A stretch of 64,000 nucleotides of DNA from Phenylobacterium montanum (lineage in GTDB: Bacteria; Pseudomonadota; Alphaproteobacteria; Caulobacterales; Caulobacteraceae), in contig NZ_CP073078.1 in assembly GCF_018135625.1 (NCBI RefSeq), positions 2,512,501 to 2,576,500 of the forward strand, written 5' to 3'. The notes under the pieces were generated by a model. It saw nothing but the letters and a program-made list of their open reading frames with translations. It did no database searches and was not told where the DNA came from. How positions within the stretch are numbered: the stretch's first letter is position 1; each line of letters opens with the position of its first letter. Made by a program: the position numbers and the translations under genes. Below are positions 1-64,000 of the stretch, in pieces.

Positions 1-114
1 CCCCGCATCGGCCAGCGCCTCCTGAACGGCGAACAGGCCCTGGTCGAGTCCGGTCCTGCCGTCGTGCCGGCCGAAGGGGTGGATGCCCGCGCCGATGATA
101 TGGACGTCGCCCAT
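1..114 (-). CDS. Thiolase-family protein, N-terminal fragment (cut by window edge)
   Basis: Only the first 38 residues are visible; the rest lies left of the window. The start reads MGDVHIIGAGIHPFGRHDGR, which is typical of acetyl-CoA acetyltransferase / SCP2-type thiolases. The ATG at 114 lies 40 bp after the stop of an OB-fold protein on the same strand, and this pairing (OB-fold partner plus thiolase) is a standard arrangement for catabolic thiolases that act on CoA thioesters. The exact substrate cannot be read from the fragment. Confidence 0.75.
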   Translation of the reverse strand, partial: MGDVHIIGAGIHPFGRHDGRTGLDQGLFAVQEALADAG

Positions 115-154
115 GGGTTTCCCGCCTTTCTTGATTGTGTGGTGGAGGCCGGCG

Positions 155-565
155 TCAGGCCGGCTCGAAGCCGTAGAGCATCACCGCCGTTCCGTCGGGA
201 TCCTGGCGGAAGGGGATCAGGGTGAAGCGCACCGGCATGCCGATCTTCAGCGCCGAGAGGTCGTCGGTCTTGATGTGGCTCTCGACGATGATCTGGCCGG
301 GCAGCTCCACATAGCCGACGGCGTAGGGCTCGAACGGCGCCGTATCGCCGGCGCCGAGATAGGGCGTCTTGGGCCGGAAGCGCTGGACCGTGTAGGACCA
401 GAGCCTCCCCTCTGAGGCCAGCTCGACCGGCTCGTAGTCTTCGCCCTGCGCCCCTTGCGGCAAGGGAAAGGCCAGCTTGCCATCGCCCTTGCGCCGCCCG
501 CCCAGCAAATGCGGAACGCCATCGACCTTGCGATAGAGCCCCTCCGCTAAAGGCCTGCAATTCAT
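155..565 (-). CDS. OB-fold (DUF35-type) thiolase partner without zinc-ribbon cysteines
   Basis: A 136-residue protein of the DUF35/OB-fold family that normally associates with thiolase-like enzymes. The C-terminal half has the OB-fold pattern (LWSYTVQRF, YAVGYVELPG, IGMPVRFTLIPF). The N-terminal rubredoxin-like zinc ribbon is degenerate: where family members usually carry CxxC pairs this one reads GGRRKGDGKLAFPLP with no cysteines, so zinc is probably not bound. The ATG at 565 is chosen because AGGAAA sits just upstream; a longer in-frame start at 634 has no such support. It is followed by the thiolase on the same strand. Confidence 0.75.
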   Translation of the reverse strand: MNCRPLAEGLYRKVDGVPHLLGGRRKGDGKLAFPLPQGAQGEDYEPVELASEGRLWSYTVQRFRPKTPYLGAGDTAPFEPYAVGYVELPGQIIVESHIKTDDLSALKIGMPVRFTLIPFRQDPDGTAVMLYGFEPA

Positions 566-785
566 TGTTTCCTCGACGTATTTAAGCGCTTTGGCCTGCC
601 CGGAGCAGGTTTTGCCAACCGTTCTCAGATGCATAGTTGATCATAATTATCATCAGAGTCTATAGTCATTCGACCTCACCGGCGAAAGCGGGATCAGGGC
701 GGCGCAGATCGCCCCTCACGACCGAGCCGGCATTTCCGATAGACACGAGCCCCGCAAAGAGGCTGGCTGGGGCCGCAATCCTTGG

Positions 786-2237
786 GTGGAGCGCCGCGTG
801 ACGAGTATTGCGATCCTGGGAGGCACAGGCGCCCTGGGCGGCGCCCTCGCCCTGCGGTTGGCCAAGGCTGGACACAGGGTGTTGATCGGCTCGCGCGATG
901 CGGCGAAGGCGCAGGCCTTTGCCGAGACCCTGCACGCGGCTCACCCCTCAGCCCAGGTCCGCGGTTTCGACCTGAAGGCGGCCGCGGCCGAGGGCGAGAT
1001 CTGCGTCCTCACCGTGCCCTATGCCGCCCACCCCGACACCCTGGCCCAGGTGCGCCAGCACGTCGCCGGCAAGATCGTCGTCGACGCCACCGTGCCGCTG
1101 CGCCCGCCCAAGGTCGGCACGGTGCAGCTGCCGCCGGCGGGGGCCGCCGCGGTCGAGGCCCAGGCGGCCCTGGGCCCCGAGGCGCGGGTGGTCTCGGCCC
1201 TGCAGAACATCGGCGCGGAAAAGCTCGCCGCAGGCCAGGCGGTGGATGGCGACGTCCTGGTGGCTAGCGACGACAACGAGGCGGCGGCCACGGTCTGCGC
1301 CCTCCTGGCGGAGATCGGCCTAAGGGCCTGGCACGTCGGCCCCCTGGCCAATTCCGCCGCGGCCGAGGCCATGACTTCGGTGCTGATCCAGATCAACCGC
1401 CGCTACAAACGCGTCCAGGCCGGACTGCGCATCACCGGCAAGGCCAAGGAGGCCGAGGCGGGCGCCGGCTCGCCAGGCGTCTCGGTCACGCCCTTGAGGG
1501 GCCTGCCCCTCTTGCAGCCGGGCGATAACCTCGCCGGTCTGATCGAAGCGGCCATCACCGCAGCCGGCCTCGCGCCGGAAGACGGCGACGTGGTGGTGGT
1601 GGCGCAGAAGGCGGTGTCCAAGGTCGAGGGCCGCGCCGTGAGGCTTGACGAGGTCGCCGTGACCGAGCGCGGCCGCGCTCTGGCCGCAGAGAGCGAAAAG
1701 CCCGCCCCCCTGGCCGAGCTGATCGCCGGCGAGGCGGCCGAGGTCATGCGGGTCAAGCCGGGCCTGATCGTCACCCGCCACCGCACCGGCATGGTCGCCG
1801 CCAACGCCGGCATCGACGCCTCCAACCTGGCCGACCCGGCCGGGCCGGAGATGGCGCTGTTGTGGCCGGAGAACCCCGACGCCAGCGCCGCTGCGCTGCG
1901 CCGTGCGCTGGAAGACCGCTTTGGCGTACGCCTGGCGGTGATCGTCAGCGACAGCCTGGGCCGGGCCTGGCGCATGGGCACGGCCGGGACCGCCATCGGA
2001 ACCTCCGGGATGAGACCGGTGCGCGATCGCAGAGGCGAGACCGACCTGTTCGGGCGGGTGTTGCAGGCCACTGTGGTCGCCGTCGGCGACGAGATCGCCG
2101 CCGCCGCCTCCCTGGTGATCGGCGAGGCGGCCGAGGGCATCCCTGCCGCCCTGGTCCGCGGCGCGGTCTACGAACCCTGCGAAGAGACCGGCTCGGCCGA
2201 CCTGATCCGCCCGCTCGACCAGGACCTGTTCCGATGA
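786..2237 (+). CDS. Fused F420-dependent NADP reductase (NpdG) and F420-0:gamma-glutamyl ligase (CofE)
   Basis: A 483-residue two-domain protein. Residues 6-215 are NpdG-like (F420H2:NADP oxidoreductase): Rossmann motif ILGGTGALGG at 10-19, IGSRDAAKA at 34-42. Residues about 232-483 are CofE-like (glutamyl ligase adding Glu to F420-0): AQKAVSKVEG near 273-282 and the SDSLGRAWRMGTAG segment of the FbiB/CofE core. The nitroreductase domain of mycobacterial FbiB is absent, so one would expect short glutamate tails. Start is GTG at 786 (GTG at 798 also possible). Its stop overlaps the cofD ATG (ATGA). The fusion joins an F420-using enzyme to an F420-making one. Assignment of both domains is confident; the activity of the fusion is inferred. 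Confidence 0.85.
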   Translation: MERRVTSIAILGGTGALGGALALRLAKAGHRVLIGSRDAAKAQAFAETLHAAHPSAQVRGFDLKAAAAEGEICVLTVPYAAHPDTLAQVRQHVAGKIVVDATVPLRPPKVGTVQLPPAGAAAVEAQAALGPEARVVSALQNIGAEKLAAGQAVDGDVLVASDDNEAAATVCALLAEIGLRAWHVGPLANSAAAEAMTSVLIQINRRYKRVQAGLRITGKAKEAEAGAGSPGVSVTPLRGLPLLQPGDNLAGLIEAAITAAGLAPEDGDVVVVAQKAVSKVEGRAVRLDEVAVTERGRALAAESEKPAPLAELIAGEAAEVMRVKPGLIVTRHRTGMVAANAGIDASNLADPAGPEMALLWPENPDASAAALRRALEDRFGVRLAVIVSDSLGRAWRMGTAGTAIGTSGMRPVRDRRGETDLFGRVLQATVVAVGDEIAAAASLVIGEAAEGIPAALVRGAVYEPCEETGSADLIRPLDQDLFR

Positions 2238-3214
2238 GGGCCGCCGGCCACATCGTCGCCCTGTGCGGCGGGGTCGGCGGGGCCAAGCTGGCCTTTGGCC
2301 TTGCGCAGGTGCTGGACCCGCAAGACCTGACGGTGATCGTCAATACCGGCGACGACTTCGAGCACCTGGGCCTTTCGATTTCCCCCGACATCGACACGGT
2401 GATCTACACCCTGGCGGGCCTGGCCGACCGGGAGCGCGGCTGGGGCCTTGCCGGGGAGACCTGGGCCTTCATGGACCAGCTGAAGCGCCTGGGCGGCGAG
2501 CGCTGGTTCAACCTCGGCGACCGTGACCTCGCCCTCCACCTCGAGCGCACCCGCCGCCTGGCCGCCGGCGAGAGCCTGTCCCAGGTCACCGTCGCCCTCG
2601 CCCACCGCCTGGGCGTGGACTGCGCCATCGTCCCCATGTCGGACCAGCCTGTGCGCACCCGGGTGGACACCGACCAGGGTGAACTTGCCTTCCAGCACTA
2701 TTTCGTGCGCGAACAGTGCCGCCCGGCCGTGCGCGCCATCCGCTTCGCCGGCGCGGCTGAGGCCCATCTCTCGCCCGCCGCGCGCGAGGCCCTGGCGCGG
2801 GCGGACCTCGCCGCCGTCCTGGTCTGTCCGTCCAATCCCTATCTCAGCATCGACCCGATCCTGGCCGTGCCCGGCATGACCGAGGCCATCGCCTGGTCCG
2901 GAGCGCCGGTCGTCGCGGTCTGTCCCATCGTCGGCGGCCAGGCGATCAAGGGCCCCTCGGCCAAGATGATGCGCGAACTGGGTTTGGAGCCCGGCCCCCT
3001 GACCGTGGCTCGCCACTATCAGGGCCTGATCGACGGCCTGCTGCTCGACGAGATCGACGCCGCTTCGGCCGTCGCCGTCGAGGCCCTCGGCCTGGCCGCC
3101 GCCGTCGCCCCCACGGTGATGCGCAGCGACCAGGATCGCATCGCCCTTGCGGGCCACGCCCTCGCCTTCGCCGAGGGCCTGGCCACGCCGCCCGGCCGGA
3201 GGGTCAGGGCATGA
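2234..3214 (+). CDS. cofD: 2-phospho-L-lactate transferase CofD (F420 biosynthesis)
   Basis: A 326-residue CofD family enzyme, which transfers the phospholactyl (or analogous) moiety from its guanylylated form to FO, giving F420-0 or dehydro-F420-0. The N-terminal IVALCGGVGGAKLAFGLAQ and VIVNTGDDFEHLGLSISPD, the RWFNLGDRDLALHLERT segment and the VCPSNPYLSIDPIL segment are family hallmarks. The ATG at 2234 overlaps the upstream stop and the gene ends 4 bp inside cofC, so the three F420 genes are translationally coupled. Whether the natural substrate comes from phospholactate, PEP or 3-phosphoglycerate cannot be read here. Confidence 0.92.
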   Translation: MRAAGHIVALCGGVGGAKLAFGLAQVLDPQDLTVIVNTGDDFEHLGLSISPDIDTVIYTLAGLADRERGWGLAGETWAFMDQLKRLGGERWFNLGDRDLALHLERTRRLAAGESLSQVTVALAHRLGVDCAIVPMSDQPVRTRVDTDQGELAFQHYFVREQCRPAVRAIRFAGAAEAHLSPAAREALARADLAAVLVCPSNPYLSIDPILAVPGMTEAIAWSGAPVVAVCPIVGGQAIKGPSAKMMRELGLEPGPLTVARHYQGLIDGLLLDEIDAASAVAVEALGLAAAVAPTVMRSDQDRIALAGHALAFAEGLATPPGRRVRA

Positions 3215-3861
3215 CCCAGGTGGTGATCGCCGTCCGCGGCGGGCCTGGCGCGAAAAGCCGCCTCGCCCCCCTGCTTACGCCGGCGGAGCGCGAGCGCCTG
3301 ACGGGGCTGATGCTGGAGGACATGCTGGCCGCGGCCCGCCGGGCCAAAGGCGTGCGCAACATCTTCGTGGTCACCCCCACCCCCGCCATCGCCACCCTGG
3401 CCCGCCGCCTCGGGGCTGAGGTCATCCGCCAGGATGCTCCAAACGGTCTCAACGCGGCCTTCGAGCAGGCGCTTGGCGTGATCGGCGATCGCGCGCCCTA
3501 TTCGGCCATCGCTCTTCTGATGGGCGATCTGCCGCTGATCGAGCCCAACGAGATCGAAGCCGCCATCGCCCTCAGCCAGACCCACGCCGTGGTCCTGGCC
3601 CCGGCGGCGACCGATGGCGGAACCGGCGCCCTGATCCTGCGCGCCGGCGCCCGCATCGAACTGATGTTCGGGCCGCAAAGCTTCCAGCGGCATCGGGCCG
3701 CCGCCCGACTGGCGGGCCTCTCCACCGGCGTTGTGGAAGCTTCGGGCCTCAGCCGCGACCTTGATCGGCCCGAGGACCTCGCCGCCCTCGCCGCCTCCCC
3801 CTCCCAGGGTCGCGCCGCGCGCTTCCTGCGCCAGCGCCTTTCCGGGCGCATCGCCCCGTGA
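3211..3861 (+). CDS. cofC: Phospholactate (or analogue) guanylyltransferase CofC
   Basis: A 216-residue nucleotidyltransferase of the CofC/FbiD family, activating the C3 acid phosphate with GTP for CofD. The N-terminus shows VRGGPGAKSRLAP (nucleotide loop plus AKSRL signature), GLNAAFEQAL and LLMGDLPLIEPNEI, which matches the MDLP metal/nucleotide site of the family. It overlaps cofD and the next gene by ATGA/GTGA junctions. Proteobacterial CofC enzymes are known to differ in using 2-phospholactate, PEP or 3-phosphoglycerate; specificity here is open. Confidence 0.88.
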   Translation: MTQVVIAVRGGPGAKSRLAPLLTPAERERLTGLMLEDMLAAARRAKGVRNIFVVTPTPAIATLARRLGAEVIRQDAPNGLNAAFEQALGVIGDRAPYSAIALLMGDLPLIEPNEIEAAIALSQTHAVVLAPAATDGGTGALILRAGARIELMFGPQSFQRHRAAARLAGLSTGVVEASGLSRDLDRPEDLAALAASPSQGRAARFLRQRLSGRIAP

Positions 3862-4583
3862 ACGGCGCCTTCCGTCGCGCTGTCCTCATCGAGATGGGTG
3901 AGCGCCGGATCGAGGCCCGCCTGGAAGACGACTTTCACCGCTTCGCCCTGACCCTGGACCACGACGGCCGAGAGGTGCGCCGCGCCGAGGGGCTGGCGGA
4001 GCGATTCCCCTGGTCGACCTGCATCGACGCGCCCGGCGCGCTGGCGGCGCTTGAGGGCGCGAAGGTCGGCGCCTCACCCGCCGAGCTCTTCCGCCACGCC
4101 GACCCGCGCCTGCAGTGCACTCACCTGTTCGAACTTTCCGCCCTTGCCCTGGCGGCGGCGCGGGACGGCCCCGGGCGGCGGCTGTTCGAGGCCGAGGTCA
4201 GCGACCCCGACGGTGGGGTCCGCATCGCGCGGCTGTGGCGGGACGGCGCCCTGGCGCTGGAATGGCGGCTGGAGGGTGAGCTGATCACCAGCCCGCCCGA
4301 ATATGCCGGACGCGCCCCCGGCGCTTTCACCGCCAAGGCCCTCACCGCCTTGCCGATCGCTGAGGCCGAACAGCTACTGATCCTGCGCCGTGTGGTCCAG
4401 ACCGCCCAGGCCCGCGGCTTCGACGTCGACGCCTTCAAGACCGCCGCCGAAATGAACCGTCCGCCGCAGTGCTTCTCGCTGCAGCCGAGCCGGGCGCCCC
4501 AAGCCCTGCGCCAGCGCGGCTCCGTGCGAAACTGGCCCGATCGGGCGAGCCTTACAGCCTCGCTCGCCGAGCCAAACCCATAG
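3858..4583 (+). CDS. DUF2889 family protein in the F420 operon
   Basis: A 241-residue protein with the DUF2889 pattern: RFPWSTCIDAPGAL, RLQCTHLFELSALALAAA (Cys-Thr-His-x3-Glu) and a C-terminal section ending near FSLQPSRAPQ. The family has no established enzymatic role; members occur beside CoA-dependent catabolic genes, and its place between the F420 genes and two crotonases is consistent with that. The GTG start at 3858 overlaps the cofC stop (GTGA), so it is coupled to the F420 genes. The function is not assigned. Confidence 0.75.
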   Translation: MNGAFRRAVLIEMGERRIEARLEDDFHRFALTLDHDGREVRRAEGLAERFPWSTCIDAPGALAALEGAKVGASPAELFRHADPRLQCTHLFELSALALAAARDGPGRRLFEAEVSDPDGGVRIARLWRDGALALEWRLEGELITSPPEYAGRAPGAFTAKALTALPIAEAEQLLILRRVVQTAQARGFDVDAFKTAAEMNRPPQCFSLQPSRAPQALRQRGSVRNWPDRASLTASLAEPNP

Positions 4584-4600
4584 CCGAGGGAGGCCCCGCC

Positions 4601-5446
4601 ATGTCCGACACCCTGATCCTGATCGACGAGCCGCGGCCCTTCGTGCGGCGGCTGACCCTGAACCGGCCGGACAAGCGCAACGCCCTTTCCAACGCCCTGC
4701 GCGCCGAACTGTTCGCCGCCCTCGAGGCCGCCGACCGCGACCCCGAGGTCAGGGTCACCATCCTGCGCGGCGCCGGAGCCTGTTTCTCCGCCGGCTACGA
4801 CCTCTCGCCCGAGGGCGCGCGCCAGCCCCTGCCCTTCCACACCGCCGCCGGCCCCGGCCAGTGGGCGCGCCACGTGGTCGAGGGCTGTTTCCGTGTCTGG
4901 GACCTGGCCAAGCCGGTGATCGCCCAGGTGCACGGCTGGTGCCTGGCCGGCGGCTCCGAACTCGCCACCGCCTGCGACCTCGTCTATGTCGCCGAGGACG
5001 CCCAGATCGGCTACCCGCCTGTTCGTATGATGAGCCCGCCCGACAACCAGTTCCACGCCTTCCTCTGCGGCTTGCGCCCCGCCATGGAGATGATGCTGAC
5101 CGGCGACGCCATCGACGGCGTTGAAGCCGTCCGCGTCGGCTTCGCCAACCGCGCCTTCCCCGCCGAACGCCTGGAAGACGAGGTCCTGGTCATGGCCGAG
5201 CGCGTGGCCAAGATCCATCCCGACGTACAGCAGATGAACAAGCGCTCCGTCCATCGGGCCATGGAGCAGATGGGGCTGCGCGCAGCCTTGCGCGCCGGCG
5301 CCGAGATCCAGGCCCTGGCCCTGACCACCCCGGCCTCCAAGGAGACCTTCGCCCGCTTCAAGACCAGCGTCAAAGACGCCCTCGACGCCCGCGACAAGGC
5401 CTTTGGCGACTACAGGACAGGCGGCGATCGCCGTTGCGGCCCATGA
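4601..5446 (+). CDS. Enoyl-CoA hydratase/isomerase family protein
   Basis: A 281-residue crotonase. LTLNRPDKRNALSNALRAEL and ILRGAGACFSAGYDLS (oxyanion-hole region) are followed by VIAQVHGWCLAGGSELATACDLVYVAED and the C-terminal trimer helix. It lacks the canonical second catalytic Glu context of classical hydratases in an obvious form, so hydratase, isomerase or C-C hydrolase activity is possible. ATG 4601 is preceded by GAGGGAGG. The stop overlaps the following ATG. It belongs to the F420 operon and probably handles a CoA thioester in a ring-cleavage or beta-oxidation branch. Confidence 0.85.
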   Translation: MSDTLILIDEPRPFVRRLTLNRPDKRNALSNALRAELFAALEAADRDPEVRVTILRGAGACFSAGYDLSPEGARQPLPFHTAAGPGQWARHVVEGCFRVWDLAKPVIAQVHGWCLAGGSELATACDLVYVAEDAQIGYPPVRMMSPPDNQFHAFLCGLRPAMEMMLTGDAIDGVEAVRVGFANRAFPAERLEDEVLVMAERVAKIHPDVQQMNKRSVHRAMEQMGLRAALRAGAEIQALALTTPASKETFARFKTSVKDALDARDKAFGDYRTGGDRRCGP

Positions 5447-6432
5447 GCGTTACGGGCGTTCTCGCCGACCTTGTGGAACTGGGCGGCGCCGGGCTGGAGA
5501 TCGTCGATCTCGGGCCGCACGCCCCCGTGCTCGAGCATAGGCCCGGGATGGTGACGATCGGCGTTGGTCGCTCGGGCCGGCTGCCAACGCGCGGCCTCGA
5601 AGCCTTCGATATGCTGCTCTGCGACGATCCTGCCGCACCCGCGCCCTGGGTGGGGCTGGCGCCTGATCTGCTGACCGGCGCCCTCGCGGCCGTCGAGCGG
5701 CAGGTCCAGGCGCAGCCGACCGCCGCCACCGTCGCCGCCCAGGTGCTGCGGCTGACGCTGAGCCTGGGCTTCGACGAGGCGCTGATCCTGGAATCGCTGG
5801 CTTATTCGATGCTGCTGGCCTCCCGGGGGTTCAAGGCCTGGCGCAAGGCCACCCCCCCGCGCCAGCGCCAAGAGCCCGATGCGTCCAGGGTGCTGATCGA
5901 GGCGACGCCCGAAGCGGTCCGCCTCACCCTCAATCGCCCCTGGTCGCACAACGCCTTCGATGCGCGGATGCGCGACGAACTGGCGGCGGCGCTGGAGTTC
6001 GCGCTCCACCATCCCGACCAGCCGCCGGTGGTCCTGGCGGGCGCCGGCCCGAGCTTCAGCGCCGGCGGCGATCTCGATGAATTCGGCGCCGCCGCTGACG
6101 TCGGCGCGGCCCATCTGATCCGCAGCCTGCGCTCGCCGGTCCGCCTCCTACATGCGCTCGGCCCGCGTGTGACGGTAAAGGCGCACGGCGCCTGCATCGG
6201 AGCCGGAATCGAACTGGCCGCCGCCGCGGCGAGCCTCGTCGCCATGCCGGGCGCCCGCTTCCATCTGCCCGAAGTGACGATGGGCCTGATCCCCGGAGCC
6301 GGCGGCACGGCCTCGATCCCGCGCCGCATCGGCCGCCACCGCGCCGCCTATATGGCCATCAGCGGCCAGCCGATCCTCCCGGACATGGCGCTCGCCTGGG
6401 GGCTCGTCAATCGTGTGGAGACGGCCCCGTGA
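5443..6432 (+). CDS. Crotonase-family protein with an N-terminal extension
   Basis: A 329-residue protein. Residues about 150-329 are a compact crotonase fold: VRLTLNRPWSHNAFDARM, VLAGAGPSFSAGGDLDEFG, KAHGACIGAGIELAAAAA and EVTMGLIPGAGGTASIPRR, where the Glu in LPEVTMGLIPG matches the position of a catalytic Glu in enoyl-CoA hydratases. Residues 1-145 are an additional module (LGPHAPVLEHRPGMVTIGVG) that I do not recognise. ATG at 5443 sits in ATGA with the previous stop. The pair of crotonases in one operon suggests consecutive steps or a heteromer. Confidence 0.78.
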   Translation: MSVTGVLADLVELGGAGLEIVDLGPHAPVLEHRPGMVTIGVGRSGRLPTRGLEAFDMLLCDDPAAPAPWVGLAPDLLTGALAAVERQVQAQPTAATVAAQVLRLTLSLGFDEALILESLAYSMLLASRGFKAWRKATPPRQRQEPDASRVLIEATPEAVRLTLNRPWSHNAFDARMRDELAAALEFALHHPDQPPVVLAGAGPSFSAGGDLDEFGAAADVGAAHLIRSLRSPVRLLHALGPRVTVKAHGACIGAGIELAAAAASLVAMPGARFHLPEVTMGLIPGAGGTASIPRRIGRHRAAYMAISGQPILPDMALAWGLVNRVETAP

Positions 6433-7457
6433 GCGCCGCTGCGCCGGCCCATCAGGCGCTCGCTGCGGAGATCGCCAGTCTGACGGCCCGCCTCGGCCGC
6501 CGGGTCGAGGTCGCCAGCCTGGGCGTCACCGATAGAGCCGACGAACTTGCGCTCGGCCCGGCTGGCGATCTTGTCTCGCCGAACCGCGCCTGCCGACTGG
6601 TGCGCGCCCGAGATGGTTGGGTCGCCGTCAATCTCGCCCGCGAAGAAGACCGGGAATTGATCCCCGCCTGGCTTGCGATCGAATTGGGCGACCTCGAGCG
6701 CCACGGGATCGAGGCGCTGACGCTGGAGCGCTGTGCGGCGGACCTGGCCGCCGGCGCCGCCGACCTCGGCCTGCCAGTGGCGATCGTGGGCGAGGTGACG
6801 GCGCAAACGATCGAGGCGCAGCGGCTACGGATGGCTCCCCCAGGCGCCCCGCGACAGACCTCCCTCAAGGTGGTCGACGCCTCTTCCCTTTGGGCCGGGC
6901 CGCTATGCGGCGCGGTGCTTGCAGCGGCGGGGGCTGAAGTCACCAAGATCGAAAGCCAGTCCCGCCCCGATCCTACACCGATGTCGACACCTGGGCTGGA
7001 TCGACGGTTGAACGGCGGCAAACGACGGGTGGCGCTCGACTTTAGAGACGCCGACCACCGTGAGCGGTTGCGCTCGCAAGTGCGGGCCGCCGATGTCCTG
7101 ATCACGAGCGCCAGACCTCGCGCCCTGATCGGGCTTGGGCTCGATCCGGCGGTGATCTTCGCTGACAATCCACGACTGGTCTGGGTCGCGGTGACCGGCT
7201 ACGGCTGGGCCGACCCGCCGCCGGGTCGCGTCGCGTTCGGAGACGACGCGGCCGCGGCCGGCGGCCTTGTGGCCTGGACCCAAGAGGGCGAACCCCGCTT
7301 TCTGGGCGACGCCCTGGCCGATCCCCTTACGGGCCTCGCCGCTGTGGTGGGCGCACTCAAAGGCCTCGCTGAGGGCGGCGGAATCCTGGTAGACGCCGCC
7401 CTGGCGCGGTGCGCCGCCGGAGCCGCGGCCTTGCTGCCCCCAACGAGGGCCGCATGA
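6429..7457 (+). CDS. CaiB/BaiF (family III) CoA-transferase-like protein
   Basis: A 342-residue protein in which the family III signature begins around residue 143 (LKVVDASSLWAGPLCGAVLAAAGAEVTKIE), with the catalytic-region Asp expected about 25-30 residues later. KRRVALDFRD and the GYG..GDDAAAAGG segments support the family. The first about 140 residues also look like a second, degenerate half (RLVRARDGWVAVNLAREED) resembling the C-terminal part of such proteins, as in circularly arranged members. GTG start at 6429 overlaps the previous stop. It probably moves CoA between carboxylic acids in the same pathway. Confidence 0.75.
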   Translation: MSAAAPAHQALAAEIASLTARLGRRVEVASLGVTDRADELALGPAGDLVSPNRACRLVRARDGWVAVNLAREEDRELIPAWLAIELGDLERHGIEALTLERCAADLAAGAADLGLPVAIVGEVTAQTIEAQRLRMAPPGAPRQTSLKVVDASSLWAGPLCGAVLAAAGAEVTKIESQSRPDPTPMSTPGLDRRLNGGKRRVALDFRDADHRERLRSQVRAADVLITSARPRALIGLGLDPAVIFADNPRLVWVAVTGYGWADPPPGRVAFGDDAAAAGGLVAWTQEGEPRFLGDALADPLTGLAAVVGALKGLAEGGGILVDAALARCAAGAAALLPPTRAA

Positions 7458-8860
7458 GCCGCCGGCTGGTGATCCGGAACGTGACGATCGATCGCCGCCA
7501 CGGACTGGATGTCGCCGTGGAGGATGGCAGGATCATCGATATTGCGCCCGACCTGCCCGGAGCCTCGGAGGAAATCGAAGGCCGCGGCGGGCGCCTGCTG
7601 CCGGGCCTTTGCGATCACCACATCCACCTCATGGCCTTGGCCGCCAAGCAGGCCTCGGTCGATCTGAGCCAAGCGCGCGATCTCCCGGGCGTCGCCGGTC
7701 GCATCGCCGAGGCGGCCGCCTCGAGCCCCCCCGGCGCGTGGATCCGATCCCTTGGCTATCACGAGCGCATCGGCGGCGAGCTGACCCGCGCCGACTTGGA
7801 TCGGCTGGCTCCGCGCCATCGCCTGCGCATGCAGCACCAGTCCGGCGCCCTGTGGATGCTCAACAGCCTGGCCCTGGCGGCGCTCCCCCAAGGCCCGCTC
7901 CCGCCATGCGTGGAATGCGATAGCCGGGGCGCGCCCACGGGACGGATCTGGCGCGGCGACCGCTGGCTGCGGGAGCAGATCGGCGCTGAGCCGCCGCCCC
8001 TGGCCCCGGTCGGGCGGATGCTCGCCGCCAAGGGCGTAACGCACCTGACCGACGCCAGCGTGACCACCGACGAAACAGCCGCCGACCTGCTCGCCGAGGC
8101 GCACCGCAGGGGCGAGTTGCCCCAGCATCTGACGCTGATGAGCGGCGGCCGCCTGGCTGCGCCGCAGGACGCCGCCTTCGCCGTCGGGCCGGTCAAGATC
8201 CTGCTGGACGATCATAACCTGCCCGACCTTGGCCATTTTGCGGAACGGATCGCCGGCGCGCGCGATCAAGGTCGGCGTGTGGCCGTGCATTGCGTGACGG
8301 CCGGCGAAATGGCCCTAACCCTCGCCGCCTTCGAGATCGCGGGCGCCCAGAGCGGCGACCGGATCGAACACGGCGGCGTCATCCCAGCCGCCGCCATTCC
8401 CTTAATCAGGGCTATGGGCCTGACCGTAGTGACCCAGCCGGTCTTCGTGCGCGAACGGGGCGACCGTTACTGGGCGGAGGTGAGCGAGCGCGACCAGGCG
8501 GACCTCTACCGCTGTGCTTCGCTACTGAACGCCGGCGTGCCGGTCGCCGGCAGCTCGGACGCGCCCTATGCCTCGGCCGACCCCTGGGCCGGAATGGCGG
8601 CCGCGGTCGAGCGCCGCACGGCCAGCGGCATGCCCTTGGGTGAGGGCGAACAGATCGGCTGGAGCGCCGCGGTGGATCTCTATCTGGGGTCGCCGCAAAT
8701 GCCGGGAGGCCGGCGGCGGCGCGTCAAGCCTGGCGCCCCGGCCGATCTCTGCCTCATGCGGCCCTTGACGGCTGCAGACGCGCATCCGGACGCGGCCATG
8801 GTGGCCGCTACGCTCATCGCCGGTGAGATTGCATATCTTGCTGAAAACATCCCGATCTAG
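7454..8860 (+). CDS. Amidohydrolase family protein (YtcJ-like)
   Basis: A 468-residue metal-dependent hydrolase. The HxH metal pair is in LCDHHIHLMAL near residue 55; further ligands are suggested by VAVHCVTAGEMAL, DRIEHGGVIP and SSDAPYASADPW. The N-terminal VIRNVTIDRRHGLDVAVEDGRI is the typical small beta domain. ATG 7454 overlaps the CoA-transferase stop (ATGA), which makes it the last gene of the F420 operon. Substrate unknown: a cyclic amide, ester or enol-lactone hydrolase are all possible. Confidence 0.82.
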   Translation: MSRRLVIRNVTIDRRHGLDVAVEDGRIIDIAPDLPGASEEIEGRGGRLLPGLCDHHIHLMALAAKQASVDLSQARDLPGVAGRIAEAAASSPPGAWIRSLGYHERIGGELTRADLDRLAPRHRLRMQHQSGALWMLNSLALAALPQGPLPPCVECDSRGAPTGRIWRGDRWLREQIGAEPPPLAPVGRMLAAKGVTHLTDASVTTDETAADLLAEAHRRGELPQHLTLMSGGRLAAPQDAAFAVGPVKILLDDHNLPDLGHFAERIAGARDQGRRVAVHCVTAGEMALTLAAFEIAGAQSGDRIEHGGVIPAAAIPLIRAMGLTVVTQPVFVRERGDRYWAEVSERDQADLYRCASLLNAGVPVAGSSDAPYASADPWAGMAAAVERRTASGMPLGEGEQIGWSAAVDLYLGSPQMPGGRRRRVKPGAPADLCLMRPLTAADAHPDAAMVAATLIAGEIAYLAENIPI

Positions 8861-9092
8861 GCGAGGAAGGCGAGGCGCCCGCGCGCGGCCGGCCCGCCTC
8901 ATAAGCTGACGCCCAGGGTCCGCTGTGGATCGATACGCCCATCCGAGCCCGCCCTTAAAGTAACCGATGGCATCGGCGGCGGTCAGCTGAACCGCTCCCG
9001 CTGCGCCCAGGCTCGCCAGGTCTGCAAGGCGGAACGTGAGCGCGGCGCTCGGCTCTGCGCCCGTTGCAAAGCGGACTAGGGCGCGAGCCTGC

Positions 9093-9704
9093 CTAGGCGG
9101 CCCCCACCTTGAGCGGCTCGGGCTTGAGGTGGGGGCGCAACTCCGCCTGCATGTACTCCACCTGTCGCTCGACGGTCCAATCCTGCGGGTCATAGACCGC
9201 CTGCACGGCCAGTCCCATGATTGAGACCAGGATTCGCCGGGCCAGGGCCGGCCGGTCGACGCCCTCGTAGAGGCCGCCGTGACGGTCGAGAGAGTCCAGG
9301 ATCTTCAGGATGTCGCCCCGCGTGCGCCGCACGCAATCGCGCTGGATCGCCGCCACCTCGTGGTCGGCCGTGGCCTTGGCCCAGAAGGCGAACCAGATTT
9401 TCCAGTTTGTGCGGCGCTCCTCATCCAAGGGCAGCAGCGCGGCGATATAGCCCTTCAGGTCGTCCGCCCCCGGCCCCATGGCGTGGTCGGCCCGCGCCGT
9501 CGCCGATTCGATGGAGTGACGATAGGTGAACAGCAAAAGCTCGCGCTTGTTGTGGAAATAGTGCGAGACGATGGCTGTGCTGCAGCCCGCGGCCTGGGCG
9601 ACATCGCGGATCGTCACGGCCTCGAGCCCGGCCTGGGCGATCAGCTTCGAGGCGACCGCAGCCACCTCCCTGCGACGAAATTCATGATCAACAATTAGCG
9701 GCAC
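9093..9704 (-). CDS. TetR/AcrR family regulator (sub-cluster A)
   Basis: A 203-residue TetR-type repressor. Residues 9-55 form the DNA-binding domain (REVAAVASKLIAQAGLEAVT, then CSTAIVSHYFHNKRELL). The C-terminal ligand domain has WKIWFAFWAKATADHEV, as in BetI-like proteins. The start is GTG at 9704; no in-frame ATG lies nearby. It is divergent from the aldehyde dehydrogenase gene and the shared region contains a strong promoter overlapped by a 12-bp palindrome, so it probably represses the 9948 operon and itself. Confidence 0.88.
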   Translation of the reverse strand: MPLIVDHEFRRREVAAVASKLIAQAGLEAVTIRDVAQAAGCSTAIVSHYFHNKRELLLFTYRHSIESATARADHAMGPGADDLKGYIAALLPLDEERRTNWKIWFAFWAKATADHEVAAIQRDCVRRTRGDILKILDSLDRHGGLYEGVDRPALARRILVSIMGLAVQAVYDPQDWTVERQVEYMQAELRPHLKPEPLKVGAA

Positions 9705-9708
9705 AGCG

Positions 9709-9754
9709 TTGACACCAACTTATGACAGTGGTTATATATAACGGCTGACACATA
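9709..9754 (+). promoter_or_regulatory. Sigma-70 promoter overlapped by a palindromic operator
   Basis: TTGACA at 9709-9714, a 17-bp spacer and TTATAT at 9732-9737 read toward the aldehyde dehydrogenase gene. The -10 hexamer lies inside the perfect palindrome GTTATATATAAC (9731-9742), with weaker symmetry extending outward (TTATG at the left, CACATAA at the right). A protein bound here would block the promoter; the divergent TetR gene starts 5 bp to the left, so it is the natural candidate. Confidence 0.75.
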
Positions 9755-9947
9755 ACAGACTTTGTCGGCGGAGGAAACCGCATGGACTGCAAAACGGCCG
9801 CCTGAGGCGGAATGGCGGAGCCCCGAATCGGGTCGCCGCCGGCGAACTTCCACACGTAAGCCAATTTCATAGGCGCGGGTCAAAGGCTCGCGGCGCGCCC
9901 GACGCGCTGCGAGATGGAAAAGCCGCGCCCCGATCCCAGGAGAGATC

Positions 9948-11453
9948 ATGACCGCGGCTCCGGCCTTTGCTGAGGCGCTGAACGCCTATCCCTTGTCCGC
10001 CGCCGGCCGGGCCTTCCTGCAGGCCGGGGAATTCGGCCATGTCATCGAGGGGCGCGTCGAGGCCTCCGCCGGCGGCCGGTCGATGGCGCTGATCGACCCC
10101 GCCACGGGACAAGCCTTCGCCGAGTGCGCGATGGGCGATGCGGCGGACGTGGACCGGGCGGTGCGGTCTGCGCGGCAGGCGTTCGAAGACGGCCGCTGGC
10201 GCAATCTCGACGCCCAGGAGAAGGAGCGTCGCCTGCACCGGCTGGCCGACCTCCTGGAACAGAACCGCGCCGTGCTCTCCGATCTCGACGTGGTCGACGG
10301 CGGGGTGGTCCAGACCTATTCGGCCTTCATCGTCCAGTTCGGCATCGACACCACGCGCTACTATGCCGGATGGCCGACCAAGCTTGAGGGCGCCATGCCT
10401 GCCGCCCCGCCCGACTGCGTGGTGCAGCAACTGCGCGAACCGGTCGGGGTCTGCGGGGTGATCACCCCCTGGAACGGCCCTTCGGCCGCCCCCTGCGGCA
10501 TCGTCCCCGCCCTCGCCTGCGGCAACAGCGTGGTGCTGAAGCCCGCCGAGCAGACGCCGTTGACCGCGATCCTGGTCGCCAAGCTGTGCCTGGAGGCCGG
10601 CATTCCCCCTGGCGTGGTCAATGTGGTCCAGGGCGCCGGCGAGGTGGTGGGGGCGGCCCTGGTCGAGCATCCGCAAGTGGACGCGATCAGCTTCACCGGC
10701 TCTGTGGACACCGGCCGGCGCATCCAGGCCGCGGCGGCGCCGAGCCTGAAACGCCTTAGTCTCGAATTGGGCGGCAAGAGCCCTCAGTTGGTGTTTGAAG
10801 ACGCCGACCTGGAGGCCGCCGCCACCGCGGTCACCGGCGCCGTCTGGGGGCATTCCGGCCAGGTTTGCACGGCCGGAACCCGGGTGCTGGTCCAACGCCG
10901 CATCCACGACGCCTTCGTCGAAGCGATGGTCCAGCGCTCGCGGGAGATCCGCCTGGGCTCGGGCTTCGCCGCCGAAACCCAGATGGGCCCGCTGATCTCG
11001 CAGCAGCAGCTCGAGCGGGTGATGGGCTATGTCGCCGCCGGACGGCGCGAGGGCGCCAGGGTCGTGCTGGGCGGCGAGCGGCATGGGACGCGCGGCTATT
11101 TCCACCAGCCGACCATCTTCGCCGGCGTCGACAACAGCATGACCATCGCCCGCGAGGAGATCTTCGGGCCGGTGATGGCGGTGATCGCGTTCGACACCGA
11201 GGACGAAGCCTTCGCCATCGCCAACGACAGCGATTTCGGCCTTTCGGCGGGGGTCTGGACCCGCGATCTTTCGCGCGCCCACCGCGCCATCCAGGCGCTG
11301 AAGGCCGGCACGGTCTGGGTCAACACCTATCAGCGGGTCAATCCGTCGATCCCCTATGGCGGGATCAAGCAATCCGGCTATGGGCGCCACCTCGGCCACG
11401 CTTCGCTGGACCACTATACCAACCTCAAGTCGGCCTGGCTCAAGATCAGATGA
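9948..11453 (+). CDS. Aldehyde dehydrogenase family protein
   Basis: A 501-residue NAD(P)-dependent aldehyde dehydrogenase. The coenzyme segment ITPWNGPSAAPCGIVPALACGN, the FTGSVDTGRRI loop, LELGGKSPQLVFEDAD (general base Glu in ELGGKSP) and the catalytic Cys in HSGQVCTAGTRVLVQ are all present. EEIFGPVMAVIAF completes the fold. The RBS is AGGAGAG before ATG 9948. It is the first gene of sub-cluster A, downstream of the TetR-controlled promoter, and probably oxidises an aldehyde intermediate of the unknown substrate. Confidence 0.93.
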   Translation: MTAAPAFAEALNAYPLSAAGRAFLQAGEFGHVIEGRVEASAGGRSMALIDPATGQAFAECAMGDAADVDRAVRSARQAFEDGRWRNLDAQEKERRLHRLADLLEQNRAVLSDLDVVDGGVVQTYSAFIVQFGIDTTRYYAGWPTKLEGAMPAAPPDCVVQQLREPVGVCGVITPWNGPSAAPCGIVPALACGNSVVLKPAEQTPLTAILVAKLCLEAGIPPGVVNVVQGAGEVVGAALVEHPQVDAISFTGSVDTGRRIQAAAAPSLKRLSLELGGKSPQLVFEDADLEAAATAVTGAVWGHSGQVCTAGTRVLVQRRIHDAFVEAMVQRSREIRLGSGFAAETQMGPLISQQQLERVMGYVAAGRREGARVVLGGERHGTRGYFHQPTIFAGVDNSMTIAREEIFGPVMAVIAFDTEDEAFAIANDSDFGLSAGVWTRDLSRAHRAIQALKAGTVWVNTYQRVNPSIPYGGIKQSGYGRHLGHASLDHYTNLKSAWLKIR

Positions 11454-11519
11454 GCTGATCTGGACCATACAGAAGCAGATCCGCCCGAAAAGCGGCCGCA
11501 TCAACCAGGGAGAAGCAAG

Positions 11520-12008
11520 ATGTCTTTGGAGCGGATCGTCCTTGAACTCAAGGCGCGCACCGAAATCCTGGAGACCATGTACGCCTATTGCCGGCATGCT
11601 GACAATCTCGACCCGGAGGGCATGGTCGCCCTGTTCACCGAGGACTGTATCGCCAACTTCGTCCCCGGCGGCGAGGAGACCATCCTGAAGGGCAAGGGCG
11701 CCTTGCGCAAAATGCTCTCCGACGCCCTGGGCGTGACGGTCAGCGGCAGCCACCACATCAGCAACGCCGAGCTGATCTTTGACGGGCCGGAACGGGCGAC
11801 GCTGCACTGCTACATGTATTCCTGGCAGCGTTTCACAGGGTTTCCCGTGACCGCCGACTGCCACCGCTGGGGCCGCTACGAGAACCGCTTCCTCCTCACG
11901 CCGACCGGCTGGCGCATGGACCGGCTGAAGCTGATCTCGGCCGGGGAATATGGCGGGGCGCGCATCGGCGAACAGCTCGGCCGCCCCTTCCCGCCCCAGT
12001 TCCCATAG
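11520..12008 (+). CDS. SnoaL-like / nuclear transport factor 2 family protein
   Basis: A 162-residue member of the SnoaL-like NTF2 fold family: N-terminal helix ILETMYAYCRHADNLDPEGM, LFTEDCIANFVPGG, then the beta strands HHISNAELIFDGPERATLHCYMYSWQ... and RWGRYENRFLLTPTGWRMDRLK. The Tyr-x-x-x-x-D and His residues occupy positions used by dehydratases and isomerases of this fold, but the reaction cannot be deduced. It is co-directional with the aldehyde dehydrogenase and TonB receptor. Confidence 0.8.
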   Translation: MSLERIVLELKARTEILETMYAYCRHADNLDPEGMVALFTEDCIANFVPGGEETILKGKGALRKMLSDALGVTVSGSHHISNAELIFDGPERATLHCYMYSWQRFTGFPVTADCHRWGRYENRFLLTPTGWRMDRLKLISAGEYGGARIGEQLGRPFPPQFP

Positions 12009-12089
12009 CCGCTTTCGACCACTGGCGTCGACCGGATCGCAGCCGCTCGCCGGCTCATAACAATGCAAAAAATCGGGGGAGTGAATTTG

Positions 12090-14597
12090 ATGAATAGCCT
12101 GCAACCCGCGGCCCGCCGCCGCGCCAAGACGATGCTTTTGCTGGCCTCCTGCGCCGCAGCGGCCCTGGCGGTCGCGCCACAGGTTCGCGCGGCGGCGGCG
12201 GCGGACGCGGCCGCCGCGCCCAACTCGCTGGAAGAGGTCATCGTCACCGCGCGCAAGAAGGACGAGAACATCCAGAACGTGCCGGTGGCGGTCACCGCCC
12301 TGCCAGCCAAGGTCTTGGATCGCTACGCCCTGACCTCGGTGGAAAAGATCGCCGCCACCACGCCGGAGCTCAAGGTCGTGCGCGGCAACAGCGGCAGCGG
12401 CGCCGACATCAGCCTGCGCGGGGTGGGCACCAGCTTCACCAGCGTCGGGCTGGAGCAGTCGGTCGCCGTGGACGTCGATGGCGTCTATTACGGCCAGGGC
12501 CGGGTGATCAACGAAGCCCTGTTCGACATGAAGCAGGTCGAGGTGCTGAAAGGCCCCCAGGCCCTGTTCTTCGGCAAGAACGCCACCGCCGGGGTGATCT
12601 CCTTCACCACCGCCGACCCGACCCCGACGCTGACCGGCATGCTGCGGGCCAGCTATGAATTCACCGCCAACCAGCCGACCATCGAGGGCTACCTCTCCGG
12701 ACCGATCACGGATCGGCTGAGCGTGCGCCTGGCGATCCAGTATTCCGACATGCTGGGCGGTTATGTGAAGAACCTGGCCCCGGCGACCACCTACACCACG
12801 CTCGACGTCTCCAACGGCTTCGCCGCCAGCGTGCACAATGTGCCGGCGCCGACGCGGGACGCGCCGCAGGAAAAGGACCTGGTCGGCCGCTTCACCGCTA
12901 AGTACCGCGTCTCGGACGCGCTCACCGACACGGTCAAGGCTACGCTCGACCAGTACCGTGTGGTCGACGCCACCTGGAACTCGCTGACCTTCTTCTGCCC
13001 GCTGGGCGCGCGCCAGACTGACCCCGGCGAGCCCTGCGGCAAGAATTACAACGTCTATCAGAACCCGCTGCCGCCCGAGATCGCCAGGACCAACTCCATC
13101 GCCGGCCGCCACGGCGGGCAGCTCTACCAGGACTATGACAGCGAAGCGGTCTCCAACGACCTGAAGTACGAAGGCTCCAAGCTGAGCCTCGACTGGGTCA
13201 CCGGCTTCCACCACTTCATCAACTATTTCCTTGGCGACTACGATCTGACCGGCGCGGTGAATGCGCCGGCCGGCACCTGGGGCATCGAGAAGTCGGAATA
13301 CCAGGCCTTCTCGACCGAACTGCGCGGCCAGACCAAGTTCGCCGGCCCGGTCAACCTGATGGGCGGGTTCCTCTATCAATCGACCCAGCTCAATTTCAAT
13401 CAGTTCGTGATCTTCCCCGGCGGCCTGTCGGACCTGTCGCTGCACACCAACGACGAATACGCCACGGTCGAAAAGCGCTCGCGCACCAACGGCCAGACCT
13501 GGTCCGGGTTCGGCCAGGTGATCTGGGACATCGCCCACGACTGGAACTTCACCGCCGGCGCCCGCTACACGCACGAGACCAAGGATTCCTACTTCATCCA
13601 GCCCTATGTGGTCGCGCCGTACCAGGGCGTCTTCCGGCAATACGATCCGACCAACCCGGCGAGCTTCATCGGCGCAAACCAGAGCTTCGACAACACAGCG
13701 CCCGAAGCGGCGCTGACCTGGAAGCCCAGGTCCAACCTGACCCTCTATGCAGCCTACAAGACCGGCTACAAGTCAGGCGGTTTCTCCGGCAGCGCCCTGA
13801 ACAGCGCCATCGCCAACACCACCGAGAAAGAGCTCGCGTTCAAGCCGGAAACGGTCAAGGGCTTCGAGGGTGGGGTGAAATCGACTCTGCTGAACGGCGC
13901 CCTGCGACTGAACGCCGACGCCTACGACTACACCTACGACAACTTCCAGGTCGACTTCTTCGACTCCGTCCACATCGACTACGTCACCAAGAACGTCGGC
14001 AAGCTGGAGACGCGCGGCTTCGAGGTCCAGGCCGACTGGGCGCCGGAGCAGGTGCAGGGCCTCCTGATCAACGGCGCCCTGGCCTACAACAACGCCTTCT
14101 ACAAGAGCTTCCCCGACGCCCCCTGCTATGGCGGCGAGACCATCGCCGAGGGCTGTTCGCTGGAGGCCAATACCCACTCGAGCTCGTTCGGCCAGCTGGT
14201 GCAGAACCTGACCGGGGTCACCGCCGGCCAGGCGCCCATGTGGACCGGGACCTTGGGGGTCAATTACGAGCGCGACCTGCCCGGGAACCTGAAATTCGGA
14301 GTCTCCGGCAACGCCCAGTTCTCCTCCAGCTACCACCTCAGCCAGTTCGGCTACGCCTTCGACCATCAGGCCGCCTACGCCACCTTCGACGCCAGCCTGC
14401 GGCTCGGCGACCAGAAGGGACGCTGGGAGGTGGCGCTGATCGGCAAGAACCTGACCGACCAGTTCATCCTGACCAGCGGCCTCGACGTGCCCAGCACCGG
14501 CAGCGGCACCGGCACAGCCAACGGGGTCCATTCCGACCTCGGCGGAACGCCCATGCTGCCGCGTACGATCGCGCTCCAGTTCACCACTCGTTTCTGA
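12090..14597 (+). CDS. TonB-dependent outer-membrane receptor (sub-cluster A)
   Basis: An 835-residue receptor. A signal peptide (RRRAKTMLLLASCAAAALAV, ending near VRAAAAA) is followed by a TonB-box-like LEEVIVTARKKDENIQNVPV, the plug (SLRGVGTSF, VDGVYYGQGR, VEVLKGPQALFFGKNATAGVI) and a 22-strand barrel with a final aromatic residue (IALQFTTRF). The ATG at 12090 is preferred over 12063 since GGGGGA lies 9 bp upstream. It probably imports the bulky substrate degraded by the neighbouring oxygenase. It is similar in layout to the second receptor at 30.4 kb. Confidence 0.93.
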   Translation: MNSLQPAARRRAKTMLLLASCAAAALAVAPQVRAAAAADAAAAPNSLEEVIVTARKKDENIQNVPVAVTALPAKVLDRYALTSVEKIAATTPELKVVRGNSGSGADISLRGVGTSFTSVGLEQSVAVDVDGVYYGQGRVINEALFDMKQVEVLKGPQALFFGKNATAGVISFTTADPTPTLTGMLRASYEFTANQPTIEGYLSGPITDRLSVRLAIQYSDMLGGYVKNLAPATTYTTLDVSNGFAASVHNVPAPTRDAPQEKDLVGRFTAKYRVSDALTDTVKATLDQYRVVDATWNSLTFFCPLGARQTDPGEPCGKNYNVYQNPLPPEIARTNSIAGRHGGQLYQDYDSEAVSNDLKYEGSKLSLDWVTGFHHFINYFLGDYDLTGAVNAPAGTWGIEKSEYQAFSTELRGQTKFAGPVNLMGGFLYQSTQLNFNQFVIFPGGLSDLSLHTNDEYATVEKRSRTNGQTWSGFGQVIWDIAHDWNFTAGARYTHETKDSYFIQPYVVAPYQGVFRQYDPTNPASFIGANQSFDNTAPEAALTWKPRSNLTLYAAYKTGYKSGGFSGSALNSAIANTTEKELAFKPETVKGFEGGVKSTLLNGALRLNADAYDYTYDNFQVDFFDSVHIDYVTKNVGKLETRGFEVQADWAPEQVQGLLINGALAYNNAFYKSFPDAPCYGGETIAEGCSLEANTHSSSFGQLVQNLTGVTAGQAPMWTGTLGVNYERDLPGNLKFGVSGNAQFSSSYHLSQFGYAFDHQAAYATFDASLRLGDQKGRWEVALIGKNLTDQFILTSGLDVPSTGSGTGTANGVHSDLGGTPMLPRTIALQFTTRF

Positions 14598-14610
14598 CGC
14601 GGAGGATCCG

Positions 14611-15828
14611 ATGACCACGCCCCTCGCCGCCACCGTGCCGAACCCCACGCCGGCCGAGCGCAACGCCGAGCTGATGCGCGAGCTGGAGCGGCGCATGGTC
14701 GCCCACCTGGCCGCAGGGGGCACCACCGACATGGCGCCCAGCCCCATGCGCAATCCGGGACGGGCCTATACCGACCCGCTGCGCCTGGAGGCGGAAAAGC
14801 GCGAGCTGTTCCACAAGCTGCCGCTGCTGGCCGGCTTCTCGCGCGACATCGAAAAGCCGGGCGACGTGATGCTGTTCGACGCGGCCGGGCCGGCGATCAT
14901 GATCGTGCGCACCCGCTCCGGCGAGGCCAAGGCCTTCCTCAACATGTGCACCCACAGGGGCGCGAAGCTGGTGCGCGAGTGCTCACGGCGCAACCTGATC
15001 ACCTGCCCGTTCCACGCCTGGAGTTTCGACCTGGAAGGCCGCCTGGTCGCCATGCCCGGCGACGCTTCGTTCGAAGGCGTGGACCGAACCACCCGCGGCC
15101 TGATCCCTGTGCCGGTGGGGGAATGGCGCGGCCTGATCTTCGTCAAGGCCCACCCCGGCGAGGAGGTGATCGACGTCGAGCGCTGGCTGGGCGATCTGGC
15201 GCCGATCATGGAAGGGCTGGAGCTGGACAAGGCCGGCCCGGTCAAGCTCAGCCAGGTCGAGGTGGACTGCAATTGGAAGTTCGCCCTCGACACCTACGGC
15301 GAGGGCTACCACTTCTCGGCTCTGCACCCGGCCACCTTCGGAACCGAGACCTGCTCCAACACCATCCTCTACCAGCAGTTCGGCCTGCACTACCGGGTCA
15401 ACTTCGTTCACAAGAGCTATCTGGACTTGGTCGACAAGGACGAGCGGGACTGGCCGGCCACGCCCTATGGCGGCAGCCATCTTTTGTTCCCCAACACCAT
15501 CCTCTATTCCGCGCCGATGGAGGGCGGCGGGCGCATGATCGGCCTCTATCGGCTGTTCCCGGGCGAGGGACCTGGCAGTTCGGTGACGCTGATGTCCACC
15601 TATCGCGCCGCCGACGCGCCGGAAAGCACGCCGGACGAAGCCTTCGCCCAGGCGCACGACTATATCGAGCAGGTGGTCCGCACCGAGGACTACAGCGTCT
15701 CCAAGGACGGCCAGCGCAACCTGGAGCACGCGCCGGAAGGCTTCGAGCTGATCTATGGCCGCAACGAGGCGGCGATCCAGAACAACCACCGCAACATAGC
15801 CCGCCTGATCGGCCTCCCTGTCGAGTGA
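14611..15828 (+). CDS. Rieske non-heme iron oxygenase, large subunit (sub-cluster A)
   Basis: A 405-residue aromatic-ring-hydroxylating oxygenase alpha subunit. The Rieske [2Fe-2S] ligands are in NMCTHRGAKLV and ITCPFHAWSFD (C-x-H ... C-x2-H). The mononuclear iron site is indicated by FALDTYGEGYHFSALHPATF, with the two His and an upstream Asp for inter-subunit electron transfer. No beta subunit, ferredoxin or reductase gene is adjacent, so the electron donor must come from elsewhere. It lies 13 bp after the TonB receptor. Confidence 0.9.
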   Translation: MTTPLAATVPNPTPAERNAELMRELERRMVAHLAAGGTTDMAPSPMRNPGRAYTDPLRLEAEKRELFHKLPLLAGFSRDIEKPGDVMLFDAAGPAIMIVRTRSGEAKAFLNMCTHRGAKLVRECSRRNLITCPFHAWSFDLEGRLVAMPGDASFEGVDRTTRGLIPVPVGEWRGLIFVKAHPGEEVIDVERWLGDLAPIMEGLELDKAGPVKLSQVEVDCNWKFALDTYGEGYHFSALHPATFGTETCSNTILYQQFGLHYRVNFVHKSYLDLVDKDERDWPATPYGGSHLLFPNTILYSAPMEGGGRMIGLYRLFPGEGPGSSVTLMSTYRAADAPESTPDEAFAQAHDYIEQVVRTEDYSVSKDGQRNLEHAPEGFELIYGRNEAAIQNNHRNIARLIGLPVE

Positions 15829-15850
15829 CGCGCCCACGGAGACGCATTCC

Positions 15851-16162
15851 ATGTCCGTCTATTTGCATGTCACCCTGGAGATCCGCAGCAAGGGCCTGCC
15901 GGATTTCCTGAAAGCGATGGAGGAGACCGCCGTCCCCTTCCTGGAGAAGCAAGGCTGGCGCCTCGCCGGGGCCTTCATCCAAAGCAGCGGCCGGCTCGGG
16001 ACCGTGATCGACCTCTGGGAGCTGGACGACTACCAGCACTATGACCGCGCCCTCGCCGCGTTCAGGTCCGATCCCAGCTTCACCGCCTTCAAGGCGTTAG
16101 TGGACGAGACGGTGCTGAACGAAACGGTCGTGTTCGCCGCAAAGGCCCCCTACATGCGCTGA
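15851..16162 (+). CDS. NIPSNAP-like small dimeric alpha/beta protein
   Basis: A 103-residue protein with the ferredoxin-like alpha/beta pattern of NIPSNAP/ABM-type proteins: VYLHVTLEIRSKGLPDFLKA, GWRLAGAFIQSSGRLGTVIDLWELDDYQHYDRA, then a helix and a final strand (LNETVVFAAKAPY). It is the last gene of sub-cluster A, 22 bp after the Rieske oxygenase. The family includes small monooxygenases and stress proteins; no specific reaction is claimed. Confidence 0.7.
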   Translation: MSVYLHVTLEIRSKGLPDFLKAMEETAVPFLEKQGWRLAGAFIQSSGRLGTVIDLWELDDYQHYDRALAAFRSDPSFTAFKALVDETVLNETVVFAAKAPYMR

Positions 16163-16396
16163 GCGTCAGATGGCGGCGCTTGTCCGAAGCACTTCGGTCG
16201 CTCTCGCCGCCCACGCCCTTGCGGCCTGCCTCGACAGCAAAGCGCCTCCGGTGTTCCGCACGCTTCTGCCGACCGGAACGCCCGCCGTGGAGAACGCGTA
16301 ACTCTTTGGCCTCCAGGCCTCCAAGGAGGCTTCTTCGACCAGCCTCAGAGAAAGCGTCAGCCTTGGTCGATGCCGGCTTGCGGTGGGCCTCGTCCG

Positions 16397-16786
16397 TCAA
16401 TTTCCCGGGGCCCGGCGAGGTTTACGGCGGAAAGCGCGGCGCAGCGCCTCCACGATTTCACATGGCCGAACTGGCTTTTGGAGGAATTCCGAGCGGTCAA
16501 CGCCCTCGGACCGAAAGCGCGCCTCCGCTGTCCCAGAGATGTAGACGACAGGAAGATGAGGATTGGCGGCCCGCGCTCTACGGGCGACTTCAAAGCCGTC
16601 AGCGCCTGCTCCCAGATCAATATCGGTCACCAAGGCTGAGAAGTCGATGGCTCTGCCCACCGCCTCGAGGGCGGCCGCGGCGCAGTGGACGCCGACGACG
16701 TCAAATCCGCAGTCCTTCAATGTTTCGCAGTTGGCGAAGTTCAAAATGAGATCGTCGTCAACAATCAACACGCGGAAGGGCCTCAT
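16397..16786 (-). CDS. Single-domain response regulator
   Basis: A 129-residue receiver domain without an output domain. The acidic pocket is VLIVDDDLI (residues 6-14), the phosphoacceptor is Asp55 in LVTDIDLG, and the Thr/Ser and Lys switch residues are in VYISGTAEA and FLQKPV. It is convergent with the NIPSNAP-like gene, with a 234-bp gap in which I see no gene. It resembles CpdR/DivK-type solitary receivers of alphaproteobacteria in size only; its kinase is unknown. Confidence 0.85.
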   Translation of the reverse strand: MRPFRVLIVDDDLILNFANCETLKDCGFDVVGVHCAAAALEAVGRAIDFSALVTDIDLGAGADGFEVARRARAANPHLPVVYISGTAEARFRSEGVDRSEFLQKPVRPCEIVEALRRAFRRKPRRAPGN

Positions 16787-16894
16787 GGCGCCAATCTCCG
16801 TCTATGACAAATCTCGAAATCCCGAGTCAGTCGTAAGTGGTTCGCTCGCTTTAGCTGGGAATGTCTTTGTTGGCTTTTCCGTCGGCTTCTATTG

Positions 16895-17905
16895 TCAGGC
16901 GTAGTTCAGCACCGCTCTTGCGGCCTTCTCGATGCGCTGCGGCGAGGGCAGGTATTCATCTTCCAGGCTCGGCGCGAACGGCACGGGCGTGTGCGGACAG
17001 GTGACCTGCTTGATCGGCGCCTTGAGGAACTTGAAGCCCTGGTCGGCCACCATGCCGGCGATGTCCGAGGCCATGGAGCAGCGCGGCGGGCTCTCGTCGA
17101 TCACCACCAGGCGGCCGGTCTTTTCGACGCTCTCCAGGATGGTGTCCTCGTCCAGCGGCGAGGTCGTGCGCGGGTCGACCACCTCGGCCAGGACCCCGTC
17201 CTTGGCCAGCGCCTCGGCCACGGCGAGCGCGCGGGGAACCATGGCCCCCAGCGCCACCAGGGTCAGGTCCCGGCCCTCCCGCGCCACGTTCGCCTCGCCG
17301 AAGGGGATGCGATAGGCCTCATCGGGCACCTCGCCCTCCGAGCCGAACAGGAACTTGGATTCCAGGAAAATCACCGGATCGTCGTCGCGGATCGCCTGGA
17401 TCAGCAGGCCCTTGGCGTCGTACGGATTGGACGGCATCACCACCTTCAGGCCGGGCACGGCGGTGAACAGCGGGTGCAGGGTCTGGCTGTGCTGGGCCGC
17501 GGCGCGGAAGCCGGCGCCCGCGGTGGCGCGGATCACCACCGGCGTCTTGGCCTTGCCGCCGAACATGTACCGGAACTTGGCGATCTGGTTGTAGATCTGG
17601 TCGAAACAGACACCGACAAAGTCGACGAACATGATCTCGGCCACAGGCCTGAGCCCCGTCAGCGCCGCCCCGCCCGCAGCGCCGATGATCGCGCTTTCGG
17701 AGATCGGCGTGTCGAACACGCGCTCAGGCCCGAATTCGTGATACAGGCCCTTCATCTGCCCGAACACGCTGCCGATCCCGCCGGCCTCGCCGGAGGCTCC
17801 CTGGCCGCCGGCCACGTCCTCGCCGAGGACGATGACACGGGGATCGCGCTGCATCTCGAGGCGAACCGCCTCGTTGATGGCCTGGAGATAGGTCTTCTTG
17901 GGCAT
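16895..17905 (-). CDS. Acetoin/pyruvate-type dehydrogenase E1 beta subunit
   Basis: A 336-residue E1 beta of 2-oxoacid or acetoin dehydrogenase complexes. The order of motifs fits: INEAVRLEMQRDPRVIVLGEDV, FDTPISESAIIGAAGGAALTGLRPVAEIMF, then VVIRATAGAGFRAAAQHSQT, and the C-terminal VVDPRTTSPLDEDTI. RBS GGAGAG precedes ATG 17905. It follows the E1 alpha gene by 15 bp. Together with the E2-like gene at 20.6 kb it forms a ThDP/lipoyl enzyme set; whether the substrate is acetoin or another alpha-hydroxyketone or oxoacid is not visible. Confidence 0.9.
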   Translation of the reverse strand: MPKKTYLQAINEAVRLEMQRDPRVIVLGEDVAGGQGASGEAGGIGSVFGQMKGLYHEFGPERVFDTPISESAIIGAAGGAALTGLRPVAEIMFVDFVGVCFDQIYNQIAKFRYMFGGKAKTPVVIRATAGAGFRAAAQHSQTLHPLFTAVPGLKVVMPSNPYDAKGLLIQAIRDDDPVIFLESKFLFGSEGEVPDEAYRIPFGEANVAREGRDLTLVALGAMVPRALAVAEALAKDGVLAEVVDPRTTSPLDEDTILESVEKTGRLVVIDESPPRCSMASDIAGMVADQGFKFLKAPIKQVTCPHTPVPFAPSLEDEYLPSPQRIEKAARAVLNYA

Positions 17906-17920
17906 ACTGGCTCTCCGGCT

Positions 17921-18892
17921 TCAGGCGTATTTCAGGTAGACGTCGCGGGTCAGGTCGCGGCCCGGATCGGGGAACGGCGCGGCCAGGGCGACCTGGACGG
18001 CGTCCTCGATCTCGGCCAGCACCGCCGCCTCGACGGCGTCGAGTTCGTCCTGGCTCAAGAGGCCCGCCTCGGTCACGCCGAAGCGAAAGCGGGGCAAGGC
18101 GTCCGCGGCGCGAGCCTCGGCCAGTTCTTCCGGCGTGCGATAGGCCTGGGGATCGCCGACGAAGTGGCCCAGAAAGCGCTTGCAGCGCGATTCCAGGGCG
18201 TAGGGGCCCCGGCCCGAGCGCGCATGTTCCAGCGCCCGCCCCATGGCCTCGCGCACAGCGAAGAAGTCCATGCCGTCGACCACTTCGCACGGCAGGCCGA
18301 AGCTCTGCACCCGGTCGGCGATCGAAGGCGCGCCGACCGCGTAGCTGGAGGCTGTGTGCTCGCCGTAGCCATTGTTCTCGAAGACGAAGATGGCGGGCAC
18401 CTGCAGCACCACCGCCATGTTCAGGGCCTCGAACACGGTGCCCTGGTTCGAGGCGCCGTCGCCGGAGAAGGCCACGGCCACCTTGCCGGTCTTGCCCACC
18501 TTCTGGGTCAGGGCCGCGCCGACCGCGATCGGCGGGCTGCCGCCGACGATGGCGTTGGCGCCCAGCATGCCCTTGGACATGTCGGCGATATGCATCGAGC
18601 CGCCCTTGCCGCCGCAGAGGCCGCCGGCCTTGCCCATGATCTCGAGCATCATGCCCTTCACATCGCAGCCCTTGGCGATGCAATGGCCGTGGCCCCGGTG
18701 GGTCGAGCCGATCCAGTCCTCGTCGGAGAGGTCGAAGCAGACACCCACGCCCGAGGCCTCCTGGCCCAGATAGACGTGGGCGAAGCCGGGGATGTTGCCG
18801 AGGGCGAACTCCTTGTCGACCCGCTCCTCGAAGGCGCGGATGGTGAACATCAGGCGATAGGCGCGCTTCAGGTCGTCGCGGCTGAGCTGCAT
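17921..18892 (-). CDS. Acetoin/pyruvate-type dehydrogenase E1 alpha subunit
   Basis: A 323-residue ThDP-dependent E1 alpha. The ThDP/Mg motif is VAVAFSGDGASNQGTVFEAL (GDG then N), preceded by GGKGGSMHIADMSKGMLGAN, and followed by VFENNGYGEHTASSYAVG. GAGGGGA precedes ATG 18892. It is transcribed with ThuA-like and SDR genes upstream and E1 beta downstream. Within the family, proteins beside an alpha/beta-hydrolase-fused E2 are usually assigned to acetoin dehydrogenase, but here the surrounding genes suggest a different diketone-like intermediate. Confidence 0.9.
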   Translation of the reverse strand: MQLSRDDLKRAYRLMFTIRAFEERVDKEFALGNIPGFAHVYLGQEASGVGVCFDLSDEDWIGSTHRGHGHCIAKGCDVKGMMLEIMGKAGGLCGGKGGSMHIADMSKGMLGANAIVGGSPPIAVGAALTQKVGKTGKVAVAFSGDGASNQGTVFEALNMAVVLQVPAIFVFENNGYGEHTASSYAVGAPSIADRVQSFGLPCEVVDGMDFFAVREAMGRALEHARSGRGPYALESRCKRFLGHFVGDPQAYRTPEELAEARAADALPRFRFGVTEAGLLSQDELDAVEAAVLAEIEDAVQVALAAPFPDPGRDLTRDVYLKYA

Positions 18893-18905
18893 GGGCTGTC
18901 CCCTC

Positions 18906-19676
18906 TCATGTGGAGGCTTCCTGACTGAGGGCGGGCGCCTTGGCCCAGGCGAGACCGCGGCGCAGTAGGTCGTAGAACACCGGCAGCGCCCAGGCCCCCT
19001 TCTCCGGAACCGGATAGAAATCGATCAGGGGCCGCATGTCGTAGTGGCCGCGGCAGTGGCCCAGCGTGAGGTAGAGCACAGCGCCCTCGCCGACCCCGTG
19101 AATGTAGAAGACCGGGCGCCTGGCCTTTTCCCACCGCGACTCGACAAAGCCGGTCGCCTCGCCCTCGAACTCGGTGTCGAGCAGCACGTGCAGGTCGCCA
19201 TAGCATTCCGACAGATAGAGCTCATCGTCGGCGTCGAACGGTTCGACGCCCTGGACCAGCGGATGGTCCGGATCGGCCACGCTAACCCGGTAGGGGGCGA
19301 TGGGCGGATGGGCGATGAACATCGAGCCGAGCGTCCGCATGAAATGAGGCGCCCAGCGCGGGCTGTCGACGAGCCCACTCGACAGGAACCGCAGGATCGA
19401 ATTGGTGCCGTGCAGGGCGTACCAGCGGCCCCCGTTTTCCAGCCACGCCCGCAGAGCCTCCTGCTCGGCGAGACTTGGCGTCACATCGCAGGTGTAGCTG
19501 ACCAGGAGGTCCGCCGCCCGGATCGCTTCGATGTTCGAATAGTCCTCGAACACCCGGACCCGAACACGATCGTCCTCGGCCAGCAGCTTGAGGATCTCCA
19601 GCCGGGCGAAGTCGATGTCGTGAAACTTGCCACCGGCGATCAGCACACAGTCGACGCGGCGCTTCAGGTCGGCCAT
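18906..19676 (-). CDS. ThuA-like (glutamine-amidotransferase-fold) protein
   Basis: A 256-residue protein with the ThuA/trehalose-utilisation fold: VLIAGGKFHDIDFARLEILKLL, a central LLVSYTCDVTPSLAEQEALRAWLENGGRWYALHGTNS and the C-terminal HPLVQGVEPFDADDELYL and YIHGVGEGAVLYLTLGHCRGHYD. These are the conserved ThuA blocks. ThuA-like proteins are proposed to act on sugars or keto-glycosides, but a role in this cluster is not known. It lies between an SDR gene (9 bp upstream) and E1 alpha. Confidence 0.78.
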   Translation of the reverse strand: MADLKRRVDCVLIAGGKFHDIDFARLEILKLLAEDDRVRVRVFEDYSNIEAIRAADLLVSYTCDVTPSLAEQEALRAWLENGGRWYALHGTNSILRFLSSGLVDSPRWAPHFMRTLGSMFIAHPPIAPYRVSVADPDHPLVQGVEPFDADDELYLSECYGDLHVLLDTEFEGEATGFVESRWEKARRPVFYIHGVGEGAVLYLTLGHCRGHYDMRPLIDFYPVPEKGAWALPVFYDLLRRGLAWAKAPALSQEAST

Positions 19677-19684
19677 GGCGCGGC

Positions 19685-20446
19685 CTAGTACTGGACGCGC
19701 TTGGTGAGCCCGCCATCGATGACCAGATTGGTCCCGGTCATGAACGGCGACGCCGGCGAGGCGACAAAGGCGATGGCCCGCGCGACCTCTTCAGCGTCGC
19801 CGAGCCGGCCCATGGGGATGGCGTTCAACGTCCGCTCGTAGACCGGCGGCATATGGGTCTTGATCGCATCCCAGGCGCCGCCGTCGATATAGGTCGGCCC
19901 CGGCGAGACGGTGTTCACCCGGATTCCCTTGGGCGCCAGCTGCTGGCTGAGCGCCGAAGCGTAGTTGATCACGGCCGCCTTGGTCGCGTTGTAGGCTTGG
20001 GGGCCGAAAAACTCCTCCAGGGCCGCGGTCGTGCCTAAGGCGACGATCGAACCGGCCTTCGACTTTTCGAGATAGGGCATCGCGGCCTCAACCCCGCGAT
20101 AGGTCGCCATCAGGTCGAGATCGAACACCGCCTTCCAGCTTTCCTCTGTGGCTGGGCCGCCACCGGCCGAGGCGAACGAGATAAAGATGTCGCAGCCGCC
20201 CAATTGGTCCGCGGCGCGGGCCACCCACGCGCGGTAGGCCGCATTGTCGGTCATGTCGACGGCCTCGCCGAAGGCCCGCGCGCCCATGGGGCGCAGAACT
20301 GAGACCGTCGCCGCGACCGCCACCCCGTCGCGCGCGCAGATCGAAACGTCGCAGCCCTCGGCCGCAAGCACCTGCGCCGTCGCCCTGCCGATGCCCTTGC
20401 TGGCGCCCGCGAGCACAGCCTTCAGGCCTTTCAGACCCAGGTCCAT
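19685..20446 (-). CDS. Short-chain dehydrogenase/reductase
   Basis: A classical SDR of about 253 residues: cofactor motif LAGASKGIGRATA, active-site region with ALGTTAALEEFFGPQAYNATKAA (Tyr-x3-Lys) and GTNLVIDGGLTKR at the C-terminus. The ATG at 20446 has better spacing to GAGGAGG than the in-frame ATG at 20452. It is the first gene of a minus-strand operon (SDR, ThuA, E1 alpha, E1 beta) whose upstream region contains one of the four shared operators (20541-20557). Confidence 0.88.
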   Translation of the reverse strand: MDLGLKGLKAVLAGASKGIGRATAQVLAAEGCDVSICARDGVAVAATVSVLRPMGARAFGEAVDMTDNAAYRAWVARAADQLGGCDIFISFASAGGGPATEESWKAVFDLDLMATYRGVEAAMPYLEKSKAGSIVALGTTAALEEFFGPQAYNATKAAVINYASALSQQLAPKGIRVNTVSPGPTYIDGGAWDAIKTHMPPVYERTLNAIPMGRLGDAEEVARAIAFVASPASPFMTGTNLVIDGGLTKRVQY

Positions 20447-20540
20447 GAGCATGTCCTCCTCGAAGGGCCTCGCCGTGGAGCGTCAGGCGACCTTCTGTGC
20501 CGAGGCACTTTAGAGTCGCCCGACCACGTCTCCAACAAAA

Positions 20541-20557
20541 AAAGCATCAGTGCTGCA
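20541..20557. promoter_or_regulatory. Operator copy 1 of the sub-cluster B regulon
   Basis: AAGCATCAGTGCTGCAG, with the core GCATCA-G-TGCTGC at 20544-20556, is a near-palindrome that matches three other copies at 24.1, 25.1 and 27.66 kb. It lies about 95 bp upstream of the SDR operon starting at 20446 and just after the E2 gene, inside an AT-rich stretch that otherwise looks like a promoter region. The TetR regulator at 24.2-25.0 kb is the likely ligand. Confidence 0.7.
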
Positions 20558-20603
20558 GATTTTTGGCCAACACCTGTATGCGCGCTCGTCGGCCCCGGGC
20601 GCT

Positions 20604-21719
20604 TCAGCCCGCAATGGCCTCGCAGAGCAGCTGGTTGACCTCGCTCGCAGCTTCCAGATGCGGCAGATGCCCCGCAGCGTCGATCCAGACCAGACGGAAG
20701 CCTTCCGGCAGCAAGGCCGGTTCAACCGGGCCGACGATCCGATCGCCGTGTGACGAGATCACCAGGGCGTTCGGAATCTTGGGAAGATCGGCGCACAGCC
20801 GCGCGAGGTCCGAGCCCTCGACCAGCCGATCCCGGATCAGGCCGAGGGCCTGCTCTACCCCGTCCAGGCGCTTGAACTTCAGCAGATCCTCGACCATCGC
20901 CTTGGTCACCAGAGCCGGTTCGGCGACGAGCAGTTCCAGGTGAGGCTTCAAGTCCCTCGCGCGCTCGGCTTCGATGACGCCGGTGAGGAACGCTTCCGAG
21001 ACCGGCGTCCCCGAGAGACCGGCCGGAGCGATCAGGCTGACCGAGGCGGCGAGACCGGGCCGATCTGCTGCAAGCCGCGCGATCACGGCGGCCCCCAATG
21101 AATGCCCCACCAGATGGGCGCGACCCACCCCGAGCGCGTCGAGCGCCGCGCCTATGCCCTCAGCCAGCGTCTTCAACGAACCGTCGCCGACGTCCCTGGA
21201 CGAAGCGCCATGCCCGGGCAGGTCAATGGCGATCACGGGCGTGGAGGCGGCGAGCGCCTCGATGTTGAACAGCCAGCCGTTCATGTCGCCCGCAAAACCA
21301 TGCACGAACACGGCCGGCGTCCCCTCGCCCACCCCGGCGCTGCCGACGGCCAATCGCAGCGCGCCCGCTTCGACATGACTGATGGCCAATCCGCCGCCTT
21401 CGGCCCCCTCGCCCTGCGGAACAAAGCTCGACTGGAAATCGGCGACGAAGGCGTCGACCTCGGCGTCGGAGACGTCCGCCTCAGCCAGCACCGCGATCAG
21501 GGCGCCCACGGGCAAAGTCGCGCCGGGTGCGGCGAGGATGCGCCGTAGCGTGCCCGAGGCCGGGCTTTCGCAAACATTGTTGATCTTGGCGGTTTCGATA
21601 TCGACGAGTTCCTCGCCCTCGCCGACGGCGGCGCCCTCGGCGCGCCACCATTCAACGATGGTCCCCTCCTGCATCGAAAGGCCCCATTTGGGCATTCGGA
21701 TCGGCGTGACGGCCGGCAT
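20604..21719 (-). CDS. Dihydrolipoamide acyltransferase-like protein: lipoyl domain fused to alpha/beta hydrolase (AcoC type)
   Basis: A 371-residue protein. Residues 1-80 form a biotinyl/lipoyl domain with the lipoylation Lys in DIETAKINNVCESPASG. From about residue 120 an alpha/beta hydrolase follows: FVHGFAGDMNGWLFN (oxyanion loop), nucleophile Ser in LVGHSLGAAVIAR, and VISSHGDRIVG plus AAGHLPHLE carrying the acid and His. This is the E2 architecture of acetoin dehydrogenase, in which a hydrolase-fold domain replaces the usual catalytic domain. AAAGGGAG lies before ATG 21719. It partners the E1 genes at 16.9-18.9 kb. Confidence 0.88.
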   Translation of the reverse strand: MPAVTPIRMPKWGLSMQEGTIVEWWRAEGAAVGEGEELVDIETAKINNVCESPASGTLRRILAAPGATLPVGALIAVLAEADVSDAEVDAFVADFQSSFVPQGEGAEGGGLAISHVEAGALRLAVGSAGVGEGTPAVFVHGFAGDMNGWLFNIEALAASTPVIAIDLPGHGASSRDVGDGSLKTLAEGIGAALDALGVGRAHLVGHSLGAAVIARLAADRPGLAASVSLIAPAGLSGTPVSEAFLTGVIEAERARDLKPHLELLVAEPALVTKAMVEDLLKFKRLDGVEQALGLIRDRLVEGSDLARLCADLPKIPNALVISSHGDRIVGPVEPALLPEGFRLVWIDAAGHLPHLEAASEVNQLLCEAIAG

Positions 21720-21778
21720 GATCGCTCCCTTTGATCGCATTGGTTCGAAGGCCGGGCCAGCCGGAGCCGGCGACGCGC

Positions 21779-22186
21779 CTAGTTCGAGGCGTCGCTGTGA
21801 AGCACGGTGTAGGCGCGCTCGGCGAACAGCCAGGCGCCATCCTGCTTGATCAGCTGGTCCTGGTAGACGCCCATGACGTTCACGGCAGAGCCTTTGTGAT
21901 CGATCAGAATCTCGCGCGTGTAGACCCGGACGTCCGCGCGCAGACCATCGAGCCGAAGATAGCCGGGCGCACAGTAGAAGCCGACCAAGGCGTATGCCTC
22001 CATCGCCTTGAGCCAGGCGGACTGGATCTGCGGCCTGCCGCGGAATTCCGCGCCCAGCAAACGCCAGACCCCATCCTCGGCCCAGTTGGCGATCCAGGCT
22101 TCACTGTCACGACGGAACACGGCGTCGCCATAGGCCTCGATGCGCTCGCGAACGGCCAGACGGTCTTCAATCGATCCAAGCGACAT
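21779..22186 (-). CDS. SnoaL-like (NTF2 fold) protein
   Basis: A 135-residue SnoaL-like protein: SIEDRLAVRERIEAYGDAVFRRD, WIANWAEDGVWRLLGAEFRGR, YLRLDGLRADVRVYTREILID and VYQDQLIKQDGAWLFAERAYTVLHSD. CGGGAGACG precedes ATG 22186; a longer in-frame start is unlikely. It overlaps the reductase gene upstream by 20 bp and precedes the E2 gene. Proteins of this fold include dehydratases and isomerases acting on polycyclic or cyclic intermediates; the specific role is unknown. Confidence 0.78.
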   Translation of the reverse strand: MSLGSIEDRLAVRERIEAYGDAVFRRDSEAWIANWAEDGVWRLLGAEFRGRPQIQSAWLKAMEAYALVGFYCAPGYLRLDGLRADVRVYTREILIDHKGSAVNVMGVYQDQLIKQDGAWLFAERAYTVLHSDASN

Positions 22187-23210
22187 GGGCGTCTCCCGGC
22201 GTTGGCCCGCTTCCGATTTCCTGGGCTTCCTGGTGGCTGATCGGGTGGTGGGCCTTCTTGTGATCTTCTTCCGCAAGAAAACGCACCGCTTCCAATGCGG
22301 CCATGCAGCCCATGCCGGCGGCGGTCACCGCCTGGCGATAGACGTCGTCGGTGACGTCGCCCGCGGCCCAGACGCCGGGGATGGCGGTCGCCGCCGTGCC
22401 CGGAACCACTTTCAGATAGCCGCCGGCGTTGGTCTCCAGCTGGCCAGCGAACAGCTCGGAGGAGGGGGCGTGGCCGATGGCGACGAACACCCCGTCGCAG
22501 GCGATCTCGCTGAGGGCGCCGGTGCCCACGTTCTTCAGGCGGACGCCGGTGACGCCCAGGGGCTCCTTGGTCCCCAGGATCTCGTCGATGGCGCTGTCCC
22601 ACACCACCTCGATCTTCGGATGGGCGAACAGGCGCTGCTGCAGGATGCGCTCGGCGCGGAACTCGTCGCGGCGGTGCACCACCGTCACCTTGGCGGCGAA
22701 GTTGGTCAGGAACAGCGCCTCCTCGACCGCAGTGTTGCCGCCACCAACGACGACTACGTTCTTGCCCCGATAGAAGAAGCCGTCGCAGGTGGCGCAGGCC
22801 GAGACGCCGAAGCCCTGGAAGGTCTGCTCGGTGGGCAGGCCGAGCCACTTGGCCTGGGCGCCAGTGGCGATGATCAGGGTCTCGGCCAGAAACACCGCGC
22901 CGCTGTCGCACTCCAGGCGGAACGGACGGGCCGACAGATCCGCTTTCAGCACGATGTCGGCGACGAACTCGGTCCCCACGTGCTCGGCCTGGGCCTTCAT
23001 CTGGTCCATCAGCCAGGGGCCCTGGATCACATCGGAAAAGCCGGGATAGTTCTCGACATCGGTGGTGATGGTCAGTTGCCCGCCCGGCTGGATGCCCGCG
23101 ATCAAGACCGGCTCCAGCATGGCTCTCGCGGCGTAGATGGCGGCGGTGTAGCCGGCGGGACCGGACCCGATGATGGCGCAGCGGACTTTGCGGTCCGCCA
23201 GATCAGGCAT
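22167..23210 (-). CDS. Thioredoxin-reductase-like FAD/NAD(P) disulfide oxidoreductase
   Basis: A 347-residue protein of the TrxB family: FAD motif IIGSGPAGYTAAIYAARA, redox-active CATC in SACATCDGFFYRG, NADPH motif VVVVGGGNTAVEEA and the C-terminal GVWAAGDVTDDVYRQAVTAAGMG. The C-terminal 30 residues (rich in His) extend beyond the usual end. It is embedded in a catabolic operon rather than next to thioredoxin. It could be the ordinary TrxB, or a dedicated reductase for the lipoyl-bearing E2 next door, where an E3 would be expected; the latter is speculation. Confidence 0.85.
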   Translation of the reverse strand: MPDLADRKVRCAIIGSGPAGYTAAIYAARAMLEPVLIAGIQPGGQLTITTDVENYPGFSDVIQGPWLMDQMKAQAEHVGTEFVADIVLKADLSARPFRLECDSGAVFLAETLIIATGAQAKWLGLPTEQTFQGFGVSACATCDGFFYRGKNVVVVGGGNTAVEEALFLTNFAAKVTVVHRRDEFRAERILQQRLFAHPKIEVVWDSAIDEILGTKEPLGVTGVRLKNVGTGALSEIACDGVFVAIGHAPSSELFAGQLETNAGGYLKVVPGTAATAIPGVWAAGDVTDDVYRQAVTAAGMGCMAALEAVRFLAEEDHKKAHHPISHQEAQEIGSGPTPGDAHVAWID

Positions 23211-24003
23211 GCGCCGTCGCCGCCTGCTGGATCGAGGCGGCGACCTCCTCGCGGGTTGGATTGCGCCGCAGCGTCAGCCCGCCGTTCACCTGCAGGTTCT
23301 GACCGGTCATGAAACATTCGTCGGAGGCCAGGAACACGACAGCCGCCGCCACATCCTCCGACGTCCCGATTCGCCCGAGCGGATAGCTGGGCAGGAACGC
23401 CTCGACCAGGCCCGGTATGGCCGTCGCGGTCGCCGTCATCGGCGTATCCGTCAGGCCTGGCGAGATGGAGTTGGCCCGCACGCCGCGCTCGCCGAATTCG
23501 TGGGCGATGCAGCGAATGATGTGGTCCGTCCCCGCCTTGGTCCCCATATAGGCGGCGTGGTCGTTCAGCATGATGGTGGCGGTCGCCGAGCTGATCTGGA
23601 CCAGGCTGCCCCCGCCGAGCTCCGCCATGGCGGCCACCATGGCCTGGTAGAAGAAGACCGTCCCGACGAACTGCAGATCGGCGATCTTGCGCAAGTCGGC
23701 TTCAGTCATGTCCAGGAATGTTGACAGATATCCCCAACCCGTCGCATTGACAGCAATGTCGATACGACCGAACTCGGCTTTCGCTGTGTCGGCCAGCGCA
23801 AAGGAGTCTGCGCGCTGGGTTATGTCGCATCGCGCCGCCACGCCGCCGATTTCAGCGGCCAGGGCTTCCAGCGCCTCAAGTCGACGGCCCGCCACCAGGA
23901 CGCGCGCGCCTTCCCGCGCCAACCGCCGGGCTATGACCTGACCCATGTTGTTCGCGCCGGCGGCGCCGAGCACGACGGCGGACTTGCCCTGAAGGCGTTC
24001 CAT
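23203..24003 (-). CDS. Short-chain dehydrogenase/reductase
   Basis: A 266-residue SDR: cofactor segment AVVLGAAGANNMGQVIARRLAREGARVLVAGR (a variant of the TGxxxGxG loop), NATGWG, catalytic SSATATIMLNDHAAYMGTKAG (Ser, Tyr-x3-Lys) and MTGQNLQVNGGL. GGGGGAAACGGG precedes ATG 24003. It is the first gene of the minus-strand operon SDR, TrxB-like, SnoaL, E2, whose promoter contains operator copy 2. Confidence 0.88.
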   Translation of the reverse strand: MERLQGKSAVVLGAAGANNMGQVIARRLAREGARVLVAGRRLEALEALAAEIGGVAARCDITQRADSFALADTAKAEFGRIDIAVNATGWGYLSTFLDMTEADLRKIADLQFVGTVFFYQAMVAAMAELGGGSLVQISSATATIMLNDHAAYMGTKAGTDHIIRCIAHEFGERGVRANSISPGLTDTPMTATATAIPGLVEAFLPSYPLGRIGTSEDVAAAVVFLASDECFMTGQNLQVNGGLTLRRNPTREEVAASIQQAATAHA

Positions 24004-24096
24004 CCCGTTTCCCCCAATAGCCGGTCAGTTTCGACATCCATGCCCGCGAGCCGCCGCAAGGTCTCCGCCCGGCGCGCCGCGATACAGCCTCGGGAG

Positions 24097-24125
24097 ATAT
24101 TTTATGCAGCAGTGCTGCTTGTCAA
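24097..24125 (-). promoter_or_regulatory. Promoter with operator copy 2 (upstream of the SDR/TrxB/E2 operon)
   Basis: On the minus strand TTGACA (24125-24120) is followed by AAGCAGCACTGCTGCAT (24120-24104; core GCAGCA-C-TGCTGC) and an AT-rich -10 candidate (TAAAAT/AAATAT, 24105-24097). The operator fills the spacer, so a bound regulator would block RNA polymerase. The 17-mer is identical to that at 27658-27674. It lies between the TetR gene and the first SDR gene. Confidence 0.78.
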
Positions 24126-24153
24126 GCGCGGCCTTAAGCTTGCTGAGAGATCG

Positions 24154-24978
24154 TCATTGTGGGGAGAGGAGGTCCGCGGCCTGCTTGATCAGGGACAAGG
24201 CCTGGATGCGCCGCTCTTCGTCGAGAACCGCAGCGGTGTCACGGACCGGCAAGCGTTCGACACTTGGGCGCTCTTCGAGCACTTCGACGCCATGCGTCTT
24301 CCAGTAGGTGATGATGACCTCCGTCAGCATCTCGATCAATTCCCGCTGGCGGGCCGATCCTGCTGAGCTGAAGCGGAAGATGGCGAGCCCCTCCATGAAC
24401 ACCATGGTGAAGTCGCGCGCCCGGCGAAACGCCGCGTCGCCGTAGGCCGCAAGCTCAGGATACATCCTCTTGGCGGCGGCCACGGAAGCCTCGTCATTTT
24501 CGACCCCGAACTGCTCTAGCAGCACCCGAAGCTCCGGATTGGTCCTAGCGGTCGCCTCCAGCTCCTGCTTGGCCACGTGCAGCGGATCCTGAGTGACCTC
24601 CCAGAGCGCATTGACACCGGCCTCGATCCGGGCCGAAGGCCCTGAAGCCTGGGATATCAGGGAAAAGTACCGGCGCCGCCACTCAGCCAGCAGGTGGTCG
24701 ATCGCCGCCCGGAGCAGGTCATCGAGCGTCGGGAAGTAGTATTGGATTCGGCCCCGGGTCATGCGCGAGCGGCGGGCGATCACCGACATGTTGGTTCCGC
24801 TCCAGCCATGTTCGGCGAAGCAGGCGACCGTCGCATCCAGGATCGCCCGGCGGGCGACATCGCTCTTCTCGCTGCCTTCTCCTTCGCCCGGCGCCGAATG
24901 AGGCTGGACGAGGCCGCCAGGCGACTGGCCGTATGACCTGGCGTTGCGGCGAACAGGTCCGGATTTGCTGGCGCTCAT
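24154..24978 (-). CDS. TetR/AcrR family regulator (sub-cluster B)
   Basis: A TetR-type regulator of about 274 residues. After a basic, poorly conserved 35-residue N-terminus comes the DNA-binding domain: ARRAILDATVACFAEHGWSG, then TNMSVIARRSRMTRGRIQYYFPTLDDLLRAAID. The C-terminal domain is ligand binding. Two ATGs (24981, 24978) follow GGGAGG; the second has better spacing. It sits centrally between the divergent operons that share the AAGCAGCACTGCTGCAT-type site, and one copy lies in its own upstream region (25093-25109), so it is probably autoregulated and controls all four promoters. Confidence 0.87.
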   Translation of the reverse strand: MSASKSGPVRRNARSYGQSPGGLVQPHSAPGEGEGSEKSDVARRAILDATVACFAEHGWSGTNMSVIARRSRMTRGRIQYYFPTLDDLLRAAIDHLLAEWRRRYFSLISQASGPSARIEAGVNALWEVTQDPLHVAKQELEATARTNPELRVLLEQFGVENDEASVAAAKRMYPELAAYGDAAFRRARDFTMVFMEGLAIFRFSSAGSARQRELIEMLTEVIITYWKTHGVEVLEERPSVERLPVRDTAAVLDEERRIQALSLIKQAADLLSPQ

Positions 24979-25092
24979 CATGCCTCCCAAGGCCGGCGTC
25001 GGCTCAAGTCGATCGACTTAAGGGACCGATCCATACCAACGCAACGATTTCGCGCTGAAAGCGAAGGTCGCACTTGAGCCTCGCCGATAAAT

Positions 25093-25109
25093 CTGCATCA
25101 ATGCTGCTT
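25093..25109. promoter_or_regulatory. Operator copy 3 (divergent region of TetR and SnoaL/CMD genes)
   Basis: CTGCATCAATGCTGCTT at 25093-25109 (core GCATCA-A-TGCTGC, 25095-25107) matches the other three sites; the reverse strand reads AAGCAGCATTGATGCAG. It lies between the regulator gene (start 24978, leftward) and the SnoaL-like gene (start 25155, rightward), the classic position for an autoregulatory TetR operator. Confidence 0.72.
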
Positions 25110-25154
25110 AATTGTCCGCAAAAATTTTACTTAGGCGAAGAAGGGAGAGTCGGC

Positions 25155-25664
25155 TTGGATTCGGGGGGGCTCCAGCGGCTGTTGGACGAGGCGGAATGCC
25201 GGACGCTGTTGATGCGCTATGGCCCCGCCGTGGACTGGCGTGACCGAACTGAGCTTGACCGCCTTTTTTGGCCAGACGCCGACGTCGATCTGGGAGTCTT
25301 CAAGGGTCTCGGCGCTGAAACGCCGGAATTCCTGATCCAGAACGCGGGCCAATCGTTGCGGCGCTGGCATGTCAGCAGCAGCCTGAGCCTTAAGGTCGAT
25401 GGCGAAAGCGCCTATGCCGAAAGCTATGCTGTGACCCATGCCATCACCGGCGACGGGTCCGCCGAAATGGCGTCGCACCTGTTCTTGGGCCGCTACCTCG
25501 ACCGGCTTGAGAAGCGCGGCGGCGAGTGGCGCATAGCGTCGCGCCGCTACCTTCTGCATGGCCAGGTCAGCGACGCCTACGTGGACAATCCGGCCCTGGC
25601 GCAGATGACCAAGGCGGACGACCTGGGCCCGGCCCATCCGCTGTTTTCCCGAAATCGCGCCTGA
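25155..25664 (+). CDS. SnoaL-like (NTF2 fold) protein
   Basis: A 169-residue SnoaL-like protein: LQRLLDEAECRTLLMRYGPAVDWRDRTEL, LFWPDADVDLG, RRWHVSSSLSLKVDG, and RYLDRLEKRGGEWRIASRRYLLHGQVSD. The Tyr-x4-D, HVSS and C-terminal segments match the family used for bile-acid dehydratase-like and related proteins. I chose TTG 25155 as start because AGGGAG lies 7 bp upstream; the frame is open from 25074 but that would put the operator inside the gene. First gene of a two-gene operon with the CMD protein. Confidence 0.75.
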   Translation: MDSGGLQRLLDEAECRTLLMRYGPAVDWRDRTELDRLFWPDADVDLGVFKGLGAETPEFLIQNAGQSLRRWHVSSSLSLKVDGESAYAESYAVTHAITGDGSAEMASHLFLGRYLDRLEKRGGEWRIASRRYLLHGQVSDAYVDNPALAQMTKADDLGPAHPLFSRNRA

Positions 25665-25711
25665 CCGCCAGGCCCCGCGTGGCGTGAGCGCCCATCCAAT
25701 CAGGAGGATCG

Positions 25712-26308
25712 ATGACCCGGATCACCAAGGTGCCCGTCTCTGAATGGGATGAAGAACTCAGGACGATGGTGGCGGCCGATGAGGCCACTTCGGTCGAACA
25801 GGGTATGTACAGGGTGCTGGCGCATACGCCGGAACTCGGTAAGGCCGTCGCCGTGTTCGGTGGGAGCGTCTTTGGCAGCCGCACGCTGCCGCGGCGCCTG
25901 ATTGAACTCGTGCGGCTGCGCATCGCCTTTCACAATCAATGCCGCAGCTGCATGGCGCTTCGCTATCACTCGGCCATCGACGACGGGCTGACGGAAGGCG
26001 CCGTCTGCTCGCTCGAAAAGCCGCAAGAGGCGGCCGACCTCAGCGAGGCCGAAAAGGCGGCGCTGCTCTATGCCGATCGCTCGGCGATCGATCACTTTTC
26101 GATCGGCGACGCCGATTTCGATGCGCTACGCAAGCAATTCACCGAAGCCGAGATCGTCGAGCTCGGGGTGTTCATCGCCTTCTTCATCGGCTTTGGCCGC
26201 CTGTCGGCCGCCTGGAGCATGACCGAGGACCTGCCGGAGGGCTACCAGGCCAGCGGCGAACAGATCCTGGCGCCATGGGCGCAGGAAGCGGTGCTGGTTC
26301 GGGGCTGA
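25712..26308 (+). CDS. Carboxymuconolactone decarboxylase (CMD) family protein
   Basis: A 198-residue CMD/AhpD-fold protein. The redox-type motif CRSCMALRYHSA (C-x2-C-x6-H) lies near residues 77-88 after LIELVRLRIAFHNQ. This motif makes it more like the AhpD-type peroxidase or alkylhydroperoxidase branch than classical gamma-carboxymuconolactone decarboxylase. AGGAGGATCG precedes ATG 25712. It follows the SnoaL-like gene by 47 bp and is closed by a strong terminator at 26338. Probable role: detoxification or decarboxylation in the same pathway. Confidence 0.82.
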   Translation: MTRITKVPVSEWDEELRTMVAADEATSVEQGMYRVLAHTPELGKAVAVFGGSVFGSRTLPRRLIELVRLRIAFHNQCRSCMALRYHSAIDDGLTEGAVCSLEKPQEAADLSEAEKAALLYADRSAIDHFSIGDADFDALRKQFTEAEIVELGVFIAFFIGFGRLSAAWSMTEDLPEGYQASGEQILAPWAQEAVLVRG

Positions 26309-26337
26309 ACCGGCGCCTTATTGCGGGCGCTGCCGCA

Positions 26338-26370
26338 GAGGCGCTCCCTGATGGGAGCGCCTCATTTTTT
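26338..26370 (+). terminator. Intrinsic terminator between convergent genes
   Basis: An 11-bp perfect stem (GAGGCGCTCCC at 26338-26348 with GGGAGCGCCTC at 26353-26363), a TGAT loop and ATTTTTT directly after. It ends the SnoaL/CMD operon; the reverse complement has A-rich sequence ahead of it and may weakly stop the P450 transcript coming from the other side. Confidence 0.92.
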
Positions 26371-26376
26371 CGGCGT

Positions 26377-27612
26377 TCATCTGACTGGGTCAAACGAGAC
26401 GTTCAGCGATCCCAGCGCGCGCAGGACGAAGCCCGGGACGTGCTCGAACGTGTTCTTGCCGGGCGTGAGCCGCAGATTCGGCAGGCGATCGAGGAGGGCC
26501 GCGAAGGCGATATTCTGCTCCAGCCGCGACAGGCCGGCGCCCGGACAGTGGTGCTCGCCCTGGCTGAAGGCCATGTGCCGGATCGCATTGGACCGGTCGA
26601 GGTCCAGCCGGTCGGGGTCCTTGAACACCGACGGATCCCGGTTCGCCGCCGCGAAGCGTAGATGCACCATGGCGCCTTTCGGTATCGGCACGCCGCGGAT
26701 CTCGGTGTCGCGGGTCACGGTCCGATAGAGCCCTTGGGTCGGCGATTCCAGGCGCAGGACCTCCTCGGTGAAAACGCGGATCCTGCTCGTGTCGCTCTTG
26801 AGGCGCTCGTAGATCGCCGGCTCTCTCAGCATGAGCCACAGGCCGGAGGTGAGCGAAAAGGTCGTGGTCTCGTTCCCGCCGATATAGAGATGATCGAGCA
26901 TGGAGATGATCTCGGCGTCCTCGAGCGGCCGGTCCCCATCGAATTTCGCATTGACGAGATGGCTGATGATATCGTCCTTCGGCGCGCGGCGACGCTCGTC
27001 GATATGCGACTTGAGATAGGCCTGGAAGGCCACGCCATGCTCCGCAACCCAGATCTCCTGTTCCAGGCTCAGCCCCCGCGCAAACGGCGCGGCCCAGGCG
27101 GCTGACCAGACCTTGAGCTGTGGGATGTCTTCGAGCGGCAGGCCCAGCAGCGCCGTGATGACCATGGTCGGAAGGGGCTCGGCGAAGGCGCTGACGAAAT
27201 TGATCTCGCCGTCCTGCTGGAAGCCGTCGATGAGGTCATCGACGATCTTTTCGATCAATGGCCGAGCGCGCTCGAGCGACTCACCCAGAAAGAAGTGATC
27301 GACCAGCGCCCGGTACTTCTTGTGCTCTGGCGGATCGACGGCGAGGGGAAACTGCTTCGGCCACCCCCGCTCTGTGTAGATAGCCCGCGCCTCCGGATAT
27401 TGCAGGAGAGATTCTCCGCCGTACTTCTCGCGCTCGTTAGAGAAGGTGTCATTGTCGCGCACCACAGCGGCGATGTCCTCATATCGCGTCAGCACGAACA
27501 TGTTCAAGTCCGGCGTCTTGTACACCGGAGCCGCCACGCGGAGCTGGGTGTAGGTCTCGTACCAGGTCTTGTGGGCGTCTGGGCCGAACAGGTCCGGTGT
27601 GGGCGACTTCAT
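26377..27612 (-). CDS. Cytochrome P450
   Basis: A 411-residue soluble bacterial P450. The I-helix shows GGNETTTFSLTSG, the K-helix E-x-x-R is in FTEEVLRLESP, and the haem ligand Cys is in MAFSQGEHHCPGAGLSRLE (F-x2-G-x-H-x-C-x-G). RBS GAGGGAA precedes ATG 27612. It is divergent from a small monooxygenase gene; operator copy 4 lies in the shared region. No ferredoxin is adjacent. Likely a hydroxylase for the substrate taken up by the TonB receptors. Confidence 0.95.
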   Translation of the reverse strand: MKSPTPDLFGPDAHKTWYETYTQLRVAAPVYKTPDLNMFVLTRYEDIAAVVRDNDTFSNEREKYGGESLLQYPEARAIYTERGWPKQFPLAVDPPEHKKYRALVDHFFLGESLERARPLIEKIVDDLIDGFQQDGEINFVSAFAEPLPTMVITALLGLPLEDIPQLKVWSAAWAAPFARGLSLEQEIWVAEHGVAFQAYLKSHIDERRRAPKDDIISHLVNAKFDGDRPLEDAEIISMLDHLYIGGNETTTFSLTSGLWLMLREPAIYERLKSDTSRIRVFTEEVLRLESPTQGLYRTVTRDTEIRGVPIPKGAMVHLRFAAANRDPSVFKDPDRLDLDRSNAIRHMAFSQGEHHCPGAGLSRLEQNIAFAALLDRLPNLRLTPGKNTFEHVPGFVLRALGSLNVSFDPVR

Positions 27613-27652
27613 GGCGTTCCCTCAGAAATTTTGTCGCAATCGCAACAATCGC

Positions 27653-27681
27653 TTGTCAAGCAGCACTGCTGCATGAAACAT
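27653..27681 (+). promoter_or_regulatory. Promoter with operator copy 4 (divergent P450 / monooxygenase operons)
   Basis: TTGTCA (27653-27658), a 17-bp spacer and AAACAT (27676-27681) face right; the spacer plus one base on the left holds AAGCAGCACTGCTGCAT (27658-27674), identical to operator copy 2 on the opposite strand. On the minus strand TTGACA also occurs here facing the P450 gene, so the site can control both directions. Confidence 0.78.
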
Positions 27682-27732
27682 ATGACCTCAATGAAGCCCG
27701 GTCAAACGAGAACCGGACAGGGAGGGCGTATA

Positions 27733-28143
27733 GTGGCGACCATCATCGCGCATATACGTGTGAAGCCTGGTCGAGAGGCGGCTTTCGAGCAGACGGCCCG
27801 AACGATGTTCGCGGCCTCGCATGGCAATGAGAAAGCGCTCAGGCGCTACGAGTACTGGCGCTCCCAAGAGCCGGGGAAATACTACTGCCTGCTCGCGTTC
27901 GACGACTATGTCGGATTCATGATTCATCAGTCCAGCCCACACCATGAGGCGGCCGCTGCGCCCCTGATGGACCTGATTGCTGAGCTTCGGCTGGAATGGA
28001 TCGATCCCGTTCAGGGCGCCTCGCCGTTGCCGGCCACCCACGCGCGGCCGCTGCCGCCGGACGCCGGTCCCGTCATGCGCCGCTATGCCGAGATGATGCC
28101 GGTCGCGACAGCTGACTGGTGGGATCCGTTGCGCGAAGCCTGA
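27733..28143 (+). CDS. Antibiotic-biosynthesis-monooxygenase-like (ABM) protein
   Basis: A 136-residue protein with an ABM-type ferredoxin-like fold: VATIIAHIRVKPGREAAFEQTARTMF, RRYEYWRSQEPGKYYCLLAFDDYVGFMIHQSSPHHEAA. A C-terminal tail of about 40 residues follows. GTG 27733 is chosen since GGAGGG lies 6 bp upstream; the frame stays open further left but would overlap the promoter and operator. First gene of the plus-strand operon ABM, SDR, Rieske, TonB receptor. The family includes cofactor-free oxygenases. Confidence 0.75.
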   Translation: MATIIAHIRVKPGREAAFEQTARTMFAASHGNEKALRRYEYWRSQEPGKYYCLLAFDDYVGFMIHQSSPHHEAAAAPLMDLIAELRLEWIDPVQGASPLPATHARPLPPDAGPVMRRYAEMMPVATADWWDPLREA

Positions 28144-28192
28144 CAGCGCCGGCGATCGCCGGGCCAGACAACAAAGAAGGAGGAAGCCGCAG

Positions 28193-28927
28193 ATGGGACG
28201 AGTCGCAGGCAAGGTCGCGCTGATCACCGGCGGCGCGCGCGGACAGGGGGCCGCCCATGCGCGACGCCTTTCCGAGGAGGGGGCCAAGGTGGTGATCAGC
28301 GATATCCGGGACCAGGAGGGCCATGCCCTGGCGGCCGCTTTGGACGCCGAATACCTGACCCATGACGTCGGCTCGGATTCATCCTGGCGCGAGACCATGG
28401 AAACCGTGCGCGCCCGCTACGGTCGCCTGGACGTGCTTGTGAACAATGCCGGCATCGCCATCATGGCGGGGCTGGCGGAGACCGACGCCGCCCTGTTCGA
28501 GCGAACCGTCCGCGTGAACCAGCTCGGCGTATTCCTCGGTATCAAGTACGGCGCGGAGCTGATGAAGGCCACACGCGGCGGCTCGATCATCAACATCTCT
28601 TCGATCACCGCCCTGAAGTCGGAGCCTCGCTATATCGCGTATACCTCGACCAAATGGGCTGTCCGGGGCCTGACCCGCGCCGCCGCGCTCGAACTCGCCC
28701 CCCTCGGAATCCGCGTCAATACGATCTTTCCGGGCATCATCGACACACCGATGCTGACCGACTCTGTGCCAGGCCTGGATGTCGCCCAGTTCGGGGCTGC
28801 AAACACGCCCCTGGGCAGGGTCGGCGTGCCGGACGATGTCGCCTCCGCGATCGTCTTCCTCGCCTCCGACGAAAGCAGCTTCATCACCGGCGCCGAATTG
28901 GCGGTCGACGGGGGCGTCTGCGCCTGA
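28193..28927 (+). CDS. Short-chain dehydrogenase/reductase
   Basis: A 244-residue SDR of the 3-alpha/20-beta hydroxysteroid dehydrogenase-like group: LITGGARGQGAAHARRLSEEGA, NNAGIAI, ISSITALKSEPRYIAYTSTKWA (Ser, Tyr-x3-Lys) and ITGAELAVDGGVCA. The GGARGQG cofactor loop is typical of NAD-dependent enzymes acting on cyclic secondary alcohols. AAGGAGG lies before ATG 28193. It is between the ABM protein and the Rieske oxygenase and probably oxidises a ring alcohol made by the oxygenases. Confidence 0.9.
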   Translation: MGRVAGKVALITGGARGQGAAHARRLSEEGAKVVISDIRDQEGHALAAALDAEYLTHDVGSDSSWRETMETVRARYGRLDVLVNNAGIAIMAGLAETDAALFERTVRVNQLGVFLGIKYGAELMKATRGGSIINISSITALKSEPRYIAYTSTKWAVRGLTRAAALELAPLGIRVNTIFPGIIDTPMLTDSVPGLDVAQFGAANTPLGRVGVPDDVASAIVFLASDESSFITGAELAVDGGVCA

Positions 28928-28940
28928 GGAGACCGGACAG

Positions 28941-30341
28941 ATGCATCAAGCGCCCCTCCAGTATCGTCCCGACCGTCACCCGTCGGAATCCTATGATGAC
29001 ATCTTGAACCGCGACACGCGGCCGGTTCCAGATTTCCTGCGCCAGGGCCCGACCCCCGATCTGGGGAGCGCGCCCGTTCCGGCTGCGAACTACTTCAGCC
29101 CCGAATATTTCGCGAAGGAGGTTGAATGTCTCTGGCCGAGGGTCTGGCAGATGGCCTGCCGGGAGGAGGAGATCGCCAATGTCGGCGACGTCCAACTCTA
29201 CGATATCGTGGGCAAATCCTTCATCATCGCCCGCACTGCGCCCGACGAGATCAAGGCCTTCTACAATTCGTGCCTTCACCGGGGCCGTAAGCTGGCGACC
29301 CTGAGCGGCTGCAAGCCGGAATTCCGCTGCCCCTTTCACGGCTTCACCTGGAACCTCGACGGCAGCTTCAAGGAGAACCCCATCGCCTGGGATTTTCCCC
29401 AGTGGCGAGACCGGGCGATGAACCTGCCTGAAGCCAAGGTCGATACCTGGGGCGGCTTCGTGTTCATCAACCTGGACCCCGAGGCTCAGCCCCTGGCCTC
29501 CGTGCTGGGACCGTTGGCGGAGCATTTCGAAGGCTACGGCTACGCTGATCGTTACAAGGTGGTCCACGTCGCCAAGGTGGTCCGTTGCAATTGGAAGGTG
29601 CTCGCCGAGGCTTTCATGGAGAGCCACCACTCGATCGCCACCCACCCGCAGATTCTGCCCTTCCTTGCTGACGCCAACAGCCAGTACGACGTCCTGACCG
29701 ACTTCGTCTCACGACAGTTCTCGGCCGGCGGGGTTCCCAGTCCTTTCGTGGCCGAACGCAACTATTCCGCGGCAGACATTGTCTACGCGATGCGCTCGAC
29801 CAGCGGCGGCGCGCGGCGCCGCGGCCAATCCGACGGGAATGTCCAAGTCCCCGCCGGCGTCTCCGCCCGCGCCTACGCCGCCGAACAGGCGCGGCAGGAG
29901 CTCTCCGCCGAGGACGGATGGGACTATTCCGCCGCCTCGGACGCCGAGATGGTCGACGCCCTGCTCTACAACGTCTGGCCGCATATGAGTTTCTGGGCCG
30001 GCTATGCGCCGAACCTGGTCTATCGCTGGCGGCCCGACGGCCTGGATCCCGAACGCGCGATCATGGACGTCATGATCCTCAAGCGGGCTCCGAAAGACGG
30101 CCCGCGGCCGCCACCCGCCGGCGTCCACGAACTGGGCGTCGATGAGCCCTGGAGCGATGCGCCCGAGCTTGGCCCGCTCGTCGGCATCTTCGAACAGGAC
30201 ATGGGCAACCTGCCCTTCGTGCAGGAAGGCCTGCGCGCCTCAGGCACGGGGCAGGTGCATTTCGGCCTCTACTCTGAACTGCGCATCCGCAAGCTGCACC
30301 AGATGATCGATCGCTTCATCGCGGCCGGCGAGCGCACCTGA
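28941..30341 (+). CDS. Rieske non-heme iron oxygenase, large subunit (sub-cluster B)
   Basis: A 466-residue oxygenase alpha subunit. Rieske ligands: SCLHRGRKLATLSG and RCPFHGFTWN. The catalytic iron motif is LAEAFMESHHSIATHPQ with the third ligand probably Asp in FEQDMGNLPFVQEGL. It is longer than the sub-cluster A oxygenase and only distantly similar to it, so the two probably act on different intermediates. Start ATG 28941 follows GAGGAGAC, 13 bp after the SDR stop. No beta subunit or reductase is nearby. Confidence 0.92.
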   Translation: MHQAPLQYRPDRHPSESYDDILNRDTRPVPDFLRQGPTPDLGSAPVPAANYFSPEYFAKEVECLWPRVWQMACREEEIANVGDVQLYDIVGKSFIIARTAPDEIKAFYNSCLHRGRKLATLSGCKPEFRCPFHGFTWNLDGSFKENPIAWDFPQWRDRAMNLPEAKVDTWGGFVFINLDPEAQPLASVLGPLAEHFEGYGYADRYKVVHVAKVVRCNWKVLAEAFMESHHSIATHPQILPFLADANSQYDVLTDFVSRQFSAGGVPSPFVAERNYSAADIVYAMRSTSGGARRRGQSDGNVQVPAGVSARAYAAEQARQELSAEDGWDYSAASDAEMVDALLYNVWPHMSFWAGYAPNLVYRWRPDGLDPERAIMDVMILKRAPKDGPRPPPAGVHELGVDEPWSDAPELGPLVGIFEQDMGNLPFVQEGLRASGTGQVHFGLYSELRIRKLHQMIDRFIAAGERT

Positions 30342-30390
30342 ACCAACACGATCCGGGCGGAAAACCGCCGGACTTCACACGGGGAATACC

Positions 30391-32841
30391 ATGGGCATGC
30401 TCTTCACTGACCGCGCCGGACGCAAATGGGTCCGGCCCAGCCGCCATGCGCCTTCAGTCGTTGGCGCGCTGGGTTGCTTTCTTCTGTTGAACCTGGGAAC
30501 GCCAGCGTTTGCGGACACAGCTGCGCCCGTCGCGGCGACCGCGCCAGACACGCTGGGGGAAGTTGTCGTCACGGCGCGCAAGCAATCCGAGAGCCTGCAG
30601 AAGGCCCCCCTTACCGTGACCGCGGTCTCCGGCGCCGAACTCGCCCGGTTTGGCTATGACAAGCCTGAAGATGTCACGAGCCGCATCCCGTCGCTGAACG
30701 TGTCGTGCTGTGGGTCGGGCTCCGGCGCACAGGTCAGCCTGCGGGGGGTCGGCTCGTCCTATCTATCGGCTGCGTTCGACTCGGCGGTGGCGCTCGATTT
30801 CGACGGGGTGGTCGTCAGCAGCATGCGTGTCCTGCAATCGGGTTTCTTCGACATGCAGCAGATCGAAGTCCTCAAAGGGCCCCAGTCTCTCTACTTCGGC
30901 AAGAGCGCCTCGGCTGGCGTGCTGTCCTTCAAGTCCGCCGACCCGACCAATCATTGGGAATACGGCGGCAAAGCTTCCTATGAGTTCGAGCAACGGGGCG
31001 AAACGCTCGAATCTTACGTGTCCGGCCCGTTGACGGACAATCTGGGCCTGCGCCTGGCCGCTCAATACAACAATATCGACGAGGTCCTGCACAACTCGGC
31101 GCCGGGGGTCGCCCATCCGGACCGCGGAGAGACCAACGCCAACGTCCGCGCGACCCTGCAGTGGAAGCCGAGCGATTCCTTTTCCGCAAACCTCAAACTC
31201 AATTTCGTCCACCACGATGCCGACGGCAGCATCCGCAACTCCGTCGTGGCCTGCGGAAAGAACGGGGTCGCCGATCCCATCAGCCTGGCCGGCGGCGCGT
31301 TTCTCATCCCCGCAGGGTACAACTGCGACACCTCAGGCAATCACTACGTCCTGCCCGACATAGCTCCGCCGCTGGCGATCAAGGCGCCGCTTGGGAAGGA
31401 TTTCAACAACGGCGTGCCGTACGCCAATTCCGACATCTACTTCGGTCGGCTGAAATTCGACTGGAAGCTCGGCGAGCACCTCACGCTCGCCTCAGTCACC
31501 GGCTATCTTGACCAGCAATCCGTCGACTTTGACGCCTTCAGCTATGGCGGCGTGCTCAATGGGGCCAGCTTTGGGACCGGCGCCGGACTGGCCTACAACA
31601 ACCTGCGCCAGTTCAGCCAGGAGGTGCGGCTGGCCAGCAGCTTCAGCGGGCCGCTGAACTTCATGGTCGGCGCCTTCTACGAGCAGCGCCATATCGAGTT
31701 CAACACTTCGCAAAATGCGATCAACATCGCGGCGTTGGCTGGCCCGGACCCGGTCACGGGCTATACATCCGACTGGTACAAGGAACACCTCACCCATACC
31801 GACGCGATATCGGCCTTCGGCAGCGTGAACTATGACATTACAAGCCAACTGAAGCTATCAGGCGGGGTTCGCTGGACCCACGAGAAGAAGGATCAGGAGA
31901 TTTCTGTTCCGTACGACAGCATCATCCTGACCAGTTTGTATGGGTTTGCGCCGAGCGGTTTCGCCGCTGCGCCGATCTATTACAAGGACAGCAACGTCTC
32001 GCCGGAGGTTTCGCTCAGCTACCAGCCGACGAAGGACCTCAACTTCTATGCGGCGTACAAGGAGGGTTACAAATCCGGCGGCATCGACAATAGCGCCCTG
32101 CCCTCCAACGCCCTGATCGGCCTGTCCAGTCCGGACGCCGCCGTCCGCGCCGCGACGGCCGCCGCCCTCGTCTACAAGGCGGAAACTGCAAAGGGCGGCG
32201 AGATCGGGGTGAAGTCGCAATGGTTCGGCCGCACCCTCACGCTCAACGCCTCGATCTACGACTATGTCTTCCAGAACCTGCAACTGCAGATCTTTGATGG
32301 CGTGGCCGTTCAGTTCCACACCACCAACGCCGGCGAGCTGACCTCTCGCGGCGCGGACCTGGATTTCAGATGGCTGACCCCGATCGACGGCCTGAGCTTC
32401 TTTGGCGCACTGGCCTATACGGACGCGACCTACACCAAGTCCTTCGTGCCGGACCCCGTCAGCGGCGCCGACCTGAAGGGGCGCGCATCGTCAGGGGCCC
32501 CGAAATGGTCTGGCAACGTCGCCGCGAACTACCATGCGCCGGTGGGAAACAGCTACAGGTTCGACCTCACGGGTAATCTGCAGTTCAAGACCAGCTACTA
32601 CACCCGTGACGGCAGCCCGTCGGACTATGTGCAGGGCTCATCTGCGACCTTCGACCTGGCAAGTTCCATCGGCCCGGACAGCGGTCGCTGGGCGCTGGCG
32701 CTGGTCGGCACGAACCTGACGGACAAGCGAACGGTGACCTCCAGCGGTCCGCGGCCGTTCCTGCCGGCAAGCGGGGACGACGTGATCCTCAACCTGAGCG
32801 AAGGGCGCAAGGTCTTTGTCCAGGCGTCGTTCAAATTCTAG
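30391..32841 (+). CDS. TonB-dependent outer-membrane receptor (sub-cluster B)
   Basis: An 816-residue receptor: N-terminal signal segment (VVGALGCFLLLNLGTPAFA), TonB-box-like LGEVVVTARKQSESLQKAPL, plug motifs VSLRGVGSSY, QIEVLKGPQSLYFGKSASAG, and a barrel ending in KVFVQASFKF. The plug carries an unusual CCGSGSG in place of the NSGSG seen in the other receptor. It is the last gene of the operon started by the ABM gene and probably takes up the same or a related hydrophobic substrate. Confidence 0.92.
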   Translation: MGMLFTDRAGRKWVRPSRHAPSVVGALGCFLLLNLGTPAFADTAAPVAATAPDTLGEVVVTARKQSESLQKAPLTVTAVSGAELARFGYDKPEDVTSRIPSLNVSCCGSGSGAQVSLRGVGSSYLSAAFDSAVALDFDGVVVSSMRVLQSGFFDMQQIEVLKGPQSLYFGKSASAGVLSFKSADPTNHWEYGGKASYEFEQRGETLESYVSGPLTDNLGLRLAAQYNNIDEVLHNSAPGVAHPDRGETNANVRATLQWKPSDSFSANLKLNFVHHDADGSIRNSVVACGKNGVADPISLAGGAFLIPAGYNCDTSGNHYVLPDIAPPLAIKAPLGKDFNNGVPYANSDIYFGRLKFDWKLGEHLTLASVTGYLDQQSVDFDAFSYGGVLNGASFGTGAGLAYNNLRQFSQEVRLASSFSGPLNFMVGAFYEQRHIEFNTSQNAINIAALAGPDPVTGYTSDWYKEHLTHTDAISAFGSVNYDITSQLKLSGGVRWTHEKKDQEISVPYDSIILTSLYGFAPSGFAAAPIYYKDSNVSPEVSLSYQPTKDLNFYAAYKEGYKSGGIDNSALPSNALIGLSSPDAAVRAATAAALVYKAETAKGGEIGVKSQWFGRTLTLNASIYDYVFQNLQLQIFDGVAVQFHTTNAGELTSRGADLDFRWLTPIDGLSFFGALAYTDATYTKSFVPDPVSGADLKGRASSGAPKWSGNVAANYHAPVGNSYRFDLTGNLQFKTSYYTRDGSPSDYVQGSSATFDLASSIGPDSGRWALALVGTNLTDKRTVTSSGPRPFLPASGDDVILNLSEGRKVFVQASFKF

Positions 32842-33522
32842 GAAGGGAGGCCAGTCGCCACAGGCTGAAATCGCGATGCGGTTTGGTCGGGGCCTAACCG
32901 GTGCTGGCTCAGCTGAGTTCAGTCATGGTACTTGGCCGAAAGACTTGAGGCTGACGATGCCAAGTAAAATCGGCATCAACTCCGTGCGGCCGACCTCCCC
33001 GGTCGCGGTCAACCTTTGGCCGGGCTCAGGCTCGACCGCCTATTTTTACATGCCGTCGGCATTGAGGCCTGCAGGAAGGCTGTATCGGCAAGTTGAGGCT
33101 GGCGAACGGCTAGAGCGGTGTGGCTGCAGAACCCTTCGGTAGCAAGGTCCGCTCTAGGGAAACAAACGCGACCTTAGGCGGGACGGGGGATGACCGCAAA
33201 TGGCGCCCCCTGCTCCTGAGGACCTCTTATGCCCCTCCTGCACACTACCCGCCCAACGCCATGAGAGAATCAAGACCTTCGCCTAGATTGTGTCGGCCCA
33301 AGGCCGTCGCGGCTGCGGCGATGGTCGAACCGGAGCACCTCGCCCGAGACGGATTTAAGGATTCTGCTGAGCCCGAAGCGTTCAGCAAGGAACGATCGAC
33401 CTGCGGCGGATTGACCAGCCTCCCAACTGATATTCTCTTTTTAAGCTGCACATTCGAAAACGGATTCAATTTCATAGAGACAGAAGTGGCAGCCGTGGCG
33501 CCTTCATCGCAAACCGAATGCC
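32842..33522. other. Intergenic stretch without a supported gene
   Basis: This 681-bp stretch between the TonB receptor and the histidine kinase gene contains only short open frames with atypical composition. One inverted repeat is present: CTAGAGCGG (33110-33118) and CCGCTCTAG (33149-33157), with a 30-nt loop and no T-tract. It may be a weak transcription end for the receptor operon. I see nothing else. Confidence 0.6.
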
Positions 33523-35739
33523 ATGAGCGTTGACAAGGACGGTCGCAGAGCCGCTCCCGACGCGCCGTTCAATATCGCGACCAGCGTCGAGTTGGCCCTG
33601 GTCAGCACGTCAGGACGGCTGACTTTCGCCGTCCTATACGCCCTAGCCTCAGGCTTTTTGCAGGCGTGGTGGATTTCGGCCGCCTGGCTGGTTCTCGTGG
33701 TCGCCTGGGAGCTGCTCATCCGCCCCGCCCTGGACCGACGGGTTCTCGCCTTGTCCTCAAAGGCGGCGATGAACGCCTATGCAGCGGTCAATCTGGTGGG
33801 CTCCGCGCTCTTCGCCGCCATGGGGCTGATGGGGCTCGCGAACGGTTCGCCGGCAGGAATCGCACTGGCGGCGACCTGGCTGACCGGAAGCTTCATTAGC
33901 ATATTCACCTATTTCGCCGCGGATCGTCGGATCTTGCTCGGCTGCCTTGCGCCTCCGCTTGCGGTGATGCTGGCGGGCCCCTTCCTTGCGCACGGCGTCA
34001 GTTCGCAGGCGATCATGATCGCGCTTCTGATCCTGGCCTCGCTGGTGTCCGCTCGTGGCTATGCGCTGGACCATCGCACGCTGACACGCACCCTCGCAGA
34101 TCGGCAGATGGCGTTCATCGACGTCGAGCGGAAGCTGGCGGTGGCGATTGAGGCTTCAGGCGACGGGCTGTTCGACCTCGACCTGCAACGCGACGAAGTG
34201 CGGTTCAGCGCGACTTGGGCGGCCATGCTGGGCTACGGTCCGGGTGAATTGCCCGACCCCGATCCCGGCTGGCGACGGCATGTCCATCCCGAGGATCTGC
34301 CCTTGGTCGAGCAGGCTTATGCGGCTCACTTCCGAGGCGAAATCCCACACACGACCATCGAGCACAGAATGATCTGCCGCGACGGCCAGGCGAAATGGGT
34401 CCTGGCGCGTGGGCGTTTGACGGAGTGGACGCCGGATGGGGCGCCGGCCCGGGTGGTCGGCACCATGATGGATCTGACCGCACGCAAAACGCTCGAGGGT
34501 GATCTGGAAGCGGCGCGGGACGCCGCCGAGGCCGCCAACAAATCCAAAGGCGCCTTTCTCGCCAATATGAGCCACGAGATTCGCACCCCGCTGAACGGCG
34601 TCATCGGCACCGCCGGGGCCTTGTCCCGCCGCCCTCTGCCCGCCGATCAGCGGGAAATGGTCGACCTGATTGTGGCCTCCGCGCAAACCCTCGACCGCCT
34701 GTTGTCGGATGTCCTCGACCAGGCCAAGATCGACGCCGGCCAATTCCAGCTGGCGATGGCGCCGTTCGATCTCCAGCGGGAGATTGAAGTCGCGGCCGAA
34801 CTGATGCGGGCGCGGGCCGATGAGAAAGGCGTCACCTTCACGGTCCAATATGGACCGTCAGCGCGTGGACTGTTTCAAGGCGACGCCGTCCGCCTTCGCC
34901 AGATCATCACCAATCTGGCGTCGAACGCCGTTAAGTTCACCGCCAACGGTGAAGTTCGTATCGATGTTGCGGTCGAACAATCGCCTGTAGCCGATGCTCC
35001 GGAAGCCCTCGTCATCAAGGTCGCCGACACGGGCATCGGCTTCGACGCCGAGGTCGCCTCGCGGCTGTTCACGCGTTTCACCCAGGCCGACAGTTCGATC
35101 TCGAAACGCTTCGGCGGCACGGGCCTGGGTCTGGCCATCTGCAAAGCGCTGACGGAGTTGATGCAAGGCAGGATCGACGTCGCCTCCGAACTCGGCGTCG
35201 GAACCCTCTTCACGGTTGAGATACCGCTGCGTCGGGTTCTGCCGCTGGCCGACTACGATCGCGGGCGGACCGGTGCTGTACAAAACAACGAACCTTTGTC
35301 GATCGAGGAACTCGAGGGCCTTCGCATTCTCTTGGCCGAAGATCATCCCATCAATCAAAGGGTAGCGCTGATGATCCTGGAACCCATGGGCGCCAGGGTC
35401 ACCGTGGCCTGTGATGGTCGCCAGGCGCTGGACGCCTATGCGCCCGATCGCTTCGATCTCGTTCTCATGGACATGCAGATGCCGGTGATGGACGGCTTGG
35501 CCGCCGTGCGTGAAATTCGTCGGGTCGAGCGAGACCAGGATCGCGGCAGAATCCCCATCGCCATGCTGACGGCGAACGCGATGGAACAGCACACGGTAAT
35601 GGCGCGTGAGGCCGGCGCAGATCACCTGATCGCAAAGCCGGTGACGCCCGACGGGCTGCTCGCCGGGATCCTGCTGACGCTGAACGGCGCTGATACGGCC
35701 AAGGACACCCGGGTCGCACCGACCGCTGGCTATACCTGA
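33523..35739 (+). CDS. Hybrid sensor histidine kinase (membrane sensor, PAS, HisKA, HATPase, receiver)
   Basis: A 738-residue hybrid kinase. Residues about 25-180 hold several membrane segments ([48 protein letters not shown]). A PAS domain follows (about 205-325; [20 protein letters not shown]). HisKA carries His351 in [15 protein letters not shown]. The ATP-binding domain shows [19 protein letters not shown] and [10 protein letters not shown]. The C-terminal receiver has the phosphoacceptor Asp650 in [13 protein letters not shown] and Lys in LIAKPVTP. No partner regulator is adjacent. The stimulus is unknown. Confidence 0.93.
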
Positions 35740-35951
35740 AGCATCTTGTCGGCTCAGTACTAAAGGCGCGCACCAGATCATCACAGGGTTGGACTTCCCC
35801 GGATCGGCCCACGCCCCGAAGGCCCCGCCAGTTTAGGCATGCTCGGAGCGAGTTCGCCCACGATCAAGCGAAGCGTGACTGGCAGCGCATCTCGGCCGTC
35901 ACCGGCCTGCATCAGCGTCTGCTGATCACCGCATCTCCCCGCTCGGCATGA

Positions 35952-36245
35952 AAGCTATCTGAAAGCCGGGTCGTCTCCCCCGCGCTGCAGCACTTCACCG
36001 ATGGCCTGCTCTTTCATGAGGTCTGGCTGCGACCGGGCCTTACCCCCAGGGATCGCAGCCTGGCGATGATGATCGCACTGGCGGCGCTCGGACAGTCGAA
36101 CTTCCTGCCGGTCTATCTGGGTCGCGCCATCGAACACCGGCTGACGCAGGAGGAGTTCGGCGGGGCGCCGGCCCATGTCGCCTTCTATGCGGGCTGGGGC
36201 GCGGCCATTCAGGCGGCGATTACCGCAAAAGCCCTGTTTACATGA
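35952..36245 (+). pseudogene. Remnant of a carboxymuconolactone decarboxylase-like gene (C-terminal part)
   Basis: The frame after an in-frame TGA (35949) reads VSPALQHFTDGLLFHEVWLR and continues PGLTPRDRSLAMMIALAALG, PVYLGRAIEHRLTQEEF and HVAFYAGWGAAIQAA before a stop at 36243-36245. This is the conserved C-terminal half of CMD-family proteins (L-x-R-P-G-L-x-x-R-D-R-S, H-x-A-F-Y-A-G-W). No start codon with RBS and no N-terminal half are present, so the gene is broken. It lies at the left border of the mobile element, which may have caused the truncation. Confidence 0.75.
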
Positions 36246-36260
36246 TCAAGCGGGCTCGCC
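36242..36260. repeat. Candidate left end of the mobile element (direct repeat copy 1)
   Basis: ATGATCAAGCGGG (36242-36254) followed by CTCGCC recurs at 53804-53825 as ATGATCAAGCGGG, AC, GCTCGCC beside the tRNA-Leu fragment. The two copies bracket the mobile-element genes. This is short, so it is only a candidate attachment repeat. Confidence 0.4.
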
Positions 36261-36389
36261 CTCGACGCTTGCCCCAGCCCCAGGATCCGACCTCGTTCAG
36301 TGTTCCCGCTGCCGCCAACCAGAAATTTGGGAGGTCCCGAGCACGCCAACCGTCGAGTCTCCACGAGCAGCATCTGCCAGGGAGCCTCC

Positions 36390-36920
36390 ATGCCGGCCAA
36401 GCGCGAAATTCACCCCATCGACCACCATGTCGGCCGCCAACTCCGAAGGCTGCGCAAGGCGCGCGGCGTTAGCCAGACCGACCTGGCGACCGCCCTCGCC
36501 ATCTCGTTTCAGCAGATCCAGAAATACGAAACCGGCGCCAACCGGATGAGCGCCTCGGTCCTGGTCGAGATCGCCCTGACGCTGAGGGCGCCGATCACGG
36601 CGCTGTTCGAGGGATTGCCCGAATTGGCCGCCCTGGACACAGGCGAAGGCGGCGCGGACCTGGCCGTTGACCTTCTGGCCTCCCCCTTCGGCCGCAACGT
36701 TGCGGCGCAGTTCCCGAGGCTGCCCCTCACGGTCCAGGAACGCATCGCCGCACTGCTCCACGCCCTCGCCCCGCCACCACCGCCCATAGGGATCGGCTAC
36801 CCTGATTGGACCATGCCGCCCCGACGCTCGCACCGCTCAAAGCTCGAGGCCGAGATCCCTGCCGAGACGCCAGGCGACCCCGCCGCCGACCTCGATCGAT
36901 CCGACGACCTCCCGCCCTAG
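36390..36920 (+). CDS. XRE-family helix-turn-helix regulator
   Basis: A 176-residue regulator with an N-terminal Cro/CI-type domain: HHVGRQLRRLRKARGVSQTDLATALAISFQQIQKYETGANRMS (about residues 10-55), as in regulators common in alphaproteobacteria. The rest is Pro-rich and unconserved; the last 28 codons overlap the end of the convergent relaxase gene by 84 bp. CAGGGAGCC precedes ATG 36390. It is the only plus-strand gene at this end of the element and may control the relaxase or act as a silencer of transfer. Confidence 0.82.
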   Translation: MPAKREIHPIDHHVGRQLRRLRKARGVSQTDLATALAISFQQIQKYETGANRMSASVLVEIALTLRAPITALFEGLPELAALDTGEGGADLAVDLLASPFGRNVAAQFPRLPLTVQERIAALLHALAPPPPPIGIGYPDWTMPPRRSHRSKLEAEIPAETPGDPAADLDRSDDLPP

Positions 36921-38855
36921 CCGCCGCTCGATCACGGGCCGCCAGGGGACCAGCGTGAATTCATAGGCGTTCTCGACGACGGCGAACTTCCCGGACGCCA
37001 GCTCGACGGCGCCGGTGAAGCGGCCGCGAAAGTCCTCGCCCGCTGCGAGGCGACGGAAGGGCACGGCCTTCTCCACCGCCAGGGTCGCGCCCTCTCGGTC
37101 CAACTCCCGGTCTCGCAAGGTCGCCAGCAAGCCCGCCCGAAAGCGGATGCCGCCATCGGCGTCGCGCCAGGCCAGCCCCTGATCGACAAGCCGATCGGTC
37201 CGTCTTACCAGCGCTTGCTCGACCTCCGCTCCAAATCCCAGCGACGCCAAGACCAGACGGCGGCGGGCGACCAGTTCGCGATCCAGCCAGGTCGCGCCGT
37301 CAGCCGTCACCTGCTGATCGAGATCGAAGGCGGAGAGCACGCGCATGGCTGACTGGCGTCCGCGGCGAGCATCCAAGGCCTGGGCTTGCTGTTCGAAATC
37401 CTCGGGAATCGCCCAACGGTCCTCGCTGAGCCGCTCGACGATCCCGGCCCGTCGCAGGGCCTCTAGTCTGCGCACGTGGCTTTCGACGAAGTCTCCGGGA
37501 TCGCCTGCGGGGTTGCTGAGCTCGCCGCCCTCAATCATCTGTCGATGCCGGCTTGGCTGATAGAAGCCAGTCTCGCCCGCAAGCTCGGCGATAGTCCGGT
37601 CGCCTGCCCTTACCTGAGCCTTGGGACCGATTTCGACGATCGCCCCGATCCGGACCTCATCGGCGTCGACTGAGCCCACATGATGTATACGTCCATCGAC
37701 GCCATCGACGATCAAGGCGAGTCGGTCGCCGAGTTCGTCGGTCAGGTCCTTGCCGATCACTCGGCCGATGATCGGCTTATCGCCGGCGTCCAGTTCGAAC
37801 GACGCCGTAGCCCGCGTCACGCCGCTGGCTCCCAAGGCGCGGTGGATCGCTCTGATGATGTCCCCACGCTCGCCAAGCTCGCGCAGGGTGGGCTCGAGCC
37901 TCTCCGACAGAACCCACACCCCGGGCTCGACTTCCGTCGCCAGTCCCAGCCGGCGAAGCACGCCAAGCCTGGCTAGCCTCAGGCTGCGATCGATCATGCC
38001 CTCTGCATCCCCGCCCTGGCGAAAATCCAGAACATCGCCCGAAGCAGCGTCCAGCATCGCTCGATCGATGCGGGTTACGCGCTCGGCGTCCACCTCAGCG
38101 CGGAGCTTGGTCTTGAGTTCGAGTTCAGTCTCTGGACCGAGCTCAAGGGTCGCTCGTTCCTGAGCCCGATACCGGAGACCATCGGTGATGTAGTCCTGGG
38201 CGATGACAAGGTCGGCGCCCCGATCGTCCTTGCCTCGGATGACCACGTGGCTGTGCGGATGACCGGTGTTGAAATGGTCGACCGCGACCCAGTCGAGCCG
38301 GGTCCCAAGATCCCTTTCCATCTGCGCCATGACATCGCGCGTGAAGGCCTCCAGATCCGCGAGCCGGTCGGCATCGTCGGGCGCGATGATGAACCGGAAC
38401 TGGTGGCGATCGCCCTCGCCTCGCTCGACGAACGCGCGGCCATCCCCCCCTTCGCCGCCGGGGCCATAGAGGCGCCCACGTTCGCCGTCACGCGTCGTCC
38501 CATCACGCTGCAGGTAGCGAAGGTGGGCCTGCGCCGCGCGGCTGGCCGCCTTCAGCCTGACGATGCGCGCCTTGACGATGACCCGCCGGAATCGACCGGA
38601 CGGTCCGCGGGTCGCTGCCTCGCGCTTTAGGCGGGTCGCGATCGCCTGGCCGCGGCCGATCCTCGAACAGCGTCCCTTCACCATTCGCGATCGTCCATGC
38701 GGCCCTGAGGCGCCATCGCCGCGCGCGCCAGCCTTGGACGCGGCGGTTAGCACCTGGGCGATGAATCCTTTCGGCCGACGATAGCCGCTCTGGCCTCGGT
38801 CACGGATGCGACCTGGCCTCAGGCGCAACGCTCGCTCCTCGTCGGAGCCGCTCAT
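36837..38855 (-). CDS. Relaxase (VirD2/RlxS-like, DUF3363)
   Basis: A 672-residue relaxase. The HUH metal motif is in VDHFNTGHPHSHVVIRG (about residue 215), preceded by HFRFIIAPDDADRL-like and RYLQRDG elements that are typical for the VirD2/MOBQ-P type, and the C-terminal DUF3363 region follows. The start at 38855 (GSDEERALRLRPGR begins here) has CAGGAAG in front; a longer frame to 38981 lacks support. The enzyme nicks oriT and pilots the strand in conjugative mobilisation. It is the last gene of the minus-strand transfer block; no type IV coupling or secretion genes are present in the window. Confidence 0.9.
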   Translation of the reverse strand: MSGSDEERALRLRPGRIRDRGQSGYRRPKGFIAQVLTAASKAGARGDGASGPHGRSRMVKGRCSRIGRGQAIATRLKREAATRGPSGRFRRVIVKARIVRLKAASRAAQAHLRYLQRDGTTRDGERGRLYGPGGEGGDGRAFVERGEGDRHQFRFIIAPDDADRLADLEAFTRDVMAQMERDLGTRLDWVAVDHFNTGHPHSHVVIRGKDDRGADLVIAQDYITDGLRYRAQERATLELGPETELELKTKLRAEVDAERVTRIDRAMLDAASGDVLDFRQGGDAEGMIDRSLRLARLGVLRRLGLATEVEPGVWVLSERLEPTLRELGERGDIIRAIHRALGASGVTRATASFELDAGDKPIIGRVIGKDLTDELGDRLALIVDGVDGRIHHVGSVDADEVRIGAIVEIGPKAQVRAGDRTIAELAGETGFYQPSRHRQMIEGGELSNPAGDPGDFVESHVRRLEALRRAGIVERLSEDRWAIPEDFEQQAQALDARRGRQSAMRVLSAFDLDQQVTADGATWLDRELVARRRLVLASLGFGAEVEQALVRRTDRLVDQGLAWRDADGGIRFRAGLLATLRDRELDREGATLAVEKAVPFRRLAAGEDFRGRFTGAVELASGKFAVVENAYEFTLVPWRPVIERRLGREVVGSIEVGGGVAWRLGRDLGLEL

Positions 38856-39126
38856 GACTTCCTGCCCGAGCCTAGCCTCGGCGAAGCTGTTGGCGTCGCC
38901 CAACTGATTGAATTTCCGATCAGATCTCCGATCCTGGCGCCGCGCCGGCAAGCCGCGGGCCCAAATCCAGTGTGCAGACAAGGACTTACGGGCGGCGCGA
39001 GGCGGCCTTTAATCTTGCCCTCCACGACCCCTGAAATTCGCGGGGATTCAACAGGAAGCCGAATAGACGAGATGCTGCGCAAAGACGCTCTGGCATACGA
39101 AAGCCCGCGTCGGACGCTGGTCGTCA

Positions 39127-39969
39127 TCATTGAGCGGGCCTCCTATCCCGTGGAGGCGCAAAAAGTGGGCTTCGCAGCGCATCGGCACGGCTTTCAGCGC
39201 GCAAGCTTGCCGTGTCCCGACGGGCCGTCAAAAAGCTCAGACCAGCACGGTCAGAGTTCAGCGCTGGAGACCCCGGCGCTGCAAACAATCTGCGGATAGG
39301 GCGCTTCCCAGCTTGTTCATTCGCCGTCCATTCCGCGCCGCCCGCCCCGTCCAAAGGTGGCGACCCCACGCGCGCGGAAATGCCGGCCGACGACCTGGTG
39401 CGTACAAGGAGACCCCATTCCTGCGGCGAGGCCCGACGCATCTCAATCCAAGAAATGTCGCCGATGTCGATCAAGGCGGCGAGGCGCTCAAGGTAGCGGA
39501 CCGTCTCGTCTGGCAGAGGCCTTGCTCCCGACCGGAAGGCTTCCCATCGCGCCGGCCCGGCATTGTAAGCGGCCAGAAATCCAGGCGAGCCATAGCGATC
39601 GAACAGCTGGCGCAGATAGGCCGCCCCGGCCAGGACGTTGTCGCGAACATTGAACGGATCGGCGCCCAGGCCGAGTTCGGCGCGCAGGTCGGCGAAGGTT
39701 GTCGGCGTCACCTGCATAAGGCCGATGGCGCCGGCGGACGACACGGCGCGTGCATCGCCGGCGCTCTCCACGTGCATGACGGCCCGCAGCAGAGGGATCG
39801 GCGCCTGGAACCGCCGCGAGGCTTCGGCGATGGCGAGCGAAGCTGCGCCTGCGCCAGATATCGGCGGTGAAGCTGCGCCGATCTCGCACGCCGCTACCGC
39901 GATAGCCGGGGCGGCCAGCAGCCAAAGCGCAGCGAGCAGAACGGACCGGAAGGGAGGGGTGGGACCCAT
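39127..39969 (-). CDS. Lytic transglycosylase (conjugation-associated)
   Basis: A 280-residue secreted transglycosylase. Signal peptide: SVLLAALWLLAAPAIAVAAC. The SLT domain has the catalytic Glu68 in LRAVMHVESAGDARAVSSAG, then AIGLMQVTPTTFADL and FLAAYNAGPARWEA. It would open peptidoglycan for a transfer channel. It starts directly after traF on the same strand. C-terminal 100 residues are unconserved. Confidence 0.9.
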   Translation of the reverse strand: MGPTPPFRSVLLAALWLLAAPAIAVAACEIGAASPPISGAGAASLAIAEASRRFQAPIPLLRAVMHVESAGDARAVSSAGAIGLMQVTPTTFADLRAELGLGADPFNVRDNVLAGAAYLRQLFDRYGSPGFLAAYNAGPARWEAFRSGARPLPDETVRYLERLAALIDIGDISWIEMRRASPQEWGLLVRTRSSAGISARVGSPPLDGAGGAEWTANEQAGKRPIRRLFAAPGSPALNSDRAGLSFLTARRDTASLRAESRADALRSPLFAPPRDRRPAQ

Positions 39970-39970
39970 G

Positions 39971-40486
39971 TCAGGCGCCTCTTCGGATCCAGATCGGGCG
40001 CGCGCGGCCGATGATGTTGCGAGCCGAAACCGGGCCGAAGTAGCGCCCGTCGAGGGAGTCGCGAACCGATCGATTGAGCAGGAACACCTGGCCCTGGCTG
40101 AGGGCGATGCAGCCCTGCCAGACTGGCAAGGTCCGCCCCATTCGATCCCGCGCCAGGGCCCATGCAGCGGCTTTCGCATCGACGCTCACCAGGGCGCCGA
40201 TCCGGCAGACGGTTTGCCCAGGGCCGGCGGCGATGGTCTTCACCAGCGGCACGCCGACCGGCAGATAGCGGCGGTTCGCCAGAAAGGTCGCAAGGCCCGC
40301 TGGCGGGTCGAACACGACGAAATCTCCGACCGTCGGGCGCGCCATGGGATCGACCTGGTAGAGCCCGATCGGAACGCTGGCGCTCGCATTCCACAGCAGG
40401 AGGGGCTTTGGGTGGAACCACAGCCCGACGCTCATGAGACCGGCGCCGGCTGTGGTCATGGCCAGCCGCATTTGAACCGTCTTCAT
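39971..40486 (-). CDS. traF: TraF-like S26 signal peptidase
   Basis: A 171-residue S26-family peptidase with one N-terminal membrane segment (LAMTTAGAGLMSVGLWF). The nucleophile Ser is in NASASVPIGLYQV and the general base Lys in VPLVKTIAAGPGQTV. This is the TraF type that matures conjugative pilin-like proteins. ATG 40486 overlaps the stop of the DUF2840 gene (ATGA). It is part of the conserved block DUF2840, traF, transglycosylase, relaxase seen in rhizobial-type integrative elements. Confidence 0.88.
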   Translation of the reverse strand: MKTVQMRLAMTTAGAGLMSVGLWFHPKPLLLWNASASVPIGLYQVDPMARPTVGDFVVFDPPAGLATFLANRRYLPVGVPLVKTIAAGPGQTVCRIGALVSVDAKAAAWALARDRMGRTLPVWQGCIALSQGQVFLLNRSVRDSLDGRYFGPVSARNIIGRARPIWIRRGA

Positions 40487-40959
40487 GGCGTGATGACCCG
40501 TCGGCCGATCCAGGCGGCGTGGCGGCACGGGGTGTAGTCTCGGGGCTCATCGCCCGCGGCGAGGCGCGCATGGACGTGCCGCCAATGGTCCGGACAGGCG
40601 TCCTTGGGATCGACGCCGAGCGCTTCGACCTGGTCGACGGCGGCGAGCACGCGCTGGACCTTGGGCCAGCCGTGAACGCGCAGCAGGCTGACGCCGCCTG
40701 GGTCCACCCAGGGGACGGTCACGATCGCTTCGCCCGGCGCGGGGGCGATCAGGATGTCGATGCGCGAGATGGCGGCGCCAAAGTCGTTCGCGGCCCAGCG
40801 CACGACGGCGAAGACGTCACCCGGCGCGAACCAGAGCGCACGCCGACGACGGTCCAGCATCTCTTCCTGAACAGAACGGCCGAAGCGGATCCAGCGCTCG
40901 ATGCGCTCAGGGACCTGGAGCAACTCGACCCGGGTGAGATGTGAAGCGGCCGGTTTCAA
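40483..40959 (-). CDS. DUF2840 protein of integrative elements
   Basis: A 158-residue DUF2840 protein: TRVELLQVPERIERWIRFGR, EEMLDRRRRALWFAPGDVFAVVRWAANDFG and ISRIDILIAPAPGEA are the conserved blocks. The start is a TTG at 40959 that overlaps the repA stop (TTGA), so translation is coupled. The family is found almost only in conjugative or integrative elements of alphaproteobacteria; molecular function is unknown. Confidence 0.82.
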   Translation of the reverse strand: MKPAASHLTRVELLQVPERIERWIRFGRSVQEEMLDRRRRALWFAPGDVFAVVRWAANDFGAAISRIDILIAPAPGEAIVTVPWVDPGGVSLLRVHGWPKVQRVLAAVDQVEALGVDPKDACPDHWRHVHARLAAGDEPRDYTPCRHAAWIGRRVITP

Positions 40960-42017
40960 GGCGCGCCATCCTCGTCGGAGGGCCTAGGCGATGGCGACAG
41001 GCGCGCTCTACTGAGCCGGCCAGAACGGCGAAGAACGTAAGGGTTAGACTCTTTGTTAGAGTCTAGGTTAGCGCGCCGAATTTGTGTGGCGACTCTGGGC
41101 GTTAGGCCCCGTTCGGGTTCCTGATGGCACGATAGGGTGGTTCCCGATAGCACGCGAGCTGGAGTTCCCGATGGCACGAGGCCATCCACAGGCGCAGCGG
41201 ACTGAGCCGGCTCGAAGGCCAGGAAGAACCGCCGCGCCGCATCGACCTCGATGAACAGCTGATAGCCTGGGAGGGGCTGGCGCCTGACGATCTCGCGCAG
41301 CTCGAAAGCGAAGCGCTTGAACGGTGACAGCGCACCGGATTTCTGATGCAGGTGGACAAGGTCGAAGCGCCAGCCCTGCGCCTGGCGCCCGCCATGTTTG
41401 CGCACGAGCCGATAGAGCCAGCGCTCGAGTCCACTGGTCAGGGCGAAGTAGGTGCGATCGATGGTGAGCACCAGGCGCTCATCAAGCACGGCGCCGTAGA
41501 ACCAGTCCGGAAGGATCAGTTCGACGCCGAGCGGGCGCCCGGCGCGGTCGAGCCGTTCCGTCCATTCGTTGAGCCACGAGAAGCGGTGCAGGCGCCGTCC
41601 CTCCGCCTGGCGAATGGAGGTGGCGATGGTGGTGGACTGCAGGCGATCGAACGCCGCCTTGATGCGGACGTAGTCGCGCACGGAGGATCGGCGGCCGATG
41701 AAGCGGAGAATCTCGTATGGCGTGGCGGTCATCAGCCGCGACGTCGCAAGGCCCTGGTCGCGCGCCTCGACGATCTGCGAGGCCGCCCAGATCAGGACAT
41801 CGGCGTCCCAGATGGTGGCCATGCCATGTTCGGGCACCGCCTCGACGCGGATCACGACTGGGCCGCTGCGAAAGTCGATCGGCTGCAGGCGCGGCGTCTT
41901 GGCCAGGGAGAAGAACGGATAGGCCATCAGGTCCTGAAGGTCGCGCGGCGCAGGCGTCCCCGGACGAGGCGTGAAGCGGCGCAGCGGTTCGGCGGGGGGC
42001 AGGAAGTTGCGCACGGG
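40956..42017 (-). CDS. RepA-type replication initiator protein
   Basis: A protein of about 353 residues of the plasmid replication initiator A group: MAYPFFSLAKTPRLQPIDF, IWDADVLIWAASQIVEARDQG, RLMTATPYEILRFIGR, LLRP-type winged-helix elements (FDRLQSTTIATSIRQ, FSWLNEW) and LTSGLERWLYRLVRKHGG. GTG 42017 is the most plausible start, 8 bp after the upstream stop. The 3' part of the gene contains three iteron-like repeats and an inverted repeat that look like DNA signals. In the usual gene order a parA gene follows repA; here it is missing. Confidence 0.82.
   Translation of the reverse strand, partial: PVRNFLPPAEPLRRFTPRPGTPAPRDLQDLMAYPFFSLAKTPRLQPIDFRSGPVVIRVEAVPEHGMATIWDADVLIWAASQIVEARDQGLATSRLMTATPYEILRFIGRRSSVRDYVRIKAAFDRLQSTTIATSIRQAEGRRLHRFSWLNEWTERLDRAGRPLGVELILPDWFYGAVLDERLVLTIDRTYFALTSGLERWLYRLVRKHGGRQAQGWRFDLVHLHQKSGALSPFKRFAFELREIVRRQPLPGYQLFIEVDAARRFFLAFEPAQSAAPVDGLVPSGTPARVLSGTTLSCHQEPERGLTPRVATQIRRANLDSNKESNPYVLRRSGRLSRARLSPSPRPSDEDGAP
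41045..41065. repeat. Perfect inverted repeat in the repA 3' end
   Basis: TAGACTCT (41045-41052), TTGTT spacer, AGAGTCTA (41058-41065), flanked by GGTTAG on both sides. It lies in the repA coding frame near the end of the gene (NLDSNKESNP). It is of the size of a protein-binding site. Confidence 0.6.
41116..41179. repeat. Three iteron-like direct repeats in the repA 3' end
   Basis: GGTTCCTGATGGCACGA (41116-41132), GGTTCCCGATAGCACGC (41139-41155) and AGTTCCCGATGGCACGA (41163-41179) repeat with 23- and 24-bp periods, about two helical turns. Such phased repeats next to a replication initiator gene resemble iterons of a replication origin, or binding sites for RepA autoregulation. Confidence 0.7.
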
Positions 42018-42024
42018 GGGCGTC

Positions 42025-42312
42025 TCAGCGGACCACAAGACCGCGGAGCGAGGCCGACCCCGGCGTTTGCGGCTTAGCCGGCAGGACGCGCTGGCCGGTC
42101 TCGTCCGAAGTCGAGGATTTGGCGCCGCGGTCGACCCAGGCCTGCAGATCCTCGATGCGGTAGACCACCCGACCGCCGATCTTCGAATAGCGGGGGCCGG
42201 TGCCATAGGTGCGATGCTTTTCGAGCGTGCGCCCGGAAAGACCTAAAAAGCGCGCCGCCTCAGGCGTGCGCAGGCAGCGCGGCGGGATGCCGGGAATGGC
42301 GCCATTGGACAT
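42025..42312 (-). CDS. RdfS-like excision factor / helix-turn-helix protein
   Basis: A 95-residue MerR/AlpA-type helix-turn-helix protein: RCLRTPEAARFLGLSGRTLEKHRTYGTGPRYSKIGGRVVYRIEDLQAWV covers the winged-helix fold. This is the size, sequence type and gene position of the recombination directionality factor RdfS of the symbiosis-island family of ICEs (upstream of rep/transfer genes and downstream of the FseA-type activator). It probably promotes excision together with the tyrosine recombinase at the other end. ATG 42312 is chosen; the frame upstream is not conserved. Confidence 0.82.
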   Translation of the reverse strand: MSNGAIPGIPPRCLRTPEAARFLGLSGRTLEKHRTYGTGPRYSKIGGRVVYRIEDLQAWVDRGAKSSTSDETGQRVLPAKPQTPGSASLRGLVVR

Positions 42313-42445
42313 GAAGCGAGCCTTCGGTGTTTGACGGCGCCGCAAGGGGGCGCGCGGCGTTCGAGGGCGAGATTGGCGTAGCAGGCTGACCGCGAGGCGG
42401 GTCGAAAAAAGCCCTGCCGGCTTTCGACCCGGCGAAGGCGACATT

Positions 42446-43016
42446 TCAAACGGCCAGCAGCCTGCGATAACCGCCGGCCACCATGGCCTGGCCGTCACGG
42501 ATCAGGCGCGCGGTGCGGCTTTTCAGGTGGTGGTCGTCGAAGGCCGCGCCGGGCGGGACCGCCGAGCGGCCGAACAGGGCTGCGGCGATATCGCGCCGGC
42601 GCGCGCCTGAGGCCCTGGCGTCGAGCGCCCGCAGCATCAGGACGAGGCGCTGGCGCTGGAGTTCGGTCAGTCCATCCTTGGGCCCAGCGGCGCTTCGCGC
42701 CGTCAGCGCACGCCAGAGGCGCGCGGCGCTAGCCAGGCGGACCGTGAAATGGTCATCCAAGGCGATGACCACGGCGATCGGCTGGCTGGCTGCAAGACCG
42801 GCCGGCGCCACGGCGACCACGGGATCGGACCGCTCGCCGAAGGTCAGATAGCGGCCGTCCGCCGCGATACGGTCATCGAGCGGCGCAAGGCTGGCCAGGC
42901 GAAGCGCAGCAAGCCCGGCGGGATCGCCCGCGAGCCGCACGGTGCGAGGGTTCGCCTCGGCGCGCCAGACGACGCCGGCGTCGGCGAAGGCCAGGGCCGG
43001 GTCAGCCGGGAAATCG
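42446..43016 (-). CDS. DUF2285 protein, C-terminal half of an FseA-like activator
   Basis: Open frame with the DUF2285 pattern: DFPADPALAFADAGVVWRAE, LAGLAALRLASLAPLDDRIA, RHYLTF-type strands, DGLTELQRQRLVLMLRALDA, RRRDIAAALFGRSAVPPG and DDHHLKSRTARLIRDGQAMV. It lacks a convincing own start: the frame opens with an unsupported GTG at 43069, while the DUF6499 frame upstream runs into it in the -strand order DUF6499 then DUF2285. I set the boundary at the frame junction. Joined by a +1 shift the protein would have 248 residues, as in FseA of Mesorhizobium ICEs, which activates rdfS; rdfS lies directly downstream here. Confidence 0.8.
43002..43016 (-). other. Candidate +1 ribosomal frameshift site
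   Basis: At the end of the DUF6499 frame the codons CGA TTT CCC GGC TGA become GAT TTC CCG GCT GAC after a +1 slip, which continues straight into the conserved DUF2285 sequence. CCC-G is a known type of +1 slip position for proline tRNA, and the stop codon follows two codons later. Programmed +1 frameshifting between the same two domains is established for FseA of ICEMlSym R7A. Confidence 0.65.
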
Positions 43017-43193
43017 CAGGCCCCAGGCCTCGCAGAGATTATCGGCGGCGCCGGCCAAGCCGCGCGCACTGGCGCGCCAGGCTTGGCGATAGCCTGGATT
43101 GCGACGCAGAAATTCCCAGGCGAGGCCGCACGCCGGCAGGGCGCGGAGCCGCTGGTAGACCGCCGCGTCCTGCCAATCCGTAGGGGTCGTCAC
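43002..43193 (-). CDS. DUF6499 protein, N-terminal half of an FseA-like activator
   Basis: A 63-codon frame: WQDAAVYQRLRALPACGLAW, EFLRRNPGYRQAW, LCEAWGLRFPG then TGA. This matches the DUF6499 (transcriptional regulator) domain that is fused in many proteins to DUF2285. GTG 43193 has GAGG at a fitting distance. Its last codons (CGA TTT CCC GGC TGA, stop at 43002-43004) overlap the DUF2285 frame, which is +1 relative to it. The protein would be either a short stand-alone form or the front half of a frameshift product. Confidence 0.8.
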   Translation of the reverse strand: MTTPTDWQDAAVYQRLRALPACGLAWEFLRRNPGYRQAWRASARGLAGAADNLCEAWGLRFPG

Positions 43194-43381
43194 GGGACGC
43201 CTCGCCAAAAGCGCGCCCTGGTTGAGCGCCGGGCGAGGTTCGCCACACACGGCGTGGACGAGTAGCCGGCCGAGCCCGAACAGGTGTTCGGCCTTACCGA
43301 ACACCCGCCGCCCCAGCGGCGGCGCTATTGCGTTCAGTTGGCAGGGAGGGCGCCCGCTCCTGGGAGCGGGCGCCCATGTCG

Positions 43382-43705
43382 TCAGTCCTTGTTGGACTTG
43401 GAGGGGCGGGACCAGATCAGGTTGTGGGTCTCGCCGGTCTCGTCCGCGAACAGGTTGGCGAAGATGGGTCCGGTGAAGCTCGGATCGTCCAGCTTCAGGC
43501 CGAGATAGTCGCGGCCCTCGTTGGAGCGCTTGCTCCAGGCGGCGCCGATCTCGGCCCGGCCGACGAACACACGGTGGGTGGGGGCGCTGTCGCCTGAGCG
43601 GCTGGTTTCCGGAACGATGCGCACGCCCTTGGCCTGGACACTGAGGGTGACGATTTCGCCGGTGTACTGGTCGCCGGACTTGGTGAAGGTGCCGATGGTC
43701 GCCAT
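43382..43705 (-). CDS. DUF736 protein
   Basis: A 107-residue DUF736 protein: TIGTFTKSGDQYTGEIVTLSVQAKGVRIVPE, HRVFVGRAEIGAAWSKRSNEGRDYLGLKLDDPSF and IFANLFADETGETHNLIWSRP. The family is encoded on conjugative elements of alphaproteobacteria and is very abundant there; function unknown. AAGGAGA precedes ATG 43705. It is preceded by a 201-nt structured leader (43706-43906) that has a relative in front of the DUF2493 gene. Confidence 0.88.
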   Translation of the reverse strand: MATIGTFTKSGDQYTGEIVTLSVQAKGVRIVPETSRSGDSAPTHRVFVGRAEIGAAWSKRSNEGRDYLGLKLDDPSFTGPIFANLFADETGETHNLIWSRPSKSNKD

Positions 43706-43906
43706 GGTAGGTCTCCTTGAGGTTTGTCCCGAGCGCCGCGCCCATCGCGGCCTCGATGGCGATCGAAGGACCGAAGGCGATCGGCGCCGCACCCCAGGCC
43801 CGCCTGCGGGCGAAAGGGGCCGCAGCGACAGCGAAGGGGGCCGGGCGGACGGGATTCTTGGCCCGCGAGGAATGGGCGAAGCCCAGGGGAAGAATCTCGT
43901 CCGCCC
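43706..43906 (-). ncRNA. Structured 5' leader of the DUF736 gene (leader family B)
   Basis: The leader starts with a 17-nt arm at 43906-43890 that pairs with 43859-43843 (one mismatch); its loop encloses a second hairpin, TGGGC-GAA-GCCCA (43873-43885). Downstream come CCTTCGCTGTCGCTGCGGCC and a hairpin GCCGCG-ATGGG-CGCGGC shortly before the RBS. The DUF2493 leader at 46174-46374 has the same length and the same order of elements with different stem sequences, which suggests selection on structure. Confidence 0.55.
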
Positions 43907-44301
43907 GGCGTTGCGGTCCCAGCCGATCGAGGCGAAGCCGGCCTTCGGTCAGATCAGGCCATCCAGAGGCGGCGGGATGCGCGCATCCGGGTCTGCCGAT
44001 CCAGGGCCACGCTGTCGACGCGCTCGACGCCCGGGCAAGGCCTAACGGCCACTTGGCGCGCGCTCGGCGGCTGCCGCGTGCAGATAGGACGGTGCTGCAT
44101 TCTTCGGTTCTGCCGGCCGCGGGATCGCCGCGGCCCTTACCCTCGGATTATCGGTGCGCCGGGTCCGCCATCAGCTCGGGCTTACAATGCTCGAACAGGC
44201 TGCGTCCTGGTCGCAGGCGGCGGGCCGACCTTGCGGCGCCATCACCCTCAGCCGGCACAGCCTAAGCCCGCCGCCCAATGCGACTTGGTCTGGTCCGCCC
44301 C
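43907..44301. other. Stretch without a supported gene
   Basis: Between the DUF736 leader and the membrane-protein gene no frame on either strand shows recognisable protein features or a good start. GC skew and codon pattern give only antisense-type open frames. I see no repeat or terminator here. Confidence 0.5.
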
Positions 44302-44754
44302 TCAGCGTCCAAAATGGCCAGACGAACCAAGCGCCCGTCGTGAGGGGGCTGTCGCTCTCCATGACGCCAACCGCATCCGGGCGGCCGCGCCGGTGGCGAT
44401 CGCCCCCAAGGCGGCGAACAGCGCACGCCAGACGGCGCCGGAGGCGTACGGCGCAAAGCTCCGGCCGGCGAACCAACCCGCGAGGACCGCGGATGACATA
44501 AAGATGAGGGCGGCGATCAGGCGCAGACCGAGCCAGGGCGCCGAGCCATAGGCAAGGCGGATCAAAGCCAGGCCGAAGACGCCCGCAGCCAGGCCGATCG
44601 CCATGGCGCCAATTGGGCCAAAGCCGGCGTGCAAAGCCGCGGCGGCGGCGCTGAGCCCGATGAAGAACGGCGCCGCATAGACAGCGAGGTTGAAGACGAT
44701 CCAGGCGACGGCGCCGAGCCCCGCCATGCAGGCGAGCAGATTGAACAGGGTCAT
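44302..44754 (-). CDS. Small multi-span membrane protein of the element
   Basis: A 150-residue protein with about four hydrophobic segments: LFNLLACMAGLGAVAWIVFN, FFIGLSAAAAALHAGFG, AMAIGLAAGVFGLALIRLAY, LRLIAALIFMSSAVLAGWF, and a C-terminal basic region. I recognise it only as a type of hypothetical membrane protein seen in such elements. Start ATG 44754 is picked because the hydrophobic segment begins right after it; the frame is open further upstream but lacks conserved character. Confidence 0.6.
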   Translation of the reverse strand: MTLFNLLACMAGLGAVAWIVFNLAVYAAPFFIGLSAAAAALHAGFGPIGAMAIGLAAGVFGLALIRLAYGSAPWLGLRLIAALIFMSSAVLAGWFAGRSFAPYASGAVWRALFAALGAIATGAAARMRLASWRATAPSRRALGSSGHFGR

Positions 44755-45074
44755 GGTGGAGGTTCTTTGCAAAAGCGGGACGAGCCGCGCCTCCACCACC
44801 ACCGCGGCGCAAGACGAGTCTCGCCTGACGCCGGTTTGGGCGCAATCGGCGAAGGCGGTGCTCGCGGAGGCTGGTGGGGCGGGACGTGCGCCGGGGGAGC
44901 GTTGGCCAGGCGCGCGCCGACGAACGAAAGATCGACGGCGGATCGTCCTCGCGCGCCATGGCGCCTGGGTGTTGGAGGGACGCATGAAGCCCGGGGAAGG
45001 CAGAGCTATGCCGGCGCTTCCATCCCGCGAGACGCACCTGATCAAGAAGGCGGTGGACGATCGCCATCCAGGTG

Positions 45075-45221
45075 ATCGAAGAGCGTCCGAGCCCCTTTCC
45101 ATCCTTCTCCGACATGGCCGAGATGAAGGCATTGCTCGCCGAGCGCTCGCCGTCCGAAGTCGAGCTCATGACCTATAGGCGCTCGGCCGCGATTGCGATG
45201 TCTGGCCGAGCGCCGTGACCT
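45075..45221 (+). CDS. Possible small protein (48 residues)
   Basis: A short plus-strand frame with GTG 45075 reading VIEERPSPFPSFSDMAEMKA, LLAERSPSEVELMTYRRSAAI and AMSGRAP. Composition (Glu, Met, Ser rich, balanced charge) is more protein-like than antisense frames nearby, and a TGA closes it just before the convergent DUF2493 gene. No RBS is obvious and there is no recognised family. The remainder of the 44755-45231 gap shows nothing else. Confidence 0.3.
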
Positions 45222-45231
45222 GCGGCGCCCT

Positions 45232-46173
45232 TTAGGCGCCGCCTCGCCTGCGAAAGTCGAACACCGGCACGCCGAGCTTCCTGGCCTTGTCGGCGAGGTT
45301 GTCCTGGATGCCGCCGCCAGGGAAGACCACCACCCCGATCGGGCTTTGCGCCAGGACCACATCGTTGCGTTTCATTGGCGCGGCGCGTTTGGAGTGCGTC
45401 TTGAAATCCGGCCGGAAGGCGACTTCGACGACGCCCCGCGTCGCGGCCCATTTGGCGGCGATCAATTCGGCGCCGGTGGAAGCGCCCCCGTGCAGGAGCA
45501 CCATGTCGGGATGCTTGGCATGCACCCGGTCCAGCACGCTCCAGATCAGGTGGTGATCGTTGCAGTCGGCTCCGCCGGAGAACGCGATCCGCGGTCCCTG
45601 CGGCAGCATGATCTCGGTCTCGGCGCGGCGGCGAGCGGCCAGGAAATCGCGGCTGTCGATCATGGCGGCGGTCAGCGTGCTGCGGGTCACGAGCGAACCC
45701 GCGCGGGGGCGCCAGGCCGAGCCGGTGTGCGCTTCGAAGTGCTGGATCGCCAGTTCGCGCATGGACTCGAGGGCGTTGCGCCGGTCGATCAGGCCCCGTC
45801 CCTCGTCGAGGAGGTCTTCGAGTTCGACCGAGCGAACTTCCGAGCCGTCCTGCTCCGACTGGCTGCGCTTTTGCGCATGCTCGTTCTGGTCCAGGCGGCG
45901 TTCGAGCCGATCGACCGTTCGATGAAACAGATTGACGGCGGACCAGAGGAGTTCGCCAAGATCCGTCTCCAGGCTGGTGTCGACGCAAGCCGTGACCAGG
46001 GCGTCGAAGATGTCGCTGATCGCCGCCTGAACAGTCTTTTCGTCCGGTACGCCCGCCGCATGGCCGGAAGTGTTTGAGTTCAGCCCGAACAGCTGCGCGC
46101 GATCGAGCACGGCGGCCGTTTGTGAAACCTCGTGCTCCGGCTCCTGATCGATGAAGTCCAGGGGATCGTCCAT
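45232..46173 (-). CDS. DUF2493 (SLOG/YspA-like) protein
   Basis: A 313-residue protein. The C-terminal third is a Rossmann-like SLOG/DUF2493 domain: RIAFSGGADCNDHHLIWSVLDRVHAKHPDMVLLHGGASTGAELIAAKWA and VVVFPGGGIQDNLADKARKLGVPV (the GGG-x-T/Q loop of lysine-decarboxylase-like nucleotide binders). The N-terminal half is charged and helical. Such proteins are thought to sense or process nucleotide derivatives; in mobile elements their role is unknown. ATG 46173 follows a 201-nt structured leader. Confidence 0.82.
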   Translation of the reverse strand: MDDPLDFIDQEPEHEVSQTAAVLDRAQLFGLNSNTSGHAAGVPDEKTVQAAISDIFDALVTACVDTSLETDLGELLWSAVNLFHRTVDRLERRLDQNEHAQKRSQSEQDGSEVRSVELEDLLDEGRGLIDRRNALESMRELAIQHFEAHTGSAWRPRAGSLVTRSTLTAAMIDSRDFLAARRRAETEIMLPQGPRIAFSGGADCNDHHLIWSVLDRVHAKHPDMVLLHGGASTGAELIAAKWAATRGVVEVAFRPDFKTHSKRAAPMKRNDVVLAQSPIGVVVFPGGGIQDNLADKARKLGVPVFDFRRRGGA

Positions 46174-46374
46174 AGTGCTTGCCCTTCGCGTCTGGCCGCG
46201 CCCATCGCGGCCGTTTGCGGCGCGGCGAAGAGCGGGGGCGCAGTGAACCGGCACCCCCGGCCACGGGCCGGTGGCCGGCGGCCGGAGCGGCAGCGAAGGA
46301 CGGCGTAGCCGCGCCATTTTGCCTGGCGATGCAAAGGCGGCCCTCTTTCGGCCGCCGGCGGAAAATGGCGCGGC
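46174..46374 (-). ncRNA. Structured 5' leader of the DUF2493 gene (leader family B)
   Basis: GCCGCGCCATTTT (46374-46362 on the minus strand) pairs perfectly with 46320-46308; the loop contains a 7-bp hairpin GGCGGCC/GGCCGCC (46336-46356). After it come CCTTCGCTGCCGCTCCGGCC, a GGGGGTGCCG segment and GCCGCG-ATGGG-CGCGGC before the start codon. The same order is found in the DUF736 leader, and the distance from outer stem to ATG is 201 nt in both. Confidence 0.55.
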
Positions 46375-46484
46375 GCAGCCGTTGCCGGACCGCTGCGCCT
46401 CCGCTCCGATCGCAAGCTCAAAGAAAGGCAGCATGGGGCGGTCGGGCGCGATGGCCAGCCTTATCGCCGCCAGGCCGGACGCGG

Positions 46485-47540
46485 TCAGCCCGAAATCAGG
46501 TGCGGCGCAGCAAAACGGTTCAGGTCGGCCGGGTCGATCTGGGTGGCAAGATGGGCATGGAGTCCCTTCGCGCCATGCCGGGCGAGATCGGCGTTGAAAT
46601 CATCGAGCGCGGGCTCAAGGACGAGCACACCGATTCCAGCCTTTTGCGCGCGCAAGGCCAGACGATCCGTGGCCAGGAAGCCCGCCGAATCGGCGTCGCG
46701 GGCGATGTAGAGGCGCTTCAGGCCAGGCGACCACTCGACCAGCGCGAGATGGTTGGCTGACAAGGCCGCGGCCATGGGCATGCGGGGAAGGACTTGCCGC
46801 AGAGACAGGACGGTCTCGATTCCCTCGCCAACGGCCATAACCTCATGGGCCAGGCCGAAACGAACAGCGTTGCCAAGCAGACGGCCCATGGCCCGGCGCG
46901 GTGATGGCACGTCGGCCTTGTCCTTCGTGCGCCAGTCGAGCCAGGTCCGGTGAACACCGCAAATCTGGCCCTCCAGATCGGTCACCGCGGCGATCATCGC
47001 CGGCGTCACCCGCCGCTCGCCCGGGAGGGCCTCGCCAGGTTCCGCGACGCGCCAGCACCGTGGATGGAACCGCAGGCTCGCGCAGCCCCGCAGATCAAGT
47101 ATCCCGCGCCCTCGCAGATAGTCGGCCGCAAGCGTGCCTTGGATCGGCCCCGCCATGGCGAAGAGCCGTCGGCTCGCCGCCGAGCGATCCTTGGCCACGC
47201 TTGCGTACCCGCTCGCCTCTGTGATCGGCGTTGGTTCTGCTTCGCCAAGGAACCTTCGGGCTTCGGCCAGGACCTCGTGAAGGCTCGCCAGGGCGAGCCG
47301 CCGGCCGATCAGATCGAGCAGATCGCCATGCTCGCCGGTCGCCGCGTCGGTCCACTTGCCGGCCGGCGCGCCGTCATGCGTCTTGTGCAGCCGAACATAG
47401 AGGCTGCGCCCCGGTGAATTGGCGACATCGCCGACCACCCAATAGGCGCCTGCCCGCCGGCCCTTGGAGAGGTAACAGCGGCACACCGCCTCGGCGCGAT
47501 CCGCCAGACGCTTCGAAAGTTCGGCTGCGCTGTCAATCAT
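46485..47540 (-). CDS. Toprim-domain primase-like protein
   Basis: A 351-residue protein of the conjugative-element Toprim group (TraC/DUF7146 type). The N-terminal part resembles the inactive CHC2-like primase segment (CRCYLSKGRRAGAYWVVGDV, TGEHGDLLDLI), the middle DLRGCASLRFHPRCW and DLEGQICGVHRTWLDW are conserved blocks, and the Toprim domain carries MAVGEGIETVLSL (Glu) and LYIARDADSAG (D-x-D). It probably primes or processes transferred DNA. It lies downstream of the ParB-like gene on the same strand. Confidence 0.85.
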   Translation of the reverse strand: MIDSAAELSKRLADRAEAVCRCYLSKGRRAGAYWVVGDVANSPGRSLYVRLHKTHDGAPAGKWTDAATGEHGDLLDLIGRRLALASLHEVLAEARRFLGEAEPTPITEASGYASVAKDRSAASRRLFAMAGPIQGTLAADYLRGRGILDLRGCASLRFHPRCWRVAEPGEALPGERRVTPAMIAAVTDLEGQICGVHRTWLDWRTKDKADVPSPRRAMGRLLGNAVRFGLAHEVMAVGEGIETVLSLRQVLPRMPMAAALSANHLALVEWSPGLKRLYIARDADSAGFLATDRLALRAQKAGIGVLVLEPALDDFNADLARHGAKGLHAHLATQIDPADLNRFAAPHLISG

Positions 47541-47612
47541 GAGCCGGCCCTCAAAATAAACTGGGCCCGCCGGCGGCGGCGGGCCCAGGGAATAGTCCGG
47601 ATGCTCTGTCGG

Positions 47613-49685
47613 CTATTCCGCCGCGATCGGGGGGGCTTCGATCGGGACCTCGGCATCATCACCGGCTGCTACGGCTTCGACCATGGCCGTTTCGCGGCCG
47701 TCGGCCGCCATCTCTTCGACCGGCACGGCCAGGGCCACCCGGACCCAGGCCGGCGCGCGGCCGGGGGTGCGAAGCGGCTCCGGCAGCCAGCCGAGGCCAG
47801 CGAGCAGGCCCTCGGCCGCCTCCGCCATATCTGTCTTCTTCAGCGGCTCGATCCGGCTGGCCGCCGCCGCGCCGCAGGCCTCGGCCACTGCGCCGAGGAT
47901 GCGGGCCTTGGAGACACGGCCCAGGAAGGAGGAGACGGTCGGCGCCCAGCCGGCGGCGACCATGTCGAGATCCAGGGCCTCGGCCAGGCGATCGGCATGG
48001 GCGAGCGCGCGGGGTTTGCGATTATAGACCTCGTAGACGGCGTTGACCGATTGGGCGACGCAGTGGGCGAACAGGGCCTGACGGCTGTCGCTGTCGAAGG
48101 CCTGGAGCGCGCCCCAGAGATGTTCGGCCTCGGTCGGCAGCGCCTGAACCCAGGCCTTGCGCCGCGTCTCGATGGCGACCGCGGCCGAACAGTCCGCAAG
48201 GTCCGGCGCCTGGGCGGAAAAGGTCGTGTGTTTGACGTCCAGTTCCAGGCAGCTGTCCTGGCCATAGCGGTAAAAAAGCTTGAGGCACAGGGCGTGCAGC
48301 GCCGCGAGGAAGGCGACGTCCGGGTTGGCGCCGAGGGCTTCGCGAAGCGCCACTGTGCGGTGAGCGGTCAGTTCGGTCAGTAGCCGGTCGGGGATCGGCC
48401 GGACGCCCTCATCCTCTTCGGCATCGACTGCGCTGGCCGGCGGCGCTACGCCTTGCTGATCGCCTTGGCCGTCCTCATCTTCGGCGGCGCCGCCGACCGC
48501 GGCCACCGGCGGCTCATCCTCGGGACGAACATAGCCGCGCTCGACCCGCAAGGCGCCAGAACCGTCGATGCTGACGAAGGCGCCGGCGATGGCGATGTCC
48601 GCGGGATCGAAGGTGGCGGGCCGTTCGTCGAACGCCGCCAGCGCCGCCTCCAGTTCGCCCAGCCGCTCATCGACTTCGGGCGGCAGGTCTTCGGTGTCCG
48701 CCCACTTCGCCTCCAGTTCGTCGAGTTCGGTCTGCAGGGCTGTCCGCGCGGCCTCTTCCTCTTCGGTGAGCGGCGGTACCTCGCCCCGCAAGGACCGCAG
48801 ACCGAAGGTGCGGTCGTAGGGCAGGTCTGATGCGACCTCGATCCACCGCCACCCCTCGGCGCGGACGGCGTTGGCCTCCCGGTCGAGCTTCTCGGCGACC
48901 AGGCGGTCCAGCAGGGCCGCATCCTGCAGCCAGCCGCCGTCATCACGTTCGAAGAGGTCGCGCAGGATGTCGCCGCCGGCCTCCAGATAGGCTTCAGGCC
49001 CTATGAACAGCACCCGCTTGTCGCCGAAGCGGACCGCGCCCTCCGTGAGGATGCGCCGGATCATATAGCCCGGCATGCCGTGGGATTGGCGAAGGCGGTC
49101 GAACACCTCCTCCTGGCGCTGATGGTCGGCGCTGACCGTGAAGGCCATCAGCTGCTCGAGGGTCATGCCGTCTTCGGCATAGACCTCCAAAAGCTTCGGC
49201 GAGACAGAGGCCAGGCGCAGACGTTGCTTGACCACGGCTGCGGTCGTGAAGAACGCCGCCGCAATGTCCTCCTCGGATTGGCCCTTTTCCCGCAGCGCCA
49301 GGAACGCCCTGAACTGATCCAGCGGATGCAGTGGCGCGCGCTGCACGTTCTCGGCCAGGCTGTCTTCCTCTGCGACGCCACCTTCCCGCACGACGCAAGG
49401 CACCGGCGCCGTCTTGGCCAGCCGCTTCTGCTTGACCAGCAGCTCCAGCGCCCGGTAGCGCCGACCACCCGCCGGCACCTCGAACTTGCCGGTCTCCTGG
49501 CCGTCGGCGCCGACGACGGCGCGCACGGTCAGGCTTTGCAGCAAGGTCCGCCGGGCGATGTCCTCGGCCAGCTCCTCGATGGAGACGCCGGCCTTGATGC
49601 GCCGCACGTTCGACTGGGACAGCACCAGCTTGTTGAACGGAATGTCCCGCGAGGCGGAGAGGACGATCTTGGAGGATTGGGTCAT
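47613..49685 (-). CDS. ParB/Spo0J-domain protein of conjugative elements
   Basis: A 690-residue protein. ParB/sulfiredoxin-like nuclease-CTPase core: IPFNKLVLSQSNVRRIKAG, IEELAEDIARRTLLQSLTVR, AGGRRYRALELLVKQ, EEDSLAENVQRAPLHPLDQF; then a KorB-type helix-turn-helix (SEEDIAAAFFTTAAVVKQRLRLASVSPKLLE). The acidic C-terminal 400 residues are typical of this long mobile-element subgroup. ATG 49685 follows a leader of family A. The role may be partition, gene regulation or DNA processing; no ParA is present. Confidence 0.88.
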   Translation of the reverse strand: MTQSSKIVLSASRDIPFNKLVLSQSNVRRIKAGVSIEELAEDIARRTLLQSLTVRAVVGADGQETGKFEVPAGGRRYRALELLVKQKRLAKTAPVPCVVREGGVAEEDSLAENVQRAPLHPLDQFRAFLALREKGQSEEDIAAAFFTTAAVVKQRLRLASVSPKLLEVYAEDGMTLEQLMAFTVSADHQRQEEVFDRLRQSHGMPGYMIRRILTEGAVRFGDKRVLFIGPEAYLEAGGDILRDLFERDDGGWLQDAALLDRLVAEKLDREANAVRAEGWRWIEVASDLPYDRTFGLRSLRGEVPPLTEEEEAARTALQTELDELEAKWADTEDLPPEVDERLGELEAALAAFDERPATFDPADIAIAGAFVSIDGSGALRVERGYVRPEDEPPVAAVGGAAEDEDGQGDQQGVAPPASAVDAEEDEGVRPIPDRLLTELTAHRTVALREALGANPDVAFLAALHALCLKLFYRYGQDSCLELDVKHTTFSAQAPDLADCSAAVAIETRRKAWVQALPTEAEHLWGALQAFDSDSRQALFAHCVAQSVNAVYEVYNRKPRALAHADRLAEALDLDMVAAGWAPTVSSFLGRVSKARILGAVAEACGAAAASRIEPLKKTDMAEAAEGLLAGLGWLPEPLRTPGRAPAWVRVALAVPVEEMAADGRETAMVEAVAAGDDAEVPIEAPPIAAE

Positions 49686-49700
49686 GGACTTCGAGCTCCA

Positions 49701-49770
49701 CGACGGGCGGCCGGGAGACCTCTCTCGGCCTTTCGAACCCGTCACAGAGCTCAGCCCACCCTTTCCTCTC
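49701..49770 (-). ncRNA. Structured 5' leader upstream of the ParB-like gene (leader family A)
   Basis: On the minus strand the element starts GAGAGGAAAGGGTGGGCTGA and ends GGCCGCCCGTCG. GGGTGG near the 5' end can pair with CCGCCC near the 3' end (one G-U), enclosing a hairpin built on CCG-A-GAGA-GAGG-TCTC-C-CGG. The DUF932 leader at 51052-51120 has the same ends and topology with compensatory differences, so an RNA structure is likely. Confidence 0.6.
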
Positions 49771-49833
49771 GAAGGCTGCAGCCGCAACGGACCTTGGCCG
49801 CGGGATCTGCTGGCGAGTCCCGCGGCGCCGGTG

Positions 49834-51036
49834 TCAGCGAACGCAGGCGAGAAGCTTGCCGGCCCGCCCTTCCAGCTCCAGACGATCATCCTGGTGTGGC
49901 TTGGTCCGAGCGAACGCGGTGATGCCCTGCACGAAATCGAACACAGACTCGGGCGGGCGTCCCTCCTCCTTCAGGACGGTGGCGATGACCTTGTCCGCTT
50001 CACCCTTGGAGAAGCCACGGGTGCGTAGGAAAGTCTTACGCTCCTCGTCCTTGCGCGCCACGATGCGGTCCCGGGCTGCGCGGATGCCTTCGACGAACGG
50101 CGTCGTCGAGGCGTTGGCGAAGCGCTCCAGCGCCGGCTCGGCCTCATGGGCGAAGCGGCTGGCGGCGAACTTGCTGTGGCGGATGGAGATCTCCTCAAAG
50201 CCCTCGGCGCCCCAGATGTTGCGGTTCATGCAGACCCCGCGCAGGTAGAAGGTCGCCATGCCGAGGGTCTTGGAACCGACCTCGGAGTTCCAGCAATAGA
50301 AGCCCCGGAAATAGAGATCCGGCTCGCCGTTCGAGAGGCGCCCAGCCTCGATCGGGTGGGTGTCGTCCACCAGGAACAGGAAGACGTCGCGGTCGCTGGC
50401 GTAGAGGGTGGTGTTGTCCTTGGTCACCTCGACGAACGGATTGTGGGTCATCGAAGACCAGTCGAGGACGCCCGGCACCTTCCAGCGGGTTTCACCGGCG
50501 CCATCGCCGGCGAGTTTCATCACCGCGCCGACCAGCTCATGGTCCCAAATGCGGCCATAGTCCGGCCCGGTGACGGCGCGAAGCTCGGTCCGCCCGTCCG
50601 CCATCTCCAGGGTCTTCACCAGCTCCGCCCGGTTGGAAAGCAGGCCGTGCTGGAGGTTGATGCCGGCCAGTGCTGCGGGCAGTTCGCGCAGATAGCCGGA
50701 CGGCGCGCCGGCCAGGCCACAAAGCTGGCCGAACGACCAATGGGTGGGCGCGAGGGGCTCAGGCGCGCCCGGTGCGATGAGGGTCAGCCCCTCGGGGTTG
50801 TCGCCGGCCGCTTCGACGCGGAGGCTCGTCGCTTCGATGGTGCGGACGGCCGCGCGTTCGGCGCGCGATCGCACCGCCTGATAGAGGTCGGTGAGCGAGA
50901 GATAGCGCTCATCGTCCGGCCGCGAAAACCATTCGGATGAGACCCGACCGATCCGCTGCCCGCGGCTGATATCGACCTTGAAGCCGCTCTGGACGGGCGC
51001 GCCTTCGCCCCACAGGGCCCTGTCGTCGTAGGTCAT
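49834..51036 (-). CDS. DUF932 protein
   Basis: A 400-residue DUF932 (DUF945-like) protein, common in plasmids, phages and ICEs: IEATSLRVEAAGDNPEGLTL, HWSFGQLCGLAGAPSGYLRELPA, ALRAVTGPDYGRIWDHELVG, LYASDRDVFLFLVDDTHPIE and FYCWNSEVGSKTLGMATFYLRGVCMNRNIWG. The molecular function is unknown; the family is thought to modulate DNA repair or replication during transfer. ATG 51036 is 15 bp after a family A leader. Confidence 0.87.
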   Translation of the reverse strand: MTYDDRALWGEGAPVQSGFKVDISRGQRIGRVSSEWFSRPDDERYLSLTDLYQAVRSRAERAAVRTIEATSLRVEAAGDNPEGLTLIAPGAPEPLAPTHWSFGQLCGLAGAPSGYLRELPAALAGINLQHGLLSNRAELVKTLEMADGRTELRAVTGPDYGRIWDHELVGAVMKLAGDGAGETRWKVPGVLDWSSMTHNPFVEVTKDNTTLYASDRDVFLFLVDDTHPIEAGRLSNGEPDLYFRGFYCWNSEVGSKTLGMATFYLRGVCMNRNIWGAEGFEEISIRHSKFAASRFAHEAEPALERFANASTTPFVEGIRAARDRIVARKDEERKTFLRTRGFSKGEADKVIATVLKEEGRPPESVFDFVQGITAFARTKPHQDDRLELEGRAGKLLACVR

Positions 51037-51051
51037 GGTTATACTCCCTAA

Positions 51052-51120
51052 TGACGGGCGGCCGAGAGCCTCTCTCTCGAGCCCAAACCTCGTCGCTGGG
51101 AACCCAGCCGCCCTCCTCTC
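51052..51120 (-). ncRNA. Structured 5' leader upstream of the DUF932 gene (leader family A)
   Basis: Minus strand: GAGAGGAGGGCGGCTGGG at the 5' end and CGGCCGCCCGTC at the 3' end. GGGCGGC pairs with GCCGCCC; inside are two hairpins, GCTGGG-TT-CCCAGC and CGAGAG-AGAGG-CTCTCG, which gives a three-way junction. It is related to the ParB-leader element at 49701-49770. The position right before the RBS (TAGGGAG) suggests control of translation. Confidence 0.62.
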
Positions 51121-51468
51121 GCCCCAGATCAGCGCCACCGCCTTGCCCGATCGCCCCAGGGCGTGCAGCAGCCCGGGGCGAAGCCCTGCAAAAGGAAAAT
51201 GAAGACCGCCAGGAGCCGCGCATGCGCGGCGGGAAGCGTCGACGGTCGGCCAGCGGCGGCCCAAAGGCCGCCCGAAGGGTCGAACCCGCAGGAGGAGCAA
51301 CGCGACGGGACCGAGCGCGACCGCTGGACGATCACCGTATAAGATCGGGCGTCATCGCCGAGCGTGGAATTGCGCCTGTTGTTTGAGGCGCGCGCACCTT
51401 TGCGAAGGCCCCTTCATAATGTAAACATCTGTTTGCGTAAACATCATTTGGCGCAAAGGGATGTTTAC
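51121..51468. other. Intergenic region with palindrome and hipB operator
   Basis: No gene is supported here. A perfect 16-bp palindrome, GCCGCGCATGCGCGGC, lies at 51215-51230, and a hairpin built on GGGCGAAGCCC is nearby (51177-51187 region). The right part (51420-51468) contains the GTAAACATC repeats described separately. Confidence 0.55.
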
Positions 51469-51470
51469 AT
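51420..51470. promoter_or_regulatory. Probable operator of the hipB-like gene (three GTAAACATC copies)
   Basis: GTAAACATC occurs at 51421-51429 and 51437-51445 as direct copies and as the inverted GATGTTTAC at 51460-51468, immediately before and touching the hipB ATG (51469). The outer copies form a long palindrome ATGTAAACATC/GATGTTTACAT. This arrangement fits autoregulation by the XRE-type antitoxin. Confidence 0.7.
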
Positions 51471-51801
51471 GCCAACGCCTCATCATCCGCCTCTCGCGGT
51501 CCGCCGCGCGCTGCGCAAGCTTGGCGGGGACATCAAGGACGCCCGCAAACGGCGGGGTCTTACCGCTGAGATCGTCGCCGAACGAGCCTTCACCACGCGC
51601 CCCACGCTGCAGAAGATCGAGGCGGGCGAAGAAGGGGTTGCGATCGGCATCTATGCTTCCGTCCTCAATGCGCTCGGCCTTCTCGACCATCTGGGCCAGA
51701 TCGCCGATCCGTCGCTCGACCTGGTCGGTCAGCAGCTGGCCGCCGGCGCATTGCCGATCCGCGTCCGGCGCCGATCGCTCCGGCCAGGCTCCAAGTCATG
51801 A
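51469..51801 (+). CDS. HipB-like XRE antitoxin
   Basis: A 110-residue helix-turn-helix protein: LAVRRALRKLGGDIKDARKRRGLTAEIVAERAFTTRPTLQKIEAGEEGVAIGIYASVLNALGL (XRE fold with the typical TLQKIEAG recognition segment). ATG 51469 is used. The stop overlaps the ATG of the hipA fragment (ATGA), the usual hipBA layout. Three GTAAACATC repeats precede it. Because the toxin gene is truncated, the regulator may persist as an orphan. Confidence 0.85.
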   Translation: MPTPHHPPLAVRRALRKLGGDIKDARKRRGLTAEIVAERAFTTRPTLQKIEAGEEGVAIGIYASVLNALGLLDHLGQIADPSLDLVGQQLAAGALPIRVRRRSLRPGSKS

Positions 51802-52127
51802 CGGACATCGAAGTTCACCTCGATCGCCGCGGTGTTCCGATGCGCGTCGGCACGCTTCGTCGCACGCCTCGCCGGGGCGGCGAGACGGTCGTGTTCGAGT
51901 ATCACCCCGATGGGCTGGCCGATCCTGACGGTTTCTCGCTCGAGCCCGCCCTGGCGATTGGCCCGGGCCCATTTGTTCCGGCCGCAGGACAGAGCTTCTT
52001 CGGCTCGATCGGCGACTCGGCTCCAGACACATGGGGTCGCCGCGTCATGCAGCGGGCTGAGCGCCGCAGGGCGGAGATCGAGGGCCGGCCGATCCGGACG
52101 CTCAGCGGCAGGCCTGGGGGCCCTTGA
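51798..52127 (+). pseudogene. Truncated hipA-like toxin gene (N-terminal part only)
   Basis: A 109-codon frame with the HipA N-terminal (Couple_hipA) pattern: VHLDRRGVPMRVGTLRR, VVFEYHPDGLADPDGFSLEP and FVPAAGQSFFGSIGDSAPDTWGRRVMQRAER. Complete HipA kinases have about 400-450 residues; after RTLSGRPGGP the frame ends, and the kinase core is absent. The region behind it (52128-52441) shows no continuation in another frame that I can find, so a deletion rather than a single frameshift is likely. No kinase activity is expected. Confidence 0.8.
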
Positions 52128-52441
52128 GCCAAGCCCCGGCTCGCGCAGGTCCGGGAAATGAAAGGCGCCCCCCAGACCTAGGTGAACTTTCCCGCCGACA
52201 GCGCCAGCTCCAGCGGCCAACGACGGGGCGCAGGTGACTGCGCAAGTCTGGGGCAGACGCCCTCAAGGGTCTCGCCCCGCCATTCCCCGCCCTTGGCGCC
52301 AGATTGCACGATGCCGAGTTGGCTCGACTTGAGGTGAGCCAAAGCCTGCGCATCATTCCAAAGCGGATGACCGCAGCTTCAGTAGCGGGGGCTTATGCAG
52401 CCCACGATCGGGTCCGCCACGCAGGACAAGAGGGCGTCGCC
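52128..52441. other. Gap after the hipA fragment, no gene seen
   Basis: This 314-bp stretch has no frame with convincing protein character and no clear repeat. It is probably what is left of sequence deleted together with the hipA kinase domain. Confidence 0.5.
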
Positions 52442-52813
52442 ATGGCCCAGGCTAAGCCGGAACACGGCGCCGTAATTGGTGTAAGGACCGAGGCTCGCAT
52501 CGACCATGCATTCGCGGACAGGGCCCTGATCACCGCGCTGGCCGCCGCGGCGCTGCTGGGGCTCGATGTCAAAACGCTGCGAGCGCTCACAGATGCTGAG
52601 GTCATTCGCGCTGTAACCGTCAATAGAGTTCGCCGCTACTCGGAAGCGGAGATCCGTCGCTATCTGATCGAAGGACCGTCAGCACCGTGTCCGTCTACAA
52701 ACCGCACACGAGCCCCCACTTCCAATACGACTTCCAGCTCAAGGGTCGTCGGTATTTCGGAACTACGGGCGAAACGTCTCGCCGCAAAGCAGAGACCTTC
52801 GAAGCGGAGCTGA
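52442..52813 (+). CDS. Excisionase-like helix-turn-helix protein
   Basis: A 123-residue protein with a compact helix-turn-helix: LITALAAAALLGLDVKTLRALTDAEVIRAVTVNRVRRYSEAEIRRYL, the MerR/Xis type in which the last segment fixes the wing. GAGGG lies before ATG 52442. The last 42 codons overlap the integrase gene in another frame. The location directly upstream of, and overlapping, the recombinase gene suggests a DNA-binding accessory factor for integration or excision. Confidence 0.65.
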   Translation: MAQAKPEHGAVIGVRTEARIDHAFADRALITALAAAALLGLDVKTLRALTDAEVIRAVTVNRVRRYSEAEIRRYLIEGPSAPCPSTNRTRAPTSNTTSSSRVVGISELRAKRLAAKQRPSKRS

Positions 52814-53832
52814 AGCGGCGCGTCCGCCTCGGCGAGCCCTTGGACAAGCCGGTCCCGACGTTCGATGTGGCGGCGGCCCGCTGGTTTTTGGAGGTCGGCC
52901 AGCATAACGCCAGCGCCAACGATGCGGAGCGGCGGCTTGCGACGGCGTCATCGCTGCTTGGCGGCCACAGACTGCTGACGGAAATCGACGGCGACCTTCT
53001 CGCCCACGCGGTCCGCAAACGCCGCGGTCAGACCACCCGCCGAGGCCGCAAGCCATCGAACAAGACCGTCAATGACGATGTCGTGCGCGCTGTGCGCCCA
53101 GTGCTCCGGCGCGCTGGACGGGTGTGGGGCGTTCGCAACCTGCCCGAGATTGATTGGGGCTCGCTGCTCCTGCCCGAGCCGAAGCCCAAGTCGCGCGAGT
53201 TTAGCCCGGCGGAGATGGAGGCCTTTCTGACGGCCCTCCCCGAGCACTGGCGCGACTTCGCCGCCTTCATGTCGCGTTACGGCTGCCGCTTAGGCGAGAT
53301 GTTCTTCAGCCTTGCCGATCTTGATCTGCAGGGCGGCCGCGTCACCTTGCGGGAGCGGAAGAACGACGAGGACCATGTCATCCCGCTCCTCCCGGAGGAT
53401 GTGAGCATGCTGGCCGCGCGGGCCAGCCGCGCACGAGCCTTGTCCAACCGCTTCGACACGGTCTGGTTTCGGGAGCTCAAGGGCGGTCGGCTGAAGGCGC
53501 TCACCTATTATGGCGCGCTGGCTGCGCTGCATAAGGCGCTCGCCGCCGCAGGCTTAAAATCAACCGGACGCCGGGCGCGTGTCCATGACCTGCGTCACCA
53601 TGCCGGCACGGCCATGCTCCGGGCGACGAACAATCTTCGCACGGCTCAGCGCCTCCTCGGCCATTCGAGCATCCAGTCGACGCTTCGCTATGCCCATGCC
53701 TCGGAGACGGATTTGCGCGAGGCCCTTGAAAAGGTGGCATTGCAAAAGTCCCGGCCCAGTCCCGATCCAGGATTTTCGGAACCCATTCAAACTATTGATA
53801 AAAATGATCAAGCGGGACGCTCGCCAAAAGCT
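52687..53832 (+). CDS. Tyrosine recombinase / integrase of the element
   Basis: A phage-type integrase. The catalytic set is Arg201 (YGCRLGEMF), His300-x2-Arg303 (RVHDLRHHAGT), His326 (RLLGHSSIQ) and Tyr335 (STLRYAHA). An N-terminal arm-binding (FQYDFQLKGRRYFGTT) and core-binding domain precede it. Start is GTG 52687. The catalytic domain ends near 53742, but no stop codon follows in frame until 55663: the frame runs through the tRNA-Leu fragment and antisense to hlyD. I place the end at the tRNA junction; in the circular form another sequence would follow. Confidence 0.88.
53804..53825. repeat. Candidate right end of the mobile element (direct repeat copy 2)
   Basis: ATGATCAAGCGGG (53804-53816), AC, GCTCGCC (53819-53825) matches 36242-36260 apart from a 3-bp insertion. 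It touches the tRNA-Leu fragment that follows at 53832. It may be part of the attachment site. Confidence 0.4.
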
Positions 53833-53870
53833 TTTAAGTCCGTTGCGTCTACCAATTCCGCCACGCCCGC
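53832..53870 (-). tRNA. 5' half of tRNA-Leu (anticodon UAA), interrupted in the anticodon loop
   Basis: On the minus strand the sequence begins GCGGGCGTGG CGGAATTGGT at 53870 and reaches the anticodon loop CTTAAAA (anticodon UAA) at 53838-53832. The acceptor 5' strand, D-arm and anticodon 5' stem (ACGGA) are intact. After the loop the required UCCGU is absent; the sequence is GCTTTTGGCGAGC, which belongs to the element. No 3' half (T-arm, CGCCCGC acceptor strand) is found nearby. This marks the integration site of the element; the fragment cannot give a functional tRNA as it stands. Confidence 0.8.
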
Positions 53871-53922
53871 GCGGCCTGAGGCTATAGCGGGCCGCGTCGG
53901 GTGGGCCAACGGTTTCCGCGGG

Positions 53923-55335
53923 CTACTGCTCCTTCATCCCGTGCCGGAAGGCTTCGGTGATTGGCTCTGCCAGGTAGCTGAGCGCTGTGCGCCGCCCGGT
54001 ATTGATGCCGACCTCGACCGGCAGGCCGGGGATCAGGCGCATCTCGGGATAGTCCTTGAGCGCCTTGGCGTCGACCGACAGCATCACCGCGAAATAGGGC
54101 TGCCCCTTTTCATCGACCAGCCGGTCGGCGGAGACGGTCTCCACCGTTCCCGTGATCACCGGCAGGCGCCGCTGGTGATAGGAGCTGAAGTTGATCCGCG
54201 CGGTCATGCCCTTGGTCACCCGGTCCGCGTCCTCGGGCCGCACGCGGGCCGAGACATCCAGGGTGTCGTTCTGCGGCACGATCTCCATCACCGTCTCGCC
54301 GGGCTTGATCACCGCGCCGACCGTATGGACCGCGAGCCCCACCACGGTCCCGTCGACAGGCGCCGTAAGGGTGGTGTGGGTGACGGTGTCCTGGGCGGCG
54401 TGCAACCGGTCGATGGCGTCGAACTTGCGCGTCTCCACATCGCGCAGGTCCTTGACCACGTCGCTCAGCTTCTGGTCCTTGAGGGTGATGCCCTGCAGGC
54501 GGTTTTCGCCGTTGCCAGCCTCCATCTGGGCGATGCGGCCGGCCAGCTGGCCATCCTGGCCGTCCAGGTCGGCGGCTTGGCGCTGCAAGGCCAGCAGGCG
54601 GCTGATCGGGACGTAGCCCTGGTTGTACAGCCCCTCGACCGCGTTGAGTTCCTGCTTGATCAGGGCGCTCTGCTTCTGCACCGCCACCCGCTCGGCCTTC
54701 ATGCCGTCGATGGTGCGGTCGTTCTCAGCGGTGCGCTGGCCATAAACGCCGATCTGCTGGCTCAGCGAGGCGTTGCGCACCTTGAAGGCGTTGACTTCGC
54801 CGGCCATGGCGGCGGCCACGGCCGGATCGGACCGGCGGGCCATCAACTCGGGCGGGAAGGCGATCGCCGATTTGCCGTCGCGTTCGGCCTCCAGCCGCGC
54901 CTCCTCGGCGGTCAGGGCGTCGACCTGGCCCTGCAGCACCGACAGGTTGGCCTTGGCCAGGACATCATCCAGCAGCATCAGGGTCTGGCCGGACTTCACC
55001 ACCTGGCCCTCGCTGACCAGAATCTGTTTCACGGTTCCGCCCTGCAGGTGCTGGATGGTCTTGCGGTGGGTCTTCACGACCACCTCGCCGTGAGCAAGGA
55101 TGGCGCTCTGCAGCGGGGCGAAAGCAGCCCAGGCGAAGGCGAGCAGCAGGAAAACCAGAAGGATCCGTCCCTGGCCGATCACGGCGCCTGTACGCATGAA
55201 GCCGAGATCTTCCCCCGTCATAACCGGGGCTTCGTCCTGCGAGGGATCCAGGCCGAACAACCGCAGGGTCCTGCGCCAGGCGGACGATCCGCCAGACGTG
55301 GATGCGGACAAGGGAGGCGCGGGCTCGGCGCTCAT
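53923..55335 (-). CDS. HlyD-family periplasmic adaptor of a type I secretion system
   Basis: A 470-residue membrane-fusion protein. Residues 55-80 form one membrane helix (GRILLVFLLLAFAWAAFAPL), then the lipoyl/barrel half VVVKTHRKTIQHLQGGTVKQILVSEGQVV, a long coiled coil (about 125-330) and the second half (TTLTAPVDGTVVGLAVHTVGAVIKPGETVMEIVP). The final segment GLPVEVGINTGRRTALSYL is typical of the PrtE/RsaE branch. ATG 55335 overlaps the ABC transporter stop. It links the inner-membrane ABC exporter to the TolC-like protein encoded divergently. Confidence 0.92.
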   Translation of the reverse strand: MSAEPAPPLSASTSGGSSAWRRTLRLFGLDPSQDEAPVMTGEDLGFMRTGAVIGQGRILLVFLLLAFAWAAFAPLQSAILAHGEVVVKTHRKTIQHLQGGTVKQILVSEGQVVKSGQTLMLLDDVLAKANLSVLQGQVDALTAEEARLEAERDGKSAIAFPPELMARRSDPAVAAAMAGEVNAFKVRNASLSQQIGVYGQRTAENDRTIDGMKAERVAVQKQSALIKQELNAVEGLYNQGYVPISRLLALQRQAADLDGQDGQLAGRIAQMEAGNGENRLQGITLKDQKLSDVVKDLRDVETRKFDAIDRLHAAQDTVTHTTLTAPVDGTVVGLAVHTVGAVIKPGETVMEIVPQNDTLDVSARVRPEDADRVTKGMTARINFSSYHQRRLPVITGTVETVSADRLVDEKGQPYFAVMLSVDAKALKDYPEMRLIPGLPVEVGINTGRRTALSYLAEPITEAFRHGMKEQ

Positions 55336-57104
55336 TCGGCCGCTCCCTTCTTGGACTCTCCCGCATCGGGCCGGGGACGGGTGAACACAGCGCCCTGGAA
55401 CGGCGCGGGCGAAGGTTGGGGCGCGACGGGAGCGAACTGGGGCATGACCTCCTGCACAGGCCCAAACGCGGCCATGGCTCCGTTGGGATGCATGACCAGG
55501 ATCTTGTCCACATTGACCAGCACGTTCGGCCGGTGGGCCACCACCACCACAGTCACGCCCATCTGCTTCAGCTGGACCAGGGTCGCCACCAGCGCCTGCT
55601 CGCCGATGCTGTCCAGATTGGCGTTGGGCTCGTCCAGCACCACCAGACGCGGGTCGCCGTAGAGGGCGCGGGCTAGGCCGATGCGCTGGCGCTGGCCGCC
55701 TGACAGGAAGTGGCCGGCCTCGCCGATCTCGGTCTCGTAGCCCTTGGGCAGGGCCAGGATCATGTCGTGGGCGTGGGCCAGCTGGGCGGCGCGCACGACG
55801 GAGTCGGGATCGGGTTCGGTCATGCGGGCGATATTCTCGCGCACCGTGCCTCCGAACAGCTCCACGTCCTGCGGCAGATAGCCGATGTAGGGGCTGAGCG
55901 CGGCTCGCGGCCAGGCGAAGATGTCGGCGCCGTCCAGGCGCACCGAACCGCTGGAGCAGGGCCAGGCCCCGACCAGCAGCCGGGCCAGGGTCGACTTGCC
56001 CGAAGCCGAGGGGCCGATCAGGCCCATGGCTTCGCCCGGCGCAAGCTCGAAATTGACCCCGGCGACGACGATGCGCCGGGTTGCCGGCACTACGTACTGA
56101 ACGCCGCTGGCGCGCAGGCGCCCCTCCGGCGGCGGCAGGGGCATGCCCTCCTCGCGCTGCGGGGCGTTGTTCAGAAGGTCGTTCAGCCGGGTCTGGGTCA
56201 GGCGCAGGCCGACGATGGTCTTCCAGCTGGAAATCAGGATCTCGATCGGCGAGACGGCGCGCGCGCCGATGATGGTGGCGCCGATCATCACGCCGCTGCT
56301 GGCGTGGTACTCCAGAATCAGGACCGCGCCGACCGTCATCAGGGCGATCTGCAACAGCACCCGGATCGACTTCGACACCGCGGCGAGCCTGGCGTCGCGC
56401 TCCGAGGCGGCTGCGTTCAGCCGAAGGCCGGCCAGCCACTGCTGGCGCCAGCGGGAAATGAAGGCGCCGGACATGCCCATGCCTTCCAGAACCTCGGCGT
56501 TCTGGATGCCGGCCTCAGCGAAATTCTGGGCGCGCAGGTTCTGGTTCAGCGCCTGAGTCAGGGGCCGGTTGGTGACGGCGTTGTTGAGGAAGGCGATGCC
56601 GGTCAAGACCAGGCCGCCGACCAGCACCACCACCAGGTAGGCCCAGTGCAGGAAGAACAGCACGACGAGGTAGATCAACAGGAACGGCACGTCCATCAGG
56701 GCGCCGCTGGTCGGACCGCCGATGAAGCCGCGTACCGTGTCGACGTCGCGCGCGCCGTTGCGATAGGCGGCCGAGCCGACCTGGGAATTCATCGCGATCA
56801 TGGCGCGCAGCACCCGGTCCGACAGGGCGTCGGCCACCTGCATGCCGGTGCGGAACAGGAGCCGCCGGCGCAGGGAATCCAGAACGCCGCCGACGGCGAT
56901 GGCCAGGGTCGCGGCTATGGCCAGCAGATAGAGGGTCGCCTCGCTGCGGCTGGTCAGCACGCGGTCGAACACCTCGAGCATGAAAAACGAGCTGCTGAGC
57001 GCCAGGATCGCCATGACCGCGCTGAAGGCCAGGGCGAACCCGAACGCCCGCTTGTGCGTGCTCAGGACCTCCAGAACTGGATCGGCTTTGACGCTGGCTG
57101 CCAC
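55332..57104 (-). CDS. Type I secretion ABC transporter (PrtD/RsaD-like)
   Basis: A 590-residue half-transporter. The membrane domain (about 1-300) has helices such as LAFSAVMAILALSSSFFML and LLIYLVVLFFLHWAYLVVVL. The ATPase domain shows Walker A GLIGPSASGKSTLAR, the signature FLSGGQRQRIGLARAL, Walker B LVVLDEPNANLD and the switch His in VVVVAHRP. The start is GTG 57104, with AGGGAG 11 bp upstream. No C39 peptidase domain is present, which fits export of RTX-type proteins with C-terminal signals. No obvious RTX substrate gene is in the window. Confidence 0.92.
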   Translation of the reverse strand: MAASVKADPVLEVLSTHKRAFGFALAFSAVMAILALSSSFFMLEVFDRVLTSRSEATLYLLAIAATLAIAVGGVLDSLRRRLLFRTGMQVADALSDRVLRAMIAMNSQVGSAAYRNGARDVDTVRGFIGGPTSGALMDVPFLLIYLVVLFFLHWAYLVVVLVGGLVLTGIAFLNNAVTNRPLTQALNQNLRAQNFAEAGIQNAEVLEGMGMSGAFISRWRQQWLAGLRLNAAASERDARLAAVSKSIRVLLQIALMTVGAVLILEYHASSGVMIGATIIGARAVSPIEILISSWKTIVGLRLTQTRLNDLLNNAPQREEGMPLPPPEGRLRASGVQYVVPATRRIVVAGVNFELAPGEAMGLIGPSASGKSTLARLLVGAWPCSSGSVRLDGADIFAWPRAALSPYIGYLPQDVELFGGTVRENIARMTEPDPDSVVRAAQLAHAHDMILALPKGYETEIGEAGHFLSGGQRQRIGLARALYGDPRLVVLDEPNANLDSIGEQALVATLVQLKQMGVTVVVVAHRPNVLVNVDKILVMHPNGAMAAFGPVQEVMPQFAPVAPQPSPAPFQGAVFTRPRPDAGESKKGAAE

Positions 57105-57417
57105 GCTGATCGGGTCTCCCTGGCGAGCTTTTAGGGCGCATTCGGCGGAACCGCCGCTTGGACACGGACAGGAACGGCGAACCCGGCATGTCGTCAAGCG
57201 ACTTCTGACGCGGCAAGATCACGCCGGCTCACGTCATCGTGCGGTCATAATCATGCCGATCGAATATTCGTCGCCCTGCGAGCGCGGCGAAAGTGCAAAG
57301 CTTGCTTTCCCGCTGTGAGCAGCGCAATCGCCTATTCACTGGCCGCAGCGTTTGGGGTTGCATATACCTGGAATTTCTGGTTTGGCCGCGGCCCAGAGCC
57401 GTGAGGGGAGATGCGAA
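57105..57417. other. Divergent promoter region of the secretion genes
   Basis: The 313-bp gap separates the ABC transporter (leftward) from the small protein and TolC genes (rightward). It is richer in A and T than the genes around it (for example near 57245-57270 and 57340-57380) and must hold promoters for both directions, but I cannot fix the hexamers with confidence. Confidence 0.5.
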
Positions 57418-57945
57418 ATGCCGGTGGCCCTGGTTGCTGATCTGCACCTGCCGTCGTGGCTGGGCCACCCGGTCGAACTGCACCGGCGGCCCGCCCCTCC
57501 CGGAGTTCCCGAAGACGCCCGCCAGCGGTTCGGCCCGTGGACGCTGAACGTTAAGCACGACCGCTTCACCGGCCAGGTCAGCTGTGTCCTGAGCGCCCCG
57601 CGGATGAGCTTCGACCGCGCCGCCGTCACCTTCCAGTTCTCGCCGCACACAGAGACCTACGACGCCGTATACCGTGTCGACACCGGCCCAGCCTTTTCCT
57701 GGCGTCTCAGCGCCATGGCCCTGGCCTCACATGGGGTGAAGCTCGAAACGGACGATCCGACCAATCCCAGCGGCGGGCGGGTGATCCTGCCCTATAGCGC
57801 GGTGGTCGGCGGCAAGACCGTGTGGATCCGCCCCTCTGACAAGAAGCGGGCCTGGCCTTTCCGCATCGATGATCTCGCGCCGGCCGTCGCCGCAGCCAAG
57901 ACCGCCGGTTGCGGCGCTGGGTTCGTGGGCGCTGTCGCCGAATGA
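57418..57945 (+). CDS. Uncharacterised protein coupled to the TolC-like gene
   Basis: A 175-residue protein without a signal peptide that I do not recognise. Features: VALVADLHLPSWLGHPVELH, RFGPWTLNVKHDRFTGQVSCVLSAPRMSFDRAAVTFQF, and a C-terminal IWPSDKKRAWPFRIDDLAPAV-like segment (IRPSDKKRAWPF). Two conserved-looking Cys occur (SCVL and TAGCG). GAGGGGAG precedes ATG 57418; the stop overlaps the TolC ATG (ATGA), so it probably belongs to the secretion machinery or its regulation. Confidence 0.6.
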   Translation: MPVALVADLHLPSWLGHPVELHRRPAPPGVPEDARQRFGPWTLNVKHDRFTGQVSCVLSAPRMSFDRAAVTFQFSPHTETYDAVYRVDTGPAFSWRLSAMALASHGVKLETDDPTNPSGGRVILPYSAVVGGKTVWIRPSDKKRAWPFRIDDLAPAVAAAKTAGCGAGFVGAVAE

Positions 57946-59495
57946 ACCCGCCTGGGCGAGGCTGGGCCGCGCCCCTCTCGGCAGCCCTCCTGTCGGCCCT
58001 GGCCGCCGCGGGCGCGGCGCGGGCGGAAACCCTGGCCGACGCCATCGCCCTGGCCTACCAGACCAACCCCGCCCTGCTGGCCGGCCGCGCGGACCTGCGC
58101 GCGCTGGACGAGCGCTTCGTCCAGGCCCGCGCCCAGCTCGGGCCAACGGTCCAGCTCAGTGCGTCGGGGGACCGCAACGCCTCCAAGGTGCGGGAGTCGA
58201 GCCTGTTTTCAAATGGCCTAGTAAAAAGCCGCTACTACGGCATCGACAGCGAATCCCTGCGCATCGTCCTCAGCCAGCCGCTCTACACCGGCGGCCAGGC
58301 CGGGATGGAGATCCGCGCCAGCGAGGCCGACGTGCTGGCCGGCCGCCAGGTCCTGCGCCAGCAGGAAGCCACCATCCTCGGCCAGGTGATCACGGCCTAT
58401 GCCGACGTGCTGCTGAACCGTGACCTGGTCACCATCGCCCAGCAGAACATCGACATCCTGCGCGACCAGGACAAGGAGATCGAGGCCAAGTTTGCGGTCA
58501 GGGAAGTCACCGCCACCGACCGCGCCCTGACCCAGGCCCGCCTGATCGCCGCCCAGGTCGACCTGTCCCGCGCCCGCGCCAATCTCCAGGACGCCGAGGC
58601 CGCCTATGTGGCGGCCGTTGGCCAGCAGCCGGGGCAATTGGAGCCCCTGCCCGACCTGCCCGGCCTGCCGCAGACCGTCGACGCCGCCTTCGACGCCGCC
58701 GACACGCTGAACCCCCAGGTCCAGGCGGCCCAGTTCACCGAGATGGCGTCGCGCCTGCGCGTCGCCGAGGCCAAGGCGGCCGACGGGGTCCAGGTCAGCA
58801 TCGGCGGCAGCTATTCGCGCGAGCCCCTGGCTCCCTACCTGCGCGATCAGCGGATCATTTCCTATGACGCCACCTTCCAGGTCTCGAAAAACCTCTACAC
58901 CGCCGGGACCCACGACTCCCGGGTCCGCCAGGCGCTGGAGGACAACAACCGCGACAACCTGAAAATCGCCGACGCCCGCCGCCAGGTGGTGATGAACCTG
59001 GCCAAGGCCTGGAACGACCTGGCGCTTCGCCGCTCGATCCTGATCAAGCTGCACGACCAGCTGGACCAGGAGGCCAAGTCCTACCAGGGCTCGAAACTGG
59101 AGGCGCGCATCGGCATCCGCACCACCTTCGACACCCTCAACGCCGAGCAGGAATACCAGGCGACCAAGGTCTCGCTGTTCCAGACCTTTCACGACGAGTA
59201 CCTGACCCGGGTGGCGGTGCTGGCGGCGATGGGCCTTTTGCAGGGCGAGGATATCGACCCTTCGATCAAGCCCTACCGACCCGAGGCCTCGTTCAAGAAG
59301 GTCTCGGCCAGGGCGGCCCTGCCCTGGGAGGGCCTGGTGCAGGCGCTGGACGGCGCCGCCGGCCCCTGGCCCAAGCGGGAGCCCGCCTCGCGCGACGTGC
59401 TCGGCGTCAACCGCCCGTCCGCCACCGACGGCCTACCGGCGCCGCCGCGGTGGAGCGATCTCGCCGCCTATCTGGCGCCGCCAGCGTTCAAGTGA
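57942..59495 (+). CDS. TolC-family outer-membrane efflux/secretion protein
   Basis: A 517-residue TolC family protein with a signal segment (APLSAALLSALAAAGAARA). The two repeated halves are visible: ETLADAIALAYQTNPALLAGRADLRALDERFVQARAQLGP at the start and long heptad-rich helices (for example NLQDAEAAYVAAVGQQPGQL, MNLAKAWNDLALRRSILIKL). The C-terminal 80 residues are Pro/Ala rich. It completes the ABC-HlyD-TolC type I secretion set whose other genes lie on the opposite strand. Confidence 0.92.
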   Translation: MNPPGRGWAAPLSAALLSALAAAGAARAETLADAIALAYQTNPALLAGRADLRALDERFVQARAQLGPTVQLSASGDRNASKVRESSLFSNGLVKSRYYGIDSESLRIVLSQPLYTGGQAGMEIRASEADVLAGRQVLRQQEATILGQVITAYADVLLNRDLVTIAQQNIDILRDQDKEIEAKFAVREVTATDRALTQARLIAAQVDLSRARANLQDAEAAYVAAVGQQPGQLEPLPDLPGLPQTVDAAFDAADTLNPQVQAAQFTEMASRLRVAEAKAADGVQVSIGGSYSREPLAPYLRDQRIISYDATFQVSKNLYTAGTHDSRVRQALEDNNRDNLKIADARRQVVMNLAKAWNDLALRRSILIKLHDQLDQEAKSYQGSKLEARIGIRTTFDTLNAEQEYQATKVSLFQTFHDEYLTRVAVLAAMGLLQGEDIDPSIKPYRPEASFKKVSARAALPWEGLVQALDGAAGPWPKREPASRDVLGVNRPSATDGLPAPPRWSDLAAYLAPPAFK

Positions 59496-59550
59496 GCCGT
59501 CGCCTCACGCCGTTGACACCGGCTTTCGCCTGACCGACCTTCGCGCGCCG

Positions 59551-59707
59551 TTACGGGAGAGACCGGCCCAAAAAGCCGGCGCCGAAGGAGCAACCGCCCC
59601 GGAAACTCTCAGGCAAAAGGACCGTTCGGCGAACGAACTTCTGGAGAGTGGCGCCCCTGAGCGTCCGCCGACGGGATAACGATCTCAGGCAAACCGACAG
59701 AAGGGGC
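59551..59707 (+). ncRNA. Tandem glycine riboswitch
   Basis: Two consecutive glycine aptamers. Aptamer 1: GGGAGAGACCGG at 59555 onward, GCCGAAGGAGCAACCGCCCC, then AACTCTCAGGCAAAAGGACCG. Aptamer 2: CTGGAGAGTGGCG, CCGACGGGATAACGATCTCAGGC, then AAACCGACAG and AGGGG. The linker is short. It lies about 40 bp upstream of the L-serine dehydratase ATG. Glycine-dependent activation fits a role in disposal of glycine through serine to pyruvate. The aptamer signature is unmistakable. Confidence 0.95.
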
Positions 59708-59749
59708 GCTGTTTAGGGCCGGGCATCCGGCCCGGATTTGGGACGCGCC

Positions 59750-61132
59750 ATGCCAGAAGCCTCCGCCCGGCCGCAGCTTTCGCCCTCGCTCAGCGTGCGC
59801 GACCTGTTCACCATCGGGGTCGGCCCGTCGAGCTCGCATACGGTCGGGCCGATGCGCGCCGCCCGCGCCTTCGCCGCCGTCGCCACGGCCGGCGCCAAGC
59901 CCCAGCGGGTGCTATGCGAGCTCTACGGCTCCCTGGCCCTGACCGGGAAGGGCCACGCCACCGATGTCGCTGTGCTGTTGGGCCTGGCGGGCCACACGCC
60001 GGAGGAGGTCGATCCCGACGCCATCCCGCTGCTGGTGGCCGCGATCCGCAGTTCGGAAGTTTTGCCCCTGGCCGGCCAGCAGCCCATCGTTTTCAAGGAA
60101 GAGACCGACCTTCTGTTCCGCCGCGGCGAGTTCCTGCCCGGACACGCCAACGCTGTGCGCTTCACCGCCTTCTTCGAGCGCGGCGAGCCATTGTCGCGGG
60201 TCTATTTCTCGGTCGGCGGCGGGGCTGTCGTGGAAGAGGGCCAGTCGGCCGCACGGGCCAATCTGACCCTGCCGCACGCCTTCGCCTCGGCCGCCGAATT
60301 GCTGGAGATCGGCGAGCGCACCGGGCTTTCCATTGCGGATATCGTCTGGGCCAACGAGGAGGCCTTCCGCCCGCGCGCCGAGACCGAAGCCTTCATCGAC
60401 CAGGTTCGCGTGGCCATGTTCGCATCCATCGACCGTGGTTGCCGGCAGGAGGGGCTGCTGCCCGGCGCGCTCAAGGTCCGCCGGCGGGCCCAGACCCTGC
60501 GCCAGGCTCTCCTGGCCCGCGGCCCGCGGCCGGACCCGGCCGCGGTGTTCGAGTGGGTCAGCCTCTACGCCCTGGCGGTGAACGAGGAAAACGCCGCCGG
60601 CGGTCGGGTGGTCACCGCGCCGACCAACGGAGCGGCCGGCATCCTGCCGGCGGTGCTGAAATACTACGAGGCCTTCGCCGCCGCCCCGACCAAGGCCGGC
60701 TCGCAGGCGTTCCTGATGACCGCCTCGGCGATCGGCTTCCTCTACAAGACCAACGCCTCGATCTCGGCCGCCGAGATGGGCTGCCAGGGCGAGGTGGGGG
60801 TCGCCTGCTCCATGGCCGCCGCCGGCCTGACCGCCGCCCTGGGCGGCAGCAACGCCCAGGTGGAGAACGCCGCCGAGATCGGCATGGAGCACAATCTGGG
60901 CCTGACCTGCGACCCGATCGGCGGGCTGGTGCAGATCCCCTGCATCGAGCGCAACACCATGGGGGCGGTGAAGGCGATCAACGCCGCCTACCTGGCCCTG
61001 CAGGGCGACGGTCAGCACGTGGTCTCGCTGGACGCAGTGATCGAGACCATGCGCCAGACCGGTGAAGACATGCGCTCGAAGTACAAGGAGACCAGCCTGG
61101 GGGGACTGGCGGTCAACGTTGTCGAATGCTGA
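59750..61132 (+). CDS. sdaA: L-serine ammonia-lyase (iron-sulfur type)
   Basis: A 460-residue single-chain L-serine dehydratase converting serine to pyruvate and ammonia. Beta-type part: [20 protein letters not shown]; alpha-type part with Cys ligands for the [4Fe-4S] cluster in [18 protein letters not shown] and [21 protein letters not shown] 59750 is preferred to the TTG at 59738. It is governed by the tandem glycine riboswitch just upstream. The length matches the one-domain-fused form of proteobacteria. Confidence 0.95.
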
Positions 61133-61486
61133 GTTTGCGGCTGGGGCCGCGTTGACTTGTTCAGTACCCAAACAAATTCACTCGGTTTTGGAATGCAGAT
61201 TCCAATATTTTGAGGAACTGGGCGGCGGAAGCCTGCGCTTCGCGCCGCGCGTCGCTTTGCGCCTTGATCTTGAATGCGACCCAACGTCGCAATTTACACC
61301 ATAAAACACTACCATAAGAATGCATATGCGAGGAAAACCCCGTCAGAACAACCCCAGCAATGCTTGAGGGAAATTTACCGTAAACCTTTTCTTCGGCCGC
61401 CCCGATTTAGGTACCTGGCGACCCGACGAGCCCGCTCCCAGCCCGCTTCGCCGCCTCGGACCAGACCCCTATCGGCAGGAACATCC
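61133..61486. other. AT-richer intergenic region with an inverted repeat
   Basis: No gene is supported. TTGGAAT (61188-61194), GCAG, ATTCCAA (61199-61205) is a perfect 7-bp inverted repeat followed by TATTTTG, which may be a weak terminator of sdaA or a protein-binding site. The region to the right is AT-richer than its neighbours and should carry the chemoreceptor promoter. Confidence 0.55.
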
Positions 61487-63370
61487 ATGTCACTCAAGGA
61501 CGCCCGCATTTCGCGCAAGCTGACCATCGCTTTCGCCGTCGTCGTTGCGACGGTCAGCGCCGCGGGCCTGGCGACCTGGTCGGGAATGGCCTCGATCAGC
61601 AAGGCGACCGCAGAGAACCAGGCCTCTTACGACCGACTCGATTCCCTCAACCGCACGCTTTCCGCGCTGGTCGAAGAGCAAAACGCCGTCCGCGGCTACG
61701 TGGCCACCCTGGACCCTTCCTTCCTGCCACGGATCAAGGGCTTCCATGAAGACTTCGCCAAGGCCCTGGACGAGTTGAAGGCCAAGATCGACAACGCCGA
61801 CGAGAAGGCCGACGCCGAGTCTATCGCCGCCGCGGTGGCTATCTTCGAGGCCGATTGCCAGACCCAGATCGGCGACGCCGGCGCGCCCGCCACGCTCGAC
61901 AAGGCCCGCGGCGAGATCAAGACCATCGGCCGCCTGACCGACACCCGCAAATTCGTCAAAGCCATCTTCGATCGCGAGCATGCCCAACTCGCCGCGCGCT
62001 CGGCCGCCCAGGCCCGCGCCTTCGCTACCGGCACGACCATGCTGGCGCTGGGCGGCATGGCCGCTATCGGCCTGTCGCTCTTCATGGCCTGGCTGCTGAC
62101 GGATATGATCGCCAAGCCGGTCGCCGCCATGACCCAGGTCATGCGGCGGCTCGCGAGCGGAGACACCGCGCTCGAAGTGCCGGCCCAGGATCGCCGCGAC
62201 GAGGTCGGCGAGATGGCCCAGGCCGTCACCGTATTCCGCGACGCCGCCATCGCCAAGGAGCGGCTGGAGGCCGAGAGCATCGCCTTGCGCGACCAGTCGG
62301 AAGCCGAGCGCCGGCAAGCCGAGGCCGCCCGCGAAGCCAACGCCCGCGAGCAGGCACAGGTGGTCGAGGCCCTCGCCAGCGGCCTGGAACGCCTGGCCGG
62401 CGGGGACCTGACCTATCGCCTGAACGCCCAGTTCGCCCCCGCCTATCGCAAGGTCCAGGGGGACTTCAACGCCGCCATGGAGACCCTGCAGGACGCCATG
62501 GGCGTGATCGTGGCCAACGCAGACGGCATCCGCTCGGGCTCCAACGAGATCACCAGCGCTTCCGACGACCTGGCCCGCCGTACCGAACACCAGGCCGCCA
62601 CCCTGGAGGAGACCGCCGCCGCCCTGGACGAGGTCACCGCCACCGTGCGCAAGACCGCCGACAGCGCCCGCGACGCCCACCAGCTGGTCTCCGACGCCGA
62701 GCAGGACGCCGAAAAGTCGCACCTGGTCGTCGGTGACGCCGTGGCCGCAATGGGGCAGATCGAGGAGTCCTCGCGCGAGATCTCCAAGATCGTCGGCATT
62801 ATCGACGAGATCGCCTTCCAGACCAACCTCCTGGCTCTGAACGCAGGCGTCGAGGCCGCCCGCGCCGGCGAGGCTGGCCGCGGCTTTGCGGTCGTGGCCC
62901 AGGAAGTGCGCGCCCTGGCCCAGCGCTCAGCCGACGCGGCCAAGGAGATCAAGGGCCTGATCAGCGATTCGTCGCGCCATGTCGACACCGGCGCCGGCCT
63001 GGTGGGCCGCACGGGCGAGGCGCTCAAGCGGATCGTCGAGCGGGTGAAATCGATCAACGGGCTGGTCGCCCAGATCGCCGCCTCGGCCCAGGAGCAGGCC
63101 TCGGGCCTGACCCAGGTCAACACCGCAGTCAACCAGATGGACCAGGTGACCCAGCAGAACGCGGCCATGGTCGAGGAGGCCACCGCCGCCAGCCACAGGC
63201 TGCGCCAGGGTGTCGACGAGCTTTCCAGCCTGATCCGCAAGTTCGAGGTCGGCGCGGCCGCCACCCAAGCCCCTGTTCGCAGCTCGCCCCGCGGCGCCGC
63301 TCCGGCACGCCGCCGCGCCGCCGGCGGAGCCGCAGTAGCCGTGGCCACCAGCGAGTGGGAAGAGTTCTAA
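61487..63370 (+). CDS. Methyl-accepting chemotaxis protein
   Basis: A 627-residue chemoreceptor. TM1 at about 12-32 (LTIAFAVVVATVSAAGLATW), a periplasmic helical sensor of about 150 residues (CHASE3-like, with VEEQNAVRGYVATLDPSFL), TM2 at about 186-207 (MLALGGMAAIGLSLFMAWLL), HAMP (KPVAAMTQVMRRLASGD), a second HAMP-like segment (LERLAGGDLTYRL) and the signalling tip ISKIVGIIDEIAFQTNLLAL, NAGVEAARAGEAGRGFAVVA. The tail ends in SEWEEF, a W-x-x-F pentapeptide for CheR/CheB docking. GGCAGGA precedes ATG 61487. Confidence 0.93.
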   Translation: MSLKDARISRKLTIAFAVVVATVSAAGLATWSGMASISKATAENQASYDRLDSLNRTLSALVEEQNAVRGYVATLDPSFLPRIKGFHEDFAKALDELKAKIDNADEKADAESIAAAVAIFEADCQTQIGDAGAPATLDKARGEIKTIGRLTDTRKFVKAIFDREHAQLAARSAAQARAFATGTTMLALGGMAAIGLSLFMAWLLTDMIAKPVAAMTQVMRRLASGDTALEVPAQDRRDEVGEMAQAVTVFRDAAIAKERLEAESIALRDQSEAERRQAEAAREANAREQAQVVEALASGLERLAGGDLTYRLNAQFAPAYRKVQGDFNAAMETLQDAMGVIVANADGIRSGSNEITSASDDLARRTEHQAATLEETAAALDEVTATVRKTADSARDAHQLVSDAEQDAEKSHLVVGDAVAAMGQIEESSREISKIVGIIDEIAFQTNLLALNAGVEAARAGEAGRGFAVVAQEVRALAQRSADAAKEIKGLISDSSRHVDTGAGLVGRTGEALKRIVERVKSINGLVAQIAASAQEQASGLTQVNTAVNQMDQVTQQNAAMVEEATAASHRLRQGVDELSSLIRKFEVGAAATQAPVRSSPRGAAPARRRAAGGAAVAVATSEWEEF

Positions 63371-63463
63371 GCGCACCGCCAATTCCGCGGCCACGTTTGC
63401 AATCCGTCCGGGTTTCGTTTTCGATCGCCTCCACAAGAAGGGGAAACACCCGGGAGGACGGAC

Positions 63464-63889
63464 ATGCGAACCAAACTTTTTGGCGCGGCCATTGCGGCGC
63501 TACTGCTGACGGCGGGAACGGCGGGCGCGGCCACCCTGACCTTTTCAGCGCCTCTGAAGGGGGGCGACGAGGTTCCCGCCAACGCCACCACCGGCTCGGG
63601 CCAGGTCGAGGCCAGCCTGGACACCGACGCCAAGGTGCTGAGCTACAAAGTCACCTATTCCGGCCTGACCGGGGCGGCGACCATGGCCCACTTCCACGGC
63701 CCGGCGGCAGCCGGCGCCAATGCGCCGCCGGTGATCACCATGATGAGCCTGAACAGTCCCATAACCGGGTCGGCCAAGCTGACCGATGCGCAGGTCGCCG
63801 ACCTGAAGGCCGGGAAGTGGTACTTCAACGTCCACACCCAAGCCCATCCCGGCGGCGAGATCAGGGGGCAGCTGAAAGCGGCGCCTTAG
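63464..63889 (+). CDS. Secreted CHRD-domain protein
   Basis: A 141-residue exported protein: signal peptide KLFGAAIAALLLTAGTAGAA, then one CHRD domain with GGDEVPANATTGSGQVEASL, LSYKVTYSGLTGAATMAHFHGPA and WYFNVHTQAHPGGEIRGQL (the conserved HFHG and NVHT..PGGEIRG blocks). CHRD proteins are extracellular or periplasmic; function in bacteria is not settled. RBS GGGAGG lies before ATG 63464. Confidence 0.9.
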   Translation: MRTKLFGAAIAALLLTAGTAGAATLTFSAPLKGGDEVPANATTGSGQVEASLDTDAKVLSYKVTYSGLTGAATMAHFHGPAAAGANAPPVITMMSLNSPITGSAKLTDAQVADLKAGKWYFNVHTQAHPGGEIRGQLKAAP

Positions 63890-63980
63890 CCCCGGGATCG
63901 GCGGCGGGCGCAACGCGACGCCGGCCAGCGCGTTGATGAGGGTAGAGCTCGGGGGCCAACCCGCCGAAAGGCTCGAAGCC

Positions 63981-64000
63981 ATGAAGCTCACCACCCTGAC
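63981..64000 (+). CDS. Possible start of the next gene (cut by window edge)
   Basis: ATGAAGCTCACCACCCTGAC begins at 63981 with GAAAGG a short distance upstream and reads MKLTTL before the window ends. The lysine plus hydrophobic start could open a signal peptide, but six residues are too few to be sure. Confidence 0.3.

What the first reader, a model, noticed from the sequence alone, without database searches (positions are those of the whole stretch)
43002..43193. FseA-type activator split over two frames with a +1 slip site
DUF6499 (43193-43002) ends in TTT CCC GGC TGA, and a +1 shift at CCC-G leads directly into conserved DUF2285 sequence. rdfS lies directly downstream. In ICEMlSym of Mesorhizobium loti the same two domains are joined by programmed +1 frameshifting to make FseA, which switches on rdfS and so excision. 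Here the same switch seems to be carried by an element in a Caulobacter-like host, without T4SS genes.
Basis: partly seen in the sequence, partly recalled or inferred. Interest (0 to 1): 0.8.

Follow-up and report, generated by a model that had tools for sequence, protein, structure and literature searches.

The report
Frameshift-made excision activator of a mobile island
Two overlapping gene fragments here very probably make one protein when the ribosome skips a base, and that protein switches on the release of a large mobile DNA island; this switch is already known from rhizobia and is widespread, so this is a good but ordinary member of the family.

Summary
DUF6499 (43193-43002, minus strand) ends ...TGG GGC CTG CGA TTT CCC GGC TGA. 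A +1 shift there leads into DUF2285, giving a 248-residue FseA-like protein, with rdfS directly downstream. FseA switches made by +1 frameshifting are already described (PMC10359603: 4709 homologues, about 61% with the shift).

1. The slip is better placed at UUU_C than at CCC_G. In 54 split alphaproteobacterial homologues the second domain is always in the +1 frame. UUU is followed by C or U in 50 and by C in 48; only 7 of those 48 also have CCC_G. All 50 with Phe there use TTT, against 22% of Phe codons elsewhere in the same genes. The protein is the same either way.
2. A 28-bp FseA-box-like repeat (GTCGAA-N16-TTCGAC, 42428-42401) lies upstream of rdfS, at a distance conserved in relatives.
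3. The "no T4SS" claim fails. A perfect 39-bp direct repeat in tRNA-Leu brackets about 378 kb that includes traG-trbBCEJLFGI and luxR/luxI. In a related genome the same backbone is contiguous; here it is split between rlxS and traG.

Frameshifting, activation and excision are inferred, not measured.

The parts
43002..43193 (-). fseA 5' part: DUF6499 (PF20109), frame 0, GTG start, with the AWEFLRRN motif; ends CGA TTT CCC GGC TGA
   Evidence: PF20109 E = 2.2e-17
43008..43025 (-). slip region TGG GGC CTG CGA TTT CCC: SD-like UGGGG, CGA, then the UUU_C slip site
   Evidence: UUU followed by C or U in 50 of 54 split homologues; TTT in 50/50 Phe codons at this position against a 22% background
42446..43009 (-). 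fseA 3' part: middle region and DUF2285 / RovC DNA-binding domain (PF10074) in the +1 frame; stop at 42448-42446
   Evidence: PF10074 E = 5.1e-28; weak similarity to RovC, PDB 6xz5
42401..42428 (-). candidate FseA box: GTCGAA-N16-TTCGAC (28 bp; the dyad extends to GGGTCGAAA / TTTCGACCC) upstream of rdfS
   Evidence: same repeat type at 138-150 nt from the RdfS RxLRT motif in 17 of 41 loci; shuffled mean 0.8, maximum 5 in 300 shuffles
42025..42312 (-). rdfS-like recombination directionality factor (HTH_17)
   Evidence: PF12728; 86% identity to the equivalent gene in relative G127
40956..42014 (-). RPA (replication initiator protein A family) backbone gene
   Evidence: PF10134, E = 2.9e-85
40483..40959 (-). 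DUF2840 backbone gene
   Evidence: PF11000
39971..40528 (-). traF-like conjugative signal peptidase
   Evidence: PF10502; TIGR02771, below cut-off
39127..39969 (-). lytic transglycosylase (SLT)
   Evidence: PF01464
36837..38981 (-). rlxS relaxase (start codon uncertain; the RlxS match begins at residue 53)
   Evidence: NF041267, 662 bits (cut-off 850); DUF3363
43382..43705 (-). DUF736 gene, conserved just upstream of fseA
45232..51300 (-). upstream backbone: YAcAr/SLOG gene (45232-46434), Toprim/DUF7146 (46485-47540), ParB (47613-49889), unassigned ORF (49834-51300)
   Evidence: the first three are collinear with relative G127
52687..53850 (+). tyrosine recombinase (integrase) next to attR; its end is approximate, the open frame runs on to 55662
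   Evidence: PF00589, E = 9.9e-20
53832..53870 (.). attR: 39-bp perfect direct repeat of C1:2188515-2188553, the 5' half and anticodon loop of tRNA-Leu(UAA)

Best explanation
This is a split fseA gene of an ICEMlSym-type integrative and conjugative element. Ribosomes translating DUF6499 mostly stop at the UGA. A minority slip +1 at UUU_C, where tRNA-Phe re-pairs from UUU to UUC, probably helped by the SD-like UGGGG and the CGA codon just upstream. They continue into DUF2285 and make a 248-residue activator. The activator binds the inverted-repeat box at 42428-42401, turns on rdfS and probably the RPA-to-rlxS genes behind it, and RdfS makes the integrase excise a ~378-kb element. That element carries its own traG-trb mating apparatus at its left end. 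Shown here: domains, frames, slip-site and codon conservation, box, synteny, att repeat, T4SS genes. Inferred: frameshifting in vivo, DNA binding, activation, excision, transfer.
For: Domains and frame. In homologues the second domain is in +1 in 54, in frame in 12 and in -1 in none. Phe at the site is TTT in 50/50 against 22%; CGA in 25 of 33 Arg against 12%; GGG in 37 of 49 Gly against 14%; the TTT result holds after clustering. In-frame homologues with Phe there mostly use TTC (4 of 5). 30 of 54 split loci have no start codon in the C frame upstream of the site. FseA-box-like repeat at a conserved distance. Collinear backbone in relative G127. 39-bp att repeat in tRNA-Leu. T4SS and luxR/luxI inside the island. 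Experimental precedent in ICEMlSym R7A (PMC10359603, PMC11963761, PMC5882170).
Against: No translation or transcription data exist for this strain. The SD-like stretch here is UGGGGC, weaker than the family's UGGGGG. No unusual downstream RNA structure was found. No second DUF2285 protein (QseM) was found in the genome, so the regulation is not identical to R7A. The left boundary rests on one repeat; no empty site was found in relatives.
Confidence: 0.88

Rival explanations
1. The +1 shift happens one codon later, at CCC_G, with peptidyl-tRNA-Pro slipping from CCC to CCG.
For: CCC_G is present and yields the same peptide. CCC_U sites are known +1 sites in bacteria (PMC5009743). One split homologue without UUU has AGT CCC GGT (L070).
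Against: The codon after UUU is CCC in only 15 of 54 split homologues (CGC in 26), and only 7 of the 48 UUU_C loci have CCC_G. UUU followed by C or U is kept in 50 of 54. UUU_Y is a recognised +1-prone site (PMC5009743).
Confidence: 0.1
2. Two separate proteins are made, DUF6499 alone and DUF2285 from its own start (for example GTG 43069), which may associate.
For: The C frame here is open upstream and has an in-frame GTG at 43069.
Against: 30 of 54 split homologues have no start codon in the C frame upstream of the slip, several with a stop immediately before it. In-frame fusions exist. The codon-level conservation at UUU is not explained.
Confidence: 0.05
3. Sequencing error or a decayed pseudogene split by one indel.
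For: Only one genome was examined at this exact locus.
Against: The same +1 arrangement recurs in 54 loci from many genera, with none in the -1 frame. The downstream frame is open to its end with a strong domain match.
Confidence: 0.02
4. The element is mobilizable only (an IME) and has no T4SS of its own.
For: No trb or traG genes were recognised in the window, and the genome holds other T4SS loci that could act in trans.
Against: The traG-trb operon at C1:2215613-2203644 is inside the 39-bp att repeats, on the expected strand and in the expected order. Its TrbE is 77% identical to that of a relative's contiguous FseA-RlxS-Trb element, against 50% to the plasmid's TrbE.
Confidence: 0.1

Closest known systems
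FseA (Msi172-Msi171) of ICEMlSym R7A, Mesorhizobium japonicum
   Same: DUF6499 then DUF2285, joined by +1 frameshifting; the AWEFLRRN motif; WGL encoded by an SD-like UGGGG; acts on rdfS through an inverted-repeat FseA box of two hexamers 16 bp apart, 28 bp in all.
   Different: Here fseA sits directly upstream of rdfS and downstream of DUF736, whereas in R7A it is in an operon with traI2. No QseM-like protein was found in the genome. The R7A SD-like stretch is UGGGGG; here it is UGGGGC.
ICEMlSym-type ICEs (rdfS, traF, rlxS, trb; IntS)
   Same: Backbone genes, trb mating system, luxR/luxI quorum-sensing pair, tyrosine recombinase at a tRNA gene.
   Different: Integrated at tRNA-Leu(UAA) with the shared 39 bp covering the 5' half of the tRNA; about 334 kb of cargo lies between rlxS and traG; no parA-sized gap between RPA and DUF2840.
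RovC of Yersinia (PDB 6xz5)
   Same: Weak sequence similarity in the AWE-LRRNP helix and the DUF2285 domain.
   Different: RovC controls a type VI secretion system (PMC10359603); no frameshift is described for it there.
prfB (RF2) +1 frameshift (from general knowledge, not tested here)
   Same: Internal SD-like sequence just upstream of a +1 slip codon.
   Different: prfB slips at CUU_U with UGA as the next codon and the SD 3 nt away. Here the SD-like stretch is about 6 nt away and the codon after UUU is a sense codon.

Membership tests
FseA family of +1-frameshifted activators | DUF6499 domain with AWEFLRRN-like motif | tested here: met
   (PF20109, 2.2e-17); AWEFLRRN
FseA family of +1-frameshifted activators | C-terminal DUF2285 domain in the +1 frame | tested here: met
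FseA family of +1-frameshifted activators | Conserved slip motif after WGL | tested here: met
   TGG GGC CTG CGA TTT C in the window; UUU followed by C or U in 50 of 54 split relatives
FseA family of +1-frameshifted activators | FseA box (inverted hexamers 15-16 bp apart with two conserved central bases) upstream of rdfS | tested here: met
FseA family of +1-frameshifted activators | Frameshifting in vivo and activation of rdfS | not testable with these tools
   needs reporter or mass spectrometry
ICEMlSym-type ICE | rdfS, traF, rlxS relaxase backbone | tested here: met
ICEMlSym-type ICE | traG-trb type IV secretion genes in the element | tested here: met
   inside the 39-bp att repeats
ICEMlSym-type ICE | Tyrosine recombinase and att repeats at a tRNA gene | tested here: met
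ICEMlSym-type ICE | Quorum-sensing luxR/luxI pair on the element | tested here: met
   PF03472 with PF00196, and PF00765; control of fseA by it not tested
ICEMlSym-type ICE | QseM antiactivator (seen in R7A; not essential to the definition) | tested here: not met
   only one PF10074 match in the genome; a very divergent QseM could be missed
Mobilizable element without T4SS (IME) | No T4SS genes between the attachment sites | tested here: not met

The most novel reading that the evidence does not exclude
The family uses a compact +1 cassette, with no evident RNA structure at the one locus examined: UGGGG, then Leu-CGA, then UUU_C. The internal SD and the CGA codon would slow the ribosome so that tRNA-Phe slips from UUU to UUC. 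Because CGA, UUU and UUG/UUA are strongly over-used exactly there in GC-rich genomes, the efficiency could be tuned by tRNA supply, making element excision sensitive to host physiology.
Probability: 0.2. Interest if true: 0.5.

Novelty: new member of a known kind. Interest (0 to 1): 0.3.

Why it matters
It places a well-studied conjugation switch in a ~378-kb island with catabolic-looking cargo. It gives family-wide evidence that the slip codon is UUU_C, which can be tested with single-codon changes. It also shows that a backbone which looks T4SS-free in a 64-kb window can belong to a complete but widely split ICE. The general switch is already published, so the conceptual gain is small.

Tried and rejected
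- Downstream RNA structure as stimulator: z = 0.14 and -0.64, no signal.
- Empty-site search with joined flanks: flanks are not conserved together in relatives; across the junction only the tRNA matched.
- A perfect 23-bp palindrome upstream of fseA (43305-43283), tested as a possible LuxR box: no second close copy in 536 kb and no similar palindrome upstream of luxR or luxI; left unexplained.
- The search for related loci on genome contigs found only one relative, Bosea; the genome search with PF20109 gave the comparative set.
- The 2015 PNAS paper on R7A frameshifting and PMC4755241 are not held, so I cannot say whether UUU_C was already proposed there.
- Two of the split homologues (L118, L125) have an uncertain join; they were kept as exceptions to the UUU count.

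Full report
WHAT IS THERE. The minus-strand frame 43193-43002 encodes 63 residues with the motif AWEFLRRN and ends CGA TTT CCC GGC TGA. Shifting +1 at this place gives an open frame to 42446, 248 residues in all. Pfam finds the DUF6499 model (PF20109, 2.2e-17) in the first part and the DUF2285 / RovC DNA-binding model (PF10074, 5.1e-28) in the second. Downstream on the same strand lie rdfS-like HTH_17, RPA, DUF2840, TraF, SLT and RlxS genes. Upstream lie DUF736, YAcAr, Toprim and ParB genes.

IS IT MORE THAN CHANCE. PF20109 was searched in 298 relatives and 385 class-wide genomes, and the fetched loci were scored for both domains. Of 66 loci with both domains placed, 54 have the second domain in +1 relative to the first, 12 are in one frame and none is in -1. 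The codons at the join in the 54 split loci are strikingly conserved: TGG 54/54; GGG 37 of 49 Gly (14% elsewhere in the same genes); TTG/TTA 36 of 48 Leu (11%); CGA 25 of 33 Arg (12%); TTT 50 of 50 Phe (22%). The TTT excess stays significant after single-linkage clustering at 60% or 70% identity (35/35 and 39/39 clusters with Phe there). Relatedness is not fully removed, so the p-values are indicative only.

WHERE IS THE SLIP. In the family UUU is followed by C or U in 50 of 54 (by C in 48), while the next codon is CGC in 26 and CCC in 15, and CCC_G occurs with UUU_C in only 7. In-frame relatives with Phe there have TTC in four of five cases, reading straight on. This favours tRNA-Phe slipping from UUU to UUC; UUU_Y is listed as +1-prone in PMC5009743. 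The SD-like UGGGGG in the conserved WGL codons was noted for FseA in PMC10359603. No downstream RNA structure stands out here.

SEPARATE PROTEINS? In 30 of 54 split loci the C frame has no start codon upstream of the join, and in several a stop lies just before it. Independent translation would therefore lose conserved sequence. The window itself does have a possible GTG at 43069, so the argument is from the family.

TARGET. Between fseA and rdfS is GTCGAA-N16-TTCGAC, 42428-42401, 28 bp. PMC10359603 describes the FseA box as two inverted hexamers 16 bp apart (15 or 16 in alphaproteobacteria) with two conserved central bases, 28 bp in all. Repeats of this kind with central CG sit 138-150 nt before the RdfS RxLRT motif in 17 of 41 loci; shuffles (scored at 140-152 nt, where 17 were also observed) gave a mean of 0.8 and a maximum of 5. 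The Bosea relative L012 has GTCGAA-N16-TGCGAC at the same distance.

THE ELEMENT. A perfect 39-bp direct repeat joins window 53832-53870, at the end of the integrase gene, to C1:2188515-2188553, the 5' half and anticodon loop of an intact tRNA-Leu(UAA); only the half-tRNA remains at the right end. The island between them is about 378 kb. Just inside the left end are a LuxR-type regulator and a LuxI-type synthase, then further in TrbI, TrbG, TrbF, TrbL, TrbJ, TrbE, TrbC, TrbB, CopG and TraG. In relative G127 the same genes form one contiguous backbone, ParB to RlxS followed by TraG to TrbI; here order and strand are the same but about 334 kb lies between rlxS and traG. TrbE is 77% identical to that of G127 and 50% to the host's own plasmid copy. 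'Without T4SS' is thus true of the window, not of the element. Caveats: no empty site was found, and another integrase domain lies inside at C1:2281064, so the island may be composite.

COMPARISON. The switch matches FseA of ICEMlSym R7A in the features testable by sequence. PMC10359603 already reports 4709 FseA homologues across proteobacteria, about 61% with the +1 site, so this is a new member of a known kind. Differences: direct fseA-rdfS adjacency, UGGGGC instead of UGGGGG, no QseM-like protein found, tRNA-Leu target, no parA-sized gap between RPA and DUF2840. Whether the luxR/luxI pair drives fseA is not shown. The host could not be named with these tools.

Noticed in passing
L045:8847-10522 (C1:2188846-2190521): LuxR-type regulator and LuxI-type autoinducer synthase just inside the left end of the island, next to tRNA-Leu; may control transfer as in ICEMlSym.
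   Followed up: partly
L045:11568-18903: Lasso-peptide-like cluster: 44-aa candidate precursor (MDRIIETNDQDLVDLGAASVETRGGPLGVGEGEGRQHIEGLADD), transglutaminase-like protease, asparagine synthase, S9 peptidase, TonB receptor.
   Followed up: partly
window 43283-43305: Perfect 23-bp inverted repeat GGTGTTCGG-TAAGG-CCGAACACC between DUF736 and fseA, overlapping CCGAACACCTGTTCGG; no other close copy in 536 kb. A possible operator for fseA.
   Followed up: partly
C1:2938667-2940685 (L043): Second RlxS relaxase (45% identical to the first) in another island with an integrase, near a tRNA-Leu(CAA) gene, with no FseA and no trb genes seen nearby: a candidate mobilizable element.
   Followed up: partly
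C2 plasmid about 49.5-58.4 kb and C1 about 1822-1830 kb (L007, L008): Two further T4SS-like clusters in the same genome, one on the 96-kb plasmid and one on the chromosome.
   Followed up: no
window 9948-32841 and L009: Island cargo looks catabolic: Rieske ring hydroxylases, cytochrome P450, aldehyde dehydrogenase, TonB receptors, several apparent short-chain dehydrogenases.
   Followed up: partly
window 40956-40959: The roughly 1-kb gap (parA-sized) between RPA and DUF2840 in relative G127 is absent here; the two genes overlap directly.
   Followed up: no
G127:C1 (L052, L058, L063): One relative genome carries three distinct split fseA loci.
   Followed up: no

Follow-up and report, generated by a model that had tools for sequence, protein, structure and literature searches.

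The window analysed here is a stretch of 64,000 nucleotides from Phenylobacterium montanum, in which a minus-strand module comprises a DUF932 gene, a ParB-like gene and, next in the module, a DUF7146/Toprim gene (Table 1). The PF02195 match of the ParB-like protein lies just below the cut-off of 26.3, the TIGR00180 and PRTRC ParB matches are also below cut-off, and a structure search with this protein returned ParB/Spo0J structures. The DUF932 protein of the window has no Pfam match at 0.001, and many of its plasmid relatives are annotated 'DUF932 domain-containing protein'. The neighbours of the module include an RlxS-type relaxase (below the cut-off of its model), a TraF-like peptidase, a DUF2840 protein, an RPA-type replication initiator, a SLOG-family protein and a phage-type integrase in addition to the DUF7146/Toprim gene, and the module, judged from sequence, is resident in an integrative element. 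Repeated GTAAACAT-like words, possibly an operator, were observed at 51415-51475, close to where a divergent HTH gene begins; this gene is followed by a HipA N-terminal match (51798-52127) that suggests a broken hipBA-like pair. A glycine riboswitch aptamer (RF00504, 59544-59634, 67.5 bits) is situated across the integrase from the features described below.

Two segments that begin with GAGAGG (at 51120 and 49770) and contain GGCCGCCCGTC exactly (at 51053-51063 and 49702-49712), all on the minus strand, end at the ATG codons of the DUF932 gene (51036, 400 aa) and the ParB-like gene (49685, 690 aa), respectively. Direct reading of the sequence thereby confirms the preliminary description in so far as it placed here two segments with both ends in common, each directly 5' of a start codon; the interval that it gave, 49701-51120, does contain both, but as two separate leaders with the DUF932 gene in between. 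Across the 5.65-Mb genome, these two leaders are the only places with the pattern GAGAGGN{30,58}GGCCGCCCGTC, and its backwards version does not occur, while GGCCGCCCGTC with at most one mismatch is not found above chance (six occurrences against 9.66 expected). Both copies diverge from the family described below, in that the second unit of the 5' purine tandem is degenerate in both and the apical loop of the parB leader is AGGU. Single-sequence folding of the window leaders gives weak signals (z of -1.77, -0.53, -2.31 and -1.19 for four cuts). The GGAG of the parB-like leader has a predicted unpaired probability of 0.003, and the Shine-Dalgarno sequence of the DUF932 leader one of 0.59 with 30 nt of coding sequence added. 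The window copies by themselves are a thin case, and the proof rests on their relatives.

Table 1. Positions of the genes, the leaders and the leader elements; coordinates are those of the window unless a locus or plasmid is named.
Feature	Position	Strand	Evidence and remarks
ParB-like gene, 690 aa	47613..49685	minus	behind first leader; ParB_N PF02195, E 1.1e-05, 25.8 bits
DUF932 gene, 400 aa	49834..51036	minus	behind second leader; phrog_1362 (unknown function)
DUF7146/Toprim gene, next in module	46485..47540	minus	PF23639, PF13362; without an R1 leader of its own
Leader of parB-like gene (core, GAGAGG to base preceding ATG)	49686..49770	minus	R1 match 49683-49781, 55.6 bits, E 2.7e-11; sequence
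5' purine motif GAGAGG, parB-like leader	49765..49770	minus	direct reading; second tandem unit degenerate (AAAGGG)
P1 5' arm CTCTGTGACGGG, parB-like leader	49738..49749	minus	fold and R1 match
P2 hairpin, parB-like leader	49709..49730	minus	arms 49730-49722 / 49717-49709; fold and R1 match
Apical loop AGGU of P2, parB-like leader	49721-49718	minus	shorter than the usual AGAGK
P1 3' arm CCCGTCGTGGAG, parB-like leader	49696..49707	minus	includes Shine-Dalgarno GGAG (49699-49696); fold and R1 match
Leader of DUF932 gene (core, GAGAGG to base preceding ATG)	51037..51120	minus	R1 match 51034-51131, 51.7 bits, E 2.3e-10
5' purine motif GAGAGG, DUF932 leader	51115..51120	minus	second tandem unit lost (3-nt gap against the model)
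P1 5' arm TTCCCAGCGACGAGG, DUF932 leader	51088..51102	minus	fold; R1 model alignment
P2 hairpin, DUF932 leader	51060..51083	minus	apical loop AGAGG 51073-51069; fold and R1 match
P1 3' arm GCCCGTCATTAGGGAG, DUF932 leader	51044..51059	minus	Shine-Dalgarno AGGGAG 51049-51044 inside; fold
Leader modules of plasmid pMC4	118-119 kb, 212-217 kb, 364-369 kb
Second leader type	L064:5304-5395, L064:10841-10931, L067:5301-5393, L044:11400-11490, L072, L123:2254-2361

Loci with close DUF932 relatives were fetched (80, the best 80 of at least 586 confirmed, plus 27 from viral contigs), and a loose motif filter was passed by 90 of 174 stretches upstream of DUF932 and ParB-like homologues. Of 61 non-redundant leaders, 57 made up the seed alignment (A2) from which the covariance model R1 was built, both window copies being excluded on purpose. 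Two relatives, L045 (parB) and L047, had been removed from A2 by hand because of an irregular Shine-Dalgarno sequence and a deletion, and were later recovered by R1 at 67.7 and 71.3 bits. R1 detects both window copies (Table 1); the next best match within the window reaches only 8.6 bits, and a search of the whole genome gave no third copy at E ≤ 1. Among sampled genomes, R1 was positive in 11/100 relatives, in 27/385 from the class of the window and in 34/398 at the level of the phylum, all 34 within that class (the share of the 398 outside the class is not given); two orders yielded 30/82 and 13/96. Going by record titles, leader-bearing loci with a named host come from Alphaproteobacteria. 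The first loci, the genome searches and re-searched DNA around further matches together provided 295 distinct leaders, a count taken after removal of 15 weak R1 matches (E 0.0057 to 0.89); six order-level matches, resolved separately and outside the 295, precede four ParB-like and two ArdC genes.

The consensus fold consists of a 12-bp stem (P1), the 3' arm of which, CCCGUCRYGGAG, includes the Shine-Dalgarno sequence GGAG, and of a nested 9-bp hairpin (P2) with a five-base loop, AGAGK. In the 57 seed leaders 89.2% of the cells are paired and both partners vary in 15 of the 21 pairs. On each of five measures the observed covariation was reached by 0/500 shuffles, which ignore relatedness, and in controls with a slid partner pairing fell to 37-51%. 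The 99 distinct rows taken later from other genomes, which were absent from model building but were fitted to R1 for alignment, are 92.2% paired with both-side changes in 17 of the 21 pairs. When four relatives were folded singly, P1 and P2 were recovered with three or four of the four GGAG bases paired (z of -3.81, -2.53, -3.76 and -3.55). Absence of covariation among homologues and confinement of the similarity to a short DNA-binding site had been set beforehand as observations against an RNA family; the homologues do covary, and the similarity extends beyond any such site over a leader of about 85 nt with covarying stems. In the 18 inner pairs G-U combinations outnumber A-C combinations by about 10:1 (163:17, 256:24 and 241:23 in alignments A2, A5 and A6), and therefore it is the sense strand that folds, as an RNA would. 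This asymmetry speaks against a site in duplex DNA and against a hairpin formed by a transferred strand of antisense polarity. That the leader is a duplex operator or recombination repeat copied ahead of several genes is scarcely credible: its sharp 5' boundary and the several similar copies per element would suit such a repeat, but the covariation, the G-U preference and a position fixed to the start codon, with GGAG 7-9 nt 5' of it in 265/273 leaders (the 273 of 295 that passed the filter), speak against it.

The predicted accessibility of the ribosome-binding site agrees with its place in P1. Over 70 of 131 non-redundant leaders, the unpaired probability of GGAG is predicted to be 0.224 in the native context and 0.454 with a shuffled upstream sequence, and it is lower in 60 of the 70; in 8/70 the site is predicted to be more than 50% unpaired. 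Besides the stems, the leaders share AGAG motifs. A tandem, AGAGK-N-AGAGK, marks a sharp 5' edge at which conservation stops, mostly 80-84 nt ahead of the start codon (67/85). Upstream of it, over -60 to -1, conservation never rises above 0.45 bits in 106 non-redundant ParB leaders, and it does so, at 0.5-0.6 bits, at one position in 54 DUF932 leaders and at four in 37 ArdC leaders. This profile was anchored on the tandem itself and the bits of the AGAG letters are partly so by construction; the seed alignment, which has no such anchor, shows at least 90% conservation of GAG and AGAG in the tandem. The apical loop is AGAGG or AGAGU in 43/57, 76/99 and 57/91 leaders, exact AGAGNNAGAG is present in 44/57, 74/99 and 60/91, and the last letter of the AGAG motifs varies between G and U in the tandem and in the loop.

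Neither an enrichment of sigma-70-like promoters (score 6.32, against 6.50 in shuffles) nor a rise in A+T was found upstream of the tandem in 208 non-redundant leaders. At four loci from Acidocella and similar MAGs (L023, L037, L074 and L081) a terminator-like hairpin with a T run was seen by eye to end within about 20 nt of the parB-leader tandem, and a hairpin abutting the tandem in this way leaves almost no room for a promoter. A small hairpin, CCCCTTCTGCGGGG-n-CCCCGCAACGCCCC, recurs just 5' of the leader in several lineages, at DUF932 as well as ArdC genes (L009, L017, L098, L112, L130 and L141). Three further elements were considered and rejected. A short upstream ORF starting from the conserved RUG of P1 would have frames scattered with respect to the gene start (44/42/58 of 144 ParB leaders), only about 106/276 stop after three codons and GCG replaces RUG in 31/276. 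A hairpin P0 with the tandem in its loop is supported in ParB leaders only (0/60 permutations as good, compared with 28/60 for DUF932 and 13/60 for ArdC). Pairing of the tandem with the 3' arm of P2, as in a switch, is not supported, since 30, 13 and 5 of 60 permutations are as good.

The genes behind the 295 leaders fall largely into three families: 153 are ParB-like, 68 DUF932 and 48 ArdC, together 269/295, with 23 others and three leaders without a usable ORF. A Pfam scan confirmed ArdC in both examples tested (ArdcN PF08401 and MPTase-PolyVal PF18818) and identified one AlpA and one RadC among the other targets; two small leader-preceded proteins that were scanned had no Pfam match, and two of the 'other' targets resemble, by eye, a broken ParB (L273) and a broken ArdC (L280) gene. 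The description of the leaders as lying before parB and DUF932 genes thus named two of the main targets, but the family is wider and ArdC is a third. Of 102 leader-bearing genomes, at least 89 have a ParB leader (91 with two cases resolved later), 42 an ArdC leader and 32 a DUF932 leader. ArdC and DUF932 leaders co-occur in only 3/102 genomes, and a search of the 80 loci centred on DUF932 (about 6 kb on each side; 54 carry leaders) and of 12 kb of the window gave no ArdC-like ORF. As these two types are rarely found together, the usual module is a leader with either ArdC or DUF932 followed by a leader with ParB, often then by DUF7146/Toprim. By neighbour counts that rest on crude ORF calling, a DUF7146/Toprim gene is nearby in 29/54 leader loci versus 1/27 others, a SLOG/YAcAr-type gene in 25/54 versus 2/27 and a member of the ParB-like family in 51/54 versus 17/27.

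Used as a DNA query, one leader matched 81 plasmid records, 27 of which are predicted to be conjugative and six mobilizable. The conjugative Sphingopyxis indica plasmid pMC4 (NZ_CP076395.1) carries eight leaders in three modules (Table 1). Seven end at annotated starts, of an ArdC-like protein (one), ParB (three) and proteins of 397, 305 and 182 aa; the eighth is weak and lies about 57 bp 5' of a DUF2958 gene. The leader-preceded proteins of 182 and 305 aa are candidate establishment or anti-defence genes.

Leaders of other sequence were also observed. Loci without the present leader often have other GC-rich leaders, to all appearance unrelated to it, which the DUF932 gene and the ParB-like gene of a locus have in common, with 76-97% identity over 84-126 nt at seven of 14 loci tested (L022, L040, L049, L061, L070, L076 and L080). 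It may be generally the case that these two genes have a common leader, provided by several independent sequence families. A second leader type (Table 1) precedes ArdB antirestriction and strawberry-notch genes; it keeps the AGAG tandem with a different body, which by eye resembles an H-type pseudoknot between the loop GGAGAGCG and a downstream CGCTCTC beside the Shine-Dalgarno sequence. Some other strawberry-notch genes are without it.

Searches against Rfam 15 (4227 families) returned no family for these leaders. In the window only the glycine riboswitch reached the gathering threshold, in ten leader-bearing and comparison loci only one tRNA did, and searches with permissive settings, over 1.8 kb of the window and five leader-bearing loci, gave sub-threshold matches only; no Rfam ROSE match, the rhizobial type of RNA thermometer, was found in the window or the leader loci searched. 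In the open-licence PMC literature, judged by titles and abstracts, no description of the family was found. The leaders are therefore regarded as an RNA family without an Rfam 15 match, probably an unrecognised RNA switch of establishment genes. Leaders that sequester the Shine-Dalgarno sequence are familiar from riboswitches, ribosomal-protein leaders, the MS2 replicase operator and T4 gene 32, and the present family resembles them in a hairpin that hides the ribosome-binding site and in which a ligand or protein would decide; it differs from them in its fold, in a motif (AGAG) that appears three times, in the lack of an Rfam match and in serving several gene families of mobile elements. Leaders regulated by CsrA/RsmA carry GGA in the apical loop. 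This type was considered and rejected: the loop here is usually AGAGG or AGAGU (counts above), and PF02599 is absent from the genome of the window and present in 3/14 control genomes.

Two systems of conjugative elements are closer in their genes. EGeRS1 and EGeRS2 are, as described for the Bacillus plasmids pLS20/p576, establishment gene regulatory sequences that are conserved directly before several establishment genes, including ardC, and beside the ribosome-binding site, so that they define a regulon (PMC8708921), as the leaders would. EGeRS1 is described there as predicted to be highly structured, and the tested copy is without a constitutive promoter; it spans 420-750 bp with many inverted repeats, whereas the leader has about 85 nt and one nested stem. 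EGeRS2 contains a strong promoter and is served by an element-encoded DNA-binding repressor; in the leader loci the promoter search, which covered the sigma-70 type, and the A+T profile showed no enrichment or rise. The leader is further set apart from EGeRS, by the description of the latter, in being alphaproteobacterial and in having a covariation-supported structure that includes the Shine-Dalgarno sequence. Frpo/ssi elements are reported to be hairpins before leading-region and anti-defence genes that serve early expression in the recipient, with -35 and -10 elements in the stem (PMC11541004). The leader likewise is a hairpin ahead of genes of leading-region/anti-defence type, but Frpo acts as DNA, whereas in the leader the sense strand folds, G-U is preferred, there are 21 pairs and no promoter motif is apparent. 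No sign of homology of the leader with EGeRS, compared by description alone, or with Frpo was found.

We favour, with a probability of roughly 0.78, the reading that these 85 or so nucleotides work in cis as a leader RNA of the sense strand, by which translation would be controlled for establishment-type genes of conjugative plasmids and integrative elements in Alphaproteobacteria. A translational leader is preferred because the family is short, alphaproteobacterial and acts at the RNA level with the ribosome-binding site in its stem, unlike EGeRS and Frpo. The parts of this reading differ in strength. The leader is almost certainly a structured cis-regulatory RNA; the proposal of a leader RNA family is upheld by the both-side changes in the seed and in the later rows, by the Shine-Dalgarno sequence in the stem and by a constant place before ParB-like, DUF932 and ArdC genes. 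It very probably acts on translation through the Shine-Dalgarno sequence, the AGAG motifs are likely to be a recognition site for a protein or an RNA, and for a switching of the leader tied to transfer or establishment the odds appear even. With P1 closed, the Shine-Dalgarno sequence would be out of the reach of ribosomes and the gene silent or weakly expressed; a putative factor acting in trans, most likely a protein encoded by element or host, would read the AGAG motifs and either open or lock P1; and the leader-bearing genes would then switch together, probably around transfer. Binding by an element-encoded protein or RNA and joint regulation of both genes at transfer, as suggested in the preliminary description, are likewise conjecture. 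Leaders within one element are hardly more alike than those of different elements (0.648 and 0.639; 82/2000 permutations as high, 32 loci), so that any co-evolution with a factor peculiar to the element would be weak at best.

As to how such a leader might be operated, autogenous repression and cross-repression by a nucleic-acid-binding protein have precedents in T4 gp32 and the MS2 coat protein. A corresponding, rather unlikely, account would have ArdC, DUF932 or the ParB-like protein, as a nucleic-acid binder encoded in the module, bind AGAG and lock P1, such that the genes are repressed in the donor and a recipient without the protein undergoes a burst of translation until the protein accumulates. 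According to work on ArdC, this protein binds single-stranded DNA and is required in the recipient and not in the donor (PMC7213743), a recipient-only requirement that makes ArdC an establishment gene by experiment, and establishment genes are thought, in the description of EGeRS, to need a rapid and transient burst (PMC8708921). The structure model of the DUF932 protein (pLDDT 87.4) resembles over residues 61-159 the OB folds that bind single-stranded DNA, weakly (RPA, Z 5.8, 83 residues, rmsd 2.9; Cdc13, RecO and RadD score lower), although the RPA match itself is below the trustworthy level and Foldseek gave no match to the model at E ≤ 0.001. ParB leaders are found in most leader-bearing genomes (counts above), yet none of the three families has leaders everywhere; a leaderless gene could still act. 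Since the DUF932 loci and the window stretch searched have no ArdC-like ORF, a general role for ArdC as the factor is improbable unless its gene lies elsewhere. Support for repression by a product of the module is circumstantial.

Control by the ribosome with no dedicated factor, in which the Shine-Dalgarno hairpin would be closed, the AGAG motifs next to it would be ribosome standby sites or enhancers, and translation would be low and protected, is a further and fairly improbable account. GAGG is able to pair with the anti-Shine-Dalgarno sequence, the motifs consist largely of purines and are free of pairing in the consensus, and the gene co-occurrence search for a trans-acting factor found no enriched family that is an obvious dedicated RNA binder. 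Against this account, ribosome pairing would not favour the G/U variation of the last letter of the motif, and the conservation of the tandem in the unanchored seed is stricter than a standby site should need. It is very improbable that the leader is a single-stranded DNA promoter of the Frpo/ssi type, with a hairpin in the incoming strand that recruits RNA polymerase: the genes are suitable, a hairpin lies ahead of each and no ordinary promoter is seen upstream, but folding is a property of the sense strand, whereas a template T-strand would be antisense, 21 pairs are too few for a -35 plus a -10 element, the sigma-70-like scores do not exceed those of shuffles and the Shine-Dalgarno sequence is located within the stem.

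Within the translational-leader reading, a more specific scheme of post-transcriptional zygotic induction may be entertained, although we hold it to be distinctly doubtful. One copied RNA hairpin and an element-encoded AGAG-binding protein would silence a whole establishment regulon translationally, comprising ArdC, ParB-like and DUF932 proteins and sometimes RadC, AlpA and others, and a cell without the AGAG-binding protein, or titration of that protein by incoming single-stranded DNA, would bring about immediate and transient release. ArdC-N domains and a different, DdrB-like ParB domain occur in polyvalent proteins of phages and conjugative elements, some of which are thought to travel with the DNA, as stated in work on these proteins (PMC5512222).

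In the portions of the literature drawn on here, the quick and brief switching on of antirestriction and establishment genes has so far been ascribed to single-stranded DNA promoters or to a DNA-binding repressor. The leader family points to an RNA-level route distinct from both. It may also be used as a marker for establishment genes of unknown function, and a ready one, because any gene behind a leader becomes a candidate.
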